Shown piece after piece: positions 1 to 64,000 of a DNA stretch of 64,000 nt (position 1 is its first letter; every line of letters begins with the position of its first letter). Under the pieces are notes generated by a model, which saw only the letters and a program-made list of their open reading frames with translations, made no database searches and was not told where the DNA came from. Where the stretch lies: positions 310,001-374,000 of the forward strand of contig NZ_CP042909.1 in NCBI RefSeq assembly GCF_012317585.1, read 5' to 3'. The stretch is from Thermosulfurimonas marina. GTDB lineage: Bacteria > Desulfobacterota > Thermodesulfobacteria > Thermodesulfobacteriales > Thermodesulfobacteriaceae. Made by a program: the position numbers and the translations under genes.

Positions 1-701
1 GTTCCGAAAAGGGGATGCGGCCGCACATCCCACCAGAGATCACGGGGATGGTTGATGATTCCGAGGCCCAGGAGTTCTTCCACCAGGGCCGAAAAGTCCG
101 CATAGGAGGGAAAATCCCGCGGGTAGCCCGCTAGAGGCAGGGCCTCAAAGAGTTTGCTGCGATAGGAATAGAAGCCGGTGAACTCCCCCTCGTAGAAGGG
201 AGAGGAGGTGGTGAGCGCCAGAAAGACCGGGGTATAGAGCCGAAACCAGCGGTAGGCCCTTAAGGCCTCCTCGGCCGAGGGCATGCCGAGATGGATATGG
301 AGCCCCTGAGAGATGAAGCGGCGACCCACGAGCTGGAGTTCTTCCCGCAGGGACTCGTAGCGGGGATCCTCCCAGACCCTCTGTTCCGCGGCCCGGGAGA
401 AGGGATGGAGGCTTGCGGCCAGGAGTCGATACCCCCGGACCTCGGCCATCTTAAAGAGCCGTGAGAGATTTTCGCGCAACCAGGCCTCAGCCTCGGCCAC
501 CCCCTGGCAGACCGGGGTCACGATCTCCAGCATGGAACGGATGAATTCCGGACGGACCCACTCCGCAAGCTCCGGCACCTTCCGGGCCTCGGCCAAAAGC
601 AGCGGCCCGCCGGGGGCCAGGGAAAGATCCTCCGCCCGCAAAACCTGGAATTCAATCTCCATTCCCAGGGTGAGGGCCGGGCTTTCGCGAAAGGCGATCA
701 T
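1..701 (-). CDS. Carboxylate-amine ligase, GCS2/YbdK-like (3' part missing)
   Basis: The N-terminal 233 residues are present and the gene runs off the left edge of the window. The start reads [20 protein letters not shown], and the GMEIEFQ segment is the typical opening of the glutamate-cysteine ligase type 2 / YbdK family, which makes ATP-dependent gamma-glutamyl or other carboxylate-amine bonds. A later [15 protein letters not shown] segment matches the family's conserved His-x-His-x-Gly strand. The ATG overlaps the stop of the upstream M20 amidohydrolase by four bases, so the two are probably translated together. The pairing of an amide-forming and an amide-hydrolysing enzyme suggests a shared substrate, but that is inference. 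The true substrate cannot be told from sequence; YbdK homologues have only weak glutamate-cysteine ligase activity. Confidence 0.8.
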
Positions 702-1852
702 GCCTCCTCCTCGAGATAGATTCGGGCCACCTCGGCCAGAAATCTGGCCCCGATGGGAAGCACCCTTTCGTCGAAGTCAAAGCGCGGACTGTGGGCCGGA
801 ACGTGCTCGTGTCCCTTTTTCTGGGCCCCGAAACGCACGAAACAGCCCGGAACCTGCTGGAGATAAAAGGAAAAATCCTCGCCTCCCAGGCTGGGATGCG
901 GCTGACGAACCAGTCCCTCCGGACCCAGGATCCGGAGGACCGCCCGACGGGCCACCTCGGCCTCCCGGGGGGTATTGACCACCGGCGGGTACCCTTCCAC
1001 GATCTCTATCTCTCCCTGGATACGAAAGAGCCCCTTCAGGGCTTCCACCTGGCGGCGCAGGCCCTCATGAAGCCTGAGGCGGATCTCGGCCTCCGTGGCC
1101 CGGATGGTCCCCTCCAACAGGGCCTCTTCGGCGATTACGTTGTGGGCGGTGCCGGCCCGGACCTTACCCACGGTGATTACCGTAGGATAGGCGGGGTGGA
1201 CCTCCCGGGAGACCAGGCTCTGGATGGCCGTAATCAGATAGGCCGCAGCCACCACCGTGTCCACCGCCTCGTGGGGCCAGGCCGCATGTCCCCCCCTTCC
1301 GTGAAGCTTGACCAAAAAGCGGTCGGTAAAGGCACAGATAAGCCCCTCGTTTACTGCAATCTCCCCCACCCGAAAGTGCCGGTCAATGTGGCCCCCAAAG
1401 ATAGCCGCTACCCCCTCAAGCACCCCGACCTCGATCATGGCCCGGGCCCCGCCCCCGATCTCCTCGGCGGGCTGGAAGATAAGCCGCACTCCGCCCCGGG
1501 ATGGAGGCCTTCGGACTAGGAGGGCCGCGGCCCCCAGGAGCATGGCCACGTGTCCATCATGTCCACAGGCATGCATGACCCCGGGCTCCACCGAGGCAAA
1601 AGGAAGGCCGGTCTCCTCGTTCAGGGGAAGGGCATCCATGTCCGCCCGCAGGGCCACCCAGGGAGGCCCGGAGCCGATTTCACAGATCACCCCGGTTCCG
1701 GCCACCCGATGGGGAGAAAGACCGAGGGCGGCGAGTTCCCTCTCAATAAAGGCCGCGGTGCGGTGCTCCTGAAAGGCCAGTTCGGGAAAGCGGTGGAGGT
1801 GGCGCCGCAGGGCCACCAGCCACCGCGCAAAATCTCTTTCCTCCGAGGTCAT
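698..1852 (-). CDS. M20D-type amidohydrolase (N-acyl-amino acid / hippurate hydrolase-like)
   Basis: This 384-residue protein has the size and motifs of peptidase family M20D: RADMDALP near residue 70, HACGHDGH near 95, and EEIGGGA near 130, which supply metal ligands and the catalytic Glu. A GGEDFSFY segment lies near the C-terminus. Members hydrolyse N-acyl amino acids, indole-acetyl amino acids or similar amides in the cytoplasm. No Shine-Dalgarno sequence precedes the ATG. Instead a TATAAT lies 8 nt upstream and a TTGTCT lies 18 nt before that, so the mRNA may be leaderless. The promoter sits inside the last codons and stop of pilQ. The gene overlaps the next one by 4 bp. The exact substrate is not predictable. 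Confidence 0.88.
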
Positions 1853-1860
1853 TAACCCGG

Positions 1861-1890
1861 ATTATAACCCCTCAATGTCGGCAGAGACAA
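1861..1890 (-). promoter_or_regulatory. Sigma-70-type promoter of the M20 amidohydrolase, leaderless arrangement
   Basis: On the minus strand TTGTCT (1890-1885), an 18-nt spacer and a perfect TATAAT (1866-1861) are followed after only 8 nt by the ATG at 1852. Transcription should start at or within a base or two of the ATG. The -10 box overlaps the TAA stop of pilQ. The sequence match is strong; the leaderless reading is inference. Confidence 0.65.
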
Positions 1891-3661
1891 TCCGGGGGGT
1901 GATAAATACCATGAGTTCGTTCTTAGAGAAAGAACGTTGCCGGTTTTTGAAGAGATTTCCGGCTCCGGGAATCTTCGAAAGACCCGGCACTTTACCTTGA
2001 GAGTTGGAAAGATTCCGCTCGATAATCCCGCCAATAACTAAGGTATCCCCGTTGGAAACAATAACCCGGCTCTTGGCATACCGGGTGACGATGGAAGGGA
2101 CCCCGTTGACCTGGCGCCCAAAATCCGGAGCGTTCTTTTCAATTTCTACCTCCAGGGTGATGCGGTTGTCCGGGGTCACATGAGGGGTAACTTTAAGACG
2201 CAGGGCCGCATCCACGAATTCGGTGGAAATACCGTCCTGAGTCTGCCGGAGATAGGGGATACGGAATCCCTGTTTGATTTCGGCCTCCTGGTTGTCCTCG
2301 GTCAAAACTCTGGGGGCCGAAATGATGCGCGCCACCCCTTCACTTTCCAAGGCCGAAAGCTGAGTATCCAGAAAGAGCGCCGATTCTCGGCTCACATGCC
2401 CAAAAGTAAAGCCCAAACGGGAGGTTCCGGCCACACCTAAATCCACGATAGCTCCGGGATCTATCCCTATGTTCACGGTCCCGGTACCCACCCCCGTATC
2501 CTGAGCGGCGGCGAGATTATCTTCAAGAGAGAGGGAGGTCTGAGGGGATACCCCGGTAAAGGTATGCTGGGAAAGGCGCCACCCTGCTCCGGACCAGCGG
2601 ATACCCAGTTTATGTTCGTAGCTATCCTGCACTTCCACAATCCGGGCCTCTATAAGGACCTGTTTGGTGGGCTGATCGATCTTTTCGATAAGCTCCCGGG
2701 CCTCCCGAATGACCTTGGGGACGTCCTTGAGGATGACCTGATTGGTACGCGGCTCTGCGGTCACATCCCCGCGATCCGAAAGGATCTTTTTGAGTTGCTC
2801 GGCCACATCCTCAGCCTTGGCATAGTTGATCTGAAAATAGACGGTCTTGAGAGGAGCCACCTCCTCTTCCCGGCCCTGCTCTTCTTTGATTTCTCGGATT
2901 CGCCGGGCTTGCTCCCGCAATTCCTCCAGAGGGGCCACCCGGATGACGTTGCCCACCCGGATCATCCCCAGGCCTTTGCTGGCCAGGACCATATCCAGCA
3001 CCTGGTCCCAGGGAACGTTTTCCATGCGCAGGGTCACCGTCCCCTTCACCGTATCGCTGGCCACAATATTGACTCCGCCCACCTTGGCCAGAAGCCTGAG
3101 GACGGCGTGGATATCCGCGTTTTGAAAGTCTACGGAAATAGGAGTCCCGGTATATTTCCCCCGGGTGAGGGGAACCTCAATGTTTTCTTCTGAAATCTCC
3201 GGGATCTTGACCTTTTCGTACCAGGCCGCACCCTTCTTCTGAACCTTCTGAGCGCTTTCCTCAGGGGACTGGCGCTGGAGAACCAGAATTAACCCCTTGC
3301 CTTCTTCCTTTACCCGATAAGTTACCGGCTGCCGGGTGGAAAATTCGATCCGCAGGCCTTCCCCCTCAGTCCCCACATCGATGCTATGAATAAGGGTGCG
3401 TTTGTTGAGTTTGCGTATCCAGTCTGTCTTGCCAATGCGGGCCTTCTGAAAATTAAGGACCACTCCCTGGCCACCTTCTTTGGCGGAAACCGTATAAGGG
3501 GGCAATTGATCCTCAAAAAGAAAAACCACCGAAGCCTGGTCCGGGGATCCGGTAATCTCTACATCCTGTAGAAGATGATAGTCAGCCGCTTGGGCGAGCC
3601 CCCACCCTAGGGCCGCCGCGGCTAAAACTATCCAAATCCCCCACACTCTAAGGAATCTCAT
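1862..3661 (-). CDS. pilQ: Type IV pilus secretin PilQ
   Basis: A 599-residue outer-membrane secretin. Residues 1-25 form a signal peptide (hydrophobic core, cleavage near AQA-AD). Residues ~28-130 look like an AMIN peptidoglycan-binding domain. Residues ~175-330 contain the STN/secretin N domains (SVDFQNADIHAVLRLLAKVG is the typical STN strand-helix). Residues ~395-595 are the secretin barrel, ending in KNELMVFITPRIV. It forms the pore through which the pilus crosses the outer membrane. It is the last gene of pilMNOPQ; its ATG overlaps pilP by 14 bp and is preceded by GGAGG. It is shorter than proteobacterial PilQ proteins, which often have two AMIN domains. Identification is firm from sequence and context. 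Confidence 0.95.
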   Translation of the reverse strand: MRFLRVWGIWIVLAAAALGWGLAQAADYHLLQDVEITGSPDQASVVFLFEDQLPPYTVSAKEGGQGVVLNFQKARIGKTDWIRKLNKRTLIHSIDVGTEGEGLRIEFSTRQPVTYRVKEEGKGLILVLQRQSPEESAQKVQKKGAAWYEKVKIPEISEENIEVPLTRGKYTGTPISVDFQNADIHAVLRLLAKVGGVNIVASDTVKGTVTLRMENVPWDQVLDMVLASKGLGMIRVGNVIRVAPLEELREQARRIREIKEEQGREEEVAPLKTVYFQINYAKAEDVAEQLKKILSDRGDVTAEPRTNQVILKDVPKVIREARELIEKIDQPTKQVLIEARIVEVQDSYEHKLGIRWSGAGWRLSQHTFTGVSPQTSLSLEDNLAAAQDTGVGTGTVNIGIDPGAIVDLGVAGTSRLGFTFGHVSRESALFLDTQLSALESEGVARIISAPRVLTEDNQEAEIKQGFRIPYLRQTQDGISTEFVDAALRLKVTPHVTPDNRITLEVEIEKNAPDFGRQVNGVPSIVTRYAKSRVIVSNGDTLVIGGIIERNLSNSQGKVPGLSKIPGAGNLFKNRQRSFSKNELMVFITPRIVSADIEGL

Positions 3662-4166
3662 GTTCTCCCTCCGTGGGCCTTAAAGGTATTTTTGAGGTAA
3701 TTATCCTTTCTTTTCCCAAAAAATCTACCGTTTTTTCTTTAACAAGGATGTAAGAATCTCCAATTTCGGCCACATAGCCCCCACGGTTTCCTATCCGGGT
3801 CCCCACCTTCACCATGTATCCCTTTCCCGTGGGGTCCTCGATCAGGGCCCAGCGGTGCCTCCCCTTCTTGACGATACCGGTAAGTTTGAGCTCCGCCAGA
3901 CTCCATTTCTCCAAAGGAGATAAGGGCTTGCGAGAAACCTCAGGAGTGGTCTCCCGGAAGAAGGGCTTAAAGGGATCAAAGGCCCCGCGGAGTTGAGTAT
4001 GGTAGACTCCTTGGCCAAGCACCTTTTCCCATTCCTGGAGCTCCCGATCTACCAGTTTTGGCGCAGGAGGTGGAGCCTTTCGGGCTCCCCTCTTGGCCGG
4101 AGGAGCCTCCTTCTTACAGGCACTAACCAGACACAACAATATCAGTAATCCCACTAAGGTTCTCAT
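3648..4166 (-). CDS. pilP: Type IV pilus inner-membrane lipoprotein PilP
   Basis: A 172-residue protein with a clear lipoprotein signal: MRTLVGLLILLCLVSAC, with lipobox LVSAC and Cys17 as the lipidated residue. A Pro/Lys/Ala-rich linker follows (residues ~18-40), then a small beta domain (~90-165) with LTGIVKKGRHRWALIEDP and GYMVKVGTRIG, characteristic of PilP. PilP connects the inner-membrane PilN/PilO platform to the PilQ secretin. It sits in the expected order between pilO and pilQ, overlapping pilO by 4 bp and pilQ by 14 bp. Confidence 0.93.
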   Translation of the reverse strand: MRTLVGLLILLCLVSACKKEAPPAKRGARKAPPPAPKLVDRELQEWEKVLGQGVYHTQLRGAFDPFKPFFRETTPEVSRKPLSPLEKWSLAELKLTGIVKKGRHRWALIEDPTGKGYMVKVGTRIGNRGGYVAEIGDSYILVKEKTVDFLGKERIITSKIPLRPTEGEHEIP

Positions 4167-4825
4167 CTTCTTCGGCGTCGTCTTTTTTCGGATTCGGTGT
4201 TTAAGGATTTACCCGTATACCGATAGGTAGCAAAATCGCAGCGGGCATAAAGTACCGGCTGAAACGTTCCTTCTTTTTCTCCCTTTTTTTGCCTCAAATT
4301 GATATCTAGGGCCTCAATATGAATTATCCTCGACAAATGCAAGACTTTGTCCAAAAAAGAGACCAAAGCCGGAAATTCTCCTTCCACTTCCACGGTAAAA
4401 TCGATCTTATTGTAATAGTTCTGGGGAGTCTCTTGGGGATGAGGAGAAAAGGAGATGACGTTCAGTTTGGAATTCTGAGCCTCGGCAGAAACACTCTGCA
4501 GGAGCCCGGGGATCTCCTTTTCTGTAGGAAGAGTGGCTACTAGACGCTTGAGAAAAAGTTCCCGAGCGGCCAATTTTTTCTCTAAGAGAGGCCGCTCTTG
4601 AGCCATCTTGCGATATTTTTCTACCTCTTTTTCTAATTTTACAATCTCCGTTTTTAAAGAATTAATTTTATAATAGGTTGGACGGACAAAGAAATAGAAA
4701 TAAAGAAGGATAGGCACTACTAAACTAAGGATAGCTAAAACAATTTTCTGATTTTTAGGTAGAGGTTCTATTTTTTCTCTTATACGGTATTCAATTTTTT
4801 GAAAGATTTTCTTGAATTTTTGCAT
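4163..4825 (-). CDS. pilO: Type IV pilus alignment subcomplex protein PilO
   Basis: A 220-residue protein with a short cytoplasmic N-terminus, one membrane segment at ~29-48 (IVLAILSLVVPILLYFYFFV), a coiled coil to ~105 and a ferredoxin-like periplasmic domain after it (FSPHPQETPQNYYNKIDFTV, then VSFLDKVLHL). This is the PilO architecture. It pairs with PilN and binds PilP. It ends in an unusual run of six arginines, encoded just before the ATGA overlap with pilP. The DNA here is visibly AT-richer than most of the window. Confidence 0.92.
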   Translation of the reverse strand: MQKFKKIFQKIEYRIREKIEPLPKNQKIVLAILSLVVPILLYFYFFVRPTYYKINSLKTEIVKLEKEVEKYRKMAQERPLLEKKLAARELFLKRLVATLPTEKEIPGLLQSVSAEAQNSKLNVISFSPHPQETPQNYYNKIDFTVEVEGEFPALVSFLDKVLHLSRIIHIEALDINLRQKKGEKEGTFQPVLYARCDFATYRYTGKSLNTESEKRRRRRR

Positions 4826-4826
4826 A

Positions 4827-5363
4827 TTAGTAACCCAAATTTATACTGAATTCTACCAGTTCGTAATCCTGAACTTTCTTTTTCTTAGCATAATTCAGAT
4901 TAACCTGAGAAAAGATTTTTCGCCTTTTTAAATTTGTCAAAAATCGGGCCACACTATCATAATCTAAAGAAAAGCCTTGCAAGAAAACTTTACGATCTTT
5001 CAGGGAAAACTTAGTTAAATACATCTTTTCTTGAGGTAAAGAAAGCATCACCTCATCAAAAACTTTTAAATTCTCTCCTCTTTTCTTGTTGAGCTTTAAA
5101 ACCGTAGTTATTATCTGGCTTAATTCAGATTCTTTCTTTTTAAGTTCATTTATTTTAGCAATAATCAAGGCGTATTTCTTTTTTTCTTGTTGAAGACGAA
5201 TTTGACGAGCTTCTAAATTTTGCACCTGGCGATGCAACCACAAAAAAGAAAAAACTATGCTTAACAAAACAACAACCAAAGAAAAAATATAAATTTTACC
5301 CCAATCTAAAACAAGGAAAGGCTTTTTCTTTTCTTTAGGTAAAAAATTTATTTTAATAATCAT
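4827..5363 (-). CDS. pilN: Type IV pilus assembly protein PilN
   Basis: A 178-residue protein that opens MIIKINFLPKEKKKP, the conserved INLLP-type PilN cytoplasmic tail that inserts into PilM. One membrane helix follows (~28-46, IYIFSLVVVLLSIVFSFLWL), then a coiled coil (~47-100) and a small periplasmic domain containing MYLTKFSLKDRKVFLQGFS. It is separated from pilO by a single base, and its start overlaps the end of pilM. Base composition is strongly AT-rich relative to the rest of the window. Confidence 0.93.
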   Translation of the reverse strand: MIIKINFLPKEKKKPFLVLDWGKIYIFSLVVVLLSIVFSFLWLHRQVQNLEARQIRLQQEKKKYALIIAKINELKKKESELSQIITTVLKLNKKRGENLKVFDEVMLSLPQEKMYLTKFSLKDRKVFLQGFSLDYDSVARFLTNLKRRKIFSQVNLNYAKKKKVQDYELVEFSINLGY

Positions 5364-6403
5364 ACCAAAAACTCTCTAATAGCTTGGGCTACAGCCAAAA
5401 CTCCGGCCTTGTTTATATAGTCAATATACTCCGGATCGAAATCTTTAGAAAAAGACAATTTATCCTGCAAAGAAAAAGAACGAAAGTTAAATTTCAAATT
5501 TTCGGCAAGAAATTCCTCTAATCCCGGAATTAAAGACCCTCCTCCTATTACATAGACTTCTTCAGGAGAAAAATAATACTTGGCCTTAAAAATATTAAGA
5601 CTGTTTTCTATTTCCTCAAGAAGATTTCTAAAAAATTCGGAATAAATTTCGCGAATAGTATAACCGGCTTCTCCCTCAGGGATCTGCAGATGAAGCTTCT
5701 CCCCTTCCTCCCAGCTCACTTCTAACTCTTGCACAATGTTACGGATGATCTTAGAAGTACCCAGATCTATTTCTCGAGAAAAAAGAGGACCATTTTCATC
5801 CAAAAAGACCGCCAAAGAGCGGCCGTATCCTATATCTAAAATAAGTCGTTTGCCCGGGCCATATAAATATTCCCACAAGTTAGAAAGAGCAAAGATATCT
5901 ACATCTATAGCATTCAATTCTACTTTTAGTTTGGCAAACAGTTCCATAAGTTTATCAACATACTCTTTTTGAACTGTAGCAAAAATTATTTCAATGTTAT
6001 TCTCTTCTTTTTGTAAAAGAGGGACATAGTCATAGTAGATGTCATCTATATTAAAAGGAATGAAACTTTCGATCTCGGAAAGGACGGCCTGATTAAAGTC
6101 TTCTCCTTCCGTAAACCCAACCGGTATGCGATCGTAAAAGACGGTATAGGCATACAAACCTAGATTAAGAAAAGAAGATCGAGGCTTAAGATGCATGTAT
6201 AAGGTGTTGAAAGCCTCTAGGAAGGCCTCCTCGTCCTTGACAATTCCGGCAGTGACCGCTCCGGAGGGTAATCTTATTTGACCGAAATTGCTAATGACAA
6301 TCTGTGAGCCTTTCTGATAAGCCTCCGCCAACTTGAGAGAATAACTACCTATATCCAATCCTAAAAAGCCGGGCCTTTTAAATATCCGCTGCAAGAAATC
6401 CAT
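5360..6403 (-). CDS. pilM: Type IV pilus assembly ATPase-like protein PilM
   Basis: A 347-residue actin/FtsA-fold cytoplasmic protein. The first phosphate loop is GLDIGSYSLKLAEAY (residues ~15-30). RLILDIGYGRSLAVFLDENG (~185-205) forms the second, and VYVIGGGSLIPGLEEFLAEN (~285-305) the adenosine motif. PilM binds nucleotide and the N-terminal tail of PilN at the inner face of the membrane. It is the first gene of pilMNOPQ, with an upstream region containing TTGACA on this strand. The gene is AT-rich compared with lepA next to it. Confidence 0.94.
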   Translation of the reverse strand: MDFLQRIFKRPGFLGLDIGSYSLKLAEAYQKGSQIVISNFGQIRLPSGAVTAGIVKDEEAFLEAFNTLYMHLKPRSSFLNLGLYAYTVFYDRIPVGFTEGEDFNQAVLSEIESFIPFNIDDIYYDYVPLLQKEENNIEIIFATVQKEYVDKLMELFAKLKVELNAIDVDIFALSNLWEYLYGPGKRLILDIGYGRSLAVFLDENGPLFSREIDLGTSKIIRNIVQELEVSWEEGEKLHLQIPEGEAGYTIREIYSEFFRNLLEEIENSLNIFKAKYYFSPEEVYVIGGGSLIPGLEEFLAENLKFNFRSFSLQDKLSFSKDFDPEYIDYINKAGVLAVAQAIREFLV

Positions 6404-6424
6404 CTCTCTAACCTCGTATGAGTT

Positions 6425-6453
6425 CTTATCTCAAAAAAAAATCTCCTTGTCAA
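6425..6453 (-). promoter_or_regulatory. Candidate promoter of pilMNOPQ
   Basis: A perfect TTGACA (6453-6448, minus strand) lies 45 bp before pilM. The -10 is weak: GATAAG (6430-6425) at 17-nt spacing is the best I can find, after a nine-base T run in the spacer. The TTGACA is the complement of a TTGTCA that could serve lepA on the other strand. Confidence 0.35.
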
Positions 6454-6475
6454 GCTGGGATTTTATTTTTACCTT
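6447..6475 (+). promoter_or_regulatory. Candidate promoter of lepA-lepB
   Basis: TTGTCA (6447-6452), 17 nt, TACCTT (6470-6475), placing a start about 25-30 nt before the lepA ATG, which has a good AAGGAGG ribosome site. The -35 overlaps the -35 of the divergent pil promoter. Match to consensus is moderate. Confidence 0.35.
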
Positions 6476-6507
6476 TATGAGCGCCGGCAAGGAGGTGTCT
6501 CGTAGCG

Positions 6508-8307
6508 ATGAAGGCCTTTCCTCAGGAGCGCATACGTAACTTTTCTATCATTGCCCACGTGGACCACGGAAAGTCCACGCTGGCTGATCGTCTACTCGAG
6601 GCCACGGGGGCGGTCTCCGAAAGGGAAATGCGCGAACAGTTCCTGGACAAGCTGGATCTCGAGAGGGAGCGGGGGATCACCATCAAGGCCCAGGCCGTGC
6701 GCCTTTACTACCGGGCCAAAGACGGTGAACTCTATCAGCTAAACCTCATCGATACCCCGGGGCACGTGGACTTCTCCTACGAGGTCTCCCGGGCCCTTTC
6801 GGCCTGTGAGGGGGCCCTGCTGGTGGTAGATGCCTCTCAGGGGGTGGAGGCCCAGACCCTGGCCAATGTCTACCTGGCCCTGGAAAACGATCTGGAGATC
6901 ATCCCGGTCCTCAACAAGATCGATCTTCCGCAGGCCGACCCAGAGAGGGTCCGCCGGGAGATCGAAGAAATCCTCGGGCTAGAGGCGAGCGAAGCCATTT
7001 TAGCCAGTGCCAAGCTGGGGATCGGGACGGAGGAGATCCTCGAGGCCATCGTCAAGAAGATCCCCCCTCCCCGGGGAGAACGCCAGGCCCCCCTCCGGGC
7101 CCTGATCTTTGATTCCTGGTACGATCCCTACCTGGGAGTGGTGGTCCTCATCCGGGTGGTGGAGGGGAAGATTCATGTGGGCCAGCGGATTCGCCTTCTT
7201 TCCACCGGAAAGACTTACGAGGTCACCAAGGTGGGGGTCTTTACCCCGCATCCTACCTCGGTGGATGTCCTTTATGCTGGAGAGGTGGGCTTTTTTGCCG
7301 CCGGCATCAAAGAGGTGCGGGAGACCCGTATCGGCGACACGGTCACCGAAGCCGAGGCCCGGGTGGAGCCTCTTCCGGGCTTTCGGGAGATCAAGCCCAT
7401 GGTCTTTGCCGGGATCTTTCCGGTAATAAGCGATGATTACGAGGACCTGCGGGAGGCCATCGAAAAGCTCTGGCTGAACGATCCGGCCTTCTCTTACGAG
7501 CCGGAAACCTCGGCCGCCCTAGGATTCGGCTTCCGGTGCGGTTTCCAGGGGCTTCTGCACATGGAGATCGTCCAGGAACGACTGGAGCGGGAGTTCGGCC
7601 TTAACCTTATTACCACCGCTCCTTCGGTGCGTTACCGGATCGAACTTACCGGCGGACGGGAGATAGAGATCGAAAACCCTGCTGAATGGCCGGATCCCGG
7701 AAAGATCCTGAGGGTCAAGGAACCCTACATCCGGGCCGAAATTTATACCCCCAAGGAATACATTGGGCCCATCCTTACCCTTTGTGAAGAAAAAAGGGGG
7801 ATCCAGAAGGAGATCCGGTACCTCACCCCGGAAAGGGTCCTCATCGTCTACGAACTCCCCTTTGCGGAAGTGGTTCTGGACTTCTTCGACCGCCTGAAGT
7901 CCGTCTCCCGAGGGTATGCCTCTCTAGACTATCAATTTCTGGATTATCGACCCGGGGACCTGGTCAAGATGGATATCCTCATCAATAAACAGCCGGTGGA
8001 TGCCCTCTCGGTAATCGTCCACCGGGAAAAGGCCTATTATCGCGGCCGGGAACTGGTCTCCCGCCTCAAGGAGGTCATTCCCCGGCAGCTTTTCGAAGTG
8101 GTGATTCAGGCAGCCATCGGTTCGAAGATTGTGGCCCGGGAGCGCATACCTCCCCTGCGCAAGGATGTGCTGGCCAAGTGCTACGGAGGGGATGTGACCC
8201 GTAAGAAAAAGCTGCTTGAAAAGCAGAAAGAAGGCAAAAAGCGCATGAAGGCCCTGGGACAGGTGGAAATTCCCCAAGAGGCCTTTCTGGCGGTCCTCAA
8301 GATCTAA
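6508..8307 (+). CDS. lepA: Elongation factor 4 (LepA GTPase)
   Basis: At 599 residues this is the usual LepA length. G-motifs are intact: [10 protein letters not shown] (G1), DTPGHVDF (G3) and NKIDL (G4). The C-terminal LepA-specific domain includes [20 protein letters not shown] and ends with the basic stretch [20 protein letters not shown], typical of the family. LepA is a ribosome-associated GTPase that acts on stalled or mistranslocated ribosomes. AAGGAGG is placed 12 nt before the ATG. lepB follows after 14 nt, which is the common lepA-lepB arrangement. Confidence 0.97.
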
Positions 8308-8321
8308 AAAAAGGAGGTCCT

Positions 8322-8975
8322 ATGTCCACCGAAACCTGGGAGAAGGTCTGGGATTGGGTGAAGAGTATCCTCATCGCTCTGGTGCTGGCCCTTTTTGTGC
8401 GCACCTTCTTCGTGCAGGCCTACAAGATCCCCTCCGGGTCTATGATCCCCACCCTTCTGGTGGGAGATCACCTTCTGGTCAACAAGATAGTTTACGGAAT
8501 TCGGATCCCCTACTCCGGAAAGAGGGTCCTCTACCACGGTCGACCCCCCCGAAGGGGGGAGGTGGTGGTCTTCGTCTATCCCCAAAATCACCACATGGAC
8601 TTTATCAAGCGGGTCATCGGCCTTCCCGGAGATGTCATCACTATTCGGAACAAGAGGGTTTATGTAAACGGAAGACCCCTGGTAGAACCCTATGTACAGC
8701 ACATCGATCCCCGCATCTACCCCCTGGTCCCCGAATGCGTAGAAAACCCCTTTGCCGTATCCGGGACCCTCTGCCGGGACAACTTCGGTCCGGTACGCGT
8801 CCCTCCCGGACACATTTTTGTTATGGGAGACAATCGGGATGAAAGCTACGACAGCCGCTTCTGGGGTTTCGTTCCCCTCAAGGATGTAAAGGGCAAGGCC
8901 ATGATCATCTATTTTTCCTGGGACCCCCGGACCTACCACATCCGGTGGAGCCGCTTCGGAAAACTCATTCACTGA
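8322..8975 (+). CDS. lepB: Signal peptidase I
   Basis: A 217-residue membrane serine protease that removes signal peptides from exported proteins. One N-terminal membrane helix (~14-30) is followed by the catalytic box IPSGSMIPTLLVGDHLLV with nucleophile Ser40, and DFIKRVIGLPGD with general base Lys96. The GDNRDESYDSRFWG box near residue 170 is also typical. It has a single transmembrane anchor, as in many non-enteric bacteria. AAAAAAGGAGG precedes the ATG. The last 7 bp overlap the convergent tolB. Confidence 0.97.
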   Translation: MSTETWEKVWDWVKSILIALVLALFVRTFFVQAYKIPSGSMIPTLLVGDHLLVNKIVYGIRIPYSGKRVLYHGRPPRRGEVVVFVYPQNHHMDFIKRVIGLPGDVITIRNKRVYVNGRPLVEPYVQHIDPRIYPLVPECVENPFAVSGTLCRDNFGPVRVPPGHIFVMGDNRDESYDSRFWGFVPLKDVKGKAMIIYFSWDPRTYHIRWSRFGKLIH

Positions 8976-10213
8976 GGCCAGGGCCCCCAGGTGGCCTCCA
9001 AGATGGGGCCCGGAAGATAGAGCCTCCGGGCCGCCCCGTTGATGAGAAAGAGGTAGAGGCCCTCCCCTTCCGGGCCCTTTCCCCGAGCGAGCACGAAATA
9101 GCCGTTAGGGGCCACCGCCGGGGCCTCATAGGAGCCCTCCCCGCTTATGGCCAGCGGTCTCCCACCCTCCGGGTCCACGGTAAAGAGAAGGAACCGCCCC
9201 TGACGCTGACCGGCAAAGACCAGACGATCCCCCCGCGGCGACCAGCGGGGAGCTACATTGTAGCGCCCCTCATAGGTGAGACGGCGGGTGCCCCCGGTCT
9301 CGAAATCGTAAAGATAGATCTGGGGGGAGCCTGTGCGGTCGGAGACAAAGGCCAGATAGCGGCCATCCGGGGAGAAACTCCCCCCGGTATTCACCCCCTG
9401 GCCAAAGGTAAGGCGCCGGAGGATCCTCCCGGAAAGATCCAGGAGATAGAGGTCCGGATTGCCGTCCTTGCTGAGGGTGGCCACCAGGTGCCGGCCGTCA
9501 GGAGACCACACCGGAGAGGCATTGAGTCCCGGAAAGGCGGCCACGGTGCGGATCTTTCCGGTGGCCAGATCCAGGATCCGGATCTCCGGGTGTCCCTGTC
9601 TGTAGGCCACAAAGGCCAGGCGCCGACCCTCCGGGGAAAATCTGGGCGAAAGGATGATGGGGGCCTTAAGAAGCACCCGCACCCTCTTTCCCGAAAAATC
9701 CTTAAGACAGAGTTCGTCTCCGGAAGGGGTCCGGCGCACAAAGGCCACCCAGGTGGAAGCCACTCCCGGAAAGCCGGCCATCTCCTTTACCGCCAGATCC
9801 ACAAAGCGGTGCACCATGTAGGGGGCCGCGGAGGGAGAACCGGAAAAGACCTTCCTCAAAAGGATCTTTTCGGAAAAGAGGTCCTGAAGTTCCAAGTAAA
9901 GCTTGAAAAGAGGTCCCGAAGAAAGGACCTTCCCCGTAACGAGGTATTCCTGAAGATGGGTCCCGGGAAGGGGAGGCTCGGTGAGAACCCGGAAGACCAG
10001 ATGGGCCTCAAGATCTTCCCGCAGGAGGGGGGTGAGCTCCGGGGCTCCGGGTAATCCGGGCACCCGGACCACCACCGGAGTAAAGGTGGGTTGATCCACC
10101 ACGATGGTGAGGTCCGCCCCCGAAAGAGTCCCCGGGGTCCCGAGAAAAAGGACAACCAGGATCAGGGCCAGGGCCCATCCCTTTTTGACAGCCCACCGGC
10201 ACAGGAGTACCAT
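8969..10213 (-). CDS. tolB: TolB-like periplasmic beta-propeller protein
   Basis: This 414-residue protein has a signal peptide (hydrophobic ~12-26), an N-terminal domain (~33-150) and a C-terminal six-bladed propeller. Repeats of the form SPDGR with an aromatic or Ala-Phe follow (e.g. PRFSPEGRRLAFVAYRQG, SFSPDGRYLAFVSDRTGSPQ). TolB works with Pal in the Tol-Pal envelope system. No tolQRA or pal lies nearby in the window. No ribosome site precedes the ATG; a TATATT lies 8 nt upstream, so the mRNA could be leaderless. It is divergent from the DAHP synthase with only 37 bp between them. Confidence 0.88.
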   Translation of the reverse strand: MVLLCRWAVKKGWALALILVVLFLGTPGTLSGADLTIVVDQPTFTPVVVRVPGLPGAPELTPLLREDLEAHLVFRVLTEPPLPGTHLQEYLVTGKVLSSGPLFKLYLELQDLFSEKILLRKVFSGSPSAAPYMVHRFVDLAVKEMAGFPGVASTWVAFVRRTPSGDELCLKDFSGKRVRVLLKAPIILSPRFSPEGRRLAFVAYRQGHPEIRILDLATGKIRTVAAFPGLNASPVWSPDGRHLVATLSKDGNPDLYLLDLSGRILRRLTFGQGVNTGGSFSPDGRYLAFVSDRTGSPQIYLYDFETGGTRRLTYEGRYNVAPRWSPRGDRLVFAGQRQGRFLLFTVDPEGGRPLAISGEGSYEAPAVAPNGYFVLARGKGPEGEGLYLFLINGAARRLYLPGPILEATWGPWPQ

Positions 10214-10221
10214 TTAAAAGC

Positions 10222-10227
10222 AATATA
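10222..10227 (-). promoter_or_regulatory. Candidate -10 box of tolB (leaderless arrangement)
   Basis: TATATT on the minus strand ends 8 nt before the tolB ATG at 10213. I see no good -35. Spacing is the same as for the M20 amidohydrolase and the small secreted protein at 63381. Confidence 0.35.
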
Positions 10228-10250
10228 GCCTGAAAGGAGGGGCCAGGGCA

Positions 10251-11420
10251 ATGATTGTCATTCTCAAACCCGAGGTGGATCCGGCGGGGCCGGAAGTCCG
10301 CCGCATCCTGGATACCCTGCACTACTACCAGGGTATCCAGACCCGTATTTCCGGAGTTACCGGCCGGGAACGCCGGGTGGTGGAGATCTATGTCATCGGA
10401 GACACCTCCCGCATTCCCGACGAAGAAATAGCCTCTCTGCCCGGGGTGGAAAGGGTGGTCCGGGTTTCCAAAAAATATCGTCTCATCGGACGCCACCGCG
10501 AGGACCTCGAGGCCCTGGGCTTTGAGTACAACGGTCTTTACTTCGATCAGGATTCCTTCCATATCTTTGCCGGGCTATGCGCAGTGGACACCCCGGAAAA
10601 CGTAGAAGCCATGTTCCAGGCCCTGCGCCAGGTGGGGATCACCACCTCCCGCATGGGGGCCTATAAACCCCGGACCAACCCCTATTCCTTTCAGGGCCAC
10701 GGCCGAAAGTGTCTGCCCTGGCTCTTCGAGTTGGCCGGAAAATACGGCATCCGGGTGATCGCCATGGAGGTCACCAAAGAGATCCACATCGAGGAGATTT
10801 ATGAAGAGCTGGAGCGGGCGGGCCGGCCTACCGGGGTGATGCTCCAGATCGGCACCCGCAACGCCCAGAACTTCGAATTGCTTAAGGCTGTAGGGAGCCA
10901 GCAGGAGTTTCCCGTACTTTATAAGCGGGGAATGGGGATCACCCTGGAAGAATCCCTCAACGCCTGCGAATACATTGCCAGCGAGGGCAATCGCAAGATC
11001 ATCTTCTGTCTGCGCGGGGTCAAGACCAATCTGGGAGATCCCCACCGCAACCTGGTGGACTTCGCCCATGTGCCGGTGGTCAAGGGGCTTACCCGGCTTC
11101 CGGTCTGTGTGGATCCCACCCACTCCGTGGGACGTCGCCAGCAGGCCCCGGACGGCCTACAGGAGATCTTCCATATCGCCGCCCAGGGAGTCATCTCCGG
11201 GGCCAACGCCATCCTGGTGGAGTTCCATCCCCGGCCGGAGGAGGCCCTCTGCGACGGGCCCCAGGCCTTAACCCTAGAGGAACTCCCCCACTTTGTAGAG
11301 GACATGCGGATAGTGCGCGAGGCCTATCTGGCGCGCAAGGCCCTGGCCCAGAAGTATGCCCGCAGACAACCCTCGGAGGCTCCCCATGAAGTTACATTAT
11401 CTTCAGCATGTGCCCTTTGA
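10251..11420 (+). CDS. aroF: 3-deoxy-7-phosphoheptulonate synthase, type I-beta-like
   Basis: This 389-residue protein has an N-terminal ferredoxin-like regulatory domain (~1-75) and a KDO8P/DAHP synthase barrel. It condenses phosphoenolpyruvate and erythrose 4-phosphate, the first step of aromatic amino-acid synthesis. AYKPRTNPYSFQGHG carries Lys139 and matches the family's substrate loop. The metal ligands appear present: Cys110, the His of VDPTHSVGRR, the Glu of AILVEFHP and the Asp of CDGPQAL. The core motifs drift from the usual ones (AGLCAVDTPE for the usual AGPCSVE; QIGTRNAQNFELLKAVG for QIGARNMQNF), so this is a divergent branch. The C-terminus overlaps the amidotransferase start by 35 bp. 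Confidence 0.85.
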   Translation: MIVILKPEVDPAGPEVRRILDTLHYYQGIQTRISGVTGRERRVVEIYVIGDTSRIPDEEIASLPGVERVVRVSKKYRLIGRHREDLEALGFEYNGLYFDQDSFHIFAGLCAVDTPENVEAMFQALRQVGITTSRMGAYKPRTNPYSFQGHGRKCLPWLFELAGKYGIRVIAMEVTKEIHIEEIYEELERAGRPTGVMLQIGTRNAQNFELLKAVGSQQEFPVLYKRGMGITLEESLNACEYIASEGNRKIIFCLRGVKTNLGDPHRNLVDFAHVPVVKGLTRLPVCVDPTHSVGRRQQAPDGLQEIFHIAAQGVISGANAILVEFHPRPEEALCDGPQALTLEELPHFVEDMRIVREAYLARKALAQKYARRQPSEAPHEVTLSSACAL

Positions 11421-12084
11421 GACCCCGCGGGCCATCCTTGACTGGGCCCGCCAGAGGGGCCTTTCCCTTTCGGCCACCCGGTTTTTCGCCGGAGACCCTC
11501 TCCCGGAGGAGCTCCCCGATTTCCTGGTGGTCATGGGAGGCCCCATGAGCGTCCACGACGAGGATCAGTACCCCTGGCTCAGGGAGGAAAAGTCCTTCAT
11601 CAAAGAAGCCCTCTCCCGGGGCCTTCCTATCCTCGGGGTCTGTCTCGGGGCCCAGCTTCTGGCCGAGGCCCTGGGGGCCCGGGTCTATAAAGGACCTTAC
11701 CGGGAGATCGGCTGGTTCCCGGTAGAGCTTACGGAGGAGGCGGAAGCCCATCCGCTCTTTCACGGTCTCCCGCGGCATTTCCCGGCCTTCCACTGGCACG
11801 GAGAGACCTTTGACCTTCCGGAGGGCTCTCTCCATGTGGCCCGTTCCGAGGGCTGTCTTAACCAGGCCTTCCTCTGGGAAGACCGGGTGCTGGCCCTGCA
11901 GTTTCACTTGGAGATGACCCCGGAGGGGGCCGAGGATCTCCTCCGATACTGCCCGGAGGATCTGACCCCGCCGGGGCCCTTTGTGCAGGAGGCCGAAGGG
12001 GTGCGCGGGCGTCCGGAATATTATGAGGAAACCCGCCGGATCCTCTTCCGGCTACTGGATCGTCTTTCCGGCCTCAAGCCTTAG
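11386..12084 (+). CDS. Class I glutamine amidotransferase (GuaA-like domain, stand-alone)
   Basis: A stand-alone class I amidotransferase of 232 residues. MGGPMSVHDEDQYPW (~50-64) and the nucleophile elbow GVCLGAQLL with Cys86 are followed by the His and Glu of QFHLEMTPE. These domains release ammonia from glutamine or act as peptidase-like hydrolases. The synthetase partner is unknown; related proteins are annotated as GMP-synthase-like. I chose the ATG at 11386 because GGAGG lies just before it and the family begins MKxHYLQH; an in-frame ATG ten codons upstream has no such site. The end overlaps the convergent ksgA by 33 bp. Confidence 0.86.
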   Translation: MKLHYLQHVPFETPRAILDWARQRGLSLSATRFFAGDPLPEELPDFLVVMGGPMSVHDEDQYPWLREEKSFIKEALSRGLPILGVCLGAQLLAEALGARVYKGPYREIGWFPVELTEEAEAHPLFHGLPRHFPAFHWHGETFDLPEGSLHVARSEGCLNQAFLWEDRVLALQFHLEMTPEGAEDLLRYCPEDLTPPGPFVQEAEGVRGRPEYYEETRRILFRLLDRLSGLKP

Positions 12085-12906
12085 GGCCAACTCCAGGAAG
12101 ATCTCCGGGGCCACGGCCTCGGCCCGCACCTTTTCGGAAAGGCCGAGTTCCTCAAAGGCCCGGATTATCCTCTCGCGGGGGTAGAGGGTCTCCAGGTTGC
12201 GCAGGAGCTTCTTGCGCCGGCGGCCAAAGGCCGCCTTAAGAAGCCGAAAAAGACCGGAGGGCACCTCCTTTCCCAAAAATTCCAGTTTCACCACCGCCGA
12301 GGAGACCTCCGGAGGGGGATAAAACTCCGCGGGAGGAAGGACCAGGAGTCTTTCGGCCCGGGTAAGAAGGGCGGTAAGTACCGAAAGGATACCGTAGGTC
12401 CGGCCTCCGGGAGGGGCCAGCAGGCGATCCACCACCTCCTTTTGAAACATGAAGACACAGACTTCAAAGAGAGGGGCCTCCTGGTAGAGGCGGAAAAGAA
12501 GGCGGCTTGAAAGATAGTAAGGCAGGTTTCCGAAGAGCCGGAGGGGCCCGGAGAGTTCCCGGAAAAGGGCGGCGTAATCCAGGCGCAGGATGTCCCCTTT
12601 GCGGAATTCCACCCCTTCGGGCCAGGGGTAGACCCGGGGAAGGAGGGCCAGGAGTCTTTCGTCGAGTTCGTAGGCGATGACCCGGGGGAAACGCCGGGCC
12701 AGGGCCCAGGTGAGAAGCCCCAGCCCGGCCCCGAGTTCCACCACCGGTCTTTCCCCGGAGACTCCGGCCGCCTCCACCAGGCGCAAAGCGGTTTCCGGAC
12801 GCCGCAGAAAGTGCTGCCCCAGGGACTTGCGGGCCGAAAGGCCGAAGGCGGAAAGGATTTCCCTAGGTGAGGGATAGCTCAAGGCGCGGAAAGAGACTTC
12901 GGGCAT
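12052..12906 (-). CDS. ksgA: 16S rRNA dimethyladenosine transferase KsgA (RsmA)
   Basis: The protein has about 284 residues. The start SARKSLGQHFLRRPETALRL and the SAM-binding motif VVELGAGLGLLTWAL are diagnostic. LFGNLPYYLSSRLLF is the NLPY catalytic motif. The enzyme dimethylates two adjacent adenines near the 3' end of 16S rRNA. The ORF extends upstream to 12981, but those codons lie inside tsaD, so I place the start at the ATG at 12906. That still overlaps tsaD by 44 bp, and no strong ribosome site is visible; a TTG slightly inside (before SYPSP) is an alternative. Confidence 0.92.
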   Translation of the reverse strand: MPEVSFRALSYPSPREILSAFGLSARKSLGQHFLRRPETALRLVEAAGVSGERPVVELGAGLGLLTWALARRFPRVIAYELDERLLALLPRVYPWPEGVEFRKGDILRLDYAALFRELSGPLRLFGNLPYYLSSRLLFRLYQEAPLFEVCVFMFQKEVVDRLLAPPGGRTYGILSVLTALLTRAERLLVLPPAEFYPPPEVSSAVVKLEFLGKEVPSGLFRLLKAAFGRRRKKLLRNLETLYPRERIIRAFEELGLSEKVRAEAVAPEIFLELALRLEAGKTIQ

Positions 12907-13876
12907 GGATGTCCAGATCCAGACCGGCCGGGCCGGAGTCTTGATAGGCGAAGTATCCGGCCACCGCCACCATGGCCGCATTGTCCGTACAGTATTCCGG
13001 GGAGGGAAAAAGGACCCGTACTCCCTCCTCCTTTCCCATCTCCAGGAATTTCTGCCGCAGGCGACGGTTGGCGGCCACCCCGCCGGAGACCACCAGGGTG
13101 GAAAGCCCCAGGGCCTTCAAGGCCCGTCGGGCCTTTTCCACCAGGACTTCGCAGACCGCCTCCTCGAAGGAAGCGCAAAGATCCGCGGTCTCAAAGGATC
13201 TTCCGGAACGGACCAGGTTCAGGACCGCGGTCTTGAGTCCCGAGAAACTGAAATCCAAATCCGGGCTTTCCAGCATGGGCCGGGGAAGGGCTATTTTCCG
13301 GGGATCTCCCCTTTCGGCCAGGCGGCTGATCACCGGCCCTCCGGGATACCCCAACCCCAGAAGGCGGGCCACCTTGTCAAAGGCCTCCCCGGCAGCGTCA
13401 TCCCGGGTATGGCCCAGGAGGAGGTGTTCCGTAGGGCTCTTTACCAGAAAAAGGGCGGTGTGCCCCCCGGAGACCACCAGACTCAGAAAGGGAAAATCCG
13501 GGGTCTCTTCCAGAAAGATGGCCAGGGTGTGGGCCTTCACATGATCCGCAGCGGCCAGCGGCTTTCCCAGGGCATAGGCCAGGGCCTTGGCAAAGGAGAC
13601 CCCCACCACCAGGGAGCCCGGAAGACCCGGCCCGGCGGTCACCGCTACCAGATCCAGTTCTTCCGGCCGATGTCTCCGAAAGACCTCTTCCGTGAGGGGG
13701 TAAAGGACCTCCAGATGGCGGCGGGAGGCCACCTCCGGCACCACCCCCCCGAAGGGCCGGTGGAGCTCCACCTGGGAGGACACTAAGGAAGCCTCCACCC
13801 GAAAGTCCTCCGGCCCGCAGGAGACCAGGGCCACCGCCGTCTCGTCACAGGAACTCTCTATGGCCAGCACCCGCAT
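12863..13876 (-). CDS. tsaD: tRNA threonylcarbamoyladenosine synthase subunit TsaD
   Basis: A protein of 337 residues, normal for the family. It begins with MRVLAIESSCDETAVALV, the universal Gcp/TsaD opening. The metal-binding His pair is in DHVKAHTLAIF and VVSGGHTALF is the phosphate loop. VVSGGVAANRRLRQKF lies near residue 265. TsaD transfers threonylcarbamoyl to A37 of ANN-decoding tRNAs with TsaB and TsaE, which are not in the window. There is no Shine-Dalgarno sequence; a TATTAT lies 7 nt before the ATG, so leaderless translation is possible. ksgA follows with overlap. Confidence 0.96.
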   Translation of the reverse strand: MRVLAIESSCDETAVALVSCGPEDFRVEASLVSSQVELHRPFGGVVPEVASRRHLEVLYPLTEEVFRRHRPEELDLVAVTAGPGLPGSLVVGVSFAKALAYALGKPLAAADHVKAHTLAIFLEETPDFPFLSLVVSGGHTALFLVKSPTEHLLLGHTRDDAAGEAFDKVARLLGLGYPGGPVISRLAERGDPRKIALPRPMLESPDLDFSFSGLKTAVLNLVRSGRSFETADLCASFEEAVCEVLVEKARRALKALGLSTLVVSGGVAANRRLRQKFLEMGKEEGVRVLFPSPEYCTDNAAMVAVAGYFAYQDSGPAGLDLDIHARSLFPRLELSLT

Positions 13877-13882
13877 GCCGTA

Positions 13883-13889
13883 TATAATA
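13883..13889. promoter_or_regulatory. Shared TATATAATA -10 region between tsaD and radC
   Basis: Only 20 bp separate the divergent tsaD and radC start codons, and they contain TATAAT on the plus strand (13883-13888, 8 nt before the radC ATG) and TATTAT on the minus strand (13889-13884, 7 nt before the tsaD ATG). Both could act as -10 boxes for leaderless mRNAs. No consensus -35 is seen in either direction. Confidence 0.45.
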
Positions 13890-13896
13890 GCAGGAA

Positions 13897-14619
13897 ATGG
13901 AAAAGACCGCGGTCTTTCGGCGCGAGGTCTCCGGGCACCGGGAGCGCCTGCGGCGGCGTTTCCTGGAATACGGCCTTTCGGCCTTTACCGACGAGGACAT
14001 CCTGGAGATGCTTCTGGCCTTCGGCACCCCTCGCCGGGACACTCGGGGCACGGCCCGGGAGCTCTTGCGGCAATTCGGCTCCCTTCCGGAGGTGCTCGAG
14101 GCCCCGGTGGAGGAACTTACCCGGGTGGCCGGAGTGGGTCCGCGCAACGTGCTCCCCCTGAAATTCGTCCACGAGGTGGCCCGGCGCTATCTCCGTCGTC
14201 GCCTGGAGACCCGCCCTCGTCTCACCCGGGCCCGCGAGGTCTACGAGTATCTGGCCCACGAACTGGCCGATCGCCCCCAGGAGGTGGTGCTGGCCCTCTT
14301 TCTCGATGCCCGGAGTCGAGTACTGGCCCTGGAGGAACTCTTCCGGGGAACCCTCACCGAGGCCGCGGTCTATCCCCGGGAGGTCTTCCGTCTGGCCTTT
14401 GCCCATCGGGCCGCGGCCTTGATTCTGGCCCACAATCACCCGAGCGGAGACCCTTCTCCCTCCTCGGCGGACATCGCCCTCACCCGAAGACTCCTTCTTG
14501 CGGGCCGTCTCCTGGAGACCCGGCTTCTGGATCACCTCATTCTGGCTCGGGAAGGGTACTTCAGTTTTGCGGAAAAGGGACTGCTCGCCCGCCTGGAGGA
14601 GGAAGTCGCCCGGCTATGA
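13897..14619 (+). CDS. radC: RadC-like JAB/MPN domain protein
   Basis: A 240-residue RadC family protein. The N-terminal helix-hairpin-helix region reads VEELTRVAGVGPRNVLPLK (~70-90). The C-terminal JAB1/MPN+ metalloprotease-like domain carries HNHPSGDPSPSSAD (~180-195), the canonical His-x-His-x10-Asp motif. The biochemical role is unsettled; it was named for DNA repair, but the evidence for that in E. coli was withdrawn. It is the first gene of a coupled unit with ispH and tadA, its stop overlapping the ispH ATG. A perfect 16-bp palindrome occupies codons 2-7. Confidence 0.93.
   Translation: MEKTAVFRREVSGHRERLRRRFLEYGLSAFTDEDILEMLLAFGTPRRDTRGTARELLRQFGSLPEVLEAPVEELTRVAGVGPRNVLPLKFVHEVARRYLRRRLETRPRLTRAREVYEYLAHELADRPQEVVLALFLDARSRVLALEELFRGTLTEAAVYPREVFRLAFAHRAAALILAHNHPSGDPSPSSADIALTRRLLLAGRLLETRLLDHLILAREGYFSFAEKGLLARLEEEVARL
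13902..13917. repeat. Perfect 16-bp palindrome at the start of radC
   Basis: AAAGACCGCGGTCTTT reads the same on both strands. It lies within the first codons of radC and 26-41 bp upstream of the tsaD start, roughly where a repressor or activator of tsaD would bind. It could also form a hairpin in the radC mRNA. Function unknown. Confidence 0.5.
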
Positions 14620-16262
14620 AGATCGAGATCGCCCGTCGGGCCGGATTCTGTATGGGGGTGCGGAGGGCCATGCGCCTGGCCCTCCGGGCCGCAGAGACCG
14701 CGGAAAAGCCGGTCTACACCTACGGCCCCCTTATCCACAATCCCCAAGCCCTGGAGCTTCTCCAAAAACTGGGGGTGGAAGATCTGCGAAAGCATCTGGA
14801 GGCCCGCGAAGGAGTGGTGATCATTCGGGCCCACGGAGTCCCTCCGGAAGAAAAGGAAAACCTCCTGCGCCAGGGTTTTGAAGTGGTGGACGGCACCTGT
14901 CCTCGGGTGGCCCGGGTCCAGGCCCTGGCCCGCAAATACGCCCGGGAAGGCTATCAGGTAATCATCATCGGCGACCAGGAACATGCCGAAGTAAAAGGTA
15001 TCCTGGCCTATACCGAGGGCCGCGGCCTGGTGGTGAGCAATTTTGGAGACCTGGAAAGGCTTCCCCCTCTCGAAAAGTACGTAATCCTTTCCCAGACCAC
15101 CCAGGACGAAGAGGTCTTTGAGGTCCTCTCCCAGGAGATTCTTTCGCGCTTTCCCGGAGGCCAGGTCATCAACACCATCTGTCATGCCACCCATGTGCGG
15201 CAGGAAAGCATCCGGGAGCTCGCCGCCCGTTGCGAGGCCCTGGTGGTGGTGGGGGGTCGGGGGAGTGCCAATACCAACCGCCTGGCCCAGATCGCCCGGG
15301 AAGAAGGCCGGGAGGTCTTCCTGGTGGAAACCCCCGAGGAATTGCCCCTGGAAAAACTGGCCTCTTTTAGGCGCCTCGGTGTTTCCGCCGGGGCCTCCAC
15401 CCCTAACTGGCTCATCAACGGGGTGGTGGAGCGCCTCAAGGCCTACCGCAACCCCTGGCGCAGAGTCCTCCTTCTGGCCCTCTATCTCCATATTCCTCTT
15501 TTTCTATCTGTAGCCGGCCTTACGGCCGGGGCGGACCTTCTGACCGGAAGATCTCTTTTTCCGGTAGAGCCCCTGGTGGCCTTTCTCCTCACCTTCTTCG
15601 CCCACACCTGGAATCTCCTCGGGGCCCGGGGATTTCTCTCCCTGTGCCAGCCTTACAAGGCCGCCTTTTACGCCCGCCACGAAAGAGTCCTGGTAGGGAC
15701 GGTGGTGGGGAGTTTCCTCCTGGCCCTCCTTCTGGCCCTGAAGTTAGACCCCTTGACCTTCGTAACCCTGGCCCTTCTCGGAGGGCTTTCCGCCCTTTAC
15801 AGTCTCACCCGGCTGAGGAGCCTCTTTCCGGGAAATCGCACCCTCTTTATCTCGGCCTACTGGGTGGTCCTGGCCGCCATCCTGAGTCTTCCCTGGGAAA
15901 ACCCGGTCCCTCTCCTTCTCCTTCTGCCCCTTGCCTTCTGGCAAGCCCTCTATCTGGATCTTCTGGACCTCTTTGAAGACGGCTTCGTGGGCAAGGAATC
16001 TCTGGCGGCCCTCCTGGGAGAAAAACGGGCCTTCCGGCTCCTGAAAATCCTTATCGCCCTCGGGGCCTTTGTCCATCTGTTTTTGGCCCTGGGCCTGGAG
16101 CTGAACCTTCTGGTCCTCTTCCCTCTCTGGGCCTATCTTCTAGGGCTTACTCTCTATCTCCAGCGCCGCCCCTTGGGACGCAGGCTCTTTCTGGAGTATC
16201 TGGGGACCAGTCCGGGGCTTGTCTTTTTCGGACTGGCCCTTCTGGCAAGGGGACTTTCTTGA
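14616..16262 (+). CDS. ispH: IspH (HMBPP reductase) fused to a UbiA-like membrane domain
   Basis: A 548-residue protein. Residues 1-280 are a complete IspH, the last enzyme of the non-mevalonate isoprenoid pathway. The three Fe-S cysteines are Cys12 (AGFCMGVRRA), Cys95 (DGTCPRVARV) and Cys189 (NTICHATHVRQ); RAHGVPPEE, IIIGDQEHAEVKG and SAGASTPNWLI are also present. Residues ~283-545 hold about eight hydrophobic helices. D448xxD451xxxD455 followed by GKESLAALLGEKRA matches the second Asp motif of UbiA prenyltransferases. The first Asp motif is degenerate: N333 remains but the aspartates are gone. The ATG overlaps the radC stop, and the stop overlaps the TTG of tadA. IspH identity is firm; the membrane domain as UbiA-like is probable, and catalysis by it doubtful. 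Confidence 0.9.
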   Translation: MKIEIARRAGFCMGVRRAMRLALRAAETAEKPVYTYGPLIHNPQALELLQKLGVEDLRKHLEAREGVVIIRAHGVPPEEKENLLRQGFEVVDGTCPRVARVQALARKYAREGYQVIIIGDQEHAEVKGILAYTEGRGLVVSNFGDLERLPPLEKYVILSQTTQDEEVFEVLSQEILSRFPGGQVINTICHATHVRQESIRELAARCEALVVVGGRGSANTNRLAQIAREEGREVFLVETPEELPLEKLASFRRLGVSAGASTPNWLINGVVERLKAYRNPWRRVLLLALYLHIPLFLSVAGLTAGADLLTGRSLFPVEPLVAFLLTFFAHTWNLLGARGFLSLCQPYKAAFYARHERVLVGTVVGSFLLALLLALKLDPLTFVTLALLGGLSALYSLTRLRSLFPGNRTLFISAYWVVLAAILSLPWENPVPLLLLLPLAFWQALYLDLLDLFEDGFVGKESLAALLGEKRAFRLLKILIALGAFVHLFLALGLELNLLVLFPLWAYLLGLTLYLQRRPLGRRLFLEYLGTSPGLVFFGLALLARGLS

Positions 16263-16714
16263 GACCGGAAGACCGGATCTTTATGGAGATGGCCCTAGCC
16301 GAGGCCCGGCAGGCGGCCGAGGAAGGAGAAGTTCCGGTGGGGGCGGTCCTGGTCTCCGCCGAGGGAGAAATCCTGGCCCGGGCCCACAATCGGCCCATCG
16401 CCCTTTGTGACCCCACGGCCCATGCGGAGATCCTGGCCCTGCGGGAGGGAGCCCGGAAGTTGGGCAACTACCGCCTCCTCGGCACCACCCTTTATGTCAC
16501 CCTTGAGCCCTGCCCCATGTGCGCCGGGGCCCTGGTCTATGCCCGGGTGGCCCGCCTGGTCTTCGGGGCCCGCGACCCCCGCTTCGGGGCCTGCGTAAGC
16601 CTCTACCGCCTGGTCACCGACCCCCGCCTCAACCACCGTCTGGAGATCACCGAAGGGGTACTGGCCGAAGACTGTGCGGCCCTTCTTAAGGAATTCTTTC
16701 GCCAGCGCCGGTAA
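16259..16714 (+). CDS. tadA: tRNA adenosine(34) deaminase TadA
   Basis: A 151-residue zinc deaminase. HAEI (H55, E57) and PCPMC (C85, C88) are the catalytic and zinc residues, and VPVGAV and NYRLLGTTLYVTLEPC are family landmarks. It converts A34 to inosine in tRNA-Arg(ACG). The start is a TTG overlapping the ispH stop, preceded by AAGGGGA; the next in-frame ATG (16283) would remove part of the first helix, so TTG is preferred. Confidence 0.94.
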   Translation: MRPEDRIFMEMALAEARQAAEEGEVPVGAVLVSAEGEILARAHNRPIALCDPTAHAEILALREGARKLGNYRLLGTTLYVTLEPCPMCAGALVYARVARLVFGARDPRFGACVSLYRLVTDPRLNHRLEITEGVLAEDCAALLKEFFRQRR

Positions 16715-16741
16715 GGCCCCTCTGGACGCTATAGTGATAGC

Positions 16742-16963
16742 ATGGCTTCCCTTGACAAAGATTTCGATGGGCTCGGTTCCTGGTCTGAGGATGGGGTTCT
16801 GGTGGCTGCTTTATTTTTCACCGACGGAGAGACGGGGTATTTCGAAGGCGAGGTGGGTGCTTATGCCGAGGCCTCTGTGGTGCCTTTGCCCTCGGCCCTT
16901 TTCCTTTTCGGAAGCGGTCTTTTGGGGGTGGCCTGCTGGCGCAGAAAAAGGGAAATTACTTAA
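16742..16963 (+). CDS. Short ORF ending in a PEP-CTERM-type sorting signal (probable fragment)
   Basis: A 73-codon ORF with no signal peptide and no clear ribosome site, in the same frame as tadA and 27 nt beyond its stop. The last ~25 residues read VPLPSALFLFGSGLLGVACW followed by RRKRE. That is a V-P-L-P motif, a hydrophobic helix with FGSGLLG and a basic tail, which is the exosortase/PEP-CTERM sorting-signal layout. The preceding acidic stretch (DKDFDGLGSWSEDG) could be the end of a secreted domain. Without an export signal it cannot be sorted as it stands, so I read it as the 3' remnant of a larger exported protein. No exosortase is in the window. Confidence 0.5.
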   Translation: MASLDKDFDGLGSWSEDGVLVAALFFTDGETGYFEGEVGAYAEASVVPLPSALFLFGSGLLGVACWRRKREIT

Positions 16964-16968
16964 GGGGC

Positions 16969-16996
16969 TTGACTTTCCGGGGAAGGGTTTTACATT
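16969..16996 (+). promoter_or_regulatory. Promoter of the initiator tRNA
   Basis: TTGACT (16969-16974), 16-nt spacer, TACATT (16991-16996), with the tRNA starting 12 nt after the -10. It begins a few bases after the stop of the PEP-CTERM fragment. Confidence 0.6.
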
Positions 16997-17007
16997 TATG
17001 GGCGGGA

Positions 17008-17084
<77 letters not shown>

Positions 17085-17089
17085 ATTTC

Positions 17090-17740
17090 CTAAAGCTCTC
17101 CTCGGACTTCGCGGTGGAGCCTTTCGAAAAACTCCTCCATGAAGCGGTGGCGTTCTTCGGCCAGACGGCGGCCGGAGGGAGTAAGGAGACGATCCTTGAT
17201 CCGGGAAAGCTTTAGTTTGAATTCCCGCCAGGCGGTATCCTCCCGGGAATAGGGCTCGGTCTTTTCCAGGTCTACCTCCGGATTGTGCAGACGGGCCCCC
17301 ACCTCTCCGGCAAAGAGAAAGGCCCGACCGATCCCGACGGCTCCGAGGCTGTCCAGTTTGTCGGCATCAAAGAGGACTTTTTCCTCCAGGGTTTCGGGCC
17401 GCTCGGAACCCCGGAAGCGATGCCGGCGAATGGCCCGGACCACCCTTTCTATGAAATCCGGAGGGAACCGGAACTCTTCCAGGATCTTGCGGGCCAGTTC
17501 CGCCCCGTAGGCCGCATGGCAGACCCGGCCCCGGGTGCGGGCCTCCTCGGCCCGACCGATATCGTGAAGGAGGGCCGCCACGCGCACCACTTCCGGGTCG
17601 GCCCCCTCCTCCCGGGCCAGGCGCTCGGCCAGGGCCATCACCCTTTCCACATGATCCAGGCGGTGCGAGGTCCCGTTCTCCTCATAAAGGAGACGGGCCC
17701 TTTCATAAAGGCGCTTCCAGGTCTCCGGATCAATCCTCAT
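17090..17740 (-). CDS. HD-domain phosphohydrolase
   Basis: A 216-residue single-domain HD protein. HRLDHVERV, then LLHDIGRA (the His-Asp pair) and a later FDADKLDSLGAVGIGRA give the HD metal-binding set and the YedJ-like extension. Such proteins hydrolyse phosphate esters, often of nucleotides, but the substrate is not predictable. The ATG has GGAGG upstream and overlaps the end of the MFS gene by 11 bp, so the two are co-transcribed. The gene ends just 5 bp from the initiator tRNA on the other strand. Confidence 0.83.
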   Translation of the reverse strand: MRIDPETWKRLYERARLLYEENGTSHRLDHVERVMALAERLAREEGADPEVVRVAALLHDIGRAEEARTRGRVCHAAYGAELARKILEEFRFPPDFIERVVRAIRRHRFRGSERPETLEEKVLFDADKLDSLGAVGIGRAFLFAGEVGARLHNPEVDLEKTEPYSREDTAWREFKLKLSRIKDRLLTPSGRRLAEERHRFMEEFFERLHREVRGEL

Positions 17741-18953
17741 GGCGTCCTCCGGAGCTCCAAAAAAGGACGATTATGGCCCCCAGGGAAAAGAGGGCCGCGG
17801 CCTTGAGGGCCCCGGCCGACCCCCATCTTTCGGCTACCGCCCCCCAAAAAAGAGAGCCCACCGGAAAGAGCCCGAAAAAACACCAACTGAAAAGCCCCAA
17901 CACCCGCCCCCGCATTTCGTCTCCGCAGAGGCTCTGCACCCGGGCGTTGCCGTTCATAATCACATTTACCATGAGAAAGCCGATCAAGGCCAGAAGGGCC
18001 CAGGAGGCCTTGAGTCCGGGACCCAGGGCCAGGAGGTAAACCGCAGGGGGGAGCAGGAGGGCCGAGACCCGAATAAGGAGAAAGGAGGGCAGGCGGCGTC
18101 CCGCGGTGCCCGCAAAGAGGGCCCCCAGAAGGGCTCCCAAGCCGTTGGCGGCCATGAAGATACTGAATTCCCGGCCTCCGCCGGCGTAAAGCTCGCGCAC
18201 CAGGGCCGGAAGGAGCACGGCGTAGGGGAAAAGGCCCACACTCACCAGGGCCACCAGGAGGAGCACCCCCCGGATAGCCGGCCGCCGAAGGGCATACCCT
18301 AGCCCCTCCCTTAGGGCCTGGAAAAGATTGCCCCGCGAGGGGAGGTGATTTTCGGGAAGTTCGGTGACCAGCACCGCCAGGGTTACCGGAAGATAGGAAA
18401 GGGCGTTAAAGAGGAAACAGAAAGCCAGGCCCACCGTGCTCATGAGGGCCCCGGCCAGGGCCGGGCCGGCAAACCGCGAAAGATTGAAGGCCAGGGAATG
18501 TAGAGAAAGGGCCGAAACCAGATCTTCCTTTCCCACCAGGTCGTAGATAAAGGCGTTGCGGACCGGAAATTCCAGGGCCACCCCCAGCCCCATAAGGAAG
18601 GCCAGGGCCAGGACCTGCCAGGGGCGCACCAGATGGGCCCAGGTGAGGAGAAAGAGGAGGAAGGCCGAAAGGGCTGCGGTGAGCTGGGCCAGGGCCAGGA
18701 CCCGCCTTTTGGGAAAATGGTCGGCCAGCACCCCGGCCGGCAGGGCAAAAAGGAGGACCGGAAGGCTTCCTAAGGCCCCCAAAAGTCCCAGATAGGCCGG
18801 AGAGCCGGTGAGTTCATAAAGGAGCCAGCGCTGGGCGGTGGTGTGCACCCAGCGGCCCAAGAGAGAAAGCCCCTGGGCCAGAATGAAGTAACGAAAATAT
18901 TTGCGCCGCAGAGGGAGCACCAAACCCTGGGCCCATTCCAACCAGAAGGCCAT
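17730..18953 (-). CDS. MFS transporter, EntS/MFS_3-like
   Basis: A 407-residue integral membrane protein with about twelve hydrophobic helices in two halves. The N-terminal half has YFRYFILAQGLSLLGRWVHTTAQRWLLYEL and GVLADHFPKRRVL, the MFS loop 2-3 signature. MGLGVALEFPVRNAFIYDLV follows. This resembles the EntS-type exporter family. The substrate is unknown. The HD phosphohydrolase overlaps its end, and an 84-bp divergent region separates it from the DUF2148 gene. Confidence 0.85.
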   Translation of the reverse strand: MAFWLEWAQGLVLPLRRKYFRYFILAQGLSLLGRWVHTTAQRWLLYELTGSPAYLGLLGALGSLPVLLFALPAGVLADHFPKRRVLALAQLTAALSAFLLFLLTWAHLVRPWQVLALAFLMGLGVALEFPVRNAFIYDLVGKEDLVSALSLHSLAFNLSRFAGPALAGALMSTVGLAFCFLFNALSYLPVTLAVLVTELPENHLPSRGNLFQALREGLGYALRRPAIRGVLLLVALVSVGLFPYAVLLPALVRELYAGGGREFSIFMAANGLGALLGALFAGTAGRRLPSFLLIRVSALLLPPAVYLLALGPGLKASWALLALIGFLMVNVIMNGNARVQSLCGDEMRGRVLGLFSWCFFGLFPVGSLFWGAVAERWGSAGALKAAALFSLGAIIVLFWSSGGRHED

Positions 18954-19037
18954 GACCTTCCCAGATTACCTTTGGCCGGTTATCTCGGAAAGGGTCCTAT
19001 GATAAGATTTTGGCAAAACTATAAGGAGGGGGAGGTT

Positions 19038-19583
19038 ATGCAGCTTAATCCCGAAAAGGAAGTGGCGGAGCTTGCGGGGCGTCTCATGTTGACGGCGGCC
19101 CGCACGGCCCCTAAGGCCCGGGGACAGGACGAAATCCTGACCGCGCTCGTCACCGAGCCAGAGGAAAAGGAAGCCCTGGCTCGGGAGATGGAAAAAATTG
19201 CTGAACGGGGTAAAGCCTTTGCCTTTTTCAAAAGAGACGCCGAAAATGTGCGCCAGGCCGAGGCCGTAGTCCTCATCGGGCTCAAATTTGAGCGTCCGGT
19301 AGGGGTGAATTGCCGGGCCTGCGGCCTGGACTGCGAGCGCATCCTGAAGGCCGAAAAGGTCTCCGGAGACTATGAAGGCCCGCTTTGCGCCCTCCGCCTG
19401 GTGGATCTGGGGATTGCCGTGGGCTCGGCGGTCTCGGTGGCCAAGGACCTCTGTGTGGACAACCGCGTGATGTACACCATCGGGGTGGCGGCCCGGCGCC
19501 TGGGCTGGCTTGCGGCCCAGGTGATCCTGGGGGTGCCTCTCAGCATCAAGGGCAAGAATATCTTCTTTGACCGCAAGGCCTGA
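19038..19583 (+). CDS. DUF2148 (ferredoxin-domain) protein
   Basis: A 181-residue protein with a cysteine cluster GVNCRACGLDC (~97-107) and a later Cys in GPLCALRLVDLGIAVGSAV. This layout is that of the DUF2148/COG4739 family, common in strict anaerobes and presumed to bind an Fe-S cluster. Its biochemical role is not established. The ORF continues upstream to 18843, but a strong AAGGAGGGGGAGG fixes the start at 19038. The EamA gene follows after 1 bp. Confidence 0.85.
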   Translation: MQLNPEKEVAELAGRLMLTAARTAPKARGQDEILTALVTEPEEKEALAREMEKIAERGKAFAFFKRDAENVRQAEAVVLIGLKFERPVGVNCRACGLDCERILKAEKVSGDYEGPLCALRLVDLGIAVGSAVSVAKDLCVDNRVMYTIGVAARRLGWLAAQVILGVPLSIKGKNIFFDRKA

Positions 19584-19584
19584 G

Positions 19585-20013
19585 ATGGACGGAAGGATCT
19601 TCCTCCTCTGGATCCTTACCCTCCTTTTCTGGGGGACCTCTCCCCTCCTCGAAAAGGTAGCCCTGCAGGCGGTGCCCCCGCTTCTGGCCCTGGCGGTGCG
19701 CACCGGGGTGGCCGCCCTGGCCCTGGCCCTGGCGGTGATCCTGACCGGGGAGGCGGGCCAGCTGGCCGAATTACGCCTGCGCGATTTCCTGGTGCTGGCC
19801 GGAAGCGGCCTTCTGGCGGGCTTCCTGGGTATGCTCACCTACTTCATGCTCCTTAAAAGCGGAGCGGCCTCGAAAATCGTCCCCCTTACCGCGGCCTATC
19901 CTCTGGTGACCGCGCTCCTGGCCCTCCTTTTCCTGCGGGAGGAACTGACCCCGGCCCGTCTCTTAGGGATTCTCCTTACGGTAAGCGGTCTTATCATATT
20001 GCAGAGGAGTTGA
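19585..20013 (+). CDS. Half-size EamA/DMT membrane protein
   Basis: A 142-residue protein with five predicted membrane helices (around residues 6-27, 36-57, 72-94, 99-120, 124-140). The motif AAYPLVTALLALLFLREELT is typical of the second EamA repeat. It is half the size of ordinary ten-helix EamA transporters and would need to dimerise, as related small DMT proteins do. Substrate unknown. A TTG six codons upstream is an alternative start, but it lies inside the DUF2148 gene. polX follows after 4 bp. Confidence 0.8.
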   Translation: MDGRIFLLWILTLLFWGTSPLLEKVALQAVPPLLALAVRTGVAALALALAVILTGEAGQLAELRLRDFLVLAGSGLLAGFLGMLTYFMLLKSGAASKIVPLTAAYPLVTALLALLFLREELTPARLLGILLTVSGLIILQRS

Positions 20014-20017
20014 GGCC

Positions 20018-21739
20018 ATGCGCAATCAAGAAGTGGCCGAGATCTTTCGCCGGGTGGCCGCCCTCCTGGAAATCAAGGGAGAAAACCCTTACCGGGTACG
20101 GGCCTATCAGCGGGCGGCCCAGAACATTGAGGCCCTTACCCAGGACGTGGAGGAACTGGCCCGCAGGGGACAGCTCACCCGCATTCCGGGAATCGGGGCC
20201 GATCTGGCCGGAAAGATCAAGGAAATCCTGGAGACCGGAACCCTTTCCCTCTATGAAGAATTAAAGCGGGAGGTCCCCCCGGAGCTCCTCAAATTTCTGG
20301 AGATTCCGGGCCTGGGGCCCAAAAAGGCCAAACTCATCTATGAAACCCTGGGGATTAAGACCCTCGAGGAGTTGGAGAGGGCCTGTCGGGAGCACAAAAT
20401 CGCCCGGCTTCCGGGCATGGGCTACAAGACCGAAGAAAATATCCTTAAAGGGCTGCAATTCCTCAAGGAAAAGGTGGGCCGGAGGCCCCTCGGGGAAGTG
20501 CTCCCCCTGGCCGAAGACCTTCTGGAGTATCTACGGAAAAAGGGCCCGGTGGAAAGGATCTCTGTGGCCGGAAGTATCCGCCGGCGTCGGGAAACGGTCA
20601 AGGATATCGATATCCTGGTGACCTCCAAGCGCCCCCACGAGGTGATGGAGGTCTTCGTAAGGTATCCCCGGGTCATAGAAGTGCTGGCCCACGGGGAGAC
20701 CAAGACCAGCGTCCGGGTGAAACCGGGTATCCAGGTGGACGTAAGGGTGGTGGACCCGGAATGCTGGGGGGCGGCTCTGGCCTACTTTACCGGCTCCAAG
20801 GCCCACAATATCCGTATCCGAGAGCTCGGAGTCCAGCGAGGCCTCAAGATTAACGAATACGGCATCTTCCGAGGAAACGAAAGGATCGGCGGGAAAGAGG
20901 AAGAGGAAGTCTTTGCCGCGGTAGGCCTTCCCTGGATCCCTCCGGAACTCCGGGAAGACCGGGGAGAGATCGAGGCCGCCCAGGAGGGCCGTCTTCCCCG
21001 TCTGGTGGAATACGAAGAGATCCGGGGAGACGCCCACGTGCATTCCAAATATAGCGATGGGCACTCGAGTCTCGAGGAGATAGCCGCCTTTGCGGAATCC
21101 CTGGGGCTTTCCTGGGTGGGGATCTGCGATCATTCTCAGGGGCTCAAGGTAGCCGGAGGAGTACCGGTGGAGGCCCTCATGGAAAAGAAACGGGCCATTG
21201 AGGAATTCAATCGCCGCTCCAAGCGGGTGAAACTGATCTTCGGGGCGGAGGTGGACATCCGTTCCGACGGCACTCTGGACTACCCGGACGAGGTCCTGGC
21301 GGAGATTGACCTGGTGATCGCGGCCATCCATACGGGTTTTCAACAATCCGAAGAGCAGCTCACCTCCCGGGCGGTGGCCGCCCTTTCCCACCCCCTGGTC
21401 CACGCCCTGGCCCACCCTACGGGAAGACTCCTGGGAGAGCGGGAACCCTACGCCCTGGATCTCAAAAAGGTCATTGAGACCGCGGCCCGCCACGGCAAGG
21501 CCCTGGAGATCAACGCCTTTTACAATCGCCTGGACCTGAACGATGTGAACGCTCGGGCCGCCAAGGAGGCCGGGGTAAAGCTTCTTATCGGGACCGACGC
21601 CCATCTGGCCGACCAGATGGCCCAGATCCATCTGGGGACCGCCGTGGCCCGCCGGGCTTGGTGTGAAAAGGAAGATGTGCTAAATACTCTATCGTACGAG
21701 GAATTTTTGGCCTGGTTGAGGCGGGCCAGAGGAAAATGA
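20018..21739 (+). CDS. polX: DNA polymerase/3'-5' exonuclease PolX
   Basis: 573 residues, normal for bacterial PolX. Residues ~1-120 hold two helix-hairpin-helix repeats (GIGADLAGKIKEIL, GLGPKKAKLIYETL). Residues ~150-320 form the family X polymerase palm, with GSIRRRRETVKDIDILV supplying the catalytic aspartates and VDVRVV the third. Residues ~340-565 are a PHP phosphoesterase with DAHVHSKYSDGHSSLEE and DHSQGL, giving Mn-dependent 3'-5' exonuclease and AP-site processing. It probably serves base-excision repair. The stop overlaps the ATG of a frameshifted small ORF. Confidence 0.95.
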   Translation: MRNQEVAEIFRRVAALLEIKGENPYRVRAYQRAAQNIEALTQDVEELARRGQLTRIPGIGADLAGKIKEILETGTLSLYEELKREVPPELLKFLEIPGLGPKKAKLIYETLGIKTLEELERACREHKIARLPGMGYKTEENILKGLQFLKEKVGRRPLGEVLPLAEDLLEYLRKKGPVERISVAGSIRRRRETVKDIDILVTSKRPHEVMEVFVRYPRVIEVLAHGETKTSVRVKPGIQVDVRVVDPECWGAALAYFTGSKAHNIRIRELGVQRGLKINEYGIFRGNERIGGKEEEEVFAAVGLPWIPPELREDRGEIEAAQEGRLPRLVEYEEIRGDAHVHSKYSDGHSSLEEIAAFAESLGLSWVGICDHSQGLKVAGGVPVEALMEKKRAIEEFNRRSKRVKLIFGAEVDIRSDGTLDYPDEVLAEIDLVIAAIHTGFQQSEEQLTSRAVAALSHPLVHALAHPTGRLLGEREPYALDLKKVIETAARHGKALEINAFYNRLDLNDVNARAAKEAGVKLLIGTDAHLADQMAQIHLGTAVARRAWCEKEDVLNTLSYEEFLAWLRRARGK

Positions 21740-21895
21740 ACGTCGAGCTTCTGCGTCTTAATAGAAGAGGCTCCTCCGGAAGTCCGCAGGATTTTAATCC
21801 GCTTTGCGGAATGGGTGGAAAAAGAGATCGGGGAACGCCTCACCAAACGGGACTTTGAGGCGGGTATTCTGGTCCAGAGTTTTGAATGGGCCTAG
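21736..21895 (+). pseudogene. Small ORF (~52 codons) broken by one extra base
   Basis: The ATG at 21736 overlaps the polX stop in the usual ATGA way and gives MNVELLRL before the frame becomes meaningless. The next frame, open from the polX stop to TAG at 21893-21895, reads IEEAPPEVRRILIRFAEWVE and then KEIGERLTKRDFEAGILVQS. It lacks a good start codon. Removing one A from CTTAATA near 21760 joins both into a 52-residue amphipathic helical protein ending directly before the ribosome site of the acylphosphatase. I therefore read it as a real small gene with a single-base frameshift, natural or from sequencing. Function unknown. Confidence 0.5.
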
Positions 21896-21904
21896 GAGGC
21901 GAAC

Positions 21905-22180
21905 ATGGCTAAAAAACGGGTCCACGTCTGGATCTCCGGAAGGGTCCAGGGAGTATGGTTCCGCTCCTACACCAAAAAGGAGGCCGACCGGCTGGGGATC
22001 AAGGGCTGGGTGCGCAACCTCCCGGACGGCCGGGTGGAGGCCGTATTTGAAGGAGAGGAGGAGGCCGTGGAGGCTATGGTGCGCTGGTGCCATGTAGGCT
22101 CTCCGCTCTCCCAGGTCACCGGCGTAGAGGTAAAAGAGGAACCCTATACCGGGGAATTCCGGGACTTTTCCATAAGATAG
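21905..22180 (+). CDS. acyP: Acylphosphatase
   Basis: 91 residues, the standard size. [20 protein letters not shown] contains the phosphate-binding loop (GRVQGVWFR) with the catalytic Arg, and [17 protein letters not shown] includes the catalytic Asn. It hydrolyses acyl phosphates in the cytoplasm. AGGAGG lies just before the ATG. It is followed 4 bp later by the PepT-like peptidase. Confidence 0.95.
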
Positions 22181-22184
22181 TGAG

Positions 22185-23327
22185 ATGCTCGATCCCGAAA
22201 GACTTAAACTGGAATTCCTCACCCTGGCCCAGATCGATAGCCCTTCCCGCAAGGAAAAGCCTCTGGCCCAGCACCTGGTAGCCCTTTTTGAGGCCCTGGG
22301 GGGAGAATGCTTTTTTGACCACTCCGCGGTCTACACGGAATCAGAGACCGGAAACCTCATCGTAAAGCTCCCGGGGACCGCCGAAGCTCCCCCGGTCCTC
22401 CTTTCGGCCCACCTAGACACCATTGAACCCACCCCGCAGGTAAGGCCCCTGGAGGAAAACGGCCTCCTGCGCAACGAAAAGCCCGGCCTGATAGGAGCCG
22501 ACGACAAGAGCGGGATCGCCATTATCATCGAGGTAGTGCGCGCCCTGCGGGAAAGCGGTCTGCCCTACCCTCCTCTGGAGTTGGTCTTCACCACCTGTGA
22601 AGAGATCGGCCTTCTGGGGGCCCGCTATCTGGATTACAAGCTCCTCAAGGCCCGCTGGGGCCTGGTCCTGGACTCCGAAGACCCTCGGCGGGTGGTAGTG
22701 CGGGCCCCGGAGGCCATAAAATTTCAAATTCGGGTCCTGGGAAGGGCGGCCCATGCGGGGCTTGAGCCGGAAAAAGGCCTTAACGCCATTAAAATCGCCG
22801 CCGAAGCCCTTTCAAGGCTCCCCTCCGGCCGCATAGACCCCGAGACCACCCTTAACTTCGGCACCATAAAAGGAGGGAAGGCCACCAACATCGTTCCCGA
22901 AGAGGTGGTGCTTGAGGGTGAAATCCGGAGTCACCGTCTGGAAAGGCTCGAAGAGCTTTGGGAGAGGATCGCGGGGGTCTTTGCGGAGGTCACCCGGGAA
23001 AAAGGGCCGGACGGACGCCCGGAATTTGAAGCCCGGCGGGAGGAGATGTTCCCTCATTTCCATGTGCCCGAGGATCATCCCCTCCTCGGAGTTCTCCAGG
23101 AAGCCGGTCGGAGGATAGGACTTGAGCTTGAATTTACGAAAAGTGAAGGAGGCTCGGACGCCAATCTTTTTAACCGCCACGGGGTGGCCTGCGTAATCCT
23201 GGGGACCGGGATGCGGCGGGTGCATTCCCCGGAGGAGTACCTCCTTCTGGAAGACTTTTTCCTCTGCGCCCGTCTGGTCTATGAATTCCTGGCTCTGGTG
23301 GCTCAAAACCCTTCGGCGGGCCGTTGA
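22185..23327 (+). CDS. PepT-like M20 metallopeptidase
   Basis: A 380-residue di-zinc peptidase. Metal and catalytic motifs are in order: SAHLDTIEP (~70-78), GADDKSGIAIII (~105-116), TCEEIGLLGA (~133-142), DSEDP (~160) and HSPEEY near the C-terminus. The dimerisation (lid) domain lies around 175-290. It resembles the PepT2/tripeptide-aminopeptidase-like group often found in Firmicutes and deltaproteobacterial lineages. It probably removes residues from short peptides in the cytoplasm. comF overlaps its 3' end by 47 bp. Confidence 0.88.
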   Translation: MLDPERLKLEFLTLAQIDSPSRKEKPLAQHLVALFEALGGECFFDHSAVYTESETGNLIVKLPGTAEAPPVLLSAHLDTIEPTPQVRPLEENGLLRNEKPGLIGADDKSGIAIIIEVVRALRESGLPYPPLELVFTTCEEIGLLGARYLDYKLLKARWGLVLDSEDPRRVVVRAPEAIKFQIRVLGRAAHAGLEPEKGLNAIKIAAEALSRLPSGRIDPETTLNFGTIKGGKATNIVPEEVVLEGEIRSHRLERLEELWERIAGVFAEVTREKGPDGRPEFEARREEMFPHFHVPEDHPLLGVLQEAGRRIGLELEFTKSEGGSDANLFNRHGVACVILGTGMRRVHSPEEYLLLEDFFLCARLVYEFLALVAQNPSAGR

Positions 23328-23979
23328 GGCCTTCTTTTTCCCGGTCCGCTGCCTGGCCTGTGGCCAATGGACCGAAAAAGGCCCGGTATGTAAGGACTGC
23401 TATGAAAAACTTCCCTGGAATCGGAAAAGCTGTCCGGTGTGCGCCCGGCCCTATCCCCCAGAGGTCCCTCCCCACCCCTGCGGGGACTGCCTCCAACCCC
23501 GGGCCTTTGACCGGGTGATAGCCCCCTTGCGTTACGAGCCTCCGGTGTCGGAATGGCTCCAGGGGCTCAAATTTCGGGAGGACTTTGTGCTGGCCAGAGA
23601 CCTGGCAGTCCTTTTAAAAGAGGCCCTGGCGAAAGAAGGGCCCTTTGACCTGGTGATCCCGGTGCCCCTTTCCCCGAAAAGAAGACGGACTCGGGGGTTT
23701 AATCAGGCGGCCTTATTGGCCCGCTGGGCCTTCGGGGGCTTTGAGGAAATTCTCGCCCGCCGCAGGGAGACCCTACCCCAGAGCGAACTTCCGGCCCGAG
23801 AAAGACGGCGCAATGTGCGCGGGGCCTTTGGGCTCCGAAAGCCGCAGGACCTTTCGGGAAAACATATTCTTCTGGTGGACGATATCTTCACCACCGGAGC
23901 CACGGCCGAAGAGTGTGCCCGGGTCCTCAAGCGGGCCGGGGCCTTACGGGTGACCGTGGCGGTGGTGGCCCGGGCCTGA
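23281..23979 (+). CDS. comF: ComF-family phosphoribosyltransferase-like protein
   Basis: A 232-residue protein. The N-terminal zinc ribbon has CLACG, CKDCYEKLPW, CPVCARP and CGDC, in the pattern of ComF. The C-terminal type I PRTase-like domain carries VIPVPLSPKRRRTRGFNQA and the PRPP loop ILLVDDIFTTGATAEEC. ComF proteins act in uptake or handling of transforming DNA; since the window also has type IV pilus genes, competence is possible but unproven. The ATG lies inside the peptidase gene, without an obvious ribosome site. Confidence 0.9.
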   Translation: MNSWLWWLKTLRRAVEAFFFPVRCLACGQWTEKGPVCKDCYEKLPWNRKSCPVCARPYPPEVPPHPCGDCLQPRAFDRVIAPLRYEPPVSEWLQGLKFREDFVLARDLAVLLKEALAKEGPFDLVIPVPLSPKRRRTRGFNQAALLARWAFGGFEEILARRRETLPQSELPARERRRNVRGAFGLRKPQDLSGKHILLVDDIFTTGATAEECARVLKRAGALRVTVAVVARA

Positions 23980-23983
23980 AGCC

Positions 23984-25228
23984 ATGAAAATAGCCCTTCT
24001 TCCCCTGCGAGTAGTCCCCGGAAAGATCTCTCAGAATCTCCAAGGCCTCAAAGATCTCCTTTCCCGGACTTCGGTCGACCTTTCCGTGGCCCCGGAGCTG
24101 AGTCTCACCGGATACGCCCCCCCGGAGGAAGGACCAGGTCTTGAAGCCCTTTCCCAGGTGGAATCCCTGGTCCGAGAAAGAGAAACCGGCCTCCTTCTGG
24201 GACATCCGGTCTTTGAAGGAGAGGGGCTTACCAATGGGGCCTGGCTTTTAACGCCCCGGGAAAAAAGATTAGTGGCCGAAAAGGAAGCCCTCTTTCCCGG
24301 GCTTGATGCGGAGTGTGGTTTTAGCCCCGGAAGGCGGCGGGAGATCTTTGAGCTGGGGGAAGGTCTTTGGGGCGGGGTGCTGCTGTGTTACGAGATCCGC
24401 TTTCCGGAGTTTGCTCGAAGGCTTGTGTCTCGGGGAGCCAACGTGATCTTTGTCCTGGCCCAGTGGCCTGCGGCCCGGAGGGCCCACCTTCGGGCCCTGG
24501 CCCGGGCCCGAGCCCTCGAAAACCAGGTCTTCGTATTGGTGGCAGGGGCCTCCGGGGAGGCCCAAGGGATTCCTCTTTCCGGGGTGGCTCTGGCCTTCTC
24601 CCCCGAGGGAGAACTTCTGGGAGAAGTCCTGGATGAGGAAGCCCCTCTAGAAGTGGAACTTCGGCCGGAGGCCCTCTCTCAAGCCCGAAGACTTTTCAAT
24701 ACCTCGGTCTCTCCACCCCCCCTTCTTCCGGAAAGAAAGATCCTGCCGCTTCCGGAACTCCTCAACGAGGTGGCCCGTCGCCGGGCCCTGGGGCATCGTC
24801 TGGTTTTTACCAACGGCTGTTTTGATCTCCTGCATGCGGGACATGTGAGCTACCTTTACGAGGCCCGGGCTCAAGGAGACTTCCTGGTAGTGGGACTCAA
24901 CTCCGACGCTTCGGTCCGGCGCCTCAAAGGGCCCGAGCGTCCGGTAAACCCCGAAAATCACCGGGCCCTGGTCCTGGCCTCGCTTTCCTGCGTGGACTAT
25001 GTGGTCCTTTTCGAGGAGGATACCCCGGAGGCCCTCATTCGGGCCTTGAGACCCGAGGTCCTGGTCAAAGGGGAGGACTGGCCGGAAGAAAAGATTGTAG
25101 GGGCCGCCTGGGTAAAAAGCTACGGGGGAAAAGTGGTCCGCATTCCCTTCCGCTATCGGGTCTCTACCACCTTCCTTATCGAACGCCTGCGCCGGCCCGA
25201 AAAATATTTTAAGGAGGGACACCGGTGA
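23984..25228 (+). CDS. Nitrilase-superfamily domain fused to heptose-1-phosphate adenylyltransferase
   Basis: A 414-residue two-domain protein. Residues 1-~240 are a carbon-nitrogen hydrolase with the full triad Glu38 (VAPELSLTGY), Lys100 (AEKEALFPG) and Cys135 (LLCYEIRFPE); such enzymes hydrolyse amides. Residues ~265-410 match the HldE/RfaE adenylyltransferase domain, with VFTNGCFDLLHAGHVSYL (the HxGH nucleotidyl-transfer motif), VGLNSDASVRRLKGPERPVN and the final VSTTFLIERL. That domain would make ADP-heptose for the lipopolysaccharide core. The kinase half of HldE is absent. What an amidase does on this enzyme is unknown. The stop overlaps the GTG of the next gene. Confidence 0.87.
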   Translation: MKIALLPLRVVPGKISQNLQGLKDLLSRTSVDLSVAPELSLTGYAPPEEGPGLEALSQVESLVRERETGLLLGHPVFEGEGLTNGAWLLTPREKRLVAEKEALFPGLDAECGFSPGRRREIFELGEGLWGGVLLCYEIRFPEFARRLVSRGANVIFVLAQWPAARRAHLRALARARALENQVFVLVAGASGEAQGIPLSGVALAFSPEGELLGEVLDEEAPLEVELRPEALSQARRLFNTSVSPPPLLPERKILPLPELLNEVARRRALGHRLVFTNGCFDLLHAGHVSYLYEARAQGDFLVVGLNSDASVRRLKGPERPVNPENHRALVLASLSCVDYVVLFEEDTPEALIRALRPEVLVKGEDWPEEKIVGAAWVKSYGGKVVRIPFRYRVSTTFLIERLRRPEKYFKEGHR

Positions 25229-25887
25229 GACTTTCCTATCAGGAAGTTCTGGCCAAAATCCGAAATATGGAAGACCTTTCTGGAGGCGATCTTTCGGGCT
25301 TTAAGTTAGAAAACTTCAATTTGAGCCTTTTAAAACTTCGGGGGGTAAATTTTTCGGGGGCCCATCTCTACGGGGTCAATTTTGCGGGAGCCGATCTGGA
25401 AGGGGCTAATTTTGAAGGGGCCTATGTGGCGGTCACCAATTTTCTGGGGGCCAATCTTCGGGGAGCCATCTTTCGTAAGGCCGACCTGGGAAACGCCTCT
25501 CTCAAGGGGGCTCAGCTATCCGGAGCCGATCTTCGGGAAGCGGATCTCGCGGCCGGGGACCTCAGTCTGGCCAACTTCCAGGGGGCGGATCTGCGGAAAG
25601 CCCGGATTGAGGCCGTAGACGGACAGCTAGCCAATTTTGAAGGGGCTAACCTAGAAGAAGCTAACCTCCGGGGAAGTAGCTTCCAACTGGCCAATTTCAA
25701 CCGGGCCATTTTGCGTAAGGCCAACCTTATCCAGACCGACCTTACCGGAGCCCAGTTAAGAGAGGCCGACCTTACACAGGCCGACCTCATCGAAGCCTAT
25801 CTCAGAGGGGCGGATTTTAGAGGAAGCAACCTCGAAGGCGCCCGCTTTAGAGACGCCTTTTTCGAAAAAACCCTAGGCCTGCCTTAA
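25225..25887 (+). CDS. Pentapeptide-repeat protein
   Basis: A 220-residue protein built almost wholly of A(D/N)LxxA-type pentapeptides from about residue 20 to 210 (for example ADLEGANFEGAYV, ANLRGAIFRKADLGNASL), which fold as a right-handed quadrilateral beta helix. There is no signal peptide or membrane segment, so it is probably cytoplasmic. Roles in this fold range from gyrase protection to unknown; nothing here decides. Start is GTG, preceded by AAGGAGGG and overlapping the previous stop. It ends convergent with iorB with a 4-bp overlap. Confidence 0.9.
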   Translation: MRLSYQEVLAKIRNMEDLSGGDLSGFKLENFNLSLLKLRGVNFSGAHLYGVNFAGADLEGANFEGAYVAVTNFLGANLRGAIFRKADLGNASLKGAQLSGADLREADLAAGDLSLANFQGADLRKARIEAVDGQLANFEGANLEEANLRGSSFQLANFNRAILRKANLIQTDLTGAQLREADLTQADLIEAYLRGADFRGSNLEGARFRDAFFEKTLGLP

Positions 25888-26480
25888 CGGCCGGCCACCG
25901 CCTCAAAACCCAGTTCAAAGGCCCGCAAATTGAGGTCAAGGTAGGCCGGTTTCACCACCGCCTTCAAGGCCTCAAGCAGGGTCTGCCGGGAGAGGGGAAG
26001 AAGCTCCGTGGCTGCAAGGGCTCCGAGCATGACCACATTCAAGGCCCGGGAAGATCCGGCCTCGCGAGCCAGCTTTTCCCCGGAAAGGAGATAGACCCGG
26101 GGAAGGGCCTTTTTAAGTCGTTCAAGGAGGTGCGGAAGTTCCGGATAGGTGGCCAAACCATCCTTGACGATTTGGGGGAAGACCGGATTAGTGCTCACCA
26201 CCGCCGTGGCCTCCCGCCGGCAACGCCCCAAGGCCCGTAAGGCCTCCACCGGCTCGAGGGCCACCAGGATGTCGGCCTCCCCTTCGGAAATGTAGGGACT
26301 CTTTACCGCCCCCAGAACGATGTTGGTTTCCACCACCCCACCCCGCTGGGCCATCCCATGGACCTCGCTCATGGCCACGGGTAGACCCTCCCGGAGAGCG
26401 GCCTCGCCCAGGACTCGACTGAAAAGAAGAATTCCCTGACCACCTACACCCACGGCAAGAATCCGGTACCCTTCCGCCAT
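25884..26480 (-). CDS. iorB: Indolepyruvate:ferredoxin oxidoreductase beta subunit
   Basis: A 198-residue gamma-type 2-oxoacid oxidoreductase domain: ILAVGVGGQGILLFSRVLGEA (residues 6-26) and SEVHGMAQRGGVVETNIVLG (~37-56) are signatures of IorB. With IorA it oxidises aryl-pyruvates from aromatic amino acids to aryl-acetyl-CoA and reduces ferredoxin. It lies 10 bp downstream of iorA with its own GGAGG. Confidence 0.93.
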   Translation of the reverse strand: MAEGYRILAVGVGGQGILLFSRVLGEAALREGLPVAMSEVHGMAQRGGVVETNIVLGAVKSPYISEGEADILVALEPVEALRALGRCRREATAVVSTNPVFPQIVKDGLATYPELPHLLERLKKALPRVYLLSGEKLAREAGSSRALNVVMLGALAATELLPLSRQTLLEALKAVVKPAYLDLNLRAFELGFEAVAGR

Positions 26481-26490
26481 CGCCGGCCTC

Positions 26491-28173
26491 CTATTTCTTG
26501 AACTTGGCCCGATAAAGCACGCACGGGGCCTTGGCCACGATCACCGCAAGTTTCTTTGAAGAAAGGACGGGTCTTACCGCCTCCTTGGCCTCTGTCTTCT
26601 TGTAAGGGTTGATCTCCACGGCCGGGATCCCCAGGGATTCACAGAGGCGGGCGATGGAGATCACCGGCCGGTCTTTCAGGACTTCGGGGCGCAATTCCTG
26701 CGAGGGCACAGGCTGGTGCCCGGTCATGGCCGTGGTCTCGTTGTCCAGGACCACCAGAGTAAAGTGGTGTCCCTGATAGAGGGCATTTATGAGAGGGGGG
26801 ATGCCGGCATGAAAGAAAGTGGAGTCCCCAATGAAAGAGACCAGGCGCTGATCCGTGGCTACCGAAAAGCCGCAAGCCGACCCCACGCTCGAGCCCATAC
26901 AGAGGAGGTAGTCGGCCATGCGCAAAGGAGGTAAAAGCCCCAGGGTGTAGCAGCCGATATCCGTGGGATAGACCGTATTTTCTTCCTCCCCCAACTCCTG
27001 AAGGACTTCTTTGACCACCTTGTAGGTTTCCCGGTGGGGACAGCCCGGACAGAGGGTAGGCGGACGCGGAGGCAGTTCCGGCACCCAGGAGGTGTCCGGG
27101 GCCTCCGGCGGCTGCCAGTCAAGCTCAAAGGCCCGGGCCAGGGCGGCCTTGACCATCCCGGGATGAAATTCGTGATAACGCGGAAAATATCCCTCGGCCT
27201 TGCCCAGGATCTTCACCGCAAGCCCGGCCTCCTGAGCGGTAACCTTGAGGGCCTCTTCCAAATAGGGCTCAAGTTCTTCTACCACCAGACACCTTTCCAG
27301 CCCGGAAAGGAACTCCCGGGCCAGGGCCTTGGGAAAGGGGTGGGTAAAGCCTAAGAAAAGGACCGAAACCTTTCCTTCAAGGCCCAGCTCCCTTAAAGCA
27401 TCTTCCACATAAAGCACCGAGACCCCGGAGGCCACCACCCCCAGGGGCCCGCCTTTAAGCATTCGATTGAAAGGAGAGCGGGCCGCCTCCTCTTCGGCCA
27501 GCCGGAGCTTCTCAAGAAGGATCTGATGGCGCTTACGGGCCACCGCGGGCACCGGAATCCAGCGCCCGGGGTCCTTTTCAAAACGCCCTTTGGGAAAGGC
27601 ACGGTAGTCGGCCAGCCTTCCGCAGGCGACCACCCCCCGGGCGTGGGAGACCCGGGTGGTGGTGCGCAGGAGGACCGGGACCTCCAGTCTTTCGGAAAGT
27701 TCAAAGGCGTAGGCGGTATACTGGCGGGCCTCTTCCGGGGTGGCCGGCTCGAGCATGGGGAGTCCGGAAAGTCGGGCATAATAGCGATTGTCCTGCTCGT
27801 TCTGGCTGGAATGACAGGAGGGATCGTCCGCGGTCACCACCACCATCCCCCCTTTCACCCCCACATAGGCCAAGGTAAGAAAGGGATCGGCGGCCACATT
27901 AAGGCCCACATGTTTCATACAGGTGAGGGAACGCAGACCACAGGCCGCCGCCGCGGCAGCCACCTCCATAGCCACCTTTTCATTTACCGAAAATTCAAAG
28001 TAAAGACCCGGGAGCTCCTGGGAGAGAGCAAAGAGGTTGTTTCCGATCTCTGAGGAAGGGGTTCCGGGATAGGCCGCCCCCACCCGCAGACCCGCCTCCA
28101 GGGCCCCGCGCACAATGGCCTCGTTTCCCAGAAGGAGCCTCCGCTCGCCTTCTGCCGCCAGAAGAGGGTGCAT
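26491..28173 (-). CDS. iorA: Indolepyruvate:ferredoxin oxidoreductase alpha subunit, lacking the ferredoxin domain
   Basis: A 560-residue protein. Residues ~10-190 form the pyrimidine-binding domain (GNEAIVRGALEAGLRVGAAY, PGTPSSEIG). Residues ~370-545 are the thiamine-diphosphate domain (LCPGCPHRETY, GDSTFFHAGIPPLINALYQ, LDNETTAMTGHQPVPS). It stops at VIVAKAPCVLYRAKFKK. Known IorA proteins continue here into a C-terminal domain with two 4Fe-4S clusters; that part is missing, and the stop is followed by the iorB ribosome site, so the loss is not a frameshift seen here. Electron exit must therefore differ. AAGGAGG precedes the ATG. Confidence 0.93.
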   Translation of the reverse strand: MHPLLAAEGERRLLLGNEAIVRGALEAGLRVGAAYPGTPSSEIGNNLFALSQELPGLYFEFSVNEKVAMEVAAAAAACGLRSLTCMKHVGLNVAADPFLTLAYVGVKGGMVVVTADDPSCHSSQNEQDNRYYARLSGLPMLEPATPEEARQYTAYAFELSERLEVPVLLRTTTRVSHARGVVACGRLADYRAFPKGRFEKDPGRWIPVPAVARKRHQILLEKLRLAEEEAARSPFNRMLKGGPLGVVASGVSVLYVEDALRELGLEGKVSVLFLGFTHPFPKALAREFLSGLERCLVVEELEPYLEEALKVTAQEAGLAVKILGKAEGYFPRYHEFHPGMVKAALARAFELDWQPPEAPDTSWVPELPPRPPTLCPGCPHRETYKVVKEVLQELGEEENTVYPTDIGCYTLGLLPPLRMADYLLCMGSSVGSACGFSVATDQRLVSFIGDSTFFHAGIPPLINALYQGHHFTLVVLDNETTAMTGHQPVPSQELRPEVLKDRPVISIARLCESLGIPAVEINPYKKTEAKEAVRPVLSSKKLAVIVAKAPCVLYRAKFKK

Positions 28174-28200
28174 GCCGCCCTCCTTTCCGGAGTTTGCCCC

Positions 28201-28229
28201 TTTTTACCGGGCCCCTCTCAATTTGACAA
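28201..28229 (-). promoter_or_regulatory. Candidate promoter of iorAB
   Basis: Minus strand TTGTCA (28229-28224), 17 nt, TAAAAA (28206-28201), about 28 nt before the iorA ATG. Its -35 is the complement of the TTGACA of the liv promoter. Confidence 0.45.
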
Positions 28230-28251
28230 TAGAAAAGCTTCCTGGCATTAT
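28223..28251 (+). promoter_or_regulatory. Promoter of livJ-livH-livM
   Basis: TTGACA (28223-28228), 17-nt spacer, CATTAT (28246-28251), 30 nt before the livJ ATG, which has AAAGGAGG. A strong sigma-70-type match. Confidence 0.65.
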
Positions 28252-28281
28252 CCCTGCAAACCTAAACAAAGGAGGCCCGAG

Positions 28282-29424
28282 ATGCGCAACTGTTTGGCCG
28301 TCTTCTTAGGGAGCCTTCTCTTCCTCTGGAGTTCTCTTTCCCTAGCCAAGGAGCCCTACCGGATCGGGGCCCTCTTTTCGGTGACCGGCCCCACCTCCTT
28401 TATCGGGGATCCGGAAAAGAAGACCCTGGAGATGCTGGTGGAGGAGATCAACCGGGCCGGGGGCATAAACGGGCACCCGGTAGAGGCCATCATCTACGAT
28501 ACCCAGGGAGAAGAGACCCTGGCTGTCCAGAAGTTCATGCGTCTGGTGACCCAGGATCGGGTGCTGGCGGTCATCGGGCCGAGCCGCACCGGGACCAGCC
28601 TGGCTGTGGCCCCCTTGGCGGAACGCTTCCGCGTGCCCCTCATATCCTGTGCTGCGGGGATCAAAATCGTGGAGCCGGTGCGCCCCTATGTCTTTAAAGT
28701 GGCCCAGAGCGACCGTCTCGCCGTAAAAAAGATCTACGCCTATCTGAAGACCCAGGGACTCACCCGGGTGGGGATCCTTACCGTCTCCAACGGCTTCGGT
28801 CAGAGCGGGCGTCAGGAACTCAAGCGATTGGCCCCCCAATACGGGATCACCTTGGTGGCCGATGAACTTTACGGTCCTAAGGACACGGACATGAAGCCCC
28901 AGCTCATCCGCATCCGCAAGGCCGGGGCCCAGGCGGTGATCTGCTGGGGGACCAACCCGGGCCCGGCCATTGTGGCCCGCAACATGCGGGAGCTGGGTAT
29001 GACCCAGAAACTCATCATGAGCCATGGGGTGGCCTCCCGGCGTTTCATTGAGCTGGCGGGAAAGGCCGCCGAAGGGATCATCCTCCCTGCCGGCAAACTC
29101 ATCGTGGCCCACGAACTTCCGGATTCCGACCCCCAGAAGCCCCTTCTTCTGAGCTATATCAAACGTTACAAGGCGCGCTACGGGGTGGAACCCTCCTCTT
29201 TCGGGGGCCACGCCTACGACGCCTTTCTTCTCCTCAAGGAGGCCCTGGCCAAAGCCGGAGCAGACCGCAAGGCCCTCCGAGACGCCTTGGAAAGCCTCAA
29301 GGGAATCAAAGGGATCCACGGGATCTTCAACCTGAGCCCCCAGGACCACAACGGGCTTTCCGAGCGGGAGGCCTTCGTGCTGGTGGAGATTCGGGGAGGA
29401 GATTTTCACCTGCTTAAAGAATGA
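28282..29424 (+). CDS. livJ: Branched-chain amino-acid type ABC transporter, substrate-binding protein
   Basis: A 380-residue periplasmic binding protein of the Peripla_BP_6 type. The signal peptide is residues 1-22 (MRNCLAVFLGSLLFLWSSLS, cleavage after LAK or SLA). YRIGALFSVTGPTSFIGDPE opens the first lobe, and FGGHAYDAFLLLKEALAKAG is near the end. It delivers amino acids or related solutes to the LivH/LivM channel. An ORF start upstream at 28168 is excluded by the promoter and ribosome site. Its proximity to the divergent iorAB suggests linked amino-acid use. The ligand cannot be assigned. Confidence 0.88.
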   Translation: MRNCLAVFLGSLLFLWSSLSLAKEPYRIGALFSVTGPTSFIGDPEKKTLEMLVEEINRAGGINGHPVEAIIYDTQGEETLAVQKFMRLVTQDRVLAVIGPSRTGTSLAVAPLAERFRVPLISCAAGIKIVEPVRPYVFKVAQSDRLAVKKIYAYLKTQGLTRVGILTVSNGFGQSGRQELKRLAPQYGITLVADELYGPKDTDMKPQLIRIRKAGAQAVICWGTNPGPAIVARNMRELGMTQKLIMSHGVASRRFIELAGKAAEGIILPAGKLIVAHELPDSDPQKPLLLSYIKRYKARYGVEPSSFGGHAYDAFLLLKEALAKAGADRKALRDALESLKGIKGIHGIFNLSPQDHNGLSEREAFVLVEIRGGDFHLLKE

Positions 29425-30287
29425 TCCTGGAGCTCCTTTTTTCCGGACTGGTAAACGGGGCCATTTACGCCCTGGTCGCCCTGGGGTTTATGATCATTTA
29501 CAGCGCCACCGGGGTGATCAACTTTGCCCAGGGGGAATTCGTGATGCTGGGGGCCATGCTTACGGCCTGGTTGAGCGGCCGAGGCTGGCCCCTGGCGGCC
29601 GTCCTGCCCCTGGCCCTCACCGGGGCCACTCTGGTGGGAGTGCTCACCGAAAGACTCACCATCCGTCCGGCCCGGGAGGCCTCCCCCCTTACCCTGATCA
29701 TCATCACCATCGGGGTCTCCATCCTTCTTAAAGGGGTCTCCATGTTCCTCTGGGGAAAGGAGCCCCTTCCGGTCTCCCCTTTTCTTTCCGGGCCCCCCTT
29801 TACTTTTTTTAAAGCGGCCCTTCCCCGTCAGGGCCTTCTGGTCCTTTCGTCCTCGACCCTGGCCTTTGCCGCGGTGGCGGTCTTTTTTCGCTACACCCTC
29901 TGGGGCAAGGCCATGCGGGCCTGTGCCTATAATCGTTTCGGGGCCCGCATCCTGGGGATCAATCTCTCCGGGCTCACCTGCCTTTCTTTTGCCCTCAGTG
30001 CAGCCCTTTCGGGTCTGGCCGGGATCGTTATTGCCCCTCTGACCTTTGCCACCTATGACATGGGAACCATGCTGGGACTCAAAGGCTTCAGCGCTGCGGT
30101 CTTCGGAGGCCTAGGCTCGGCCGGAGGAGCCCTTCTGGGGGGATTCACCCTGGGGGTGCTTGAGGCCCTGGCCGCAGGATATATCTCTTCGGCTTACAAG
30201 GATGCCCTGGCCTTTGTCCTTCTCCTGGCGGTCCTTTTCGTGCGGCCGGAGGGGCTTTTCAGTCCGGAAAGGGTGGAAAAGCTCTAA
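29421..30287 (+). CDS. livH: Branched-chain amino-acid type ABC permease LivH
   Basis: A 288-residue polytopic protein with about eight helices. GLVNGAIYALVALGFMIIYS and GVINFAQGEFVMLGAM are the usual LivH opening. KAMRACAYNRFGARILGINL is the conserved cytoplasmic (EAA-type) loop, and FGGLGSAGGALLGGFTLGVL lies in the last part. The ATG overlaps the livJ stop by 4 bp. It forms the membrane channel with LivM. Confidence 0.93.
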   Translation: MILELLFSGLVNGAIYALVALGFMIIYSATGVINFAQGEFVMLGAMLTAWLSGRGWPLAAVLPLALTGATLVGVLTERLTIRPAREASPLTLIIITIGVSILLKGVSMFLWGKEPLPVSPFLSGPPFTFFKAALPRQGLLVLSSSTLAFAAVAVFFRYTLWGKAMRACAYNRFGARILGINLSGLTCLSFALSAALSGLAGIVIAPLTFATYDMGTMLGLKGFSAAVFGGLGSAGGALLGGFTLGVLEALAAGYISSAYKDALAFVLLLAVLFVRPEGLFSPERVEKL

Positions 30288-30288
30288 G

Positions 30289-31278
30289 ATGCTGCGGGAA
30301 TATCTCAAGATAGCCGCTCTAGGGGGGTTGGTCCTGGGAATTTTTTCCGGCCTCCGGAACGAATACCTCTTTAACGTGCTGACCATGGTGGGTCTTCAGG
30401 TGTTGGTGGTCATCGGGCTTTCCCTTCTCATGGGCTACGCCGGCCAGGTCTCCCTGGGACACGCAGCCTTTTACGGCTTAGGAGCCTACGCCTCAGGCAT
30501 CCTCACCACCCGCTACGGGGTCTCTCCCCTGGCCGGAATCCTTCTGGCCCAGCTTTTCACCCTCTCCCTGGCCCTGGTAATAGGGGTCCCCACCCTGCGC
30601 CTGCGGGGCCATTACCTGGCTCTGGCCACCCTGGGACTGGGGGTGATCGTGGAGATCTTTTTCAAAGAGGCGGTGGAACTTACCGGGGGACCCTCCGGCC
30701 TGGTAGGCATACCGCCCCTCTCGGCCGGCGGCCTGATCTTCCTTTCCTTTCGCCAGACCTTTCTTCTCACCTGGATCCTGGTCCTTCTAGCCCTTCTCCT
30801 AAGCCTCCATCTTATTCATTCCCCCTGGGGCCGGGCCTTGCTGGCCCTCCACGACAGCGAACCTGCTCTGCGCTCCCTAGGCTACAGCATTCAGCGTCTG
30901 AAGATGGGGGTCTTCCTTTTTTCGGTCTCCCTGGCTACCCTTGCCGGCTCCCTCTACGCCCACTTCGTGACTTTTATCAGCCCTTACAGTTTTACCTTCC
31001 TTCACTCGGTGAAGTTTGTGACCATGGTAGTGGTGGGAGGCATCGCCAGCCTTTGGGGCGCGGTGGCCGGAGCGGTGTTCCTGGCCCTTCTTCCCGAAGT
31101 CCTCACCCACTTTGAGGACTATGAGGTGGCTATTTTCGGAATTATTCTTATATTAGTTATGATTTACAGTCCCGAAGGACTGATCACTGCACTGGAGAGG
31201 AAACTATGGCCATACGTAAGATCCTGGTCTACGGCCATCCCCTTCTCCGGGAGAGGGCCCAGGAAGTCCGCGAAATAG
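30289..31278 (+). CDS. livM: Branched-chain amino-acid type ABC permease LivM
   Basis: A 329-residue permease. LLMGYAGQVSLGHAAFYGLG is the LivM signature; GRALLALHDSEPALRSLGYS is the cytoplasmic coupling loop. The ATG follows livH by 1 bp. The C-terminus (from about YSPEGLITALERK) overlaps the peptide deformylase start by 73 bp. No LivG or LivF ATPase gene lies in this window, so the ATPases must be elsewhere or shared. Confidence 0.93.
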   Translation: MLREYLKIAALGGLVLGIFSGLRNEYLFNVLTMVGLQVLVVIGLSLLMGYAGQVSLGHAAFYGLGAYASGILTTRYGVSPLAGILLAQLFTLSLALVIGVPTLRLRGHYLALATLGLGVIVEIFFKEAVELTGGPSGLVGIPPLSAGGLIFLSFRQTFLLTWILVLLALLLSLHLIHSPWGRALLALHDSEPALRSLGYSIQRLKMGVFLFSVSLATLAGSLYAHFVTFISPYSFTFLHSVKFVTMVVVGGIASLWGAVAGAVFLALLPEVLTHFEDYEVAIFGIILILVMIYSPEGLITALERKLWPYVRSWSTAIPFSGRGPRKSAK

Positions 31279-31721
31279 ACGGGAAGCTCCAGGACCTCCT
31301 GGAGGACATGCTGGAGACCATGTACGCCGCCAAGGGTCTGGGGCTGGCCGCCAATCAGGTGGGAGAACTCCAGCGGATCTTCGTGTTGGATCTGGCCCAG
31401 CGGGAGGAAAAGGCCCCCCGAAGCCCCCTCTTTTTCCTCAACCCGGAGATCGTGGAAGCCGAGGGAGAACTCTACGAAGAAGAAGGTTGTCTCAGTATCC
31501 CGGGATATTCCGCCAAAGTGAAACGGTTTTCCCGGGTGTTGGTCCGCGCCCTGGATCGCGAAGGAAAACCCTTCGAGATGGAATTGGAAGGCTTAAGAGC
31601 CCGCGCCGTCCAACACGAATTGGACCACTTAAACGGTGTCCTCTACGTGGATCACCTCTCCCCACTCAAACGCAAGCTCTTCCTGCGCTGGTGGAAAAAA
31701 CACGCACCTTCTACCAAATGA
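31206..31721 (+). CDS. def: Peptide deformylase
   Basis: 171 residues, normal for the family. GLAANQVG (~43-50), EEGCLSIPG with the metal Cys (~97), and VQHELDHLNG with HExxH (~138-147) are the three deformylase motifs. It removes the formyl group from new proteins. The start lies within livM, 73 bp before its stop, preceded by GGAGAGG; the ORF has no later good start that keeps the conserved N-terminus (RKILVYGHPLLRERAQEV). Confidence 0.96.
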   Translation: MAIRKILVYGHPLLRERAQEVREIDGKLQDLLEDMLETMYAAKGLGLAANQVGELQRIFVLDLAQREEKAPRSPLFFLNPEIVEAEGELYEEEGCLSIPGYSAKVKRFSRVLVRALDREGKPFEMELEGLRARAVQHELDHLNGVLYVDHLSPLKRKLFLRWWKKHAPSTK

Positions 31722-31722
31722 A

Positions 31723-31760
31723 AGGGTCGTCTCTACCCTCAAACGATTTTTTAATTTTTT
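31723..31760 (+). terminator. Weak terminator-like structure after def
   Basis: AGGGT (31723-31727) can pair with ACCCT (31735-31739) around a 7-nt loop, and T-rich runs follow from 31747 to 31760. The stem is short and the T tract is offset, so this is only a candidate. Confidence 0.3.
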
Positions 31761-31775
31761 ATCATTAGAAAATCT

Positions 31776-31829
31776 TATTGGCAAATCCGAAAAGTCCTAT
31801 TGGCAAGAAATTATTTTAAATTTTGGCAA
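31776..31829 (+). repeat. Three direct repeats of (T)TTGGCAA at 22-23 bp spacing
   Basis: TATTGGCAA occurs at 31776-31784 and 31798-31806, and TTTTGGCAA at 31821-31829. The phase is about two helical turns. They lie in AT-rich DNA between def and the M24 peptidase; the last is inside the 3' coding end of the latter. They might be a protein-binding array or chance in AT-rich DNA. Confidence 0.4.
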
Positions 31830-32978
31830 AAACACAGTTAATTTTTCCGCAGAGTCTTCCTCTAGGCTCCAGGTATCCTCAAAACCGATCACCCCGAGAC
31901 CGGGGATATGGAGCTTGGGCTCCAGGGCCAGGCACATACCCGCACGGAGGGGGGTTTTCACCCCCGGGGCCAGCGGCGGGTCCTCGTCCACGCAGAGCCC
32001 CACCCCGTGTCCCACGAAGTTCACTCCCTCCTCCCCGTGGCGCATGAAAAACTCCGAGACCCCTAGGCGTTCGGCCTCCCCGAAAAGAGCGTAATAGACC
32101 TCTTCGGCAGAGACCCCCGGGCGCAAAAGCCTCTTTCCGGTGGCCATTAAGGCCTCGGCGATCTCCAGATACTCCTGGACTTCCCTGGAGGGCTTGCCGA
32201 AGACCAGCATCCGGGTCTGGTCCACATAGTAGCCGGCAAAATAGCCCGCCACATCCACCAGGACGGGCTCTCCGGGTCGGATCTCCTTGAGGCTGGCCCC
32301 GGAAGGGAAACCCGGCACCCCGCGTCCTCCCTCCCCGGCCACCATATAGGTGGGTTCCACGGCCTCGGGGCCGGAGACCAGAAGTCCGGTGGCGAATTCG
32401 TTTCCCCGGGCCGAACGCACCAGCCCCGGGTGCCCCCTGCGTCGGAGCTCGGTCTCGATTTCCGCCAGGGCCTCAAGCTCGGTCATTCCGGGTTTAAGGC
32501 GTGGGAGGGCCGCAGAGAGGGCCTCGGCCAGCCGGCGTCCGGCCTCGCGCAGACAGGCCCTCTCGTAAGGGGATTTGATCTGGCGCAGGGAGGAAATGAT
32601 TCCGGAAAGGTCTGAAAGTTCAAAGTCCTGCAGGAGATCCTGGTAACGCAGGAAGTCCCGGTGGGAGAGGCTGGCGAACTCCAGCCCCACCCGGCGCAGT
32701 CCGGCCTCCCGCAGGAGTCCGGGAAGCCCCTTGAGCGACCGGAAGGGCTCCGCCGGAAAGGGGCTTTCCCGGCGCACCCTCTCCAGGGGCCGAAAGACCA
32801 GAAAACGCAGCTGCCTTTCCGTGACCAGGAGATGGGCCCGGGCAAAGGCCCCGGTGAAATAAAAAATACTCAGGGGATGCGTAAGAAGGGCCCCCTCAAG
32901 GCCCGAGTCTCGTAAGGCCTCCCTCAGGGAAAAAAGCCGGGCCTCAAGTTCCGGGCGCGGCGGTCTTTCCGGAACCAC
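31797..32978 (-). CDS. M24 family metallopeptidase (Xaa-Pro dipeptidase-like)
   Basis: A 393-residue protein with a creatinase-like N-domain (~10-140) and a pita-bread catalytic domain (~150-385). Metal ligands appear in VLVDVAGYFAGYYVDQTRM (two Asp), NFVGHGVGL (His), ALEPKLHIPG (Glu) and VIGFEDTW (Glu). It probably cleaves Xaa-Pro bonds. The start is GTG with AAGGAAGG just upstream, giving a 35-bp overlap with the lytic transglycosylase. The last ~20 codons are AT-rich and look like an extension beyond the conserved domain. Confidence 0.87.
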   Translation of the reverse strand: MVPERPPRPELEARLFSLREALRDSGLEGALLTHPLSIFYFTGAFARAHLLVTERQLRFLVFRPLERVRRESPFPAEPFRSLKGLPGLLREAGLRRVGLEFASLSHRDFLRYQDLLQDFELSDLSGIISSLRQIKSPYERACLREAGRRLAEALSAALPRLKPGMTELEALAEIETELRRRGHPGLVRSARGNEFATGLLVSGPEAVEPTYMVAGEGGRGVPGFPSGASLKEIRPGEPVLVDVAGYFAGYYVDQTRMLVFGKPSREVQEYLEIAEALMATGKRLLRPGVSAEEVYYALFGEAERLGVSEFFMRHGEEGVNFVGHGVGLCVDEDPPLAPGVKTPLRAGMCLALEPKLHIPGLGVIGFEDTWSLEEDSAEKLTVFLPKFKIISCQ

Positions 32979-33840
32979 CTTTCCTTCCTTCTGTATCCTT
33001 CAGAGGCTTGAGACGCTCGGCGATGGCGAGCACGGTCTCCGCATAGGGTTCGCTGTGATTGTAGGTGAGAAGGACCCGCTTTTTTTCTTCGCGGGAGAGC
33101 CCCGGGCGCCAGCCGTGGCGCCGAAGATAATTGGCTGCGCTGGCCAGGGCGTCGGTCAAGGTGTAAAGGTCCACCCGGCCGTCCCCGTCGCCGTCCACGG
33201 CATAGTCGCGAAAACTCGAGGGCACGAACTGGGGGTAGCCAAAGGCCCCAAAAATAGAACCCTTAAGGGCCAGAGGATCCAAGCCGTACTTTTCGGAGAT
33301 CTCAAGGAGCACCCGGAGTTCCCTATAGGCCCAGCGCGAACGGCGGGCCATAATCTCCTTTAAACGGGCTTCTTCTTCCGGGGAGAGTTCCTGCGGAAGG
33401 TAGGGTTTCACCCGCTCCCAGTCGGAGGAAGCCGCCATGCTGGCCAAGACATTGAAGACCTCGTAATGGCCGTGATGGCGGCCGAGGTCGGACTCCACCA
33501 GAAGAAGGGCCACCAGGACCTCCTTTTCCACCCCGAACCGGGCCTCGATCTCCGAAAGAAAGGGCCTCCAGGCCTCAAGAAAGGCCCGGGCCCGGGCCAA
33601 GCGCTCCGGCCGCAAAAATTGCTGGTAGGGGAGTTTGGTCTCGTCCCAGGTGAGCTTACGGGGCATAATCTCCGGAAGAAAGCGCACCCGGGGATCGGAA
33701 AAGAGGGCCTCCACCTTCTCCCGAGAAAACCCCTCGCGCACCAGCCTTTCTTTCACGGGTTCAAAAGGGGAAGAGCCGGCCAAGGCCAGGGAGGCCCAGA
33801 AAGAGACCCCCAAAGCCCAAACCAGGAACTTCCTTTTCAT
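32944..33840 (-). CDS. MltB-like lytic murein transglycosylase
   Basis: A 298-residue exported protein with a signal peptide (MKRKFLVWALGVSFWASLALAG). LLVESDLGRHHGHYEVFNVL contains the catalytic Glu in the E-S/T-x-x-G context of the SLT_2/MltB family, and FGAFGYPQFVPSSFRDYAVD with DGDGRVDLYTLTDALASAANYL follows, as in MltB. It cleaves peptidoglycan glycan strands, forming anhydro-muramyl ends. No lipobox is seen, so it may be soluble in the periplasm. The ATG overlaps the UPF0182 stop by 4 bp. Confidence 0.9.
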   Translation of the reverse strand: MKRKFLVWALGVSFWASLALAGSSPFEPVKERLVREGFSREKVEALFSDPRVRFLPEIMPRKLTWDETKLPYQQFLRPERLARARAFLEAWRPFLSEIEARFGVEKEVLVALLLVESDLGRHHGHYEVFNVLASMAASSDWERVKPYLPQELSPEEEARLKEIMARRSRWAYRELRVLLEISEKYGLDPLALKGSIFGAFGYPQFVPSSFRDYAVDGDGDGRVDLYTLTDALASAANYLRRHGWRPGLSREEKKRVLLTYNHSEPYAETVLAIAERLKPLKDTEGRKGGSGKTAAPGT

Positions 33841-36515
33841 GGCCTCTTCTCCAGGCTTTGTCCGATTTCCTTCCAGAGCCTTCCAAACTCCTCCAGATTA
33901 CCCCGACGCAGGGCCTCCTCGGCCCGACGATAAAGCTCCCGGAGATATTCCCATCCGGCCCGGGCCCCCTCCTTAAGGGCCTGCACCCCCTCTTCAAGGG
34001 CCTCTTGGGCCTTCTCCTTGGGAGAAGGAGCAAAGAGCCTTTCCAGAGCCTTTTCCAGGGTTTCGGCCATCACAATACGGTTGCGGTAAGCCACGATCAC
34101 CCGCTTAAGCTCCGGAATCTGCCCGCTTTCGGACTTAAGATAAAGGGGTTGCACATAAAGGAGGTTGCCCTTGACCGGAATGACCAGAAGGGTCCCCAGG
34201 ATCACCCGGCTTCCCCGCTGGTCCCAGAGGGAGATCTGGCGAGAGATCTCCGGATCCTGGTTGATGCGGGACTCGATCTGCTGTGGCCCATAAACCAGGG
34301 TCTGTTTGGGGAAACGGTAGACCAGCATCTGGCCGTAGTGCGCGGGATCACAGCGTGCACACATCCAGGCCGAAAGATTACTCTTTTTGGCCGGGGTGAA
34401 GGGCACCATGAGGATGAATTCCGGACGCCTCTCCCCGGGAAGGCGCATAATAGTGTAGTAAGCCCGGATGTAGCGCCGCGGATCTTTGGGACTTTTAGGG
34501 ATCTCCCAGAGATCTTCCTGATTGTAAAAGACCCGGGGATCGGTCATGTGATAGCGGGCGTAAAGCTGGGCCTGAAGGGAAAAGAGACGGTGAGGGTAGC
34601 GGAGGTGGGCCCGCAGATCCTCGCGCAGGGCCGAAAGGGGGCGAAAGATACCGAAGATCTTCTGATAGGTGCGCACCAGAGGGTCCTGCGGATCCTTGAG
34701 GTAAAGCTCCACCGTACCGTGGTAGGCGTCCACCACGGCAAGCCCCGAATTGCGCACGTAGTTGCCCAGACCCTTTACCGGGCGAGAATAAGGGAAACGG
34801 TCGGAGACCGTGTAGAGGTCCACGAACCAGAAAAGCCGCCCGTCACGGCCGATCACCAGGTAAGGGTCCTGGTCCACCAGCATAAAAGGCACTACCCTCT
34901 TCACCCGCTCCCGGATCTCTCGATGATAAAGAATGCGGGAGTCAGAAAGGATGTCCTGGGAAAAAAGGAACTTGCTGGTCCCGAAATGATAGGCAAAGAG
35001 GAGACGCCGCAGGAGACCCCCCACCCGCACCCCGGTCTTTCCCCGGTAGGTAGTATAGACGTTTTTTTCTCCGGCCGGATAGTCAAACTCCTTGAGACGG
35101 GTATTGACCACGGCGTAGGTCTCCGTGAGTTCCCCGAAATAGATCTCTGGACGAAGGACTCGAAGATCCACCAGAGAGCGAGGAGGAATGTCCTTGATAA
35201 GGAGGACCGGAAGTCCCTCCGGAGAAACCTGGTTGACCACCCCTAGGGTGAGCCCGTAACCGTGGGTATAGATGAGGTGGAGGTTGATCCAGGAACGGCT
35301 GGGAAGGTCGGGATAGGAGAGTTCGCGGGCCGAGAGCATGACCTGCCGCAACTCCCCGTTCAAGAGATAACGGTCGTTATCTACGGAGACGAAACGATAG
35401 TAGGTGCGGATCTCCTGGATTTGACTGTAGGTCTCCAGGAGCGGCTGGTGATCCCAGAGACGGATGTTCCGAACCGTGGCGGCCTCTTCTTCAAGATCCT
35501 TGTGGGTAAGAGGAGGACCGAAACGGAAGGGCTTTTCCGTAACCCGTTCCAGCCCATAGGCCAGACGGGTGAAACGGATCTCTCGGGCGATATAGGGTTT
35601 TTCCTTGTCCAGTTCGTTGGGCTGGACCACATAGCGATGCACCAGGCCGGGGAGGAACTTGAGACCCAGAAAATAGATCAGGGCATAGCCCCCGACCAGG
35701 CCGAAGAGGATCTCCCGCCGGGGCTTAAGGACAAAGGCCGCCGAAAGTACGGCGGCAACCAGGGAAAGGACCACCAGGGCATTCAGGGCTGGAAGGACCA
35801 CCCGGGCCTCGGTATAGCCGGCCCCGAAGACCACCCCCCGGGAATCAAAAAGAAGGTCCGCCCGGTCCAGAAAGAGGTCGTAGGCCAGGCGCAGGAAAAA
35901 GAGGGCGAACATCACCGCCAGATATTTCCGAAAAGGAAGGGAGAGCCTCAGGCCCAGGCGCCCTCCGGCCTCCAGGTGGCCAAAGGCGAGAAAGAGGAGG
36001 ACCCCGAAAAGAAAGGCCAGAGTCCAGAGCGCCAGGGCCAGATCCCCGAGATAGCGCATAAAAGGAAGCCGGAAGAGGTAAAAGCCTACATCCAGATGGA
36101 GAAGGGGATCTTTGAGGCCGAAGGTCTCTCCTTTTAGGGCCAGAAGGGCCTCGGACCACAGGGGGCGAGCCGAAAACCCAAAGGCCAGGGCCACCAACAG
36201 GGAAAGCAGCCGAAAGGCCCCGCGGAATTTTTCCGAAAGAAAAGTCCGCAGGCGCGGATCAAAATACCGGGACCAGAAGGCCTCCCGCGAAGCCAAACGA
36301 TGCACCAGCCAGCCATGGAGGAAAAAGAGCCCCCCGCAGACCAGGGCCGCGGCCAGAAAGAGAAGGGCCTCCACCTTGAACCGCAGAAGAAAGACCCCCA
36401 GATACCCCAGGTCCTGGTACCAGAGATATTCGGTATAAAAGCCGGCCAGGGGTCGCAAGGAAAGGAGGAGAAGCCCGGCCAGAGCAATAATGAGGATAAA
36501 TAGACGGATTTTCAC
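33837..36515 (-). CDS. UPF0182 family large membrane protein
   Basis: An 892-residue protein with seven or so membrane helices in the first ~300 residues (begins MKIRLFILIIALAGLLLLSL; FYTEYLWYQDLGY follows as in the family). A large domain outside the membrane (~310-840) then includes DVGFYLFRLP-like and YHMTDPRVFYNQEDLWEIP motifs. The C-terminus is a charged helix (~845-890). UPF0182/COG1615 proteins occur in cyanobacteria, actinobacteria and anaerobes and have no known function. The downstream transglycosylase overlaps it by 4 bp, hinting at an envelope role (inference). Confidence 0.9.
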   Translation of the reverse strand: MKIRLFILIIALAGLLLLSLRPLAGFYTEYLWYQDLGYLGVFLLRFKVEALLFLAAALVCGGLFFLHGWLVHRLASREAFWSRYFDPRLRTFLSEKFRGAFRLLSLLVALAFGFSARPLWSEALLALKGETFGLKDPLLHLDVGFYLFRLPFMRYLGDLALALWTLAFLFGVLLFLAFGHLEAGGRLGLRLSLPFRKYLAVMFALFFLRLAYDLFLDRADLLFDSRGVVFGAGYTEARVVLPALNALVVLSLVAAVLSAAFVLKPRREILFGLVGGYALIYFLGLKFLPGLVHRYVVQPNELDKEKPYIAREIRFTRLAYGLERVTEKPFRFGPPLTHKDLEEEAATVRNIRLWDHQPLLETYSQIQEIRTYYRFVSVDNDRYLLNGELRQVMLSARELSYPDLPSRSWINLHLIYTHGYGLTLGVVNQVSPEGLPVLLIKDIPPRSLVDLRVLRPEIYFGELTETYAVVNTRLKEFDYPAGEKNVYTTYRGKTGVRVGGLLRRLLFAYHFGTSKFLFSQDILSDSRILYHREIRERVKRVVPFMLVDQDPYLVIGRDGRLFWFVDLYTVSDRFPYSRPVKGLGNYVRNSGLAVVDAYHGTVELYLKDPQDPLVRTYQKIFGIFRPLSALREDLRAHLRYPHRLFSLQAQLYARYHMTDPRVFYNQEDLWEIPKSPKDPRRYIRAYYTIMRLPGERRPEFILMVPFTPAKKSNLSAWMCARCDPAHYGQMLVYRFPKQTLVYGPQQIESRINQDPEISRQISLWDQRGSRVILGTLLVIPVKGNLLYVQPLYLKSESGQIPELKRVIVAYRNRIVMAETLEKALERLFAPSPKEKAQEALEEGVQALKEGARAGWEYLRELYRRAEEALRRGNLEEFGRLWKEIGQSLEKRP

Positions 36516-36546
36516 GGACCCCCCAGTTCCCGCCGCCTTTCCCGGT

Positions 36547-38484
36547 TCATTTCTTCACCACATTGAGGAGGCCGCCCGCAAGGATGATCTCCCGGTCTCT
36601 CTCGGTAAGGTCAAGCCTTAAGGGGATCTCCCCCTTGCCCTCTACCTCCAGGGGGACCTCCGTAGCTCCTTGAGAGAGGGCCTCGCGGATCCCCTTGAGG
36701 CGCACCCGATCGCCCGCAGAAAGCCGCTCGTAGTCCGCAGGGTTGGCCAGCACCGCCGGAAGAATGCCAAAATTAATGAGATTGGCCTTGTGGATGCGGG
36801 CAAAGCTCTTGGCGATCTTGAGGCGCACCCCGAGATAGCGGGGGGCCAAGGCCGCATGCTCCCGGGAGGAACCCTGACCGTAGTTTTCGCCTCCGAGGAT
36901 CACCACCGCCCGCCCCCTCTCCTTAAGGGCCAGGGCCTTTTGAGAAAATTCCGGGTCCACCGCCGAAAAGACATATTCACTTATGGCCGGAAGGTTGCTA
37001 CGCAGGGGAAGGATCTTGGCCCCCGCGGGCATGATATGGTCGGTGGTAATGTTGTCCCCCACCTTGAGAAGGATCTCCCCCTCCAGGTCCTCGGGCAGGG
37101 GATCAAACTTGGGAAGGGGCACGATGTTCGGCCCCCGGATGATCTCCACCTTCCGGGCTTCTTCTTCCGGAAGAGGAGGAACGAGAAGGGTGTCGTTGAG
37201 GATGAAACGCTCTGGGAGGCGGATCTCCGGATATTCTCCGAGCTCTCGCGGATCGGTGATCACCCCGCGCACGGCCGAGGCCACCGCGGTCTCCGGTGAG
37301 ACCAGGTAGACATAGTCCGGACGGGTGCCCGAGCGGCCGGGAAAGTTGCGGGTGAAGGTTCGCAGGGAGATGGCCTCCGTAGGGGGGGCCTGTCCCATGC
37401 CGATACAACCCAGACACCCGCACTGGTGGATGCGGGCCCCGCCGTGGACCAGCTTGCGAAAGGCCGAAAGGGCCTCAAGGTTCTCCACCACCTGAAGGGA
37501 TCCGGGATTGATCTCCAGACAAGTGTCCCGGTGCACCGGATGGCGCGAAAGGACCTCGGCCACCACCAAAAGGTCCCGAAGGGAGGAGTTGGCACAGGAG
37601 CCGATGATAACCTGGGCCACGGGACGGCCGGCGATCTCGGCCACGGGCTTTACGTTGTCCGGAGAGGAAGGGCAGGCCGCAAGGGGCTCGAGGGTGGAGA
37701 GATCAAGCTCGATCACCTCATCATAGTGAGCCCCTTCATCCGGAAGGATCTCCTCAAAGTCCCCTTCCCTACCCTGAGCATAAAGCCAGGCCCGGGTGAC
37801 CTCGTCGGAGGGAAAGACACTGGTAGTGGCCCCCATCTCCGTGCCCAGATTGGCGATGGTGGCCCGGTCCGGAACGGAAAGCTCCTTTACCCCCGGACCG
37901 CAATACTCTAGGATCTTTCCCAGGCCGCCCTTGACCGTAAGCCGGCGCAGCAGCCACAGGGCCACATCCCGGGCCGAGACCCAGGGAGGGAGCTTTCCGG
38001 TGAGATAGACCCCTACGATGCGGGGCATGATCAGGTGAAAAGGCTCTCCGGCCATGGCCATAGCCACATCAAGCCCCCCGGCCCCGATGGCTATCATCCC
38101 GCAGCCCCCAGCGGTGGGGGTGTGACTGTCTGAGCCGAGAAGGGTCTTCCCCGGCCGGGCAAAGCGTTCCAGGTGAACCTGGTGACAGATCCCGTTTCCC
38201 GGACGCGAAAACCAGATCCCGTAACGGGCGGCCACGGTCTGGAGAAAACGATGGTCGTCAGCGTTGCGAAAGTCCGTCTGCAAAAGATTGTGGTCCACAT
38301 AGGAGACCGAAAGCTCGGTGCGCACCCGGTCAAGCCCTATGGCCTCGAATTCGAGATAGGCCATGGTCCCCGTGGCATCCTGGGTCAAGGTCTGATCGAT
38401 ACGGATGGCTATGGGCTCTCCCCGCCTAAGAGAACCCTTTACCAGATGGCGCTCGAGGATCTTTTCCGCCACCGTAAGTCCCAT
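36547..38484 (-). CDS. acnA: Aconitate hydratase, Aquifex type
   Basis: 645 residues, shorter than AcnA/AcnB but right for the Aquifex-type group. The Fe-S ligands are in GSCANSS and HQCGCLGCIGMGQAP. GSDSHTPTAGGCGMIAIGAG and GENYGQGSSREHAALAPRYLG are also typical. It interconverts citrate and isocitrate. I start at the ATG at 38484 (MGLTVAEKILE) because AGGAGG lies before it; the ORF extends 10 codons further into the upstream gene. The symbol is by function; the subgroup differs from enteric AcnA. Confidence 0.93.
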   Translation of the reverse strand: MGLTVAEKILERHLVKGSLRRGEPIAIRIDQTLTQDATGTMAYLEFEAIGLDRVRTELSVSYVDHNLLQTDFRNADDHRFLQTVAARYGIWFSRPGNGICHQVHLERFARPGKTLLGSDSHTPTAGGCGMIAIGAGGLDVAMAMAGEPFHLIMPRIVGVYLTGKLPPWVSARDVALWLLRRLTVKGGLGKILEYCGPGVKELSVPDRATIANLGTEMGATTSVFPSDEVTRAWLYAQGREGDFEEILPDEGAHYDEVIELDLSTLEPLAACPSSPDNVKPVAEIAGRPVAQVIIGSCANSSLRDLLVVAEVLSRHPVHRDTCLEINPGSLQVVENLEALSAFRKLVHGGARIHQCGCLGCIGMGQAPPTEAISLRTFTRNFPGRSGTRPDYVYLVSPETAVASAVRGVITDPRELGEYPEIRLPERFILNDTLLVPPLPEEEARKVEIIRGPNIVPLPKFDPLPEDLEGEILLKVGDNITTDHIMPAGAKILPLRSNLPAISEYVFSAVDPEFSQKALALKERGRAVVILGGENYGQGSSREHAALAPRYLGVRLKIAKSFARIHKANLINFGILPAVLANPADYERLSAGDRVRLKGIREALSQGATEVPLEVEGKGEIPLRLDLTERDREIILAGGLLNVVKK

Positions 38485-38495
38485 TTGCAAACCTC

Positions 38496-39122
38496 CTAGA
38501 TTTCTCCCAGGCATTCCGGGGCCTCGGCCCTCAGGGCCTCAAGGAGGCCCTCGGCAGCCCCCTTAAGTTCAGGGAAAGCCAGCAGAGGTTTTACCAGATG
38601 AACCAGGAGATCGGCAAGGCTGGCGCAAAGGAGGACCCGTCTTTCTCCCCCGGGCTCCCCTTCAAGCTCCAGGGGAAGACGGCTTTTTACCACCTCCAAG
38701 GCCAGAGTCTCCGGCCCTACGAACTCCACCCCGAAATAAAGGTGGCGGGCCTTAAGGGCCGGAGAAAGCTGTAAGACCTCCTCCCGGGGAAGGAGGATGA
38801 AGGAAAGATCCTGCGGGGGGATGACCCCGTGCCGGGGGCGGAGATCCCGCACCCAATCCAGACGAAAACCCTCCAGATAGACCAGAAGACCCTTGCTGAA
38901 CTTGAGGTCCAGGTGCTCCCGAAGGAGGTCGCGGAAGGCGCAAAGAGGGCCCGAAAGAAGAAACCGGCGCCGGTCAAGGCGGTCGGCGGCGAGATCCCGC
39001 GGAAGACGCTCAAAGAACTTGAAAAGCGGGGTCTCGCTTCCGGCCGCAACCTCCACTACCAGGGGCCGAAGCCCCTCCGGAAGTTCCTTCTCCGAAACAA
39101 GAGAAAGCCGCGCCTTGGCCAC
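38496..39122 (-). CDS. Uncharacterised protein
   Basis: A 208-residue soluble protein I do not recognise. It is rich in Leu, Arg and Glu, with no signal peptide, membrane segment or cysteine cluster. Segments such as GVIPPQDLSFILLPREEVLQ and LYFGVEFVGPETLALEVVKS suggest alternating strands and helices. It lies 11 bp upstream of aconitase and is probably co-transcribed. The only in-frame start is GTG at 39122. A better ribosome site (GGAGGGG, 6 nt spacing) points instead to an ATG at 39130 in another frame that ends after 24 codons, so the true start may be masked by an indel. Confidence 0.6.
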   Translation of the reverse strand: MAKARLSLVSEKELPEGLRPLVVEVAAGSETPLFKFFERLPRDLAADRLDRRRFLLSGPLCAFRDLLREHLDLKFSKGLLVYLEGFRLDWVRDLRPRHGVIPPQDLSFILLPREEVLQLSPALKARHLYFGVEFVGPETLALEVVKSRLPLELEGEPGGERRVLLCASLADLLVHLVKPLLAFPELKGAAEGLLEALRAEAPECLGEI

Positions 39123-39147
39123 GCCTGCATTTTAATCCCCTCCGCCC

Positions 39148-39567
39148 TCAAAGCAAACCGAAGGACCTCAGGACCTCGGCCAGCCGCGCATCCTCCTTGG
39201 CCAGCTCCCTCAAAGCCCGCAACAACTCCCTCAACCGACTTACCCCCTACATCCTCTCCACCTCCTCCACCGCCTCCTCCCGCGCCCGCCGAATAATCGT
39301 CCGACGGTCCCAATACGCAAAGCCAATCACCGCCACCACCAGAGCCGTGAATATCCCCGTAATGATCCAGAGAAAAGTGAAAAGCTGCTCAAACTGCTGA
39401 TTCACCTGCTCAAACCGCTTGTCCACCTGCTCCATGAAAACCCTGAGCGTGGCCTCGAGGCGAAGGAGGCGCTCCCGGTCCTCCCGGGTAAATCCTTCCC
39501 CGCCCGCTAATGCGGAAACCGCAAACCCATACCAAAGGAGGAAAAACAAGACCCAAAGTCTCCGCAT
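39148..39567 (-). pseudogene. Small coiled-coil membrane protein interrupted by an in-frame TAG
   Basis: From ATG 39567 (ribosome site AAGGAGGG) the frame codes a signal-like helix (MRRLWVLFFLLWYGFAVSAL), a coiled coil (LEATLRVFMEQVDKRFEQVN), a membrane helix (LWIITGIFTALVVAVIGFAY) and a basic region to EEVERM, then TAG at 39249-39247. The same frame stays open for 32 more codons, reading GVSRLRELLRALRELAKEDA and then RLAEVLRSFGLL, with TGA at 39150-39148. I recall similar small proteins of thermophilic anaerobes ending in a comparable LAEVLRxFGLL tail, so the intact gene probably had ~139 codons. As written, the product is 106 residues. Function unknown. Confidence 0.6.
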
Positions 39568-39622
39568 CAAAACCCTCCTTTTTCCAAAAAACCCGGATCC
39601 GAAAGAATTACCCTCCAAGCCG

Positions 39623-39651
39623 ATTTTACCGACTGAAGGGAAACAGGACAA
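39623..39651 (-). promoter_or_regulatory. Promoter of the small coiled-coil membrane protein
   Basis: Minus strand TTGTCC (39651-39646), 17 nt, TAAAAT (39628-39623). The leader to the ATG at 39567 is about 50 nt. Confidence 0.5.
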
Positions 39652-39684
39652 ATGCGGAGGACTTTTTCGAAAACAAAGAAAGCC

Positions 39685-39714
39685 GCGGCGGGCCGCATTT
39701 TTGCGGCCCACCGC
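39685..39714 (-). terminator. Rho-independent terminator after the pseudopilin gene
   Basis: A 13-bp stem with one mismatch (39685-39697 with 39702-39714) around a TTTT loop, GC-rich, followed on the minus strand by a T-rich stretch (TTTCTTTGTTTT). It begins 17 bp after the end of the pseudopilin gene. Confidence 0.7.
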
Positions 39715-39730
39715 AGAACGTCAAAAAACT

Positions 39731-40378
39731 TTAGGGTAGCTTGTCAAAGAAATAGACCAGATCGACCAGATCCTCTTCCGAGGCACACCCCCAAGTAGGA
39801 TCCGAAGTGGTAGAGGCGGTATAAGCCCCGGTCAGGCGCCTTACCCTTCCTTTGCCTGCGTCGATATTGCCGTCGATACTGGCGTCAATGGCCTTGGCCG
39901 CAAAACAAGGCAGATCAACTACTGAGATAGCGTTTACGTAAGTGGTTCCTCCGGTATTGGCTCGGCCGATGAAAAACCTCCCATTGAAGACATGCCGAGA
40001 AAGATCCCGATTGTCCGCGTCGGGGGGAAGAAGTTGAGCCTGCTTGAGCTCCGCCCAGGGACGATCGCGATCACCGTCAGGAGCAGTACTGGCACAGAAG
40101 CCAGTATCTGGATCGTTATCCAGGTCACTAACGCTATTGTTCACCCGGGCGTCTATTATCCCGTCCTTGTTACAGTCCCCGGGCATGCGGCCATAGCGAT
40201 CGAAAAAGCTCCAGACCAGGGCCTCGATCCCCTTGAGATCACTCTGGACCCTCCGGATCCGAGCATTATTGATCAACTCCTGTCCTTTCAAAACCGCCCC
40301 CAAAAGGATACCAATGATCACCAAAACAATGGCCAACTCCACCAGAGTAAAACCCTTCTCATGAATGCGGCAGGACAT
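39731..40378 (-). CDS. Type IV pilin-like protein (pseudopilin)
   Basis: A 215-residue prepilin. The N-terminus MSCRIHEKGFTLVELAIVLV has the prepilin peptidase site after Gly9, mature Phe10 and Glu at mature position +5, followed by a hydrophobic helix to ~residue 30. The globular part includes an Asp-rich stretch (DCNKDGIIDARVNNSVSDLD, then NDPDTG) that could bind calcium. Four Cys (in GDCNKD, GFCAST, LPCFAA, WGCASE) may form disulfides. It is monocistronic, between its own promoter and terminator, and apart from pilMNOPQ. It may be a major or minor pilin. Confidence 0.88.
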   Translation of the reverse strand: MSCRIHEKGFTLVELAIVLVIIGILLGAVLKGQELINNARIRRVQSDLKGIEALVWSFFDRYGRMPGDCNKDGIIDARVNNSVSDLDNDPDTGFCASTAPDGDRDRPWAELKQAQLLPPDADNRDLSRHVFNGRFFIGRANTGGTTYVNAISVVDLPCFAAKAIDASIDGNIDAGKGRVRRLTGAYTASTTSDPTWGCASEEDLVDLVYFFDKLP

Positions 40379-40388
40379 AAAAACCTCC

Positions 40389-40417
40389 TTCCCACCTTTT
40401 TGAAAAGATCGTATAAT
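40389..40417 (+). promoter_or_regulatory. Candidate promoter of hemB
   Basis: TTCCCA (40389-40394), 17 nt, perfect TATAAT (40412-40417), about 35 nt before the hemB ATG. The -35 overlaps the ribosome site of the divergent pseudopilin, and the -10 overlaps the -10 of the opposite promoter. Confidence 0.5.
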
Positions 40418-40436
40418 GATAAACGAATTTTGTCAA
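40408..40436 (-). promoter_or_regulatory. Promoter of the pseudopilin gene
   Basis: Minus strand TTGACA (40436-40431), 17 nt, TACGAT (40413-40408); the ATG at 40378 has AGGAGG. It runs face-to-face through the hemB promoter. Confidence 0.6.
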
Positions 40437-40454
40437 GTTTTTAAGAGGAGGTGA

Positions 40455-41432
<978 letters not shown>

Positions 41433-41444
41433 GACCCGAAAAGG

Positions 41445-43835
41445 CTAGGCCCTCCTCCGGGCCCGGCGCGCCCGGAGGAGGGCAAGGGGGAGCACCTCAT
41501 CCAGGTGTTTTACCGGAACGAATTCCAGCTTTCGCCGAAGCTCCGGGGGGATGTCCTCCAGATCCTTCAGGTTCTTCTCCGGAAGAAGGACCTTTTTGAT
41601 CCCCTTGCGCAGGGCGGCCAGAGATTTCTCCTTAATGCCCCCCACGGGAAGAATCTTTCCGCGCAGGGTGATCTCCCCGGTCATGGCCACATCCTTGCGG
41701 ACCGGCCGTTTGGAGAGGGCGGAGATCATGGCCACGGCCATGGTCACCCCCGCACTCGGCCCGTCCTTGGGAATGGCCCCGGAAGGGATGTGGATGTGTA
41801 AATCGTATTTTTCGTAAAATTTGGGGGGAATCCCCAGCTCCCGGGCCCGGGCCCGGATGTAAGAAAGGGCGGCCTGGGCACTTTCTTTCATGACCTCTCC
41901 CAGTTGTCCGGTGAGAATAAGATGGCCCTTGCCCTCCATGACCGTGACTTCAATATAAAGGACCTCCCCTCCGTAGGGGGTCCAGGCCAGGCCGGTGGCC
42001 ACCCCGATTTCGTCTTCTTCCTGGCGGAGATCCTCCACATACTCCGGGGGCCCCAGGTATTTGTCCAGGTTGGCCGGGGTGATGCGAAAGGGTCCCTTCT
42101 CACCCTCGGCAATCCTGCGGGCCACCTTGCGGCAGAGGGCGGCCAATTTTCTTTCTAGCTCCCGCACCCCGGCCTCGGAGGTGTACTCCGAGATGACCTT
42201 GAAGATGGTGCGGTCGGAAAGCCGGAGATGATCCTCGGAAAGGCCGTGTTCCTTTAACTGGCGGGGCAGGAGATAGCGCCGGGCGATGACCAGTTTTTCC
42301 TCCGGGGTGTAGCCGGAAAGGTAGATGACCTCCATGCGATCGAGAAGGGCCGGAGGGATGGGGTCGGTCATGTTGGCCGTGGCGATGAATAAGACCCGGG
42401 AAAGATCAAAGGGCACCCCTAGATAATGGTCCACAAACTCCTTGTTCTGTTCGGGATCCAGGACCTCAAGGAGGGCTGCTGAGGGATCGCCCTGAAAGTC
42501 TGAGCAAAGTTTGTCCACCTCGTCGATCATGAAAACCGGGTTGTTGACCCCGGCTTGCTTGAGTCCCTGAATGATGCGGCCCGGCAGGGCCCCCACGTAA
42601 GTGCGCCGGTGTCCCCGGATCTCGGCCTCGTCCCGCACCCCGCCCAGGGAGACCCGCACGAACTTCCGCCCCAGGGCCCGGGCGATGGAACGCCCCAGGC
42701 TGGTCTTTCCCACCCCCGGAGGTCCTACAAAACAGAGAATAGGCCCCTTGGCCTGGGGATTGAGCTTCTTTACCGCCAGATACTCAAGAAGCCTTTCCTT
42801 GACCTTATCGAGGTCGTAATGGTCCTCGTCCAAAATGCGCTGGGCCTCCTTGAGGTCCAGGCGATCCCTGGTGCTCTTTTTCCAGGGAAGCTCTATGAGC
42901 CAATCCAGATAGGTACGGATGACCGTAGCCTCCGCCGTATCCGGATGCATCATCTCCAGGCGTGAGAGCTGTTTCAGGGCCTCCTTTTCCACCTCCTTGG
43001 GCATGCGGGCCTTTTTGATCTTCTCCCGCAGCTCTTCGATCTCCGCCTCCAGTTCATCGGTCTCCCCTAGCTCCCGCTTGATGGCCCGGAGTTGCTCCCG
43101 CAAAAAGTACTCCCGCTGGGAGCGGGCCATCTCCTCCTGGGCCTCGGTCTGGATCTTGGCCTGGAGGCTGGCGATCTCGAACTCCCGCTGAAGATAGCGA
43201 TTGATCTTCTCCAGCCGGGGCAGACCATCGTAGGTCTCGAGAAGATCCTGGGCCTCGGAGATCCGGAAGCGCACGTGAGCGGCGATGAGGTCGGCCAGTT
43301 TTCCTGGCTCCTCCACCGAGGCCAGAAGGGCCGAAAGATCGGGATTGAGAAGGCCTCGCAGGGCCAGGACCTTTTCCGCGGTCTCTCGGGCCGAGCGCAT
43401 AAGGGCCTCGGCGGCCACGGAAAGGGTCTCGGGCTCCTTTTCCCGTACCGGCTCAATGCGCACCTTGAAAAAGGGGTCGGTCTGGAGGAAGTCCCGGATC
43501 TCCACCCGGGCCAGGACCTGGACCAGGACCTTGAGACGATTCTCCGGGAGATTGAAGGTGCGGATGATGAGCCCCACCACCCCCACCCGGTAGAGCTTTT
43601 CCGGGGTGGGATCCTCCTCCATGGGGTCCTTCTGGGAGACCAAAACCAGAAGTTTCTCCCCGGAGAGGGCCTCGGAGACCGCGGCCAGACTCTTCTCCCG
43701 GCCTACAAAAAGGGGAATGACCATCCCGGGAAAAAGGACGATGTCCCGGATGGCCATGAGGGGCAGGACCTCCGGGACCTCGATGCTCTCCCCCTCTCGC
43801 AATTCCGGACTGACAAAGGACGCCTCTTCCATCAT
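41445..43835 (-). CDS. lon: ATP-dependent protease Lon
   Basis: 796 residues, typical LonA. The N-terminal substrate domain (~20-215, [20 protein letters not shown]) is followed by a coiled coil, the AAA+ module (Walker [12 protein letters not shown] ~360; Walker [11 protein letters not shown]) and the protease domain, with catalytic Ser in [11 protein letters not shown] and Lys in [21 protein letters not shown]. It degrades misfolded and regulatory proteins. AAGGAGG lies before the ATG. Its start overlaps the DUF2250-like gene by 4 bp. The last codons lie in a 13-bp hairpin. Confidence 0.98.
41450..41482. terminator. Strong hairpin between hemB and lon, possible bidirectional terminator
   Basis: A perfect 13-bp stem (41450-41462 with 41470-41482) with a 7-nt loop covers the last codons of lon. 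No clear T tract follows on either strand, only CCTTTT on the minus side, so intrinsic termination is uncertain. Confidence 0.35.
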
Positions 43836-44134
43836 GGGCTCTCTTTCCTCCTTTCCTCAAAGAGCGCGCCTCGCAGAAAGATCCGCGCCGGGCGTGAAAG
43901 TTCATAATAAGTGTGGTTCATGTGTTTGGCCTTGCGCAACCCCTTCTTTTTAAGGAATCTTCCCTGGACCCTCTCCAGAAAGCCCAGGGCCTCCAGGCGC
44001 CTCAAGCGCCGCATGGTCTCGGCCAAATCCAGCCCCAATCTGCGGGAGAGGAACTTGGCGCAGTCCGGGGCCAGGGCGTAAAGGTCGCGGAGAATGCGCC
44101 AGTCCTCCTCCTCGAGAAGGCCCCAAGGGAGCAT
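43832..44134 (-). CDS. Small winged-helix protein, DUF2250-like
   Basis: A 100-residue protein. [40 protein letters not shown] and [14 protein letters not shown] read as a winged helix-turn-helix (residues ~8-60). The [20 protein letters not shown] tail resembles the DUF2250 family, known mostly from archaea and some thermophilic bacteria. It overlaps lon by 4 bp as the first gene of the pair, so it could regulate lon or simply share its transcript; both are inference. The ATG has only a weak ribosome site. Confidence 0.7.
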
Positions 44135-44155
44135 GGCCTAATTTTAACTACAATC

Positions 44156-44184
44156 TTGAAGCCCGGCCACAATTCGTTTATCTT
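44156..44184 (+). promoter_or_regulatory. Promoter of the Rho-N-like protein gene
   Basis: TTGAAG (44156-44161), 17 nt, TATCTT (44179-44184), 27 nt before the ATG at 44212, which has GGGAGGAG. Confidence 0.5.
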
Positions 44185-44211
44185 CTGGGAAAAACTTCCG
44201 GGAGGAGTGTC

Positions 44212-44592
44212 ATGGCCGAAGAGGTGAAGGAGGAGAGGCAAGCCGAGGCCCCAGAAGCCCAGGAGGGTGGTCTTCCCCCTCTTCCCAAAAAGCTCGAAAA
44301 GATGACCATCAAGGAGTTGCGGGAGCTGGCCCTCCAGATCCCGGAAATTACCGGGGTCCACGGCATGAACAAGGAGGAGCTTATTTCCGCCCTCAAGAAG
44401 GTCTACGGGATCGAGGAGGCCCCGCGCCGGGTAGGGGGGTCCATGCGAGAGCTCAAGGCCAAGATCCGGAAGTTCAAGGAATTGGCGGAAAAGGCCCGGG
44501 CGGAAAAGGACTGGGAGCGGTACGAACGTTATCGGCGGCTAGCCTCCCGTTTCAAAAAGCGCACCCGCAAGCTGGCCCGCGCCGCAGCCTAG
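44212..44592 (+). CDS. Rho N-terminal-domain-like small protein
   Basis: A 126-residue protein. After a flexible acidic N-terminus (to ~25), residues ~28-70 (LEKMTIKELRELALQIPEIT, GVHGMNKEELISALKK) match the Rho N-terminal/SAP-like helix-extended-loop-helix domain, which can bind nucleic acids. The rest (~80-126) is a very basic helix (ELKAKIRKFKELAEKARAEK, then RYERYRRLASRFKKRTRKLA). It is probably a nucleic-acid-binding protein. Its role is unknown; it has no Rho ATPase domain. Confidence 0.78.
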   Translation: MAEEVKEERQAEAPEAQEGGLPPLPKKLEKMTIKELRELALQIPEITGVHGMNKEELISALKKVYGIEEAPRRVGGSMRELKAKIRKFKELAEKARAEKDWERYERYRRLASRFKKRTRKLARAAA

Positions 44593-44693
44593 GAGGCCGA
44601 CTTGTGAGAGGGTCTGGTCTTTTTTTCCAAATAAGAGGCTATGAGTACCAGCAAAAGGGCCGAAATTCCGATCAGGATATAAGCTTCAATCAT
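44589..44693 (-). CDS. Small single-pass membrane protein (34 residues)
   Basis: ATG 44693 to TAG 44589 encodes MIEAYILIGISALLLVLIAS followed by YLEKKTRPSHKSAS: one membrane helix and a basic tail. The ATG overlaps the TGA of the upstream small membrane ORF by 8 bp, a coupled arrangement that argues it is real. It resembles in style the tiny subunits of membrane complexes, but I cannot assign it. It ends convergent with the Rho-N-like gene (4-bp overlap). Confidence 0.45.
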   Translation of the reverse strand: MIEAYILIGISALLLVLIASYLEKKTRPSHKSAS

Positions 44694-44866
44694 TCTTCTT
44701 CTCCCTCAAAAAATAAAGGCCCAGGGAGGCCAAAAGCAAATAAAGAAAGCAACAGGTTAAAAGAACGGCCCACTTCGGCTTTTCCTAAACCAGAGGCTGA
44801 ACAATACCGGTTAAGGCCACTGCCAGAGCTAGGTTTAAGAGGTGCTTTCCCAATTCACCAATTCAT
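44686..44866 (-). pseudogene. Small two-helix membrane protein, broken by a frameshift and an in-frame TAG
   Basis: In one frame, TTG 44853 starts LGKHLLNLALAVALTGIVQP and LV (membrane helix), then TAG (44787-44785), then EKPKWAVLLTCCFLYLLLAS and LGLYFLREKKND (second helix), with TGA at 44688-44686. The layout helix, short polar loop, helix, basic end fits a family of ~60-residue membrane proteins. The TAG sits in the loop. The natural ATG may be at 44866 (MNW), one base out of frame with the rest. I read this as a decaying gene, or one with sequence errors, coupled to the 34-residue ORF downstream. Confidence 0.45.
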
Positions 44867-44901
44867 ACTCCATAATTCCATTATGTTTAGGTAGAATAGT
44901 C

Positions 44902-45795
44902 ATGTCAACCGCCCTCTATAAAACGGATTTCCAGGATCTTCCTCTGGCCTCCCGGGGCAAGGTCCGGGATATTTACGACCTGGGAGACCGGCTCCTCATC
45001 GTGGCCACCGACCGCATTTCGGCCTTCGATGTGGTCCTTCCCACCCCCATTCCCGACAAGGGGCGTATCCTCACCCAGATGTCTCTTTTTTGGTTTGATT
45101 TCCTGAAAGAAATAGTTCCTAACCACCTCCTTACCGCGGATCCGGAAGAATTCCCGGAAATCTTAAAGCCTTATCGGGAGATCCTGGCCGGACGCAGCAT
45201 GCTGGTACGCAAGGCCCGGGTGCTTCCGGTGGAGTGCATCGTGCGGGGTTACCTCACCGGCTCGGCCCTGAAGGAATACCAGGAGACCGGCCGGGTCTGT
45301 GGCCTCCCCCTCCCCCCGGGTCTGCGCGAGGCCGACCGGCTCCCGGAGCCCCTCTTTACCCCTTCCACCAAGGCCGAGCAGGGAGAACACGATGTGAACA
45401 TTACCTTTGAGGAATGCGCCCGGATCATCGGCGAAGACTTGGCCCAAAAAGTTAAAGAGATCTCCCTTTTCCTCTACCGGAAGGCGGCGGAATACGCCGA
45501 AGGCCGGGGGATCATCATTGCGGACACCAAATTCGAATTCGGGCTGGTGGACGGAGAGCTTATCCTAGTGGACGAGGTCCTGACCCCCGATTCTTCCCGT
45601 TTCTGGCCTAAAGAAGAGTACGAGCCCGGGCGTCCGCAAAAAAGCTTTGACAAGCAATTTATCCGGGACTGGCTTAAGGAGATCGGTTGGGACCAAAGAC
45701 CCCCGGCCCCGGAAATCCCGCCAGAGATCGTAGAAAAGACCCGGGAAAGATACCTGGAAGCCCTACGACGCCTTACCGGAAAGACCCTGGAATAA
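44902..45795 (+). CDS. purC: Phosphoribosylaminoimidazole-succinocarboxamide synthase
   Basis: The protein has about 297 residues, the longer eukaryote-like form. SRGKVRDIYDLGDRLLIVAT and DRISAFDVVLPTPIPDKG (substrate loop) are diagnostic, as are RKARVLPVECIVRGYLTGSA and GIIIADTKFEFGLVDGELIL with DEVLTPDSSRFWPKEEY. It performs step 7 of purine synthesis. The ORF extends upstream, but conservation begins at the ATG at 44902; its ribosome site is weak (TAGG 11 nt away). No other pur gene is near. Confidence 0.96.
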   Translation: MSTALYKTDFQDLPLASRGKVRDIYDLGDRLLIVATDRISAFDVVLPTPIPDKGRILTQMSLFWFDFLKEIVPNHLLTADPEEFPEILKPYREILAGRSMLVRKARVLPVECIVRGYLTGSALKEYQETGRVCGLPLPPGLREADRLPEPLFTPSTKAEQGEHDVNITFEECARIIGEDLAQKVKEISLFLYRKAAEYAEGRGIIIADTKFEFGLVDGELILVDEVLTPDSSRFWPKEEYEPGRPQKSFDKQFIRDWLKEIGWDQRPPAPEIPPEIVEKTRERYLEALRRLTGKTLE

Positions 45796-45820
45796 AGGCC
45801 TTCCCTCCCCAGGAACTCAA

Positions 45821-46747
45821 GTGCTAAAAAATAAGGCCATGGAACTCTTGCAAGTTAAGCTTTCGGAAATCGATCTTTCCTCCCGAACCTTCGTCTTTTC
45901 TTTTCCTCCCCGGGGGGATCTCCTTCGGGAAAGCCTCCGGCGGGTGGGGCTCATCGAGCCCCCGGTGATAACCGAACATGAAGGGCGATTTCTTCCGGTG
46001 GCGGGCGAAGGGCGCCTCCTGGCCCTGAGGGACCTGGGGGCGGAAAGGGCCCCGGTTCTTTTAGCCCGAGGACTTTCCCCTCTCAAGGCCCAGGAGCAGG
46101 CCCTGGAGAGCAACCTCTTTCGGGACCTCAATCCCGTAGAAAAGGCCGAGGCCCTGGCCCGATTTTCCCGCTATCTTTCCCCGGAGGAGGCTGCAAGCAA
46201 GGTCCTCCCGCGTCTCGGCTTTTCCGCCGAGGCCCGGTGGTACTTTCTCCTTCTGCGGCTTTCCGAGGCCCCGCGGGAGTTAAAGGAAGCCGTGGCCCAA
46301 CGAGGGCTCCCCCTCAAGGTGGCCGAACGCCTCCTGCGCTTTCCCCCGGAAGCCCTGGTCCGGACCCTGGGCCTTCTGGAAAGGCTGAGGTTTACGGTCT
46401 CCGAGGCCCGGGAGGTGACCGAAGGGCTGCTTGATCTCTCTCGAAAAGAGGATCGGCCTCTTACGGAATTGCTGGAAGAATTTGAGGCCTTTTCTTCCAG
46501 GGACGCCTTCCTAAAGGCCTTTCGGGGAAGGTTGAGACCCCATCTTTTCCGCAGGGAAGAAGAGACTCGCCGACTGCGAGAGGCCCTGCTTTCTCAAGGA
46601 GCCCGACTGGAAAGCCCTCCAGCCTTTGAAAGGGACGAACACCACCTGATAATCCCCTTCAAGGACCGGAGCGAGCTTTCCCGAAGACTCCGGCGCCTGG
46701 CCGACTTTCTGGAAAAGGAGTCCCGGGCCGCAGGCGATAGAGGGTGA
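45821..46747 (+). CDS. ParB-like protein without a ParA partner
   Basis: A 308-residue protein. Residues ~8-110 resemble the ParB/sulfiredoxin N-terminal domain: GEGRLLALRDLGAERAPVLL and ESNLFRDLNPVEKAEALARF (the ENLxRxDLxPxE motif). The rest is helical with a charged C-terminus, as for the HTH and spacer regions. No parA or parS is visible, so a role in partitioning is not supported; similar proteins can be CTP switches or regulators. The start is GTG with AGGA 6 nt upstream; an ATG six codons later is possible. Its 3' end overlaps holA by 89 bp. Confidence 0.7.
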   Translation: MLKNKAMELLQVKLSEIDLSSRTFVFSFPPRGDLLRESLRRVGLIEPPVITEHEGRFLPVAGEGRLLALRDLGAERAPVLLARGLSPLKAQEQALESNLFRDLNPVEKAEALARFSRYLSPEEAASKVLPRLGFSAEARWYFLLLRLSEAPRELKEAVAQRGLPLKVAERLLRFPPEALVRTLGLLERLRFTVSEAREVTEGLLDLSRKEDRPLTELLEEFEAFSSRDAFLKAFRGRLRPHLFRREEETRRLREALLSQGARLESPPAFERDEHHLIIPFKDRSELSRRLRRLADFLEKESRAAGDRG

Positions 46748-47783
46748 GGAAGAACTGGAAAAAGGCCCTTTCCGGGGCCTGAAAATCACGCTTTATGGCC
46801 AGATCCAGGGCATAAAGGGCGGAAAAGGCCGCGGGGAAGAACTCGCGAGGAAGCTTTCGGGCCAGGGCGCGCATCCGAAAGAGGGCGTAGGGGTGCACCC
46901 GAAGGACCCGGGGAGGGTGTTCCCAGCGATCACGCACCGCCTTTTCCAGTCTCTGGCGAAAATCTTCGTACCGTCGAAGGGCACCGAGCTCCGGGACTTC
47001 CTGGGCCAAAAAATTCAGGAGCCAGAGCCGCTTGAAGTAGGCGGCCAGATGTCCCAAAATAAGGACCGGAGATTCTCCTCGATCAAGAAGCCTCCTTAAA
47101 AGCCTCCGGGCGTCCTCCGGGCCCTTGAGAAGGGCCGTTTCGGCCAGCCGAAAGATCTCCGCCTCCTCGGGAGGGACCACCACCGCCTCCACGTCCTCGC
47201 GCTCAATGGTCTTGCGCCCCGCGGTATAAAGGAGGAGTTTCTCCAGTTCCTGGCGGAAATGGAGATAATCCTCGCCCACCAGGGCCAGGAAGTATTCCGC
47301 GGTGGCCCGGTCCATGTGTCGGCCCTCGGCCGAAAGTCTTTCGCTCAAAAGATCCAGAAAACGCCCCGGACCCTTCCGGAGGACCAAGGGGACCACGGCC
47401 CCGATCTCGTCAGCCAGCCGGTAAAGGGGAGCCTCCTCCGAAAGCTCCCGGGCCTGAAGGACCAGGGTGACCAGTCCCGAAGAAAGGGCCTCTCGCAGAC
47501 GGGGGATCTCCTTTTCGGGAAACCTTTCTCCGCCCTCAACCCAGAGGACCTTTCGGGGACCAAAAAGGGTCCCCGAGGAAAGGGCCTCCCAGAAGGCCTC
47601 CAGAGGGGCCTCGGAAAGGTCCAACTTTTCCAGCGGGGCCTCCGGAGAGAGGATCTCCAGGAGGGGAGCGGCCTTTTCCCGGGCCTCGGCCGCCTCCCCG
47701 CAAAAGAGATAAAGCGGAGCCACGCGACCCTTCCGGGCCAACTCCAGGAGCCGCCGAAGGTGGGGACCGGCAAAAACGGGCAT
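46659..47783 (-). CDS. holA: DNA polymerase III delta subunit
   Basis: A 374-residue clamp-loader subunit. The N-domain opens with APLYLFCGEAAEAREKAAPL and GTLFGPRKVLWVEG, the middle has DYLHFRQELEKLLLYTAGRK, and the C-domain AYFKRLWLLNFLAQEV. These are the delta-subunit landmarks. It opens the sliding clamp and joins the tau/gamma ring. The C-terminal ~25 residues (Pro/Gly-rich) are beyond the conserved domain and lie in the 89-bp convergent overlap. TGGAG precedes the ATG. Confidence 0.9.
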   Translation of the reverse strand: MPVFAGPHLRRLLELARKGRVAPLYLFCGEAAEAREKAAPLLEILSPEAPLEKLDLSEAPLEAFWEALSSGTLFGPRKVLWVEGGERFPEKEIPRLREALSSGLVTLVLQARELSEEAPLYRLADEIGAVVPLVLRKGPGRFLDLLSERLSAEGRHMDRATAEYFLALVGEDYLHFRQELEKLLLYTAGRKTIEREDVEAVVVPPEEAEIFRLAETALLKGPEDARRLLRRLLDRGESPVLILGHLAAYFKRLWLLNFLAQEVPELGALRRYEDFRQRLEKAVRDRWEHPPRVLRVHPYALFRMRALARKLPREFFPAAFSALYALDLAIKRDFQAPERAFFQFFLTLYRLRPGTPFPESRPGAGVFGKARSGP

Positions 47784-47804
47784 GTCTCCATTTTACTTTC
47801 CCGG

Positions 47805-47833
47805 TTGCCCACGGGCCAGATCGTGATTAAATA
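47805..47833 (+). promoter_or_regulatory. Candidate promoter of the DsrE-like/mrp pair
   Basis: TTGCCC (47805-47810), 17 nt, TAAATA (47828-47833), 31 nt before the ATG at 47865. Moderate match. Confidence 0.4.
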
Positions 47834-47864
47834 CCTTGGCGGAATCTCGCAACGGAGGGAGGCC

Positions 47865-48203
47865 ATGGAATACCGTCTGGTCCTGCATGTTCCGGAATCC
47901 CAGCGCTTTGAGGTGGCCCTCAAGGTGGCCCGTAATTTCGTAAAGGCCATGGCCGGAGAGCCCCACACGGCCAGAATCCTGGTCAACGCCGAGGGCATCA
48001 CCATCCTCAAGCGTTTCTCCGAGGTGGAAGACCTTTATCGGGAGGCCCGTAAGGAGGGCGTGGAGGTCTATTTCTGCGAAAATGCTATGCGGGCCTTTGA
48101 TATTCCTCGCGAGCTCCTTCCCGAAGGGGCCCGGACCGTGCCCGCAGGGATCAAGGCCCTGGTGGAGTGGCAAAATCAGGGAATGGCCTACGTTAGAGCC
48201 TAA
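47865..48203 (+). CDS. DsrE-family small protein
   Basis: A 112-residue protein beginning MEYRLVLHVPESQRFEVALK with VARNFVKAMAGEPHTARILV, and a single Cys in VYFCENAMRAFDIPRELLPE. This is the DsrE/DsrF-like (COG1416) fold. Related proteins relay sulfur as persulfides or have unknown roles; the one Cys is in a plausible place for that. The ORF extends upstream in frame, but GGAGGGAGG fixes the start. It lies 30 bp upstream of the Mrp ATPase, so it may work in Fe-S or sulfur handling (inference). Confidence 0.82.
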   Translation: MEYRLVLHVPESQRFEVALKVARNFVKAMAGEPHTARILVNAEGITILKRFSEVEDLYREARKEGVEVYFCENAMRAFDIPRELLPEGARTVPAGIKALVEWQNQGMAYVRA

Positions 48204-48233
48204 AAAGCCTAAAAATTCTTAAGGGAGGCAGGA

Positions 48234-49397
48234 ATGGCCGAAAGGCAGACCAAAAGTGTCCTTTTGGATCAGCAAGATCGCCGGGTGCGGGAGCAACTCT
48301 CGCGCATCCGGCACAAGATCATGGTCATGTCCGGTAAAGGCGGCGTGGGTAAAAGCACCGTGGCCGTAAATCTGGCCGTGGGCCTTTCCTTACAGGACTT
48401 CATGGTGGGGCTTCTCGATGTGGACCTTCACGGCCCCAATATCCCTAAAATGCTGGGGATCCGGAAGGAGAAACTCCCCCGGCGGCCGGACGGGCGCCTG
48501 GGGGCCATCGTCTATTCTCCCAATCTCAAGGTCCTTTCCATCGAACCCCTCCTTCCCAAAGAGGACACGGCGGTCATCTGGCGCGGGCCCCTCAAGATCT
48601 CGGCCATCAAACAGTTCATCGGAGACATCGATTGGGGGAAACTTGACTATCTGGTCATCGACGCCCCGCCGGGCACCGGGGACGAACCCCTTACCGTGGC
48701 CAAGACCATTCCCGACGCCTACGCCCTGGTGGTAACCACTCCCCAGGAGGTCTCCCTTATTGACGTCCAGAAATCCATCAACTTCTGCCGCAAGGTAAAG
48801 ATGCGCATCCTGGGGCTGGTAGAAAACCTGAGCGGTTTCATCTGTCCCCACTGCGGAAAGGAACTGGATATCTTCAAGCGGGGAGGCGGGGAGCGGCTGG
48901 CCGAGGAGCTGGGCATCCGCTTTCTGGGACGCATCCCGGTGGATCCCCGGGTGGTGGCCGCCGGAGATGCCGGAAAGCCAGTCGTGGGGGCCTATCCGGA
49001 GTCGGTCACGGCCCGGGCCTTCGAGGAGTTGGTGCGCAACGTGGTAGCGGCCACGGAGGAGATGTGGCGGGAGGTGGAGGAAGGGCGCTACATGCGGGTG
49101 GCCGTTCCTCTGGAGGGAGCTCGGGTGGCCCGGGACCCAGCGGCGGCCGATCTTTTTGCGGTCTATGATGTGGAGGGAGGAAAGATCCGGGTCAAAGACG
49201 TGATCAAGCGTCCGGAAGACCAGGATCTCGAGGCCTTCCTGAAGGAGCAGGTGGCCACCCATCTTCTGACCCCGGAGGTCTCTCCGGAATGGAGACAGCG
49301 CCTGGAAGAGGCCCGTATCCGGGTGGTCACCGGGGGCTCTCCCGAAATGGGGCCGGATACCCTGATGCAGGACTTCTTGGCGGGAATCATCCGCTAA
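48234..49397 (+). CDS. Mrp/NBP35 ATPase with C-terminal NifX-like domain (MrpORP type)
   Basis: A 387-residue Fe-S carrier. Residues ~25-270 are the ParA-like Mrp ATPase with Walker A MSGKGGVGKST, LLDVDLHGPNIPKMLG, APPGTGDEPLTV and the bridging pair FICPHCGKE that binds a cluster at the dimer interface. Residues ~284-387 (MRVAVPLEGARVARDPAAAD, then RIRVVTGGSPEMGPDTLMQD) match the dinitrogenase iron-molybdenum cofactor-binding (NifX/NifB-C) domain. The same fusion is known as MrpORP in Desulfovibrio. It delivers or assembles metal clusters in the cytoplasm. It is convergent with rlmI with an 11-bp overlap. Confidence 0.92.
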   Translation: MAERQTKSVLLDQQDRRVREQLSRIRHKIMVMSGKGGVGKSTVAVNLAVGLSLQDFMVGLLDVDLHGPNIPKMLGIRKEKLPRRPDGRLGAIVYSPNLKVLSIEPLLPKEDTAVIWRGPLKISAIKQFIGDIDWGKLDYLVIDAPPGTGDEPLTVAKTIPDAYALVVTTPQEVSLIDVQKSINFCRKVKMRILGLVENLSGFICPHCGKELDIFKRGGGERLAEELGIRFLGRIPVDPRVVAAGDAGKPVVGAYPESVTARAFEELVRNVVAATEEMWREVEEGRYMRVAVPLEGARVARDPAAADLFAVYDVEGGKIRVKDVIKRPEDQDLEAFLKEQVATHLLTPEVSPEWRQRLEEARIRVVTGGSPEMGPDTLMQDFLAGIIR

Positions 49398-50544
49398 CAA
49401 AAGTAAAGCCCTTGAGATAAAGGGTTTCGGGATGGGCCGGGTTTTCCGGATGATCTGGGGCCTGGAAGTGGCGGAAAAGGAGCCTCAAAGGCCGTCCGCG
49501 AGCCGCCCGCCGGACCAGGGAAAGAAGGTCTTCGGCGGAAAGAAAGCGTGAACAGGAAGAGGTAAAGAAAAACCCTTCCCGCAGGGCCGAAAGGGCCAGG
49601 CGGTTTACCTCGGCGTATTTGCGGCGGCCGGCCTCCCGGGCCCTTTCGCTCTTGATGAAGGCCGGAGGGTCCAGGATCACCAGTTGGGCATCCGGGGCCT
49701 CCCGCAGAAATTCCTCTACCCGACCCTGGATAGGGAAAAAGCGCTGGCTATAGCCGTTCAGACGGGCATTTTCTTCGGCCAGGGCCAGGGCCTCGGCCGA
49801 ACGCTCCACGGCAAAGACCCTTCGGGCCCCGCCGGAAAGGGCGTAAAGGCCGAAGGCCCCGGTATAGGCAAAAAGGTCCAGCACCACCAGATCTCGGGAA
49901 AGGCGCGCGATAAAGCGCCGGTTTTCCCGCTGATCCAGGAAAAAACCTGTCTTCTGGCCTCGCAGGGGGTCTACCAGGAAACGCAAGCCGTCCAGGCGCA
50001 CTTCTAACGGTCCGGAAAGCCTTCCGTAAGCCACCTCGGTATAAAGAGAAAGGCCCTCTTCCTTGCGCACCGGAAGGTCGTTGCGCAGGATCACCGCCTC
50101 CGGGGCCAGCACTTCCTTCAGAGCCCAGAGGACCTCCTCCCGCACCCGCTCCATACCCGCGGTAGAGATCTGGACCACCGCCGCCCGGCCGTAAACATCC
50201 ACCGTAAGGCCCGGAAGGCCGTCCCCTTCGGCGTGAACCAGTCGGAAGGCCTCCTCTCCGGCATAGAGCCTCTGCCGGAGGGCCAGAGCCCGGCGCAGGG
50301 CCCCGGAGAGAAAATGCCGGTCAAGGGGATGGTCCTCGCGGCTATAAATCCTTACCGGGATGCGGCTTTGGGGGTTGAAATAGCCCCGGGCGAGGAAAAA
50401 GCCCTCCGGAGAAAGGAGGCGCACCTCTTCGCCTGGCCCTATCTCCGGGACCTTCAGGAGGTCGCGCCGGGTAAGCCAGAGCCTTCCGGAGGCCACCCGG
50501 CGGGCCGCCTCGGCCCGCACCCTTATTTCCGGGGGTTTTCCCAT
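49387..50544 (-). CDS. rlmI: Class I rRNA (cytosine-C5) methyltransferase, RlmI-like
   Basis: A 385-residue protein with an N-terminal PUA domain (~5-75), a central EEHEE-type domain (~80-190) and a C-terminal Rossmann methyltransferase (~200-385) with VLDLFAYTGAFGLYALSGGA, LVILDPPAFIKS and the Cys of FFTSSCSRFLSAEDLL. RlmI methylates C1962 of 23S rRNA in E. coli; target conservation is assumed. The start overlaps the cytochrome gene by 22 bp. Confidence 0.9.
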   Translation of the reverse strand: MGKPPEIRVRAEAARRVASGRLWLTRRDLLKVPEIGPGEEVRLLSPEGFFLARGYFNPQSRIPVRIYSREDHPLDRHFLSGALRRALALRQRLYAGEEAFRLVHAEGDGLPGLTVDVYGRAAVVQISTAGMERVREEVLWALKEVLAPEAVILRNDLPVRKEEGLSLYTEVAYGRLSGPLEVRLDGLRFLVDPLRGQKTGFFLDQRENRRFIARLSRDLVVLDLFAYTGAFGLYALSGGARRVFAVERSAEALALAEENARLNGYSQRFFPIQGRVEEFLREAPDAQLVILDPPAFIKSERAREAGRRKYAEVNRLALSALREGFFFTSSCSRFLSAEDLLSLVRRAARGRPLRLLFRHFQAPDHPENPAHPETLYLKGFTFVSG

Positions 50545-51827
50545 AGCCCGAAGTCCCTCAGGATCCGGAGGGCCCGTAGGGTGTCTCCGGGACCGATGGT
50601 ATGCGGGGTGACCGGAAGCTCCCGGGCCCCCTGCGGATGCCAGTCCTCAAGGCGAATCTCCTCTTCGGCGTCCACCCAGGAGAGGTGGAGATCGAGAAGA
50701 GGCCGCACCGGGCTTATCCTTCCCCGAGCATCCCGGCCCAGGGTCACCTCCTCATACCTTCGACGCTTAAGGGTGAGAAACCACACCCCTCGCCGGGCCT
50801 TCCCGGAGAGTTTGTCCGTGGTAAAGGGTCTCGGGGTCTTTCCGGAAAAGAATTCCCGGAAAAGGGCCTCGATCTCCGCATCCTCCTGCACCCAGAGCTC
50901 CTGCCATTCCTCCCAGTCCGGGTTTTCGTAAAGGGTAAAATAGAGGCCCTCGTCCCGGGCCATCCACACCGCGTGACAGCTCTCGCAGCGCACCCGTTGA
51001 AGGACCTTTGGGGTATGGAAGGGCTTGCGTCCCCGGACCTTCTCGTGGCAGGAAAGGCAGGTCTTCCCCGGGCCGGACTCCATGAGCTCCCGGCGGCCGT
51101 GGCAGTCTGTGCAGGAAAGGCCCCTTTGCGCGTGAAGGTCCGGGGTCATCTCGTGAAACTCGATCCCCCAGGGCCGGGCCGGAAATTGGCCTTCCACCAA
51201 AGGGGTGCGGAAGGCGTGGGGTAGATCGTGGGCGAAAAAGCCGTAGTAGTCCCAGCCCACCCGGTTTCCGTAATGGCAGTGGAGGCAATTGCGGGGGGAG
51301 GGTTTCTGGAAGCGGTGGTCCGCAAGCTTTCCTCCGGCATAAAGGAGATGGCAGGCCGCACAGCCCGTGCCCCTTCGGGCCTCGGAATAGGCCTCCCCGG
51401 AGGAAAAGAGATGGCACTTGAGACAGCGCCGGCGCAAAAGGTCGTAAAGGAGATCGGCCCGGGAGCGCACCGAAGAGGGCTCCGGAAGCTCTTGGAGATC
51501 TTTCACCGGAGGAAGACCAAAGGCCGAAAGGACCGTGTTCAGGGCCGGGGCCAGGGTGTAGTGCGGGGCCCGGCGGAGAGCGGAAAGCTCCCGGGCGTGG
51601 CACCTTCCACAGGCCCTCTCCCAGTTTCGGGGATGGGCCGGACGGGCGATCAACCCCTGGTGGGCCTCTTTTTCCTTGGAAGATCTCGGGTCTCCGGCAT
51701 GACACTTCTCGCAGGAAAAGGCGTGCTTGGAGTCGAGCTTTACCGGATGGCAATCTTTACAGGTGGCCTGCCCCGAAGCCACCCAAAGGAAGACCCAAAA
51801 TATCACCAGCAGAACGACTTTCCTCAT
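50523..51827 (-). CDS. Exported multiheme cytochrome c with nine CxxCH motifs
   Basis: About 434 residues with signal peptide MRKVVLLVIFWVFLWVASGQ. Nine CxxCH heme-binding motifs begin at residues 23, 39, 73, 135, 156, 181, 239, 257 and 281. The last ~140 residues carry no heme motif and read as a charged, Trp-rich domain. It should sit in the periplasm or on the outer membrane and move electrons. I do not recognise a defined family; spacing does not fit simple NrfA or octaheme nitrite/tetrathionate reductases. The ORF has an ATG seven codons earlier; the chosen start gives a normal signal peptide. No cognate oxidoreductase is adjacent. Confidence 0.85.
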   Translation of the reverse strand: MRKVVLLVIFWVFLWVASGQATCKDCHPVKLDSKHAFSCEKCHAGDPRSSKEKEAHQGLIARPAHPRNWERACGRCHARELSALRRAPHYTLAPALNTVLSAFGLPPVKDLQELPEPSSVRSRADLLYDLLRRRCLKCHLFSSGEAYSEARRGTGCAACHLLYAGGKLADHRFQKPSPRNCLHCHYGNRVGWDYYGFFAHDLPHAFRTPLVEGQFPARPWGIEFHEMTPDLHAQRGLSCTDCHGRRELMESGPGKTCLSCHEKVRGRKPFHTPKVLQRVRCESCHAVWMARDEGLYFTLYENPDWEEWQELWVQEDAEIEALFREFFSGKTPRPFTTDKLSGKARRGVWFLTLKRRRYEEVTLGRDARGRISPVRPLLDLHLSWVDAEEEIRLEDWHPQGARELPVTPHTIGPGDTLRALRILRDFGLWENPRK

Positions 51828-51907
51828 GGCCGAGGCCCATAATATCATGAAATTCTGGCCCCGGGGCCTGCTTCTTACGGAAAATCTCCCTCCCGGATCG
51901 GAGAAGA

Positions 51908-53026
51908 CTAGAGGCCACAGACCCGGCGGGCGGCCTCATCGAGCATGGAAGAAAGCCCTCCCTTTTCAGCCGGGTGGAAGCCGAAGGCCTCCTGCCAGAC
52001 CTCCGGACTTTCCATACAGAGATAGACGCAAACCTCCGGGGCGTGTTCCCGGATGCGCCGGTAAAGGAGCCGGAAGATCCCCGTGCGCAGCGGCCGAAAG
52101 TAACGGCGTTTCCCGTCAAGCCCGGTGATAAATTCCCCGCATAAAATGCGTGTTTCCGGAAAGCGCTCTTCGGCGATCTCCTTGAGGTCCGGGATAAAGC
52201 GCAGGGCCCCCAGGCTGATCCAGACGATGCGCTCGGCGGGTACAGCCTCAAAGATCCGGTCCACCACGGAAAGGTAGGCCTCCGGGGCCTCGGGAAAAAG
52301 GATCAGGGGATCGAAGTGAAAGGCCACGGAAAAGCCTCGGCGGGCGGCCTGCGCCGCGGAAGCAAGCCTTGCGGAAAGGGAGGCCGCCCCTCGCTCCTCC
52401 TCCCGGCTCATCCTTTCGGTGTTTAAAGACCAGGCCAGGATGATCCGGGGGTTTGCGGGAAGGCGGGAAAGCCCCTCCTCGGAAAGGGCCACCTTGGTCT
52501 TGAACTCCAGCACCGCCGGGGCTTCTATTTCCACAAACCTTCGGGCAAGCTCCTCGGCCACTCCGCAGAGGGGCTCCAGGGCCAGGCTGTCGGCAAACTC
52601 CCCGGTGCCCAGACGCAATAGGCGGACCCTCAGGCGGGCCTCCCGGAGAGCCGCCTCCAGCTCCGGCCAGCCCTCCTCCCAGAGATTGGCCCAGAGCTTG
52701 AGCCCCGGCCGGTTAAAGTAGGCCTGAAGGATGCAGTAGGAGCAGTCAAGAGGGCAACCCTCCCCGAAATGGAAGATTCGGTAGCCGCAGCAAAGATAGC
52801 GGAGGGTCCCGGGGCAGGGACGGAAAAAGCGCCCGGAATACCGGAGAAGGAAGAGCCGGCGCTTGCCCCAATCCAGAAGCTCCGGCCAGGGCCGAAAAGG
52901 AAAGGGATATTCCTTGTAGGAGGGGATGACCCTTACGGGAAGGCCCTGGGCCTCGGCCCGCCGGAGGACCTCCTCCGAGAGTCTCCGGCCGAGGGCCCTC
53001 TCCTCTACCAGGATCTCCTGGATCAC
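51908..53026 (-). CDS. Spore-photoproduct-lyase-like radical SAM protein
   Basis: A 372-residue protein. FGEGCPLDCSYCILQAYFNR carries the CxxxCxxC cluster motif. LEFKTKVALSEEGL, IILAWSLNTERMSREEERGA and FHFDPLILFPEAPEAYLSVV follow the pattern of the SPL family. True SplB repairs the thymine photoproduct in spores; this lineage does not sporulate, and SplB-like proteins in non-sporulators are of unknown function, so I do not call it splB. The GTG at 53026 overlaps the stop of the wzz-like gene, and the ORF has ATG-less extension upstream inside that gene. Confidence 0.82.
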   Translation of the reverse strand: MIQEILVEERALGRRLSEEVLRRAEAQGLPVRVIPSYKEYPFPFRPWPELLDWGKRRLFLLRYSGRFFRPCPGTLRYLCCGYRIFHFGEGCPLDCSYCILQAYFNRPGLKLWANLWEEGWPELEAALREARLRVRLLRLGTGEFADSLALEPLCGVAEELARRFVEIEAPAVLEFKTKVALSEEGLSRLPANPRIILAWSLNTERMSREEERGAASLSARLASAAQAARRGFSVAFHFDPLILFPEAPEAYLSVVDRIFEAVPAERIVWISLGALRFIPDLKEIAEERFPETRILCGEFITGLDGKRRYFRPLRTGIFRLLYRRIREHAPEVCVYLCMESPEVWQEAFGFHPAEKGGLSSMLDEAARRVCGL

Positions 53027-53922
53027 CGAATACTCTTCTCCCGGGCCTCCTCCTGGTATCTCCTCCGGGCCTCTTCCCACCACTCCCTAAAAAAAGCCAA
53101 GAAGACCCCCACGAAGAGTCCTGAGACCCCGGCCACGGCCAGAATCAGGGCCCGTTTGGGTTTGGCCGGCCGGCGAGGAAGGGCCCCGGAGACCACCAAC
53201 TCCGCTCCGGAAATAAGCTCCCGCTGGGCCTTAATGATCTCTAACTGCTGCTTGAGGTCCAGGATAAAGCCCTCAAGATCCAGGGGATTAAATCCCAAAA
53301 GCCGCAATTTACCCTTCTGTATTTCGGAAAGGATATAGTTTTTGAGGTGTTCCAGACTGGCCAATCTAGAGGAGATGGCATGTTCTTTCTGATCCAGAGT
53401 CTGCTCCCAGACCCGAATCTTTTCCCGCAGATAAGGATTTTCATTGATAAAGGCCACTAACTGCGTAGAAATTTTGGGAAGAAGTTCCCGGTTCCGGGTT
53501 TCAATAGACACCTTAAGAAGATTTTCCGATTTTCGAAGAGTCTGCGGGGATATTTCCACAATCTCCCGGGCTTCATCTTCCTTTATTTTCAAAAAACGCG
53601 CCAATCTATTATAATCGTGCTCTTTCAGTAAATTTTCCAAAGAAAGAACAATCTCTTTAGCCTCGTTGGCAGAAAGAAGAGGCATATTATTGAGAGGCAT
53701 ATTATTGAGAGGCAATTTGATGAGAACCGTCTGGCGATAAACCGGGGGGCTCAGGAAGGCGTAGAGGGCGGCGGCAAGGACGAAAATCAGGAAGGTAAAA
53801 ACCACCACCCCTTTCCGCCGCCAGAGGACCAGAAAGAGTTCGTAAAGATCTATCTCATCTTCCGCGGTATAAAAGGGCCCTGCTGCCGGGCAGACCGGAG
53901 TCTCCCGTTTCTCCTCGGCCAT
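53023..53922 (-). CDS. Wzz-like chain-length determinant protein
   Basis: A 299-residue inner-membrane protein. One helix lies at ~37-57 (GVVVFTFLIFVLAAALYAFL) and one at ~258-276 (ALILAVAGVSGLFVGVFLAF). Between them is a periplasmic coiled-coil region (~85-235). The second helix is preceded by ALPRRPAKPKRAL, the Pro-rich motif of the Wzz/polysaccharide co-polymerase family. It would set the length of O-antigen or another polysaccharide. Near residue 72 it has a tandem LNNMP LNNMP duplication. It lies apart from other polysaccharide genes, between asd and the SPL-like gene. Confidence 0.85.
   Translation of the reverse strand: MAEEKRETPVCPAAGPFYTAEDEIDLYELFLVLWRRKGVVVFTFLIFVLAAALYAFLSPPVYRQTVLIKLPLNNMPLNNMPLLSANEAKEIVLSLENLLKEHDYNRLARFLKIKEDEAREIVEISPQTLRKSENLLKVSIETRNRELLPKISTQLVAFINENPYLREKIRVWEQTLDQKEHAISSRLASLEHLKNYILSEIQKGKLRLLGFNPLDLEGFILDLKQQLEIIKAQRELISGAELVVSGALPRRPAKPKRALILAVAGVSGLFVGVFLAFFREWWEEARRRYQEEAREKSIR
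53681..53714 (+). repeat. Tandem 15-bp duplication within the wzz-like gene
   Basis: The 15-mer GGCATATTATTGAGA is repeated directly (53681-53695, 53696-53710) and followed by GGCA. It encodes a five-residue duplication (LNNMP twice on the minus strand) and keeps the frame, so it may be a slippage-derived length variant. Confidence 0.7.
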
Positions 53923-53934
53923 CTTTTCACCCCC

Positions 53935-54960
53935 CTAAAGATACTCCCGGGCCAGGATTTCAGCGATCTGCACGGCGTTGGTGGCCGCCCCCTTGCGCAA
54001 ATTGTCCGCCACAATCCAGAGATTGAGCCCGCATTCTACAGATTCGTCCTCCCGGATGCGTCCTACAAAGACTTCGTCGCGGCCGGCCACTTCTATCTGC
54101 AAGGGATAGACCCGATTTTCCGGATCGTCCCGCACCACCACCCCGGGAAAATTCGAAAGAAGCTCCCGGGCCTTCTCCGGAGTGATCTTGCGCTCGGTCT
54201 CCAGGTTCACCGCCTCCGCGTGCCCGTAAAAGACCGGAACCCGCACGCAGGTGGCCGTAACCCGGATGGAGTCGTCCTCCATGATCTTCCGGGTCTCGTT
54301 GACCATCTTCATTTCCTCGCGGGTGTAGGCGTTTTCCAGAAAGACATCAATATGGGGCACGCAGTTGAAGGCGATCTGGTGGGCGATGACCTGGGCGGGA
54401 GGGAGCTCCTCCCCGGCGCACCAGGCCCGGGTCTGGGCGGAAAGCTCCTCGATGGCCTTCTGTCCGGCCCCGGAGACCGCCTGATAGGTGGCCACCACGA
54501 TCCGCTTTATGCGTCCATAATCGTGAAGCGGTTTCAGGGGAACCACCATCTGGATGGTAGAACAATTGGGATTGGCAATGATGCCCTTGTTTTTGTAGCC
54601 GGCCACGGCGTGGGGATTGACCTCCGGGACCACCAGGGGCACCTCCGGGTCCATGCGCCAGGCGCTGGAATTATCCACCACCACCGCCCCGTCGGCGGCA
54701 AATCGCGGGGCGTATTCCAGACTGCGGGAGCCCCCGGCGGAAAAAAGGGCGATATCGATCCCGGAAAAGCTCCGGGTCTCCGAAAGGACCTCCACCGGGA
54801 TTTCCTCCCCTCGGAATGGAAGTTTCAGCCCCCGGGAGCGTTCCGAGGCAAAAAGCCGCAGGTTTTTCACCGGAAAGTTCCGCTCCTCCAGGACCCGGAT
54901 CATCATCCGCCCCACAGCCCCGGTGGCCCCCACCACGGCCACATTGAATTCCCTGGCCAT
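53935..54960 (-). CDS. asd: Aspartate-semialdehyde dehydrogenase
   Basis: 341 residues. VAVVGATGAVGRMMIRVLEE is the NADP-binding start, GIIANPNCSTIQMV holds the catalytic Cys, and TYQAVSGAGQKAIEEL is also typical. The His base lies in RVPVFYGHAEAVNLE. It makes aspartate semialdehyde for Lys, Met, Thr and diaminopimelate. The ORF continues upstream, but GGGAGGAGG before the ATG at 54960 and a promoter at 54995-55023 fix the start. Confidence 0.96.
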   Translation of the reverse strand: MAREFNVAVVGATGAVGRMMIRVLEERNFPVKNLRLFASERSRGLKLPFRGEEIPVEVLSETRSFSGIDIALFSAGGSRSLEYAPRFAADGAVVVDNSSAWRMDPEVPLVVPEVNPHAVAGYKNKGIIANPNCSTIQMVVPLKPLHDYGRIKRIVVATYQAVSGAGQKAIEELSAQTRAWCAGEELPPAQVIAHQIAFNCVPHIDVFLENAYTREEMKMVNETRKIMEDDSIRVTATCVRVPVFYGHAEAVNLETERKITPEKARELLSNFPGVVVRDDPENRVYPLQIEVAGRDEVFVGRIREDESVECGLNLWIVADNLRKGAATNAVQIAEILAREYL

Positions 54961-54994
54961 AGTCCTCCTCCCGGAAAATCTTTCGGTCCGCATA

Positions 54995-55023
54995 ATCCTA
55001 TTGCAGGGCCTGGGAGCGGTCAA
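54995..55023 (-). promoter_or_regulatory. Promoter of asd
   Basis: Minus strand TTGACC (55023-55018), 17 nt, TAGGAT (55000-54995), 35 nt before the asd ATG. It separates asd and the downstream wzz-like and SPL-like genes from the fadL operon. Confidence 0.6.
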
Positions 55024-55036
55024 GCAAGGAAAAAGT

Positions 55037-56779
55037 TTATTTCTGAAGCTCGGCGATAAGTTTGGGAACCACCAGATGGCGCTTAATCTTGCGGGTGGAG
55101 GTCTTGGGAAATTCCTCTTCCCGAAGGAGAAAACGTTTGACCCTTTTGTAATCCGCCAGAGGGGCCATCCGGGCTTTGACCTCCCGGGAAATCAAAGCCT
55201 CTACGTCCTTTTCCGAGAGGTGCCGTCCATGAAAATCTCGCTCTATGGCCTCGTAGTCTGGAACGATGACCGCCCAGACCTCTTCTCCTCCTTCTCGGGG
55301 AAAACCAAAGACCATACTCTCCAGGATATAAGGGCTCTTGTCCAGCTCGGCCTCGATTTCTTCGGGATAGACGTTTTTCCCGGCCGGGGTCACGATGAGA
55401 TTTTTGGCCCGTCCACACACATAGATATAGCCTTCCTCATCCACATACCCCAGGTCTCCGGTGCGCAGGAAACCCTCCTCGTCAAAGGCCGCCCGGGTGG
55501 CCTCCGGATTCTCAAAATAACCCTTCATGACCATAGGGCCCCGGAAACAGAGCTCTCCCACCCCCTGGGAATCGGGATCCCGCACCTTGACCTCCACCCC
55601 GGGAAGCGGAAGCCCCACGCTTTCGTCTTTAGGGGCCTCCGGAGGATTTACCGCCAAGACCGGACTGGCCTCCGTAAGACCGTAACCCTGGAAAAGTTTG
55701 ATTCCCAGGCGACGAAAGGCCCGGGGAAGGTGCGGAGGAAGAGGGGCTCCTCCGGAGACAAAAAAGCGCAAGTGGGAAAGTCCGGCCTTTTCCCGCAGGC
55801 CCCGGAAGAGAAGCCGGCCGGCGGTCTCCTCCTTTCCCCATCTCTCCGCCGCCCCACTGACCCGAAGGAGGGCCTGGAAAAGGGTCCTCCGAGGCAAAGA
55901 GGCCTTTCTTACGGCCCGCTCCAGTCCCTCGTAGAGTTTCTGAAAAAGGAGAGGAACGCCCAGCATGATGGTGGCCTTAGAGGCCCGAAGATCCGCCAGT
56001 ATGTCCCGACTTTTGAGACTGCGGGCAAAGGTAATGTGGGCCCCGGAGTAAAGGGGGAGGAGAAAGCCTCCCGTACATTCAAAGGTGTGATGCAGAGGAA
56101 GTACGGAGAGAAAACGATCGTTTTCGTCCACCGGAAGACTCCGATAACAGGCCACCACGTCGGAGACGAGGTTGCGGTGGGTGAGCATTACCCCCTTGGC
56201 CCGCCCCGTAGTTCCAGAAGTGTAAATAAGGACCGCCAACTCTTCGGGATCTGGAAAAAGGGGCTCCCGGGGCCTTTTTCGGCCTTTTTCCAGAAGCTCC
56301 GGGAGATCGAGAAGCTTGGAAGATCTTTCCGGAAGGGACTCCAGAGCGATGATCTTTCTAAAGTGTGGCCGTTCTTCTTCGATCTCGAGCACGGTTTCCA
56401 GAAATCGCCGGGCCACGAAGATAAAACGGACCCGGGCCTCCTCGAAGATATGCCGGAATTCGTAAGGCTTAAGGAGGGAATCTATCGGCACACATACCCC
56501 TCCGGCGGCCAGAATGGCCAGATAGGCCTGGGCCCATTCCGGAGAATTCGGCCCCAGGAGGGCACACTTTTCTCCCCGGGAGAATCCCAGAGCCCGAAGC
56601 CCGGAGGCCAAAAGGCGCACCCGCTCTCCCAGCTCGGCGTAGGTCAGGTGCTGGTAAGTCCCCTCCCGAAAGATGGAAAGGGCCGGCCGGGGGCCAAAGT
56701 CTTTTACCGCACGGAAAAAGACTTCCGGGATGGACCCCTGCCCTCGATCCGGCCTGAAAGCCCTTAAGGCGCGCTTCAT
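55037..56779 (-). CDS. AMP-forming long-chain acyl-CoA synthetase
   Basis: A protein of about 580 residues. IYTSGTTGRAKGVMLTHRNL is the P-loop (A3), GYGLTEASPVLAVN the A5 motif, and LRTGDLGYVDEEGYIYVCGR with KNLIVTPAGKNVYPEEIE the A7/A8 linker. KTSTRKIKR near the C-terminus carries the A10 Lys. It activates fatty acids with ATP and CoA. It starts 1 bp after the fadL stop, so outer-membrane uptake and activation are encoded together. An ATG eight codons upstream lies inside fadL and is less likely. Confidence 0.92.
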   Translation of the reverse strand: MKRALRAFRPDRGQGSIPEVFFRAVKDFGPRPALSIFREGTYQHLTYAELGERVRLLASGLRALGFSRGEKCALLGPNSPEWAQAYLAILAAGGVCVPIDSLLKPYEFRHIFEEARVRFIFVARRFLETVLEIEEERPHFRKIIALESLPERSSKLLDLPELLEKGRKRPREPLFPDPEELAVLIYTSGTTGRAKGVMLTHRNLVSDVVACYRSLPVDENDRFLSVLPLHHTFECTGGFLLPLYSGAHITFARSLKSRDILADLRASKATIMLGVPLLFQKLYEGLERAVRKASLPRRTLFQALLRVSGAAERWGKEETAGRLLFRGLREKAGLSHLRFFVSGGAPLPPHLPRAFRRLGIKLFQGYGLTEASPVLAVNPPEAPKDESVGLPLPGVEVKVRDPDSQGVGELCFRGPMVMKGYFENPEATRAAFDEEGFLRTGDLGYVDEEGYIYVCGRAKNLIVTPAGKNVYPEEIEAELDKSPYILESMVFGFPREGGEEVWAVIVPDYEAIERDFHGRHLSEKDVEALISREVKARMAPLADYKRVKRFLLREEEFPKTSTRKIKRHLVVPKLIAELQK

Positions 56780-56780
56780 C

Positions 56781-58055
56781 CTAAAACCGATAACCCAGAT
56801 CAAAGGCCAGGATATGGGCTGAGCCCTCGTAGGTACCCGAAAGTCCGGAACGGTTAGCCTCCGGGGAGGTCCCGGGCTTGGAGTCTTCCATCATCAGGTA
56901 AGTGTAGGCGAGGTCAAGAGAAAGGGCCCCTTGGCGATAACCCAGGCCTAAATTGAAGAGGTGCCGATCATTGGTAGGAAGCTCCGGGCCCCGGTAGCGA
57001 TCGTCGATGGGCGAGGGATCAAAGACGTATCCGAAGCGCAGGGTCCAGGCCTCATTCAGGGCGTATTCCGCCCCGAAACGCACGGCCCAGACATCGTCCC
57101 AGTCCTTGGGCTGAGAGACCGTCCCCGGGTCCCCGGCAGGATCTCCGGGCCGGTGCTCGTACTTGAACTTCAACTCCTCGTAAGTGCTCCAGCCGGTCCA
57201 GAGGAGGTCCAGACTCAAGGTCCAGCGAGAAAAATAGTGGGTGGTCACCCCCAGGGCCAGGGTGTCCGGAAGATCCAGAAAGACCTCTCCCTCTCCCGGA
57301 CGAAAAAGGAAGCCTGCGGGAACCGGCCCTGAAACGGGCACCGGCACCTGGGTTCCGGCCGTGTTGTAGTATTTGGCATCGCCTTCCAGATCCAGGGCAA
57401 TCTGAGAGCGATAGGTGAGCCCTAGGGTGGTGTGGGGAAACAGGCGATAGGTCAGGGCCACCACAAAGCCCCCGTCCCAGTCGTCTCCGGTGAGCTTGGT
57501 GGTTACATCCGTCCCCGAGGTGGTGGGAGCTACGGATTTGCGCATTTCTGCGTCGGCATAGACCACCTGGGCCCCCAGACCTAGCGAAAGCCGGTCCGAA
57601 AGCTTCACCGCCACCGAAGGGGTAAAGAAGTAACACCGAAGGCGGGTGTAGACCGCATCATAACGTCCTGCCCAGTCTCCGGGCCAGTCAGTAGTAAGCC
57701 CGTAGGGCACATTGAAGGAAAAATTGAGGGTGAACCGTTCCTGTAGCGGATAGCTCGCATAAAAGAAAGGCAAGGGGTGAAGCATCTCGGTCATTTCGTA
57801 GTCCTTTCCGGCCCGTTGGTCGAACTCCACCGAGGGATAAACCAGGGCCAGCCCGGCCAGGGCCTCCGGCACCTCCAAGAAACTGGTGGCCGAAGGATTG
57901 TACCAAGCGGCCTCCACCAGATCAGTCCGGGCGGTGACCGCGGCCCCAAGCCCCATCACCCGGGCAGAACCCTCATTGAGAAGCTGAAACCCCGCGGAAA
58001 AGACCTGACTAACCCCCAAAAAGAAGGCCCACATTGCCCAGAGCCAAATTCGCAT
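56781..58055 (-). CDS. fadL: FadL/OmpP1/TodX-type outer-membrane protein
   Basis: A 424-residue outer-membrane beta barrel with a signal peptide (residues 1-20, ending VFSA). GFQLLNEGSARVMGLGAAVT and RTDLVEAAWYNPSATSFLEV are the conserved N-terminal plug of FadL (the NPA-like motif here reads NPSATS). The C-terminus ends in the aromatic strand AFDLGYRF. It takes up long-chain fatty acids or other hydrophobic compounds. GGAGG precedes the ATG, and a good promoter lies upstream. Confidence 0.92.
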   Translation of the reverse strand: MRIWLWAMWAFFLGVSQVFSAGFQLLNEGSARVMGLGAAVTARTDLVEAAWYNPSATSFLEVPEALAGLALVYPSVEFDQRAGKDYEMTEMLHPLPFFYASYPLQERFTLNFSFNVPYGLTTDWPGDWAGRYDAVYTRLRCYFFTPSVAVKLSDRLSLGLGAQVVYADAEMRKSVAPTTSGTDVTTKLTGDDWDGGFVVALTYRLFPHTTLGLTYRSQIALDLEGDAKYYNTAGTQVPVPVSGPVPAGFLFRPGEGEVFLDLPDTLALGVTTHYFSRWTLSLDLLWTGWSTYEELKFKYEHRPGDPAGDPGTVSQPKDWDDVWAVRFGAEYALNEAWTLRFGYVFDPSPIDDRYRGPELPTNDRHLFNLGLGYRQGALSLDLAYTYLMMEDSKPGTSPEANRSGLSGTYEGSAHILAFDLGYRF

Positions 58056-58082
58056 AATTTTCCTCCTGCCAGAGTTTTTACC

Positions 58083-58111
58083 CTCATACCCAAAGGACTC
58101 TTTTTTGACAA
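58083..58111 (-). promoter_or_regulatory. Promoter of fadL-acyl-CoA ligase
   Basis: Minus strand TTGTCA (58111-58106), 17 nt, TATGAG (58088-58083), 28 nt before the fadL ATG. Confidence 0.5.
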
Positions 58112-58169
58112 GCCTTTCTAGCCTTTCTCCGCCCCCCTCTTTAGAAGATCAGAAATTTACCTCTTCCTC

Positions 58170-58197
58170 TTGACAGAGACTTTAAATTTTTTATTCT
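58170..58197 (+). promoter_or_regulatory. Promoter of the fur-like gene, with a nearby palindrome
   Basis: TTGACA (58170-58175), 16 nt, TATTCT (58192-58197). An AAGAA-AC-TTCTT inverted repeat at 58201-58212 covers the likely start of transcription and could be an autoregulatory operator; it is shorter than classical Fur or PerR boxes. Confidence 0.5.
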
Positions 58198-58226
58198 TTG
58201 AAGAAACTTCTTAAAAGAGGTTAAAG

Positions 58227-58643
58227 ATGATCTCTAAGGAAAAGATCGAAGAAATTCGGCACCTGGGCCTTAAGATCACTCCTCAGCGTTTGGCCATCCT
58301 GGAATATCTGGAAGGGAACCTCTCCCACCCCACCGCGGAAGACATCTATCGTCACGTGCAGAAGAACTTTCCCAGCATTTCCTTTGCCACGGTCTATAAC
58401 ACCCTGGAGGCCTTAAAGGAAAAGGGCCTGGTGCGCGAACTCTATGTGGAGGGCACCAAGAAGCGCTTCGACCCCAACCCTCGTCCCCATCACCACTTCT
58501 ACTGTACCTCCTGCGGAAGCATTCTGGATGTTCACGAAGAAATACCCCTAAAAATTCCCCAAAAATTACAAAAAAAGGCGGTAATAGAAGAATATACCAT
58601 ACTTTTTACCGGTACCTGCTCAAAGTGCCTGCACAAGTCCTAA
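58227..58643 (+). CDS. Fur-family metalloregulator (Fur/PerR-like)
   Basis: 138 residues. LGLKITPQRLAILEYLEGNL with HPTAEDIYRHVQKNFPSISF and ATVYNTLEALKEKGLV form the DNA-binding winged helix. HHHFYCTSCGSILDV supplies metal ligands and the first CxxC, and TCSKCLHKS the second, which together bind structural zinc. Which metal or peroxide is sensed cannot be told. The MISKEKIEEIRHLGLKITPQ opening resembles PerR-type members in anaerobes. AGAGG precedes the ATG. Confidence 0.92.
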   Translation: MISKEKIEEIRHLGLKITPQRLAILEYLEGNLSHPTAEDIYRHVQKNFPSISFATVYNTLEALKEKGLVRELYVEGTKKRFDPNPRPHHHFYCTSCGSILDVHEEIPLKIPQKLQKKAVIEEYTILFTGTCSKCLHKS

Positions 58644-58778
58644 AGTAAATCCTGGAAAGGATCTTTAGAGATTTTTGGAAATAATCCCTTCTATCTCAAA
58701 ACCTCTTGACTTTTCTTGAGGCCTTATCTAAAAGAGAGACAGGGTCCCTAAAAACCAATATTTGTAAGGAGGTCGGGA

Positions 58779-59060
58779 ATGAATAAGGCAGAATTGGTAT
58801 CCAAGATGGCGGCCCTTTCCGGCTTGACCAAGGCCAACGCGGAAAAGGCCCTGAATGCCTTCATGGAGGCCGTCACCGAGGCCTTGAAAAAGGACGACAA
58901 GGTTACTTTGGTGGGCTTTGGAACTTTCATGGTTACCAAACGGGCGGCCCGGAAAGGGCGTAATCCCAGGACCGGCCAGGAGATCAAGATCCCGGCCCGC
59001 AAGGTGGTGAAGTTCAAGCCCGGAAGCAATCTGGAAGCGGCGGTAGGCAAGAAAAAGTAG
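58779..59060 (+). CDS. hup: HU-family DNA-binding protein
   Basis: 93 residues. [20 protein letters not shown] begins as [22 protein letters not shown] and [20 protein letters not shown] contain the DNA-binding beta arm with the tip Pro, and the end reads [12 protein letters not shown]. It bends and compacts DNA. TAAGGAGGTC lies 8 nt before the ATG. A GC-rich hairpin follows. Confidence 0.97.
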
Positions 59061-59067
59061 GCTAATC

Positions 59068-59090
59068 CGGCGGGGGCCAGGCCCCCGCCG
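59068..59090. terminator. GC-rich hairpin between the HU gene and the convergent peptidase gene
   Basis: CGGCGGGGG (59068-59076) pairs with CCCCCGCCG (59082-59090) around CCAGG; the sequence is nearly fully palindromic. On the plus strand CTTAAAATTT follows, a weak T tract. Position between converging genes suggests a bidirectional terminator. Confidence 0.55.
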
Positions 59091-59091
59091 C

Positions 59092-62000
59092 TTAAAATTT
59101 CACCTTTATCTCTTTTTGTTGTGGGCCTCGGCGAAGAAGAAGCGTAAGTTCGTCTCCCTGTTCCTTAAAGGTTAGGATAAGCCTCAGATCGGATACGGTG
59201 GAAAGCTTTTCCCCGTCGGCGGCCAGGAGATAATCTCCGGCCTTAAGTCCGTACTTTTCGGCCACCGTCCCCTTTTCCACCCGCACCACCTTGAGTCCCT
59301 GAGCGGTCTCCTCTAGCCAGACCCCGAGCCTTGCAGAGAAGGGAGGGGAAACCGGCTCCGGATAGAGGACAAAGTCCGCGTATCCCGGACGCAGACGGTC
59401 CCGGGAGGCCAACACCAAAGAGACCACGGAAGAGAGGCCCCGTCGCCGGAGGCGGGAGGGGATACCGTAGCCGAAGGCTACGTGCCCCTTTCCGCAGAGG
59501 ATGACCATCTGATAGTCCGGACGCTCTTTGAGCCACCTCCAGGCGGTCTCGGCCATGGTCTCGTCCCAGAGGACCTGGGCCTGGTAGAAGTTCTCGAACC
59601 GGGGAAAATCCCGGAAGCTTTCCCGGTGGTCCTGATAGATCTTCCAGAGAAAGGCCCGGTAGGCCTCCTGGTCGAGATCCATCTGGGGAAGCCCCCCTTT
59701 TTCTTCCACACTCAGGGCGGAAAGCCCCTTCCGGGAGACCTTCTTCACCAACTCCGAAGGGGCGTTGAGGGCCACCACCGGAAGACCCTCCTTGCGGGCA
59801 TAAAGAAGAAGGGGCCGGTAAAGTTTCCAGTCAAAGCGCCAGCGTTTGAAATATTCCGTCCGGCGCAAGAGGGTCCTTTCGTCGATACGGCCTGCCAGAA
59901 AATCGTCCAGGGCCTTTTGGAAGGGCCGCTGGAACATCTCTAGCCCCAGGGCCACCCGATGTCCCTGTTCCACCAGGGCCTGGATAAGGCGCAGTTGGGT
60001 CAGATGGTGTTCGTAGCGGTCGTGTTCCTCTCCCACCAGGATCACCCGATAAAGGGCCACCCGTCGCAGGATCTCCTCAAAGGGGAGAAGATCCCTTACC
60101 GGAAGACCGGTTACCTCTGCCTGAAGGTCCAGATGTAAACCCTTGCGCCCCTCTGAAAGATGGGCTTCCACCACCCGGCCATCCCGCACGAAAAGGCGGT
60201 CGCTTCGCCAGTAATGTTCGAGCTTGGCGGCCAGAGTCTGCACCTCCTCCTTTCGGCTGGTTTTCAACCAGACCAGCACCCGGCGGGGACGGGCCGGATT
60301 CTTGATCACCCGCAGGTAAAGCCCCTCGGCCGGGGTCTTTTCCGGTATGGCAAAGGCCAAGCCGGAGGGCTTGAGACCCATGAGGACTAGATTTTCCGGA
60401 CCCAGGGGAAACTTCTGGTCTTCCCGGGGAAAGACCTGATAGCCCAGATGCCGAAAGAAGTGGATGAGCGGCTGATAGAGGGGCCAGTCCTCCCGAGGAA
60501 GGTAGACTCGCCCCGGGGCGCTCCAGAGGAGCCCCAGATGCGGAGGAATCTCGTATTCTGCAAGCTTGCGCCAGAGGCGGTATTCCGGATCCACCAGAAC
60601 CTCCTCGGGGCGGTGCTCCAGCTCCAGGGTGAGCACCTTCTTGGGGCCGGAAAGTTCCACGTAGAAGGTCTTGGCGAAGTCCGGGCCCCGGACCACTACC
60701 GGTACCCGGAGATGATAAAAAGGAGGTTCCTGATAGAGGGTGAGCCCCAGATGGTAACGCCCCTCTTTCTCCCACAGGAAGTTCCGCGTAATTCCCAGAC
60801 GGGGCTTGCCCCGGCGAAAGACCCATTCTTCGAAAAAGCCCGAAAGATCCTCCCCGGCCCATTTGGAAAAGAGGGCCGCCAGATCCCGCCAGGAGACCTC
60901 CTGAAAGACGCGGGTCTGAGCCAGCTCTTTAAGGGCCCCGGAGAAGGCCTCCTCCCCCAAGCGCTGGACCAGCATATAAAAGACGTAGGCCCCCTTGCCG
61001 TATCCCAGGGCCTGGGTGCAGCGGTCCTTCCGTCCCTGAAATTGGGCCAGAGGAAAGGGATCTTCCCCCTGACACCAGCTCTCGTGGGCCAGTTGCAGAT
61101 TTTTACGATAAGCAAGCCCGCGCCCCTTCTTTTCCGCCTGGTGCCAGTCGGCCAGATAGGTAACCAGACCCTCCGTCCAGTTAGATTCCGCCGGAAAGAC
61201 CCCACAGCCGAACCACTGGTGGAGTATCTCGTGGGGAAGGGAAACCTCCGGAATGAAAGGCAGACGCAGGACCCGACTTCCCAGAAGAATCATGGTCGGA
61301 TAGGCCTCGCCCACCTCCTCCGGGACCTCCACCATGGAAAGCCGGCGGTAGGGATAAGGGCCAAGGAGCCTTTGATATTCCGCCAGCACCTCTAAGGCCC
61401 GATCGAGATAGGTACGGGCCAGATCCGGATCCGGAGAAAGGAGATAAAGGGAGACGATCCGGGAACCCCACTTGCGATAGTAATATTCGTAACGGCCGAA
61501 AATAAGGGGGGCCGCAGGGACGGGATGCCCGAGGACAAAGCGATAGGATCGGGAGCGCCCCCGAGAACGGGCCTCGATCTTTTCGGCGGCGGTCACCGCT
61601 CGAAAACCCTGGGGAAGGGTCAGGTGGAGATCATAAGAGGCCAGGCCCTCGGGGGCCGGAAACCAGGGGGGAAGAAGCACCCCGGCCCGTTCTCGAACCA
61701 CCCCCTTCAGGGCCGAAAGCGAGGCCCGGAAATGGATCTCTAGGGTCTCGGTGCGCCCCACGGTAAGGACCCGGAAGCGGTCCTTTTCAATTTCGGGCCG
61801 GATGGGCCTTCCTCCGAGAAGCACCCTCCCCAGGACCATCCCTCCGGTGCGCACCCAGACCACCTTGCCCCGGGGAAGCTCCATCCGCACCCGGCCGGAA
61901 AGGGTCCGGGACCGGGGATCCAGGGAAAGGTCGGCCCAGACCCGGGGATACTCTAAAACCTTCCTGCCGGAGGCCGTCCCCCCCTCAGGAAAGCCGGCCA

Positions 62001-62127
62001 GAAAAAAGAGTAGAAGCCAGACGAGAACGCACCACTTCCTCCAGGGCCCCGAAGTGGAAATGGATATAGCTTGCCAGAACCGAGCCCTTAGAGACCCCGA
62101 AGGTGACCACCTCGTTTCCTTCCGCAT
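59092..62127 (-). CDS. Exported fusion: M1-like peptidase, ChaN domain and PDZ domain
   Basis: A 1011-residue protein. A hydrophobic segment at ~32-46 after a basic n-region is a signal or anchor. Residues ~60-540 resemble an M1 aminopeptidase with zinc site H299-E300-I-L-H303 and third ligand E319 (NWTEG); the loop between H303 and E319 is 15 residues, versus 18 in classical M1. Residues ~665-915 match ChaN/DUF399 (VILVGEEHDRYEHHLTQLRL, LEMFQRPFQKALDDFLAG, GKGHVAFGYGIPSRL), a heme- or iron-linked fold. Residues ~929-1011 are PDZ (GTVAEKYGLKAGDYLLAADG). The ATG at 62127 has AGAGGTG upstream but lies 143 bp inside cbiA; no other start is available in frame. Function unknown, probably envelope proteolysis. 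Confidence 0.82.
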   Translation of the reverse strand: MRKETRWSPSGSLRARFWQAISISTSGPWRKWCVLVWLLLFFLAGFPEGGTASGRKVLEYPRVWADLSLDPRSRTLSGRVRMELPRGKVVWVRTGGMVLGRVLLGGRPIRPEIEKDRFRVLTVGRTETLEIHFRASLSALKGVVRERAGVLLPPWFPAPEGLASYDLHLTLPQGFRAVTAAEKIEARSRGRSRSYRFVLGHPVPAAPLIFGRYEYYYRKWGSRIVSLYLLSPDPDLARTYLDRALEVLAEYQRLLGPYPYRRLSMVEVPEEVGEAYPTMILLGSRVLRLPFIPEVSLPHEILHQWFGCGVFPAESNWTEGLVTYLADWHQAEKKGRGLAYRKNLQLAHESWCQGEDPFPLAQFQGRKDRCTQALGYGKGAYVFYMLVQRLGEEAFSGALKELAQTRVFQEVSWRDLAALFSKWAGEDLSGFFEEWVFRRGKPRLGITRNFLWEKEGRYHLGLTLYQEPPFYHLRVPVVVRGPDFAKTFYVELSGPKKVLTLELEHRPEEVLVDPEYRLWRKLAEYEIPPHLGLLWSAPGRVYLPREDWPLYQPLIHFFRHLGYQVFPREDQKFPLGPENLVLMGLKPSGLAFAIPEKTPAEGLYLRVIKNPARPRRVLVWLKTSRKEEVQTLAAKLEHYWRSDRLFVRDGRVVEAHLSEGRKGLHLDLQAEVTGLPVRDLLPFEEILRRVALYRVILVGEEHDRYEHHLTQLRLIQALVEQGHRVALGLEMFQRPFQKALDDFLAGRIDERTLLRRTEYFKRWRFDWKLYRPLLLYARKEGLPVVALNAPSELVKKVSRKGLSALSVEEKGGLPQMDLDQEAYRAFLWKIYQDHRESFRDFPRFENFYQAQVLWDETMAETAWRWLKERPDYQMVILCGKGHVAFGYGIPSRLRRRGLSSVVSLVLASRDRLRPGYADFVLYPEPVSPPFSARLGVWLEETAQGLKVVRVEKGTVAEKYGLKAGDYLLAADGEKLSTVSDLRLILTFKEQGDELTLLLRRGPQQKEIKVKF

Positions 62128-63352
62128 CGCGCACCTCTAAACCGGAAAGCCCGCCGTTTAGGACCCTACTATAACGGAATTCATGACCCCGGGCCAGCGT
62201 GCCTTCGGAAAAGAAGGGGTTGGCCTCCCTGATCCGGACCTCCCGATAGCCCAGGGCCCGCAGTCCCTTCTCCAGGCGGGCCACCCCGGGCAAAAACCCC
62301 ACCAGGGGAAATCTTCGGCCCTCCACCTCCAGGCCCTCGAGCAGGAACATGAAGCCCCCGCATTCGGCCAGGACCGGAAGCCCGGCTTCAAGCCTCCTTT
62401 TGAGGTCCGCGCAAAAGGCCCGCCGAGCCGCAAGCCTTTCCGCATAAAGTTCGGGATAGCCTCCTCCGAGATAAAGGGCCTCGGCCTCCTCCGGAAAGGG
62501 GTCCCGCAGAGGGGAAAAATAGAGGACCTCCGCCCCGGCCTCGACCAGGAGATCCAGATTTTCCTGATAATAGAAGGAAAAAGCCTCGTCCCGGGCCACG
62601 GCCAGCCGAAAGCGGGGCCGGGGGAGGCTTTCCGGAAGGTCCTCCTGAGGGACCCTGGCCTTTGCGGCAAGAGAAAGGAGCCCCTCCAGATCCACGTACC
62701 TTTCGAGCCTTTCCGCCCAGACCTCCAGCCTTTCCGAAAGGGGAAGCTCTGCCGCCTGGACGAGGCCCAGGTGACGGGAAGGGAGCTTAAAGTCTTCCTC
62801 CCGGGGCACAGCGCCCAGAACCGTAAAGCCTTCGGCCTCCAAGAGCTTCCTTAAAAGATTTTCATGCCGCAGGCTGCCCACCTGGTTGAGGATTACCCCC
62901 GCCAGAGAGATTCGGGGGTCGTAGGCGGCCAGTCCCTTCACCAGGGCCGCGGCGGTGGCCGCAAAACCCCGGACGGGAAGCACCAGGACCACCGGAAGCC
63001 CCAGGGCCCGGGCCACCTCGGCGGTGGACCCCCGGGCACTCCCCCCCACCCCGTCGTAAAGCCCCATGACCCCCTCTACCACCGCCACCCGCGCCCCCCG
63101 AAGCCCCCGGGCCCAGCTTCGCCGAAGGGCTCTGCCCGGAGTCATCCAGGGGTCCAGGTTGTAACAGGGGCGCCCGGCCGCCGCCGCGAGATAGGCGGGA
63201 TCAATATAGTCCGGCCCCACCTTGTAAGGGGCTACGGAAAGGCCCCGCCGCACCAGGGCCCGAATGAGGGCACAGGTAAGGACGGTCTTCCCCCCTCCAC
63301 TCCAGGGGGCGGCCACCAATAATCCTCGGGGGTTTTTTTCGACTTGACTCAT
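61985..63352 (-). CDS. cbiA: Cobyrinate a,c-diamide synthase
   Basis: A 455-residue protein. LLVAAPWSGGGKTVLTCALI (P-loop) and YKVGPDYIDPAYLAAAAGRP mark the N-terminal synthetase domain. LPVLAECGGFMFLLEGLEV holds the glutamine-amidotransferase Cys, and SYIHFHFGALEEV the His near the C-terminus. It amidates the a and c side chains of cobyrinic acid in cobamide synthesis. No other cob/cbi gene is near, and I see no cobalamin riboswitch in the short upstream region. The conserved end falls just before the stop, so the 143-bp overlap with the next gene is real for cbiA. Confidence 0.95.
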   Translation of the reverse strand: MSQVEKNPRGLLVAAPWSGGGKTVLTCALIRALVRRGLSVAPYKVGPDYIDPAYLAAAAGRPCYNLDPWMTPGRALRRSWARGLRGARVAVVEGVMGLYDGVGGSARGSTAEVARALGLPVVLVLPVRGFAATAAALVKGLAAYDPRISLAGVILNQVGSLRHENLLRKLLEAEGFTVLGAVPREEDFKLPSRHLGLVQAAELPLSERLEVWAERLERYVDLEGLLSLAAKARVPQEDLPESLPRPRFRLAVARDEAFSFYYQENLDLLVEAGAEVLYFSPLRDPFPEEAEALYLGGGYPELYAERLAARRAFCADLKRRLEAGLPVLAECGGFMFLLEGLEVEGRRFPLVGFLPGVARLEKGLRALGYREVRIREANPFFSEGTLARGHEFRYSRVLNGGLSGLEVRDAEGNEVVTFGVSKGSVLASYIHFHFGALEEVVRSRLASTLFSGRLS

Positions 63353-63372
63353 AAAACTCTCAAAGGTAATAA
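63344..63372 (+). promoter_or_regulatory. Promoter of the small secreted protein and PilY1-like gene, leaderless arrangement
   Basis: TTGACT (63344-63349), 17 nt, TAATAA (63367-63372), followed after 8 nt by the ATG at 63381. It overlaps the first codons of the divergent cbiA. Confidence 0.5.
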
Positions 63373-63380
63373 ATAAAAAT

Positions 63381-63683
63381 ATGAAAATTTTTCCAGTCTT
63401 AAAGTTCTGGTTTTTTCTTTTAATGGTTCTATTAGGAGGTCTGTGGGGAGGGGTGGTTCAGGCGCAGGATTCCCTCCGTCTCTGTGGCAGGATCCTCGGA
63501 GTTTCCCGAGGAAAGCTGATTTTCGAGGTCCAGAGTGAATCTTGCCCCGGACGACATTATCTTCTCCCCCCTTCCCGCAAGGCCCTGGAGGCCCTGCTTT
63601 CCCAAAAAGGAGAGAAGCGATGTTTCCTGGTGCAAGAAAGTACCTGCCAGGAGGAACTGCACCTTTTCCTTCCTGGGCGCTAA
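63381..63683 (+). CDS. Small secreted four-cysteine protein
   Basis: 100 residues. A signal peptide covers ~1-29 (KFWFFLLMVLLGGLWGGVVQ, cleavage near VQA-QD). The mature part of ~70 residues has four Cys (LRLCGRILG, SESCPGRHY, KRCFLVQES, STCQEELHL), enough for two disulfides. I do not recognise a family. It overlaps the start of the PilY1-like gene by 64 bp and shares its promoter, so it may assist pilus adhesin assembly or display (inference). No ribosome site is seen; the TAATAA lies 8 nt before the ATG. Confidence 0.7.
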   Translation: MKIFPVLKFWFFLLMVLLGGLWGGVVQAQDSLRLCGRILGVSRGKLIFEVQSESCPGRHYLLPPSRKALEALLSQKGEKRCFLVQESTCQEELHLFLPGR

Positions 63684-64000
63684 GGCTTTCTCTTTTACTT
63701 TTCTTCTTCCTCTGGGGCCTTTCCCCCCTCCGAGCGGCGAACATGGAAGATTATTGTATGGTCCCCCCTTTTATTTCCAAGTCTATTCCCCCCAATGTGC
63801 TTTTAGTGGTAGATGTGAGCGGCTCCATGAGCTGGCCGGCATACTGGGATATATGGGATTCTAACACCAACCCCGCCACGACCTATAACGCCACCCGGAC
63901 CTATGAAGGCTATTTTATCCCGCACAAGGTTTACACTTATAATAGTTCTTCCAATACCTGGGAAGAAAGTAGCAGCCCGGCGGACTCCTGCCAGCCCAGT
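63620..64000 (+). CDS. PilY1-like type IV pilus-associated protein (5' part)
   Basis: 127 codons before the window ends. The N-terminus has a long signal peptide (hydrophobic LSLLLFFFLWGLSPLRA around residues 24-40). NMEDYCMVPPFISKSIPPNV and LLVVDVSGSMSWPAYWD follow; DVSGS is the MIDAS motif of a von Willebrand A domain, placed right after the N-terminus as in PilY1 proteins. YEGYFIPHKVYTYNSSSNTW resembles the PilY1 region after the MIDAS. PilY1 sits at the pilus tip for adhesion and calcium-dependent control. AAGGAG lies 7 nt before the ATG, which is inside the upstream gene. Confidence 0.82.
   Translation, partial: MFPGARKYLPGGTAPFPSWALRLSLLLFFFLWGLSPLRAANMEDYCMVPPFISKSIPPNVLLVVDVSGSMSWPAYWDIWDSNTNPATTYNATRTYEGYFIPHKVYTYNSSSNTWEESSSPADSCQPS

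Follow-up and report, generated by a model that had tools for sequence, protein, structure and literature searches.

The window analysed here, a stretch of 64,000 nucleotides from Thermosulfurimonas marina (NZ_CP042909.1, positions 310,001 to 374,000), carries on its minus strand an iorA gene with an ATG start (26491..28173) and, directly downstream after a gap of 10 nt, iorB (25884..26480, minus strand). IorA comprises 560 residues with a POR_N-type and TPP-binding core and lacks the C-terminal 2[4Fe-4S] domain. Its residues 11-557 match positions 2-537 of the 595 positions of the TIGR03336 IOR_alpha model with 674.9 bits, above the curated equivalog cut-off of 650.9; about 58 positions at the end of the model, including the 2[4Fe-4S] domain, are missing from the product. 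POR_N and TPP_enzyme_C are the only Pfam domains in IorA, but this alone is weak evidence, because in a long relative (L092) Pfam likewise misses the ferredoxin domain. The last cysteine of the protein is residue 551. An AGGAGG ribosome-binding site of iorB (26487..26492, minus strand) overlaps the iorA stop codon (26491-26493); with iorB starting at 26480, this leaves no room for a hidden domain between the genes, so that the operon layout sets where IorA ends. Hence the initial annotation, which had described an iorA with a whole TPP core, without the C-terminal 4Fe-4S domain and followed at once by iorB, was right on each of these points. IorB (198 aa) contains a POR domain (E 3.3e-37), but its scores of 202.1 bits for IOR_beta (cut-off 205.8) and 221.1 for NF005323 (cut-off 238) are both below threshold. 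The genome, a single contig of 1,763,258 bases that is 99.96% complete, encodes a single IorA; the other matches in the IorA search belong to OFOR genes of PorA/KorA and KorB type. A transporter of the branched-chain amino acid ABC type lies divergent from iorA. Elsewhere in the window (23984-25228) we noted a carbon-nitrogen hydrolase fused with a cytidylyltransferase-like domain, and similar open reading frames occur near iorAB in two relatives (L036, L038).

When the position of the end was compared among 60 relatives, the match to the IorA model was found to stop at 538-545 in all five genomes of the same genus and in 11 of 11 genomes from two further families of the same order, one genome (G030) in the first and ten of ten in the second. 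The nearest named relative is the metagenome-assembled genome of Thermosulfurimonas dismutans, with 85% identity. Of 395 genomes sampled from the phylum and searched with a profile of the short form, 26 scored 875-1001 bits, after which the scores fell to 822 bits. These 26 genomes represent the lineage of the window's IorA, which we call clade A. Their C-termini were read in every case and are short in 26 of 26 (25 loci and the window's own), while the next four loci below them are all long. Each of the 26 holds one IorA at E 1e-140 or better, three candidates having been scored per genome. The iorB motif was found 26-62 nt past the iorA stop in the 25 loci read, and the C-terminal tails of clade A, with a median of 11 residues and a net charge of +4, are short and basic. 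The initial annotation had named a frameshift or assembly error at 26491 as the finding that would overturn it. Such an error, or a decaying gene, can be practically dismissed given the same end in many separate genomes, the intact core, the conserved ligands described below and the perfect iorB ribosome site over the stop. The short iorA is real and conserved, and no artefact. A literature search that covered few subscription journals yielded no description of an IorA without its C-terminal 2[4Fe-4S] domain.

Although both C-terminal clusters are gone, calculation from the alignments indicates that the ligand set for a third cluster is kept. The putative ligands of a proximal [4Fe-4S] cluster are Cys375 and Cys378 in a Cys-Pro-Gly-Cys motif (codons 27040..27051, minus strand), Cys408 (26950..26952, minus strand) and, as the fourth, Cys551 (26521..26523, minus strand), with IorA ending nine residues further on. 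Cys375, 378 and 408 are present in 143 of 143 aligned IorA sequences and Cys551 in 142 of 143, the exception being a gap; in a second set the counts are 152 of 152 and 151 of 152. When the IorA segment was aligned by hhalign with KorB from the same genome, all four cysteines fell in register (97.3% probability), and this KorB in turn aligns with Cys12, 15, 46 and 197 of the StOFOR chain 5b48_B (positions counted on the alignment). In the Sulfolobus OFOR study, the Cys12-Cys15 loop ligates the proximal cluster (PMC5020499). Given the intact set of the CxxC at 375/378, Cys408 and Cys551, we infer that the short IorA keeps the proximal cluster and has lost the medial and distal ones. The earlier statement that the internal clusters are lacking thus applies to the two clusters of the C-terminal domain and does not extend to the proximal one; that reading overlooked both the proximal cluster and the precedent for single-cluster enzymes. 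Cluster motifs vary in two further cases. In the clade A IorA of locus L200, PVC replaces PC at the fourth ligand, which shifts this ligand. Of the 87 long forms nearest to the query (for example L052 and L061), 75 have CxxHxxC rather than CxxCxxC as the first of the cluster motifs in their ferredoxin domain, so that a His ligand or a three-iron cluster is possible there.

A structure model of IorA, built without cofactor or partner, reached a pLDDT of 86.5, with residues 356-376, including Cys375, below 50. An earlier 11-row model that was poor around the cysteines (pLDDT 77.5) was set aside. The model matches OFORs with Z of 29.6-32.1 in the first 14 matches, 6n2n_A among them. Against the PFOR structure 1b0p it aligns over residues 8-557 with Z 30.8 and an rmsd of 16.7 over 480 residues, a value that makes the placement of the domains loose. 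The top Foldseek ranks were acetohydroxyacid synthases with an rmsd near 20; they reflect the common TPP fold and are no evidence of function.

Among known systems, the three-cluster IorAB of TIGR03336 shares the family score above the curated cut-off, the TPP core and the adjacent iorB with the window's pair; it differs by the 2[4Fe-4S] domain, and with a match that stops at 537 of 595 the window's IorA falls outside this type. Magnetococcus KorAB (6n2n), which we take to have a single cluster, resembles the pair as a two-subunit OFOR related to the KorB of the same genome and to the N-terminal part of the model, and differs in substrate and domain arrangement. The two-subunit enzymes StOFOR1 and StOFOR2 of Sulfolobus tokodaii (5b46-5b48) come close in another respect: both they and, as predicted here, the window's enzyme have one proximal [4Fe-4S] cluster, with four proximal cysteines and no domain V. 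The ligand spacings are 3, 31 and 151 in StOFOR and 3, 30 and 143 in IorA. However, StOFOR has domains III-I-II in alpha and VI in beta and belongs to another substrate class than IOR, whereas in the window's pair the TPP domains (TPP_enzyme_C) and the cluster domain lie in IorA and the POR domain (III) in IorB. The StOFOR layout is absent; by analogy IorAB would work like StOFOR, yet because of this difference it is no member of that type.

According to PMC5020499, the Sulfolobus two-subunit OFORs lack domain V, their only cluster is found close to the surface of a large pocket, and a dicluster ferredoxin serves them as an efficient acceptor. By this analogy, and by its sequence, we consider it likely that the window encodes a working single-cluster indolepyruvate (arylpyruvate):ferredoxin oxidoreductase with free ferredoxin as acceptor; cluster assembly, pocket, acceptor, substrate and reaction direction are predictions of this reading. 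IorA would hold the TPP site and the one proximal cluster, and IorB would provide the POR part of the domain III type. Loss of domain V would leave the proximal cluster near the floor of an open pocket, where a free soluble ferredoxin might dock and exchange electrons directly, as modelled for the Sulfolobus two-subunit enzymes.

The initial annotation had proposed a phylogeny of IorA with and without the domain. Trees were calculated from the IorA core alone, after the C-terminal domain had been trimmed away, and 16 rows at ≥97% identity were dropped before the first tree. A quick IQ-TREE analysis of 63 chosen rows places the short forms in two groups, each with 100% support, and two changes account for the whole tree. 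Clade A, with the window, has 23 rows; clade B has 6 rows, about 512-525 aa long, that belong to other genera in the same family. Constraining the two groups to be one lowers the log-likelihood by 58.6 units (p-AU 0.0054), so that a single origin of the two short lineages is rejected. The placement of clade B is less sure, because two long branches, clade B and the L150 group, meet in the tree, as a program warning pointed out. Without an assigned root, both two losses and one gain plus one loss are compatible with the tree. A FastTree analysis of 142 rows had given four changes, because loci L011 and L110 were still scored as short, and was superseded by the IQ-TREE result with two. Neither locus is a further short form: the frame of L011 continues past the ferredoxin domain and looked short by the cut at 700 in our analysis, and L110, at a contig end, is an artefact of the same cut. 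Locus L068, also at a contig end, was left out of the comparison. The L011 frame (genome G050) extends to 1105 aa, possibly as a fusion with IorB.

The two short lineages also share a change of surface, which we calculated from 44 clade A, 10 clade B and 98 long forms. Residue 382 (codon 27028..27030, minus strand) is the sole position with the same residue in both short groups and in none of the long forms: it is Glu in 53 of 54 short forms (43/44 and 10/10) and in 0 of 98 long ones, the exception being Ala in L210 of clade A. It lies four residues past Cys378 and adjoins the residue aligned with Phe18 of StOFOR2, which is placed at the modelled ferredoxin contact in PMC5020499. Position 526, Lys in the window (codon 26596..26598, minus strand), is hydrophobic in 98/98 long forms (V, L, I, Y, M or F) and polar in 54/54 short ones (K, R, T, Q or H). 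With the threshold at 80%, five positions, 382, 385, 520, 526 and 539, go from hydrophobic in the long forms to polar in both short lineages, while one, 529, shifts the opposite way. All five lie either in the helix that follows the CPGC loop or in the final stretch ahead of Cys551; the segments 379-394 and 507-551, which were set after the positions had been seen, hold 25 of the 204 eligible positions. For control, 28 pairs of long clades were treated alike. At the 80% level 20 pairs had no such column, five had one, and one pair each had two, three and six, so that eight of 28 have at least one; three of these 16 columns fall in the two segments. At the 90% level a hydrophobic-to-polar column appears in two of the 28 pairs, and seven of the 28 share a private residue. 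We interpret the polar pattern as the contact face that was left exposed without domain V and that would have turned to water in both lineages.

As a rival to the single-cluster reading, the ferredoxin domain might have split off, with a stand-alone 2[4Fe-4S] subunit encoded elsewhere binding permanently in the manner of PorD, OorD and HpdD. Delta subunits of this sort commonly form part of other OFORs (PMC13285125). HpdDEFG of Clostridium scatologenes, described in PMC13285125 as an arylpyruvate OFOR with a catalytic 4Fe-4S subunit, resembles the window's pair in this respect and differs from it by keeping the ferredoxin domain as the separate subunit HpdD. A profile of the lost domain made from 14 long tails (A3) and run against the own genome gave 21 matches, the best of which are PorD-like, a ferredoxin on the dsr side and larger Fe-S proteins, none of them specific. 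The candidates are a PorD-like protein (L167, E 5.5e-9), a VorD-like one (L183, E 5.0e-3) and a dicluster ferredoxin of 62 aa (L168, E 9.1e-8). However, L167 resembles PorD by sequence and L183 adjoins another OFOR. The L168 ferredoxin (L168:1489-1677, G000:C1:278482-278667), with Asp in place of its second Cys, was considered as a partner because it is 100% identical in five genomes of the genus, whose IorA is only about 85% identical to the window's. It adjoins genes that resemble dsrMKJOP as we read their sequences, and it also occurs in three relatives (G024, G028, G029) without an IorA match better than about 1e-20; we therefore rejected it as a dedicated partner. A stand-alone 2x4Fe-4S protein co-occurring with the short form, which the initial annotation had suggested looking for, was not found near iorA either: three of 24 clade A loci have an open reading frame with a four-Cys ferredoxin motif, each a different one (near-copies included), and no Fe-S neighbour is conserved. 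In the clade A neighbourhoods, and by the lost-domain profile in the own genome, we found no dedicated replacement Fe-S protein. Moreover, a former contact face that is polar in both short lineages speaks against a permanent, domain-like partner at that place. A split-off subunit hence seems unlikely to us.

The free ferredoxins of the own genome are of the one-cluster type (L176) and the dicluster type (L168); the latter may serve IorAB and is not tied to it. It is also possible that a dedicated electron carrier unlike the lost domain is encoded elsewhere. That another Fe-S protein or a different acceptor is needed, as had been claimed before, holds insofar as some other molecule has to supply the outer part of the electron path; a special acceptor is not required, since the single-cluster OFORs of Sulfolobus reduce free ferredoxin. 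Replacement of ferredoxin by a flavoprotein, NAD(P)+ or a membrane carrier appears still less probable than a split-off subunit. Loss of a ferredoxin-like domain could accompany such a change of acceptor, but no conserved redox gene adjoins iorAB in clade A, and the kept proximal cluster together with the StOFOR precedent (PMC5020499) would fit ferredoxin.

Outside the iorAB locus, the own genome has a PaaK beside an ACT-pair protein and another PaaK beside an aminotransferase of class I/II. In clade B, iorA is turned toward a run that consists of two PaaK and two ACT genes, and iorB ends the run where the fetched stretch reaches that far. This context fits arylacetate and aromatic amino acid metabolism, which might proceed in either direction. 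At the clade B loci L144-L149, L151, L152 and L154, iorA stands tail to tail with the PaaK/ACT genes and does not head an iorAB operon. A third PaaK-like stretch of the own genome (L166, G000:C1:449481-450695) is 35% identical to a clade B PaaK, with one TAA within the listing.

The bacteria concerned are thermophilic and often autotrophic sulfur bacteria. As a tentative hypothesis, for which we hold less confidence than for the single-cluster enzyme itself, single-cluster IORs might have arisen at least twice in the phylum by loss of domain V, the bared face might have been rebuilt alike for free ferredoxin (Glu382 and polar residues at 526, 385, 520 and 539), and catalysis may go mostly in the reductive, carboxylating direction. 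With the curated model, long and short forms would both be annotated simply as IorA. For OFOR enzymology the two forms would offer a natural before-and-after pair, which raises the question of what role a built-in ferredoxin domain has if close kin work without one. If the domain was lost twice independently, with the same polar changes close to the cluster that remains, the docking face would become testable by point changes.
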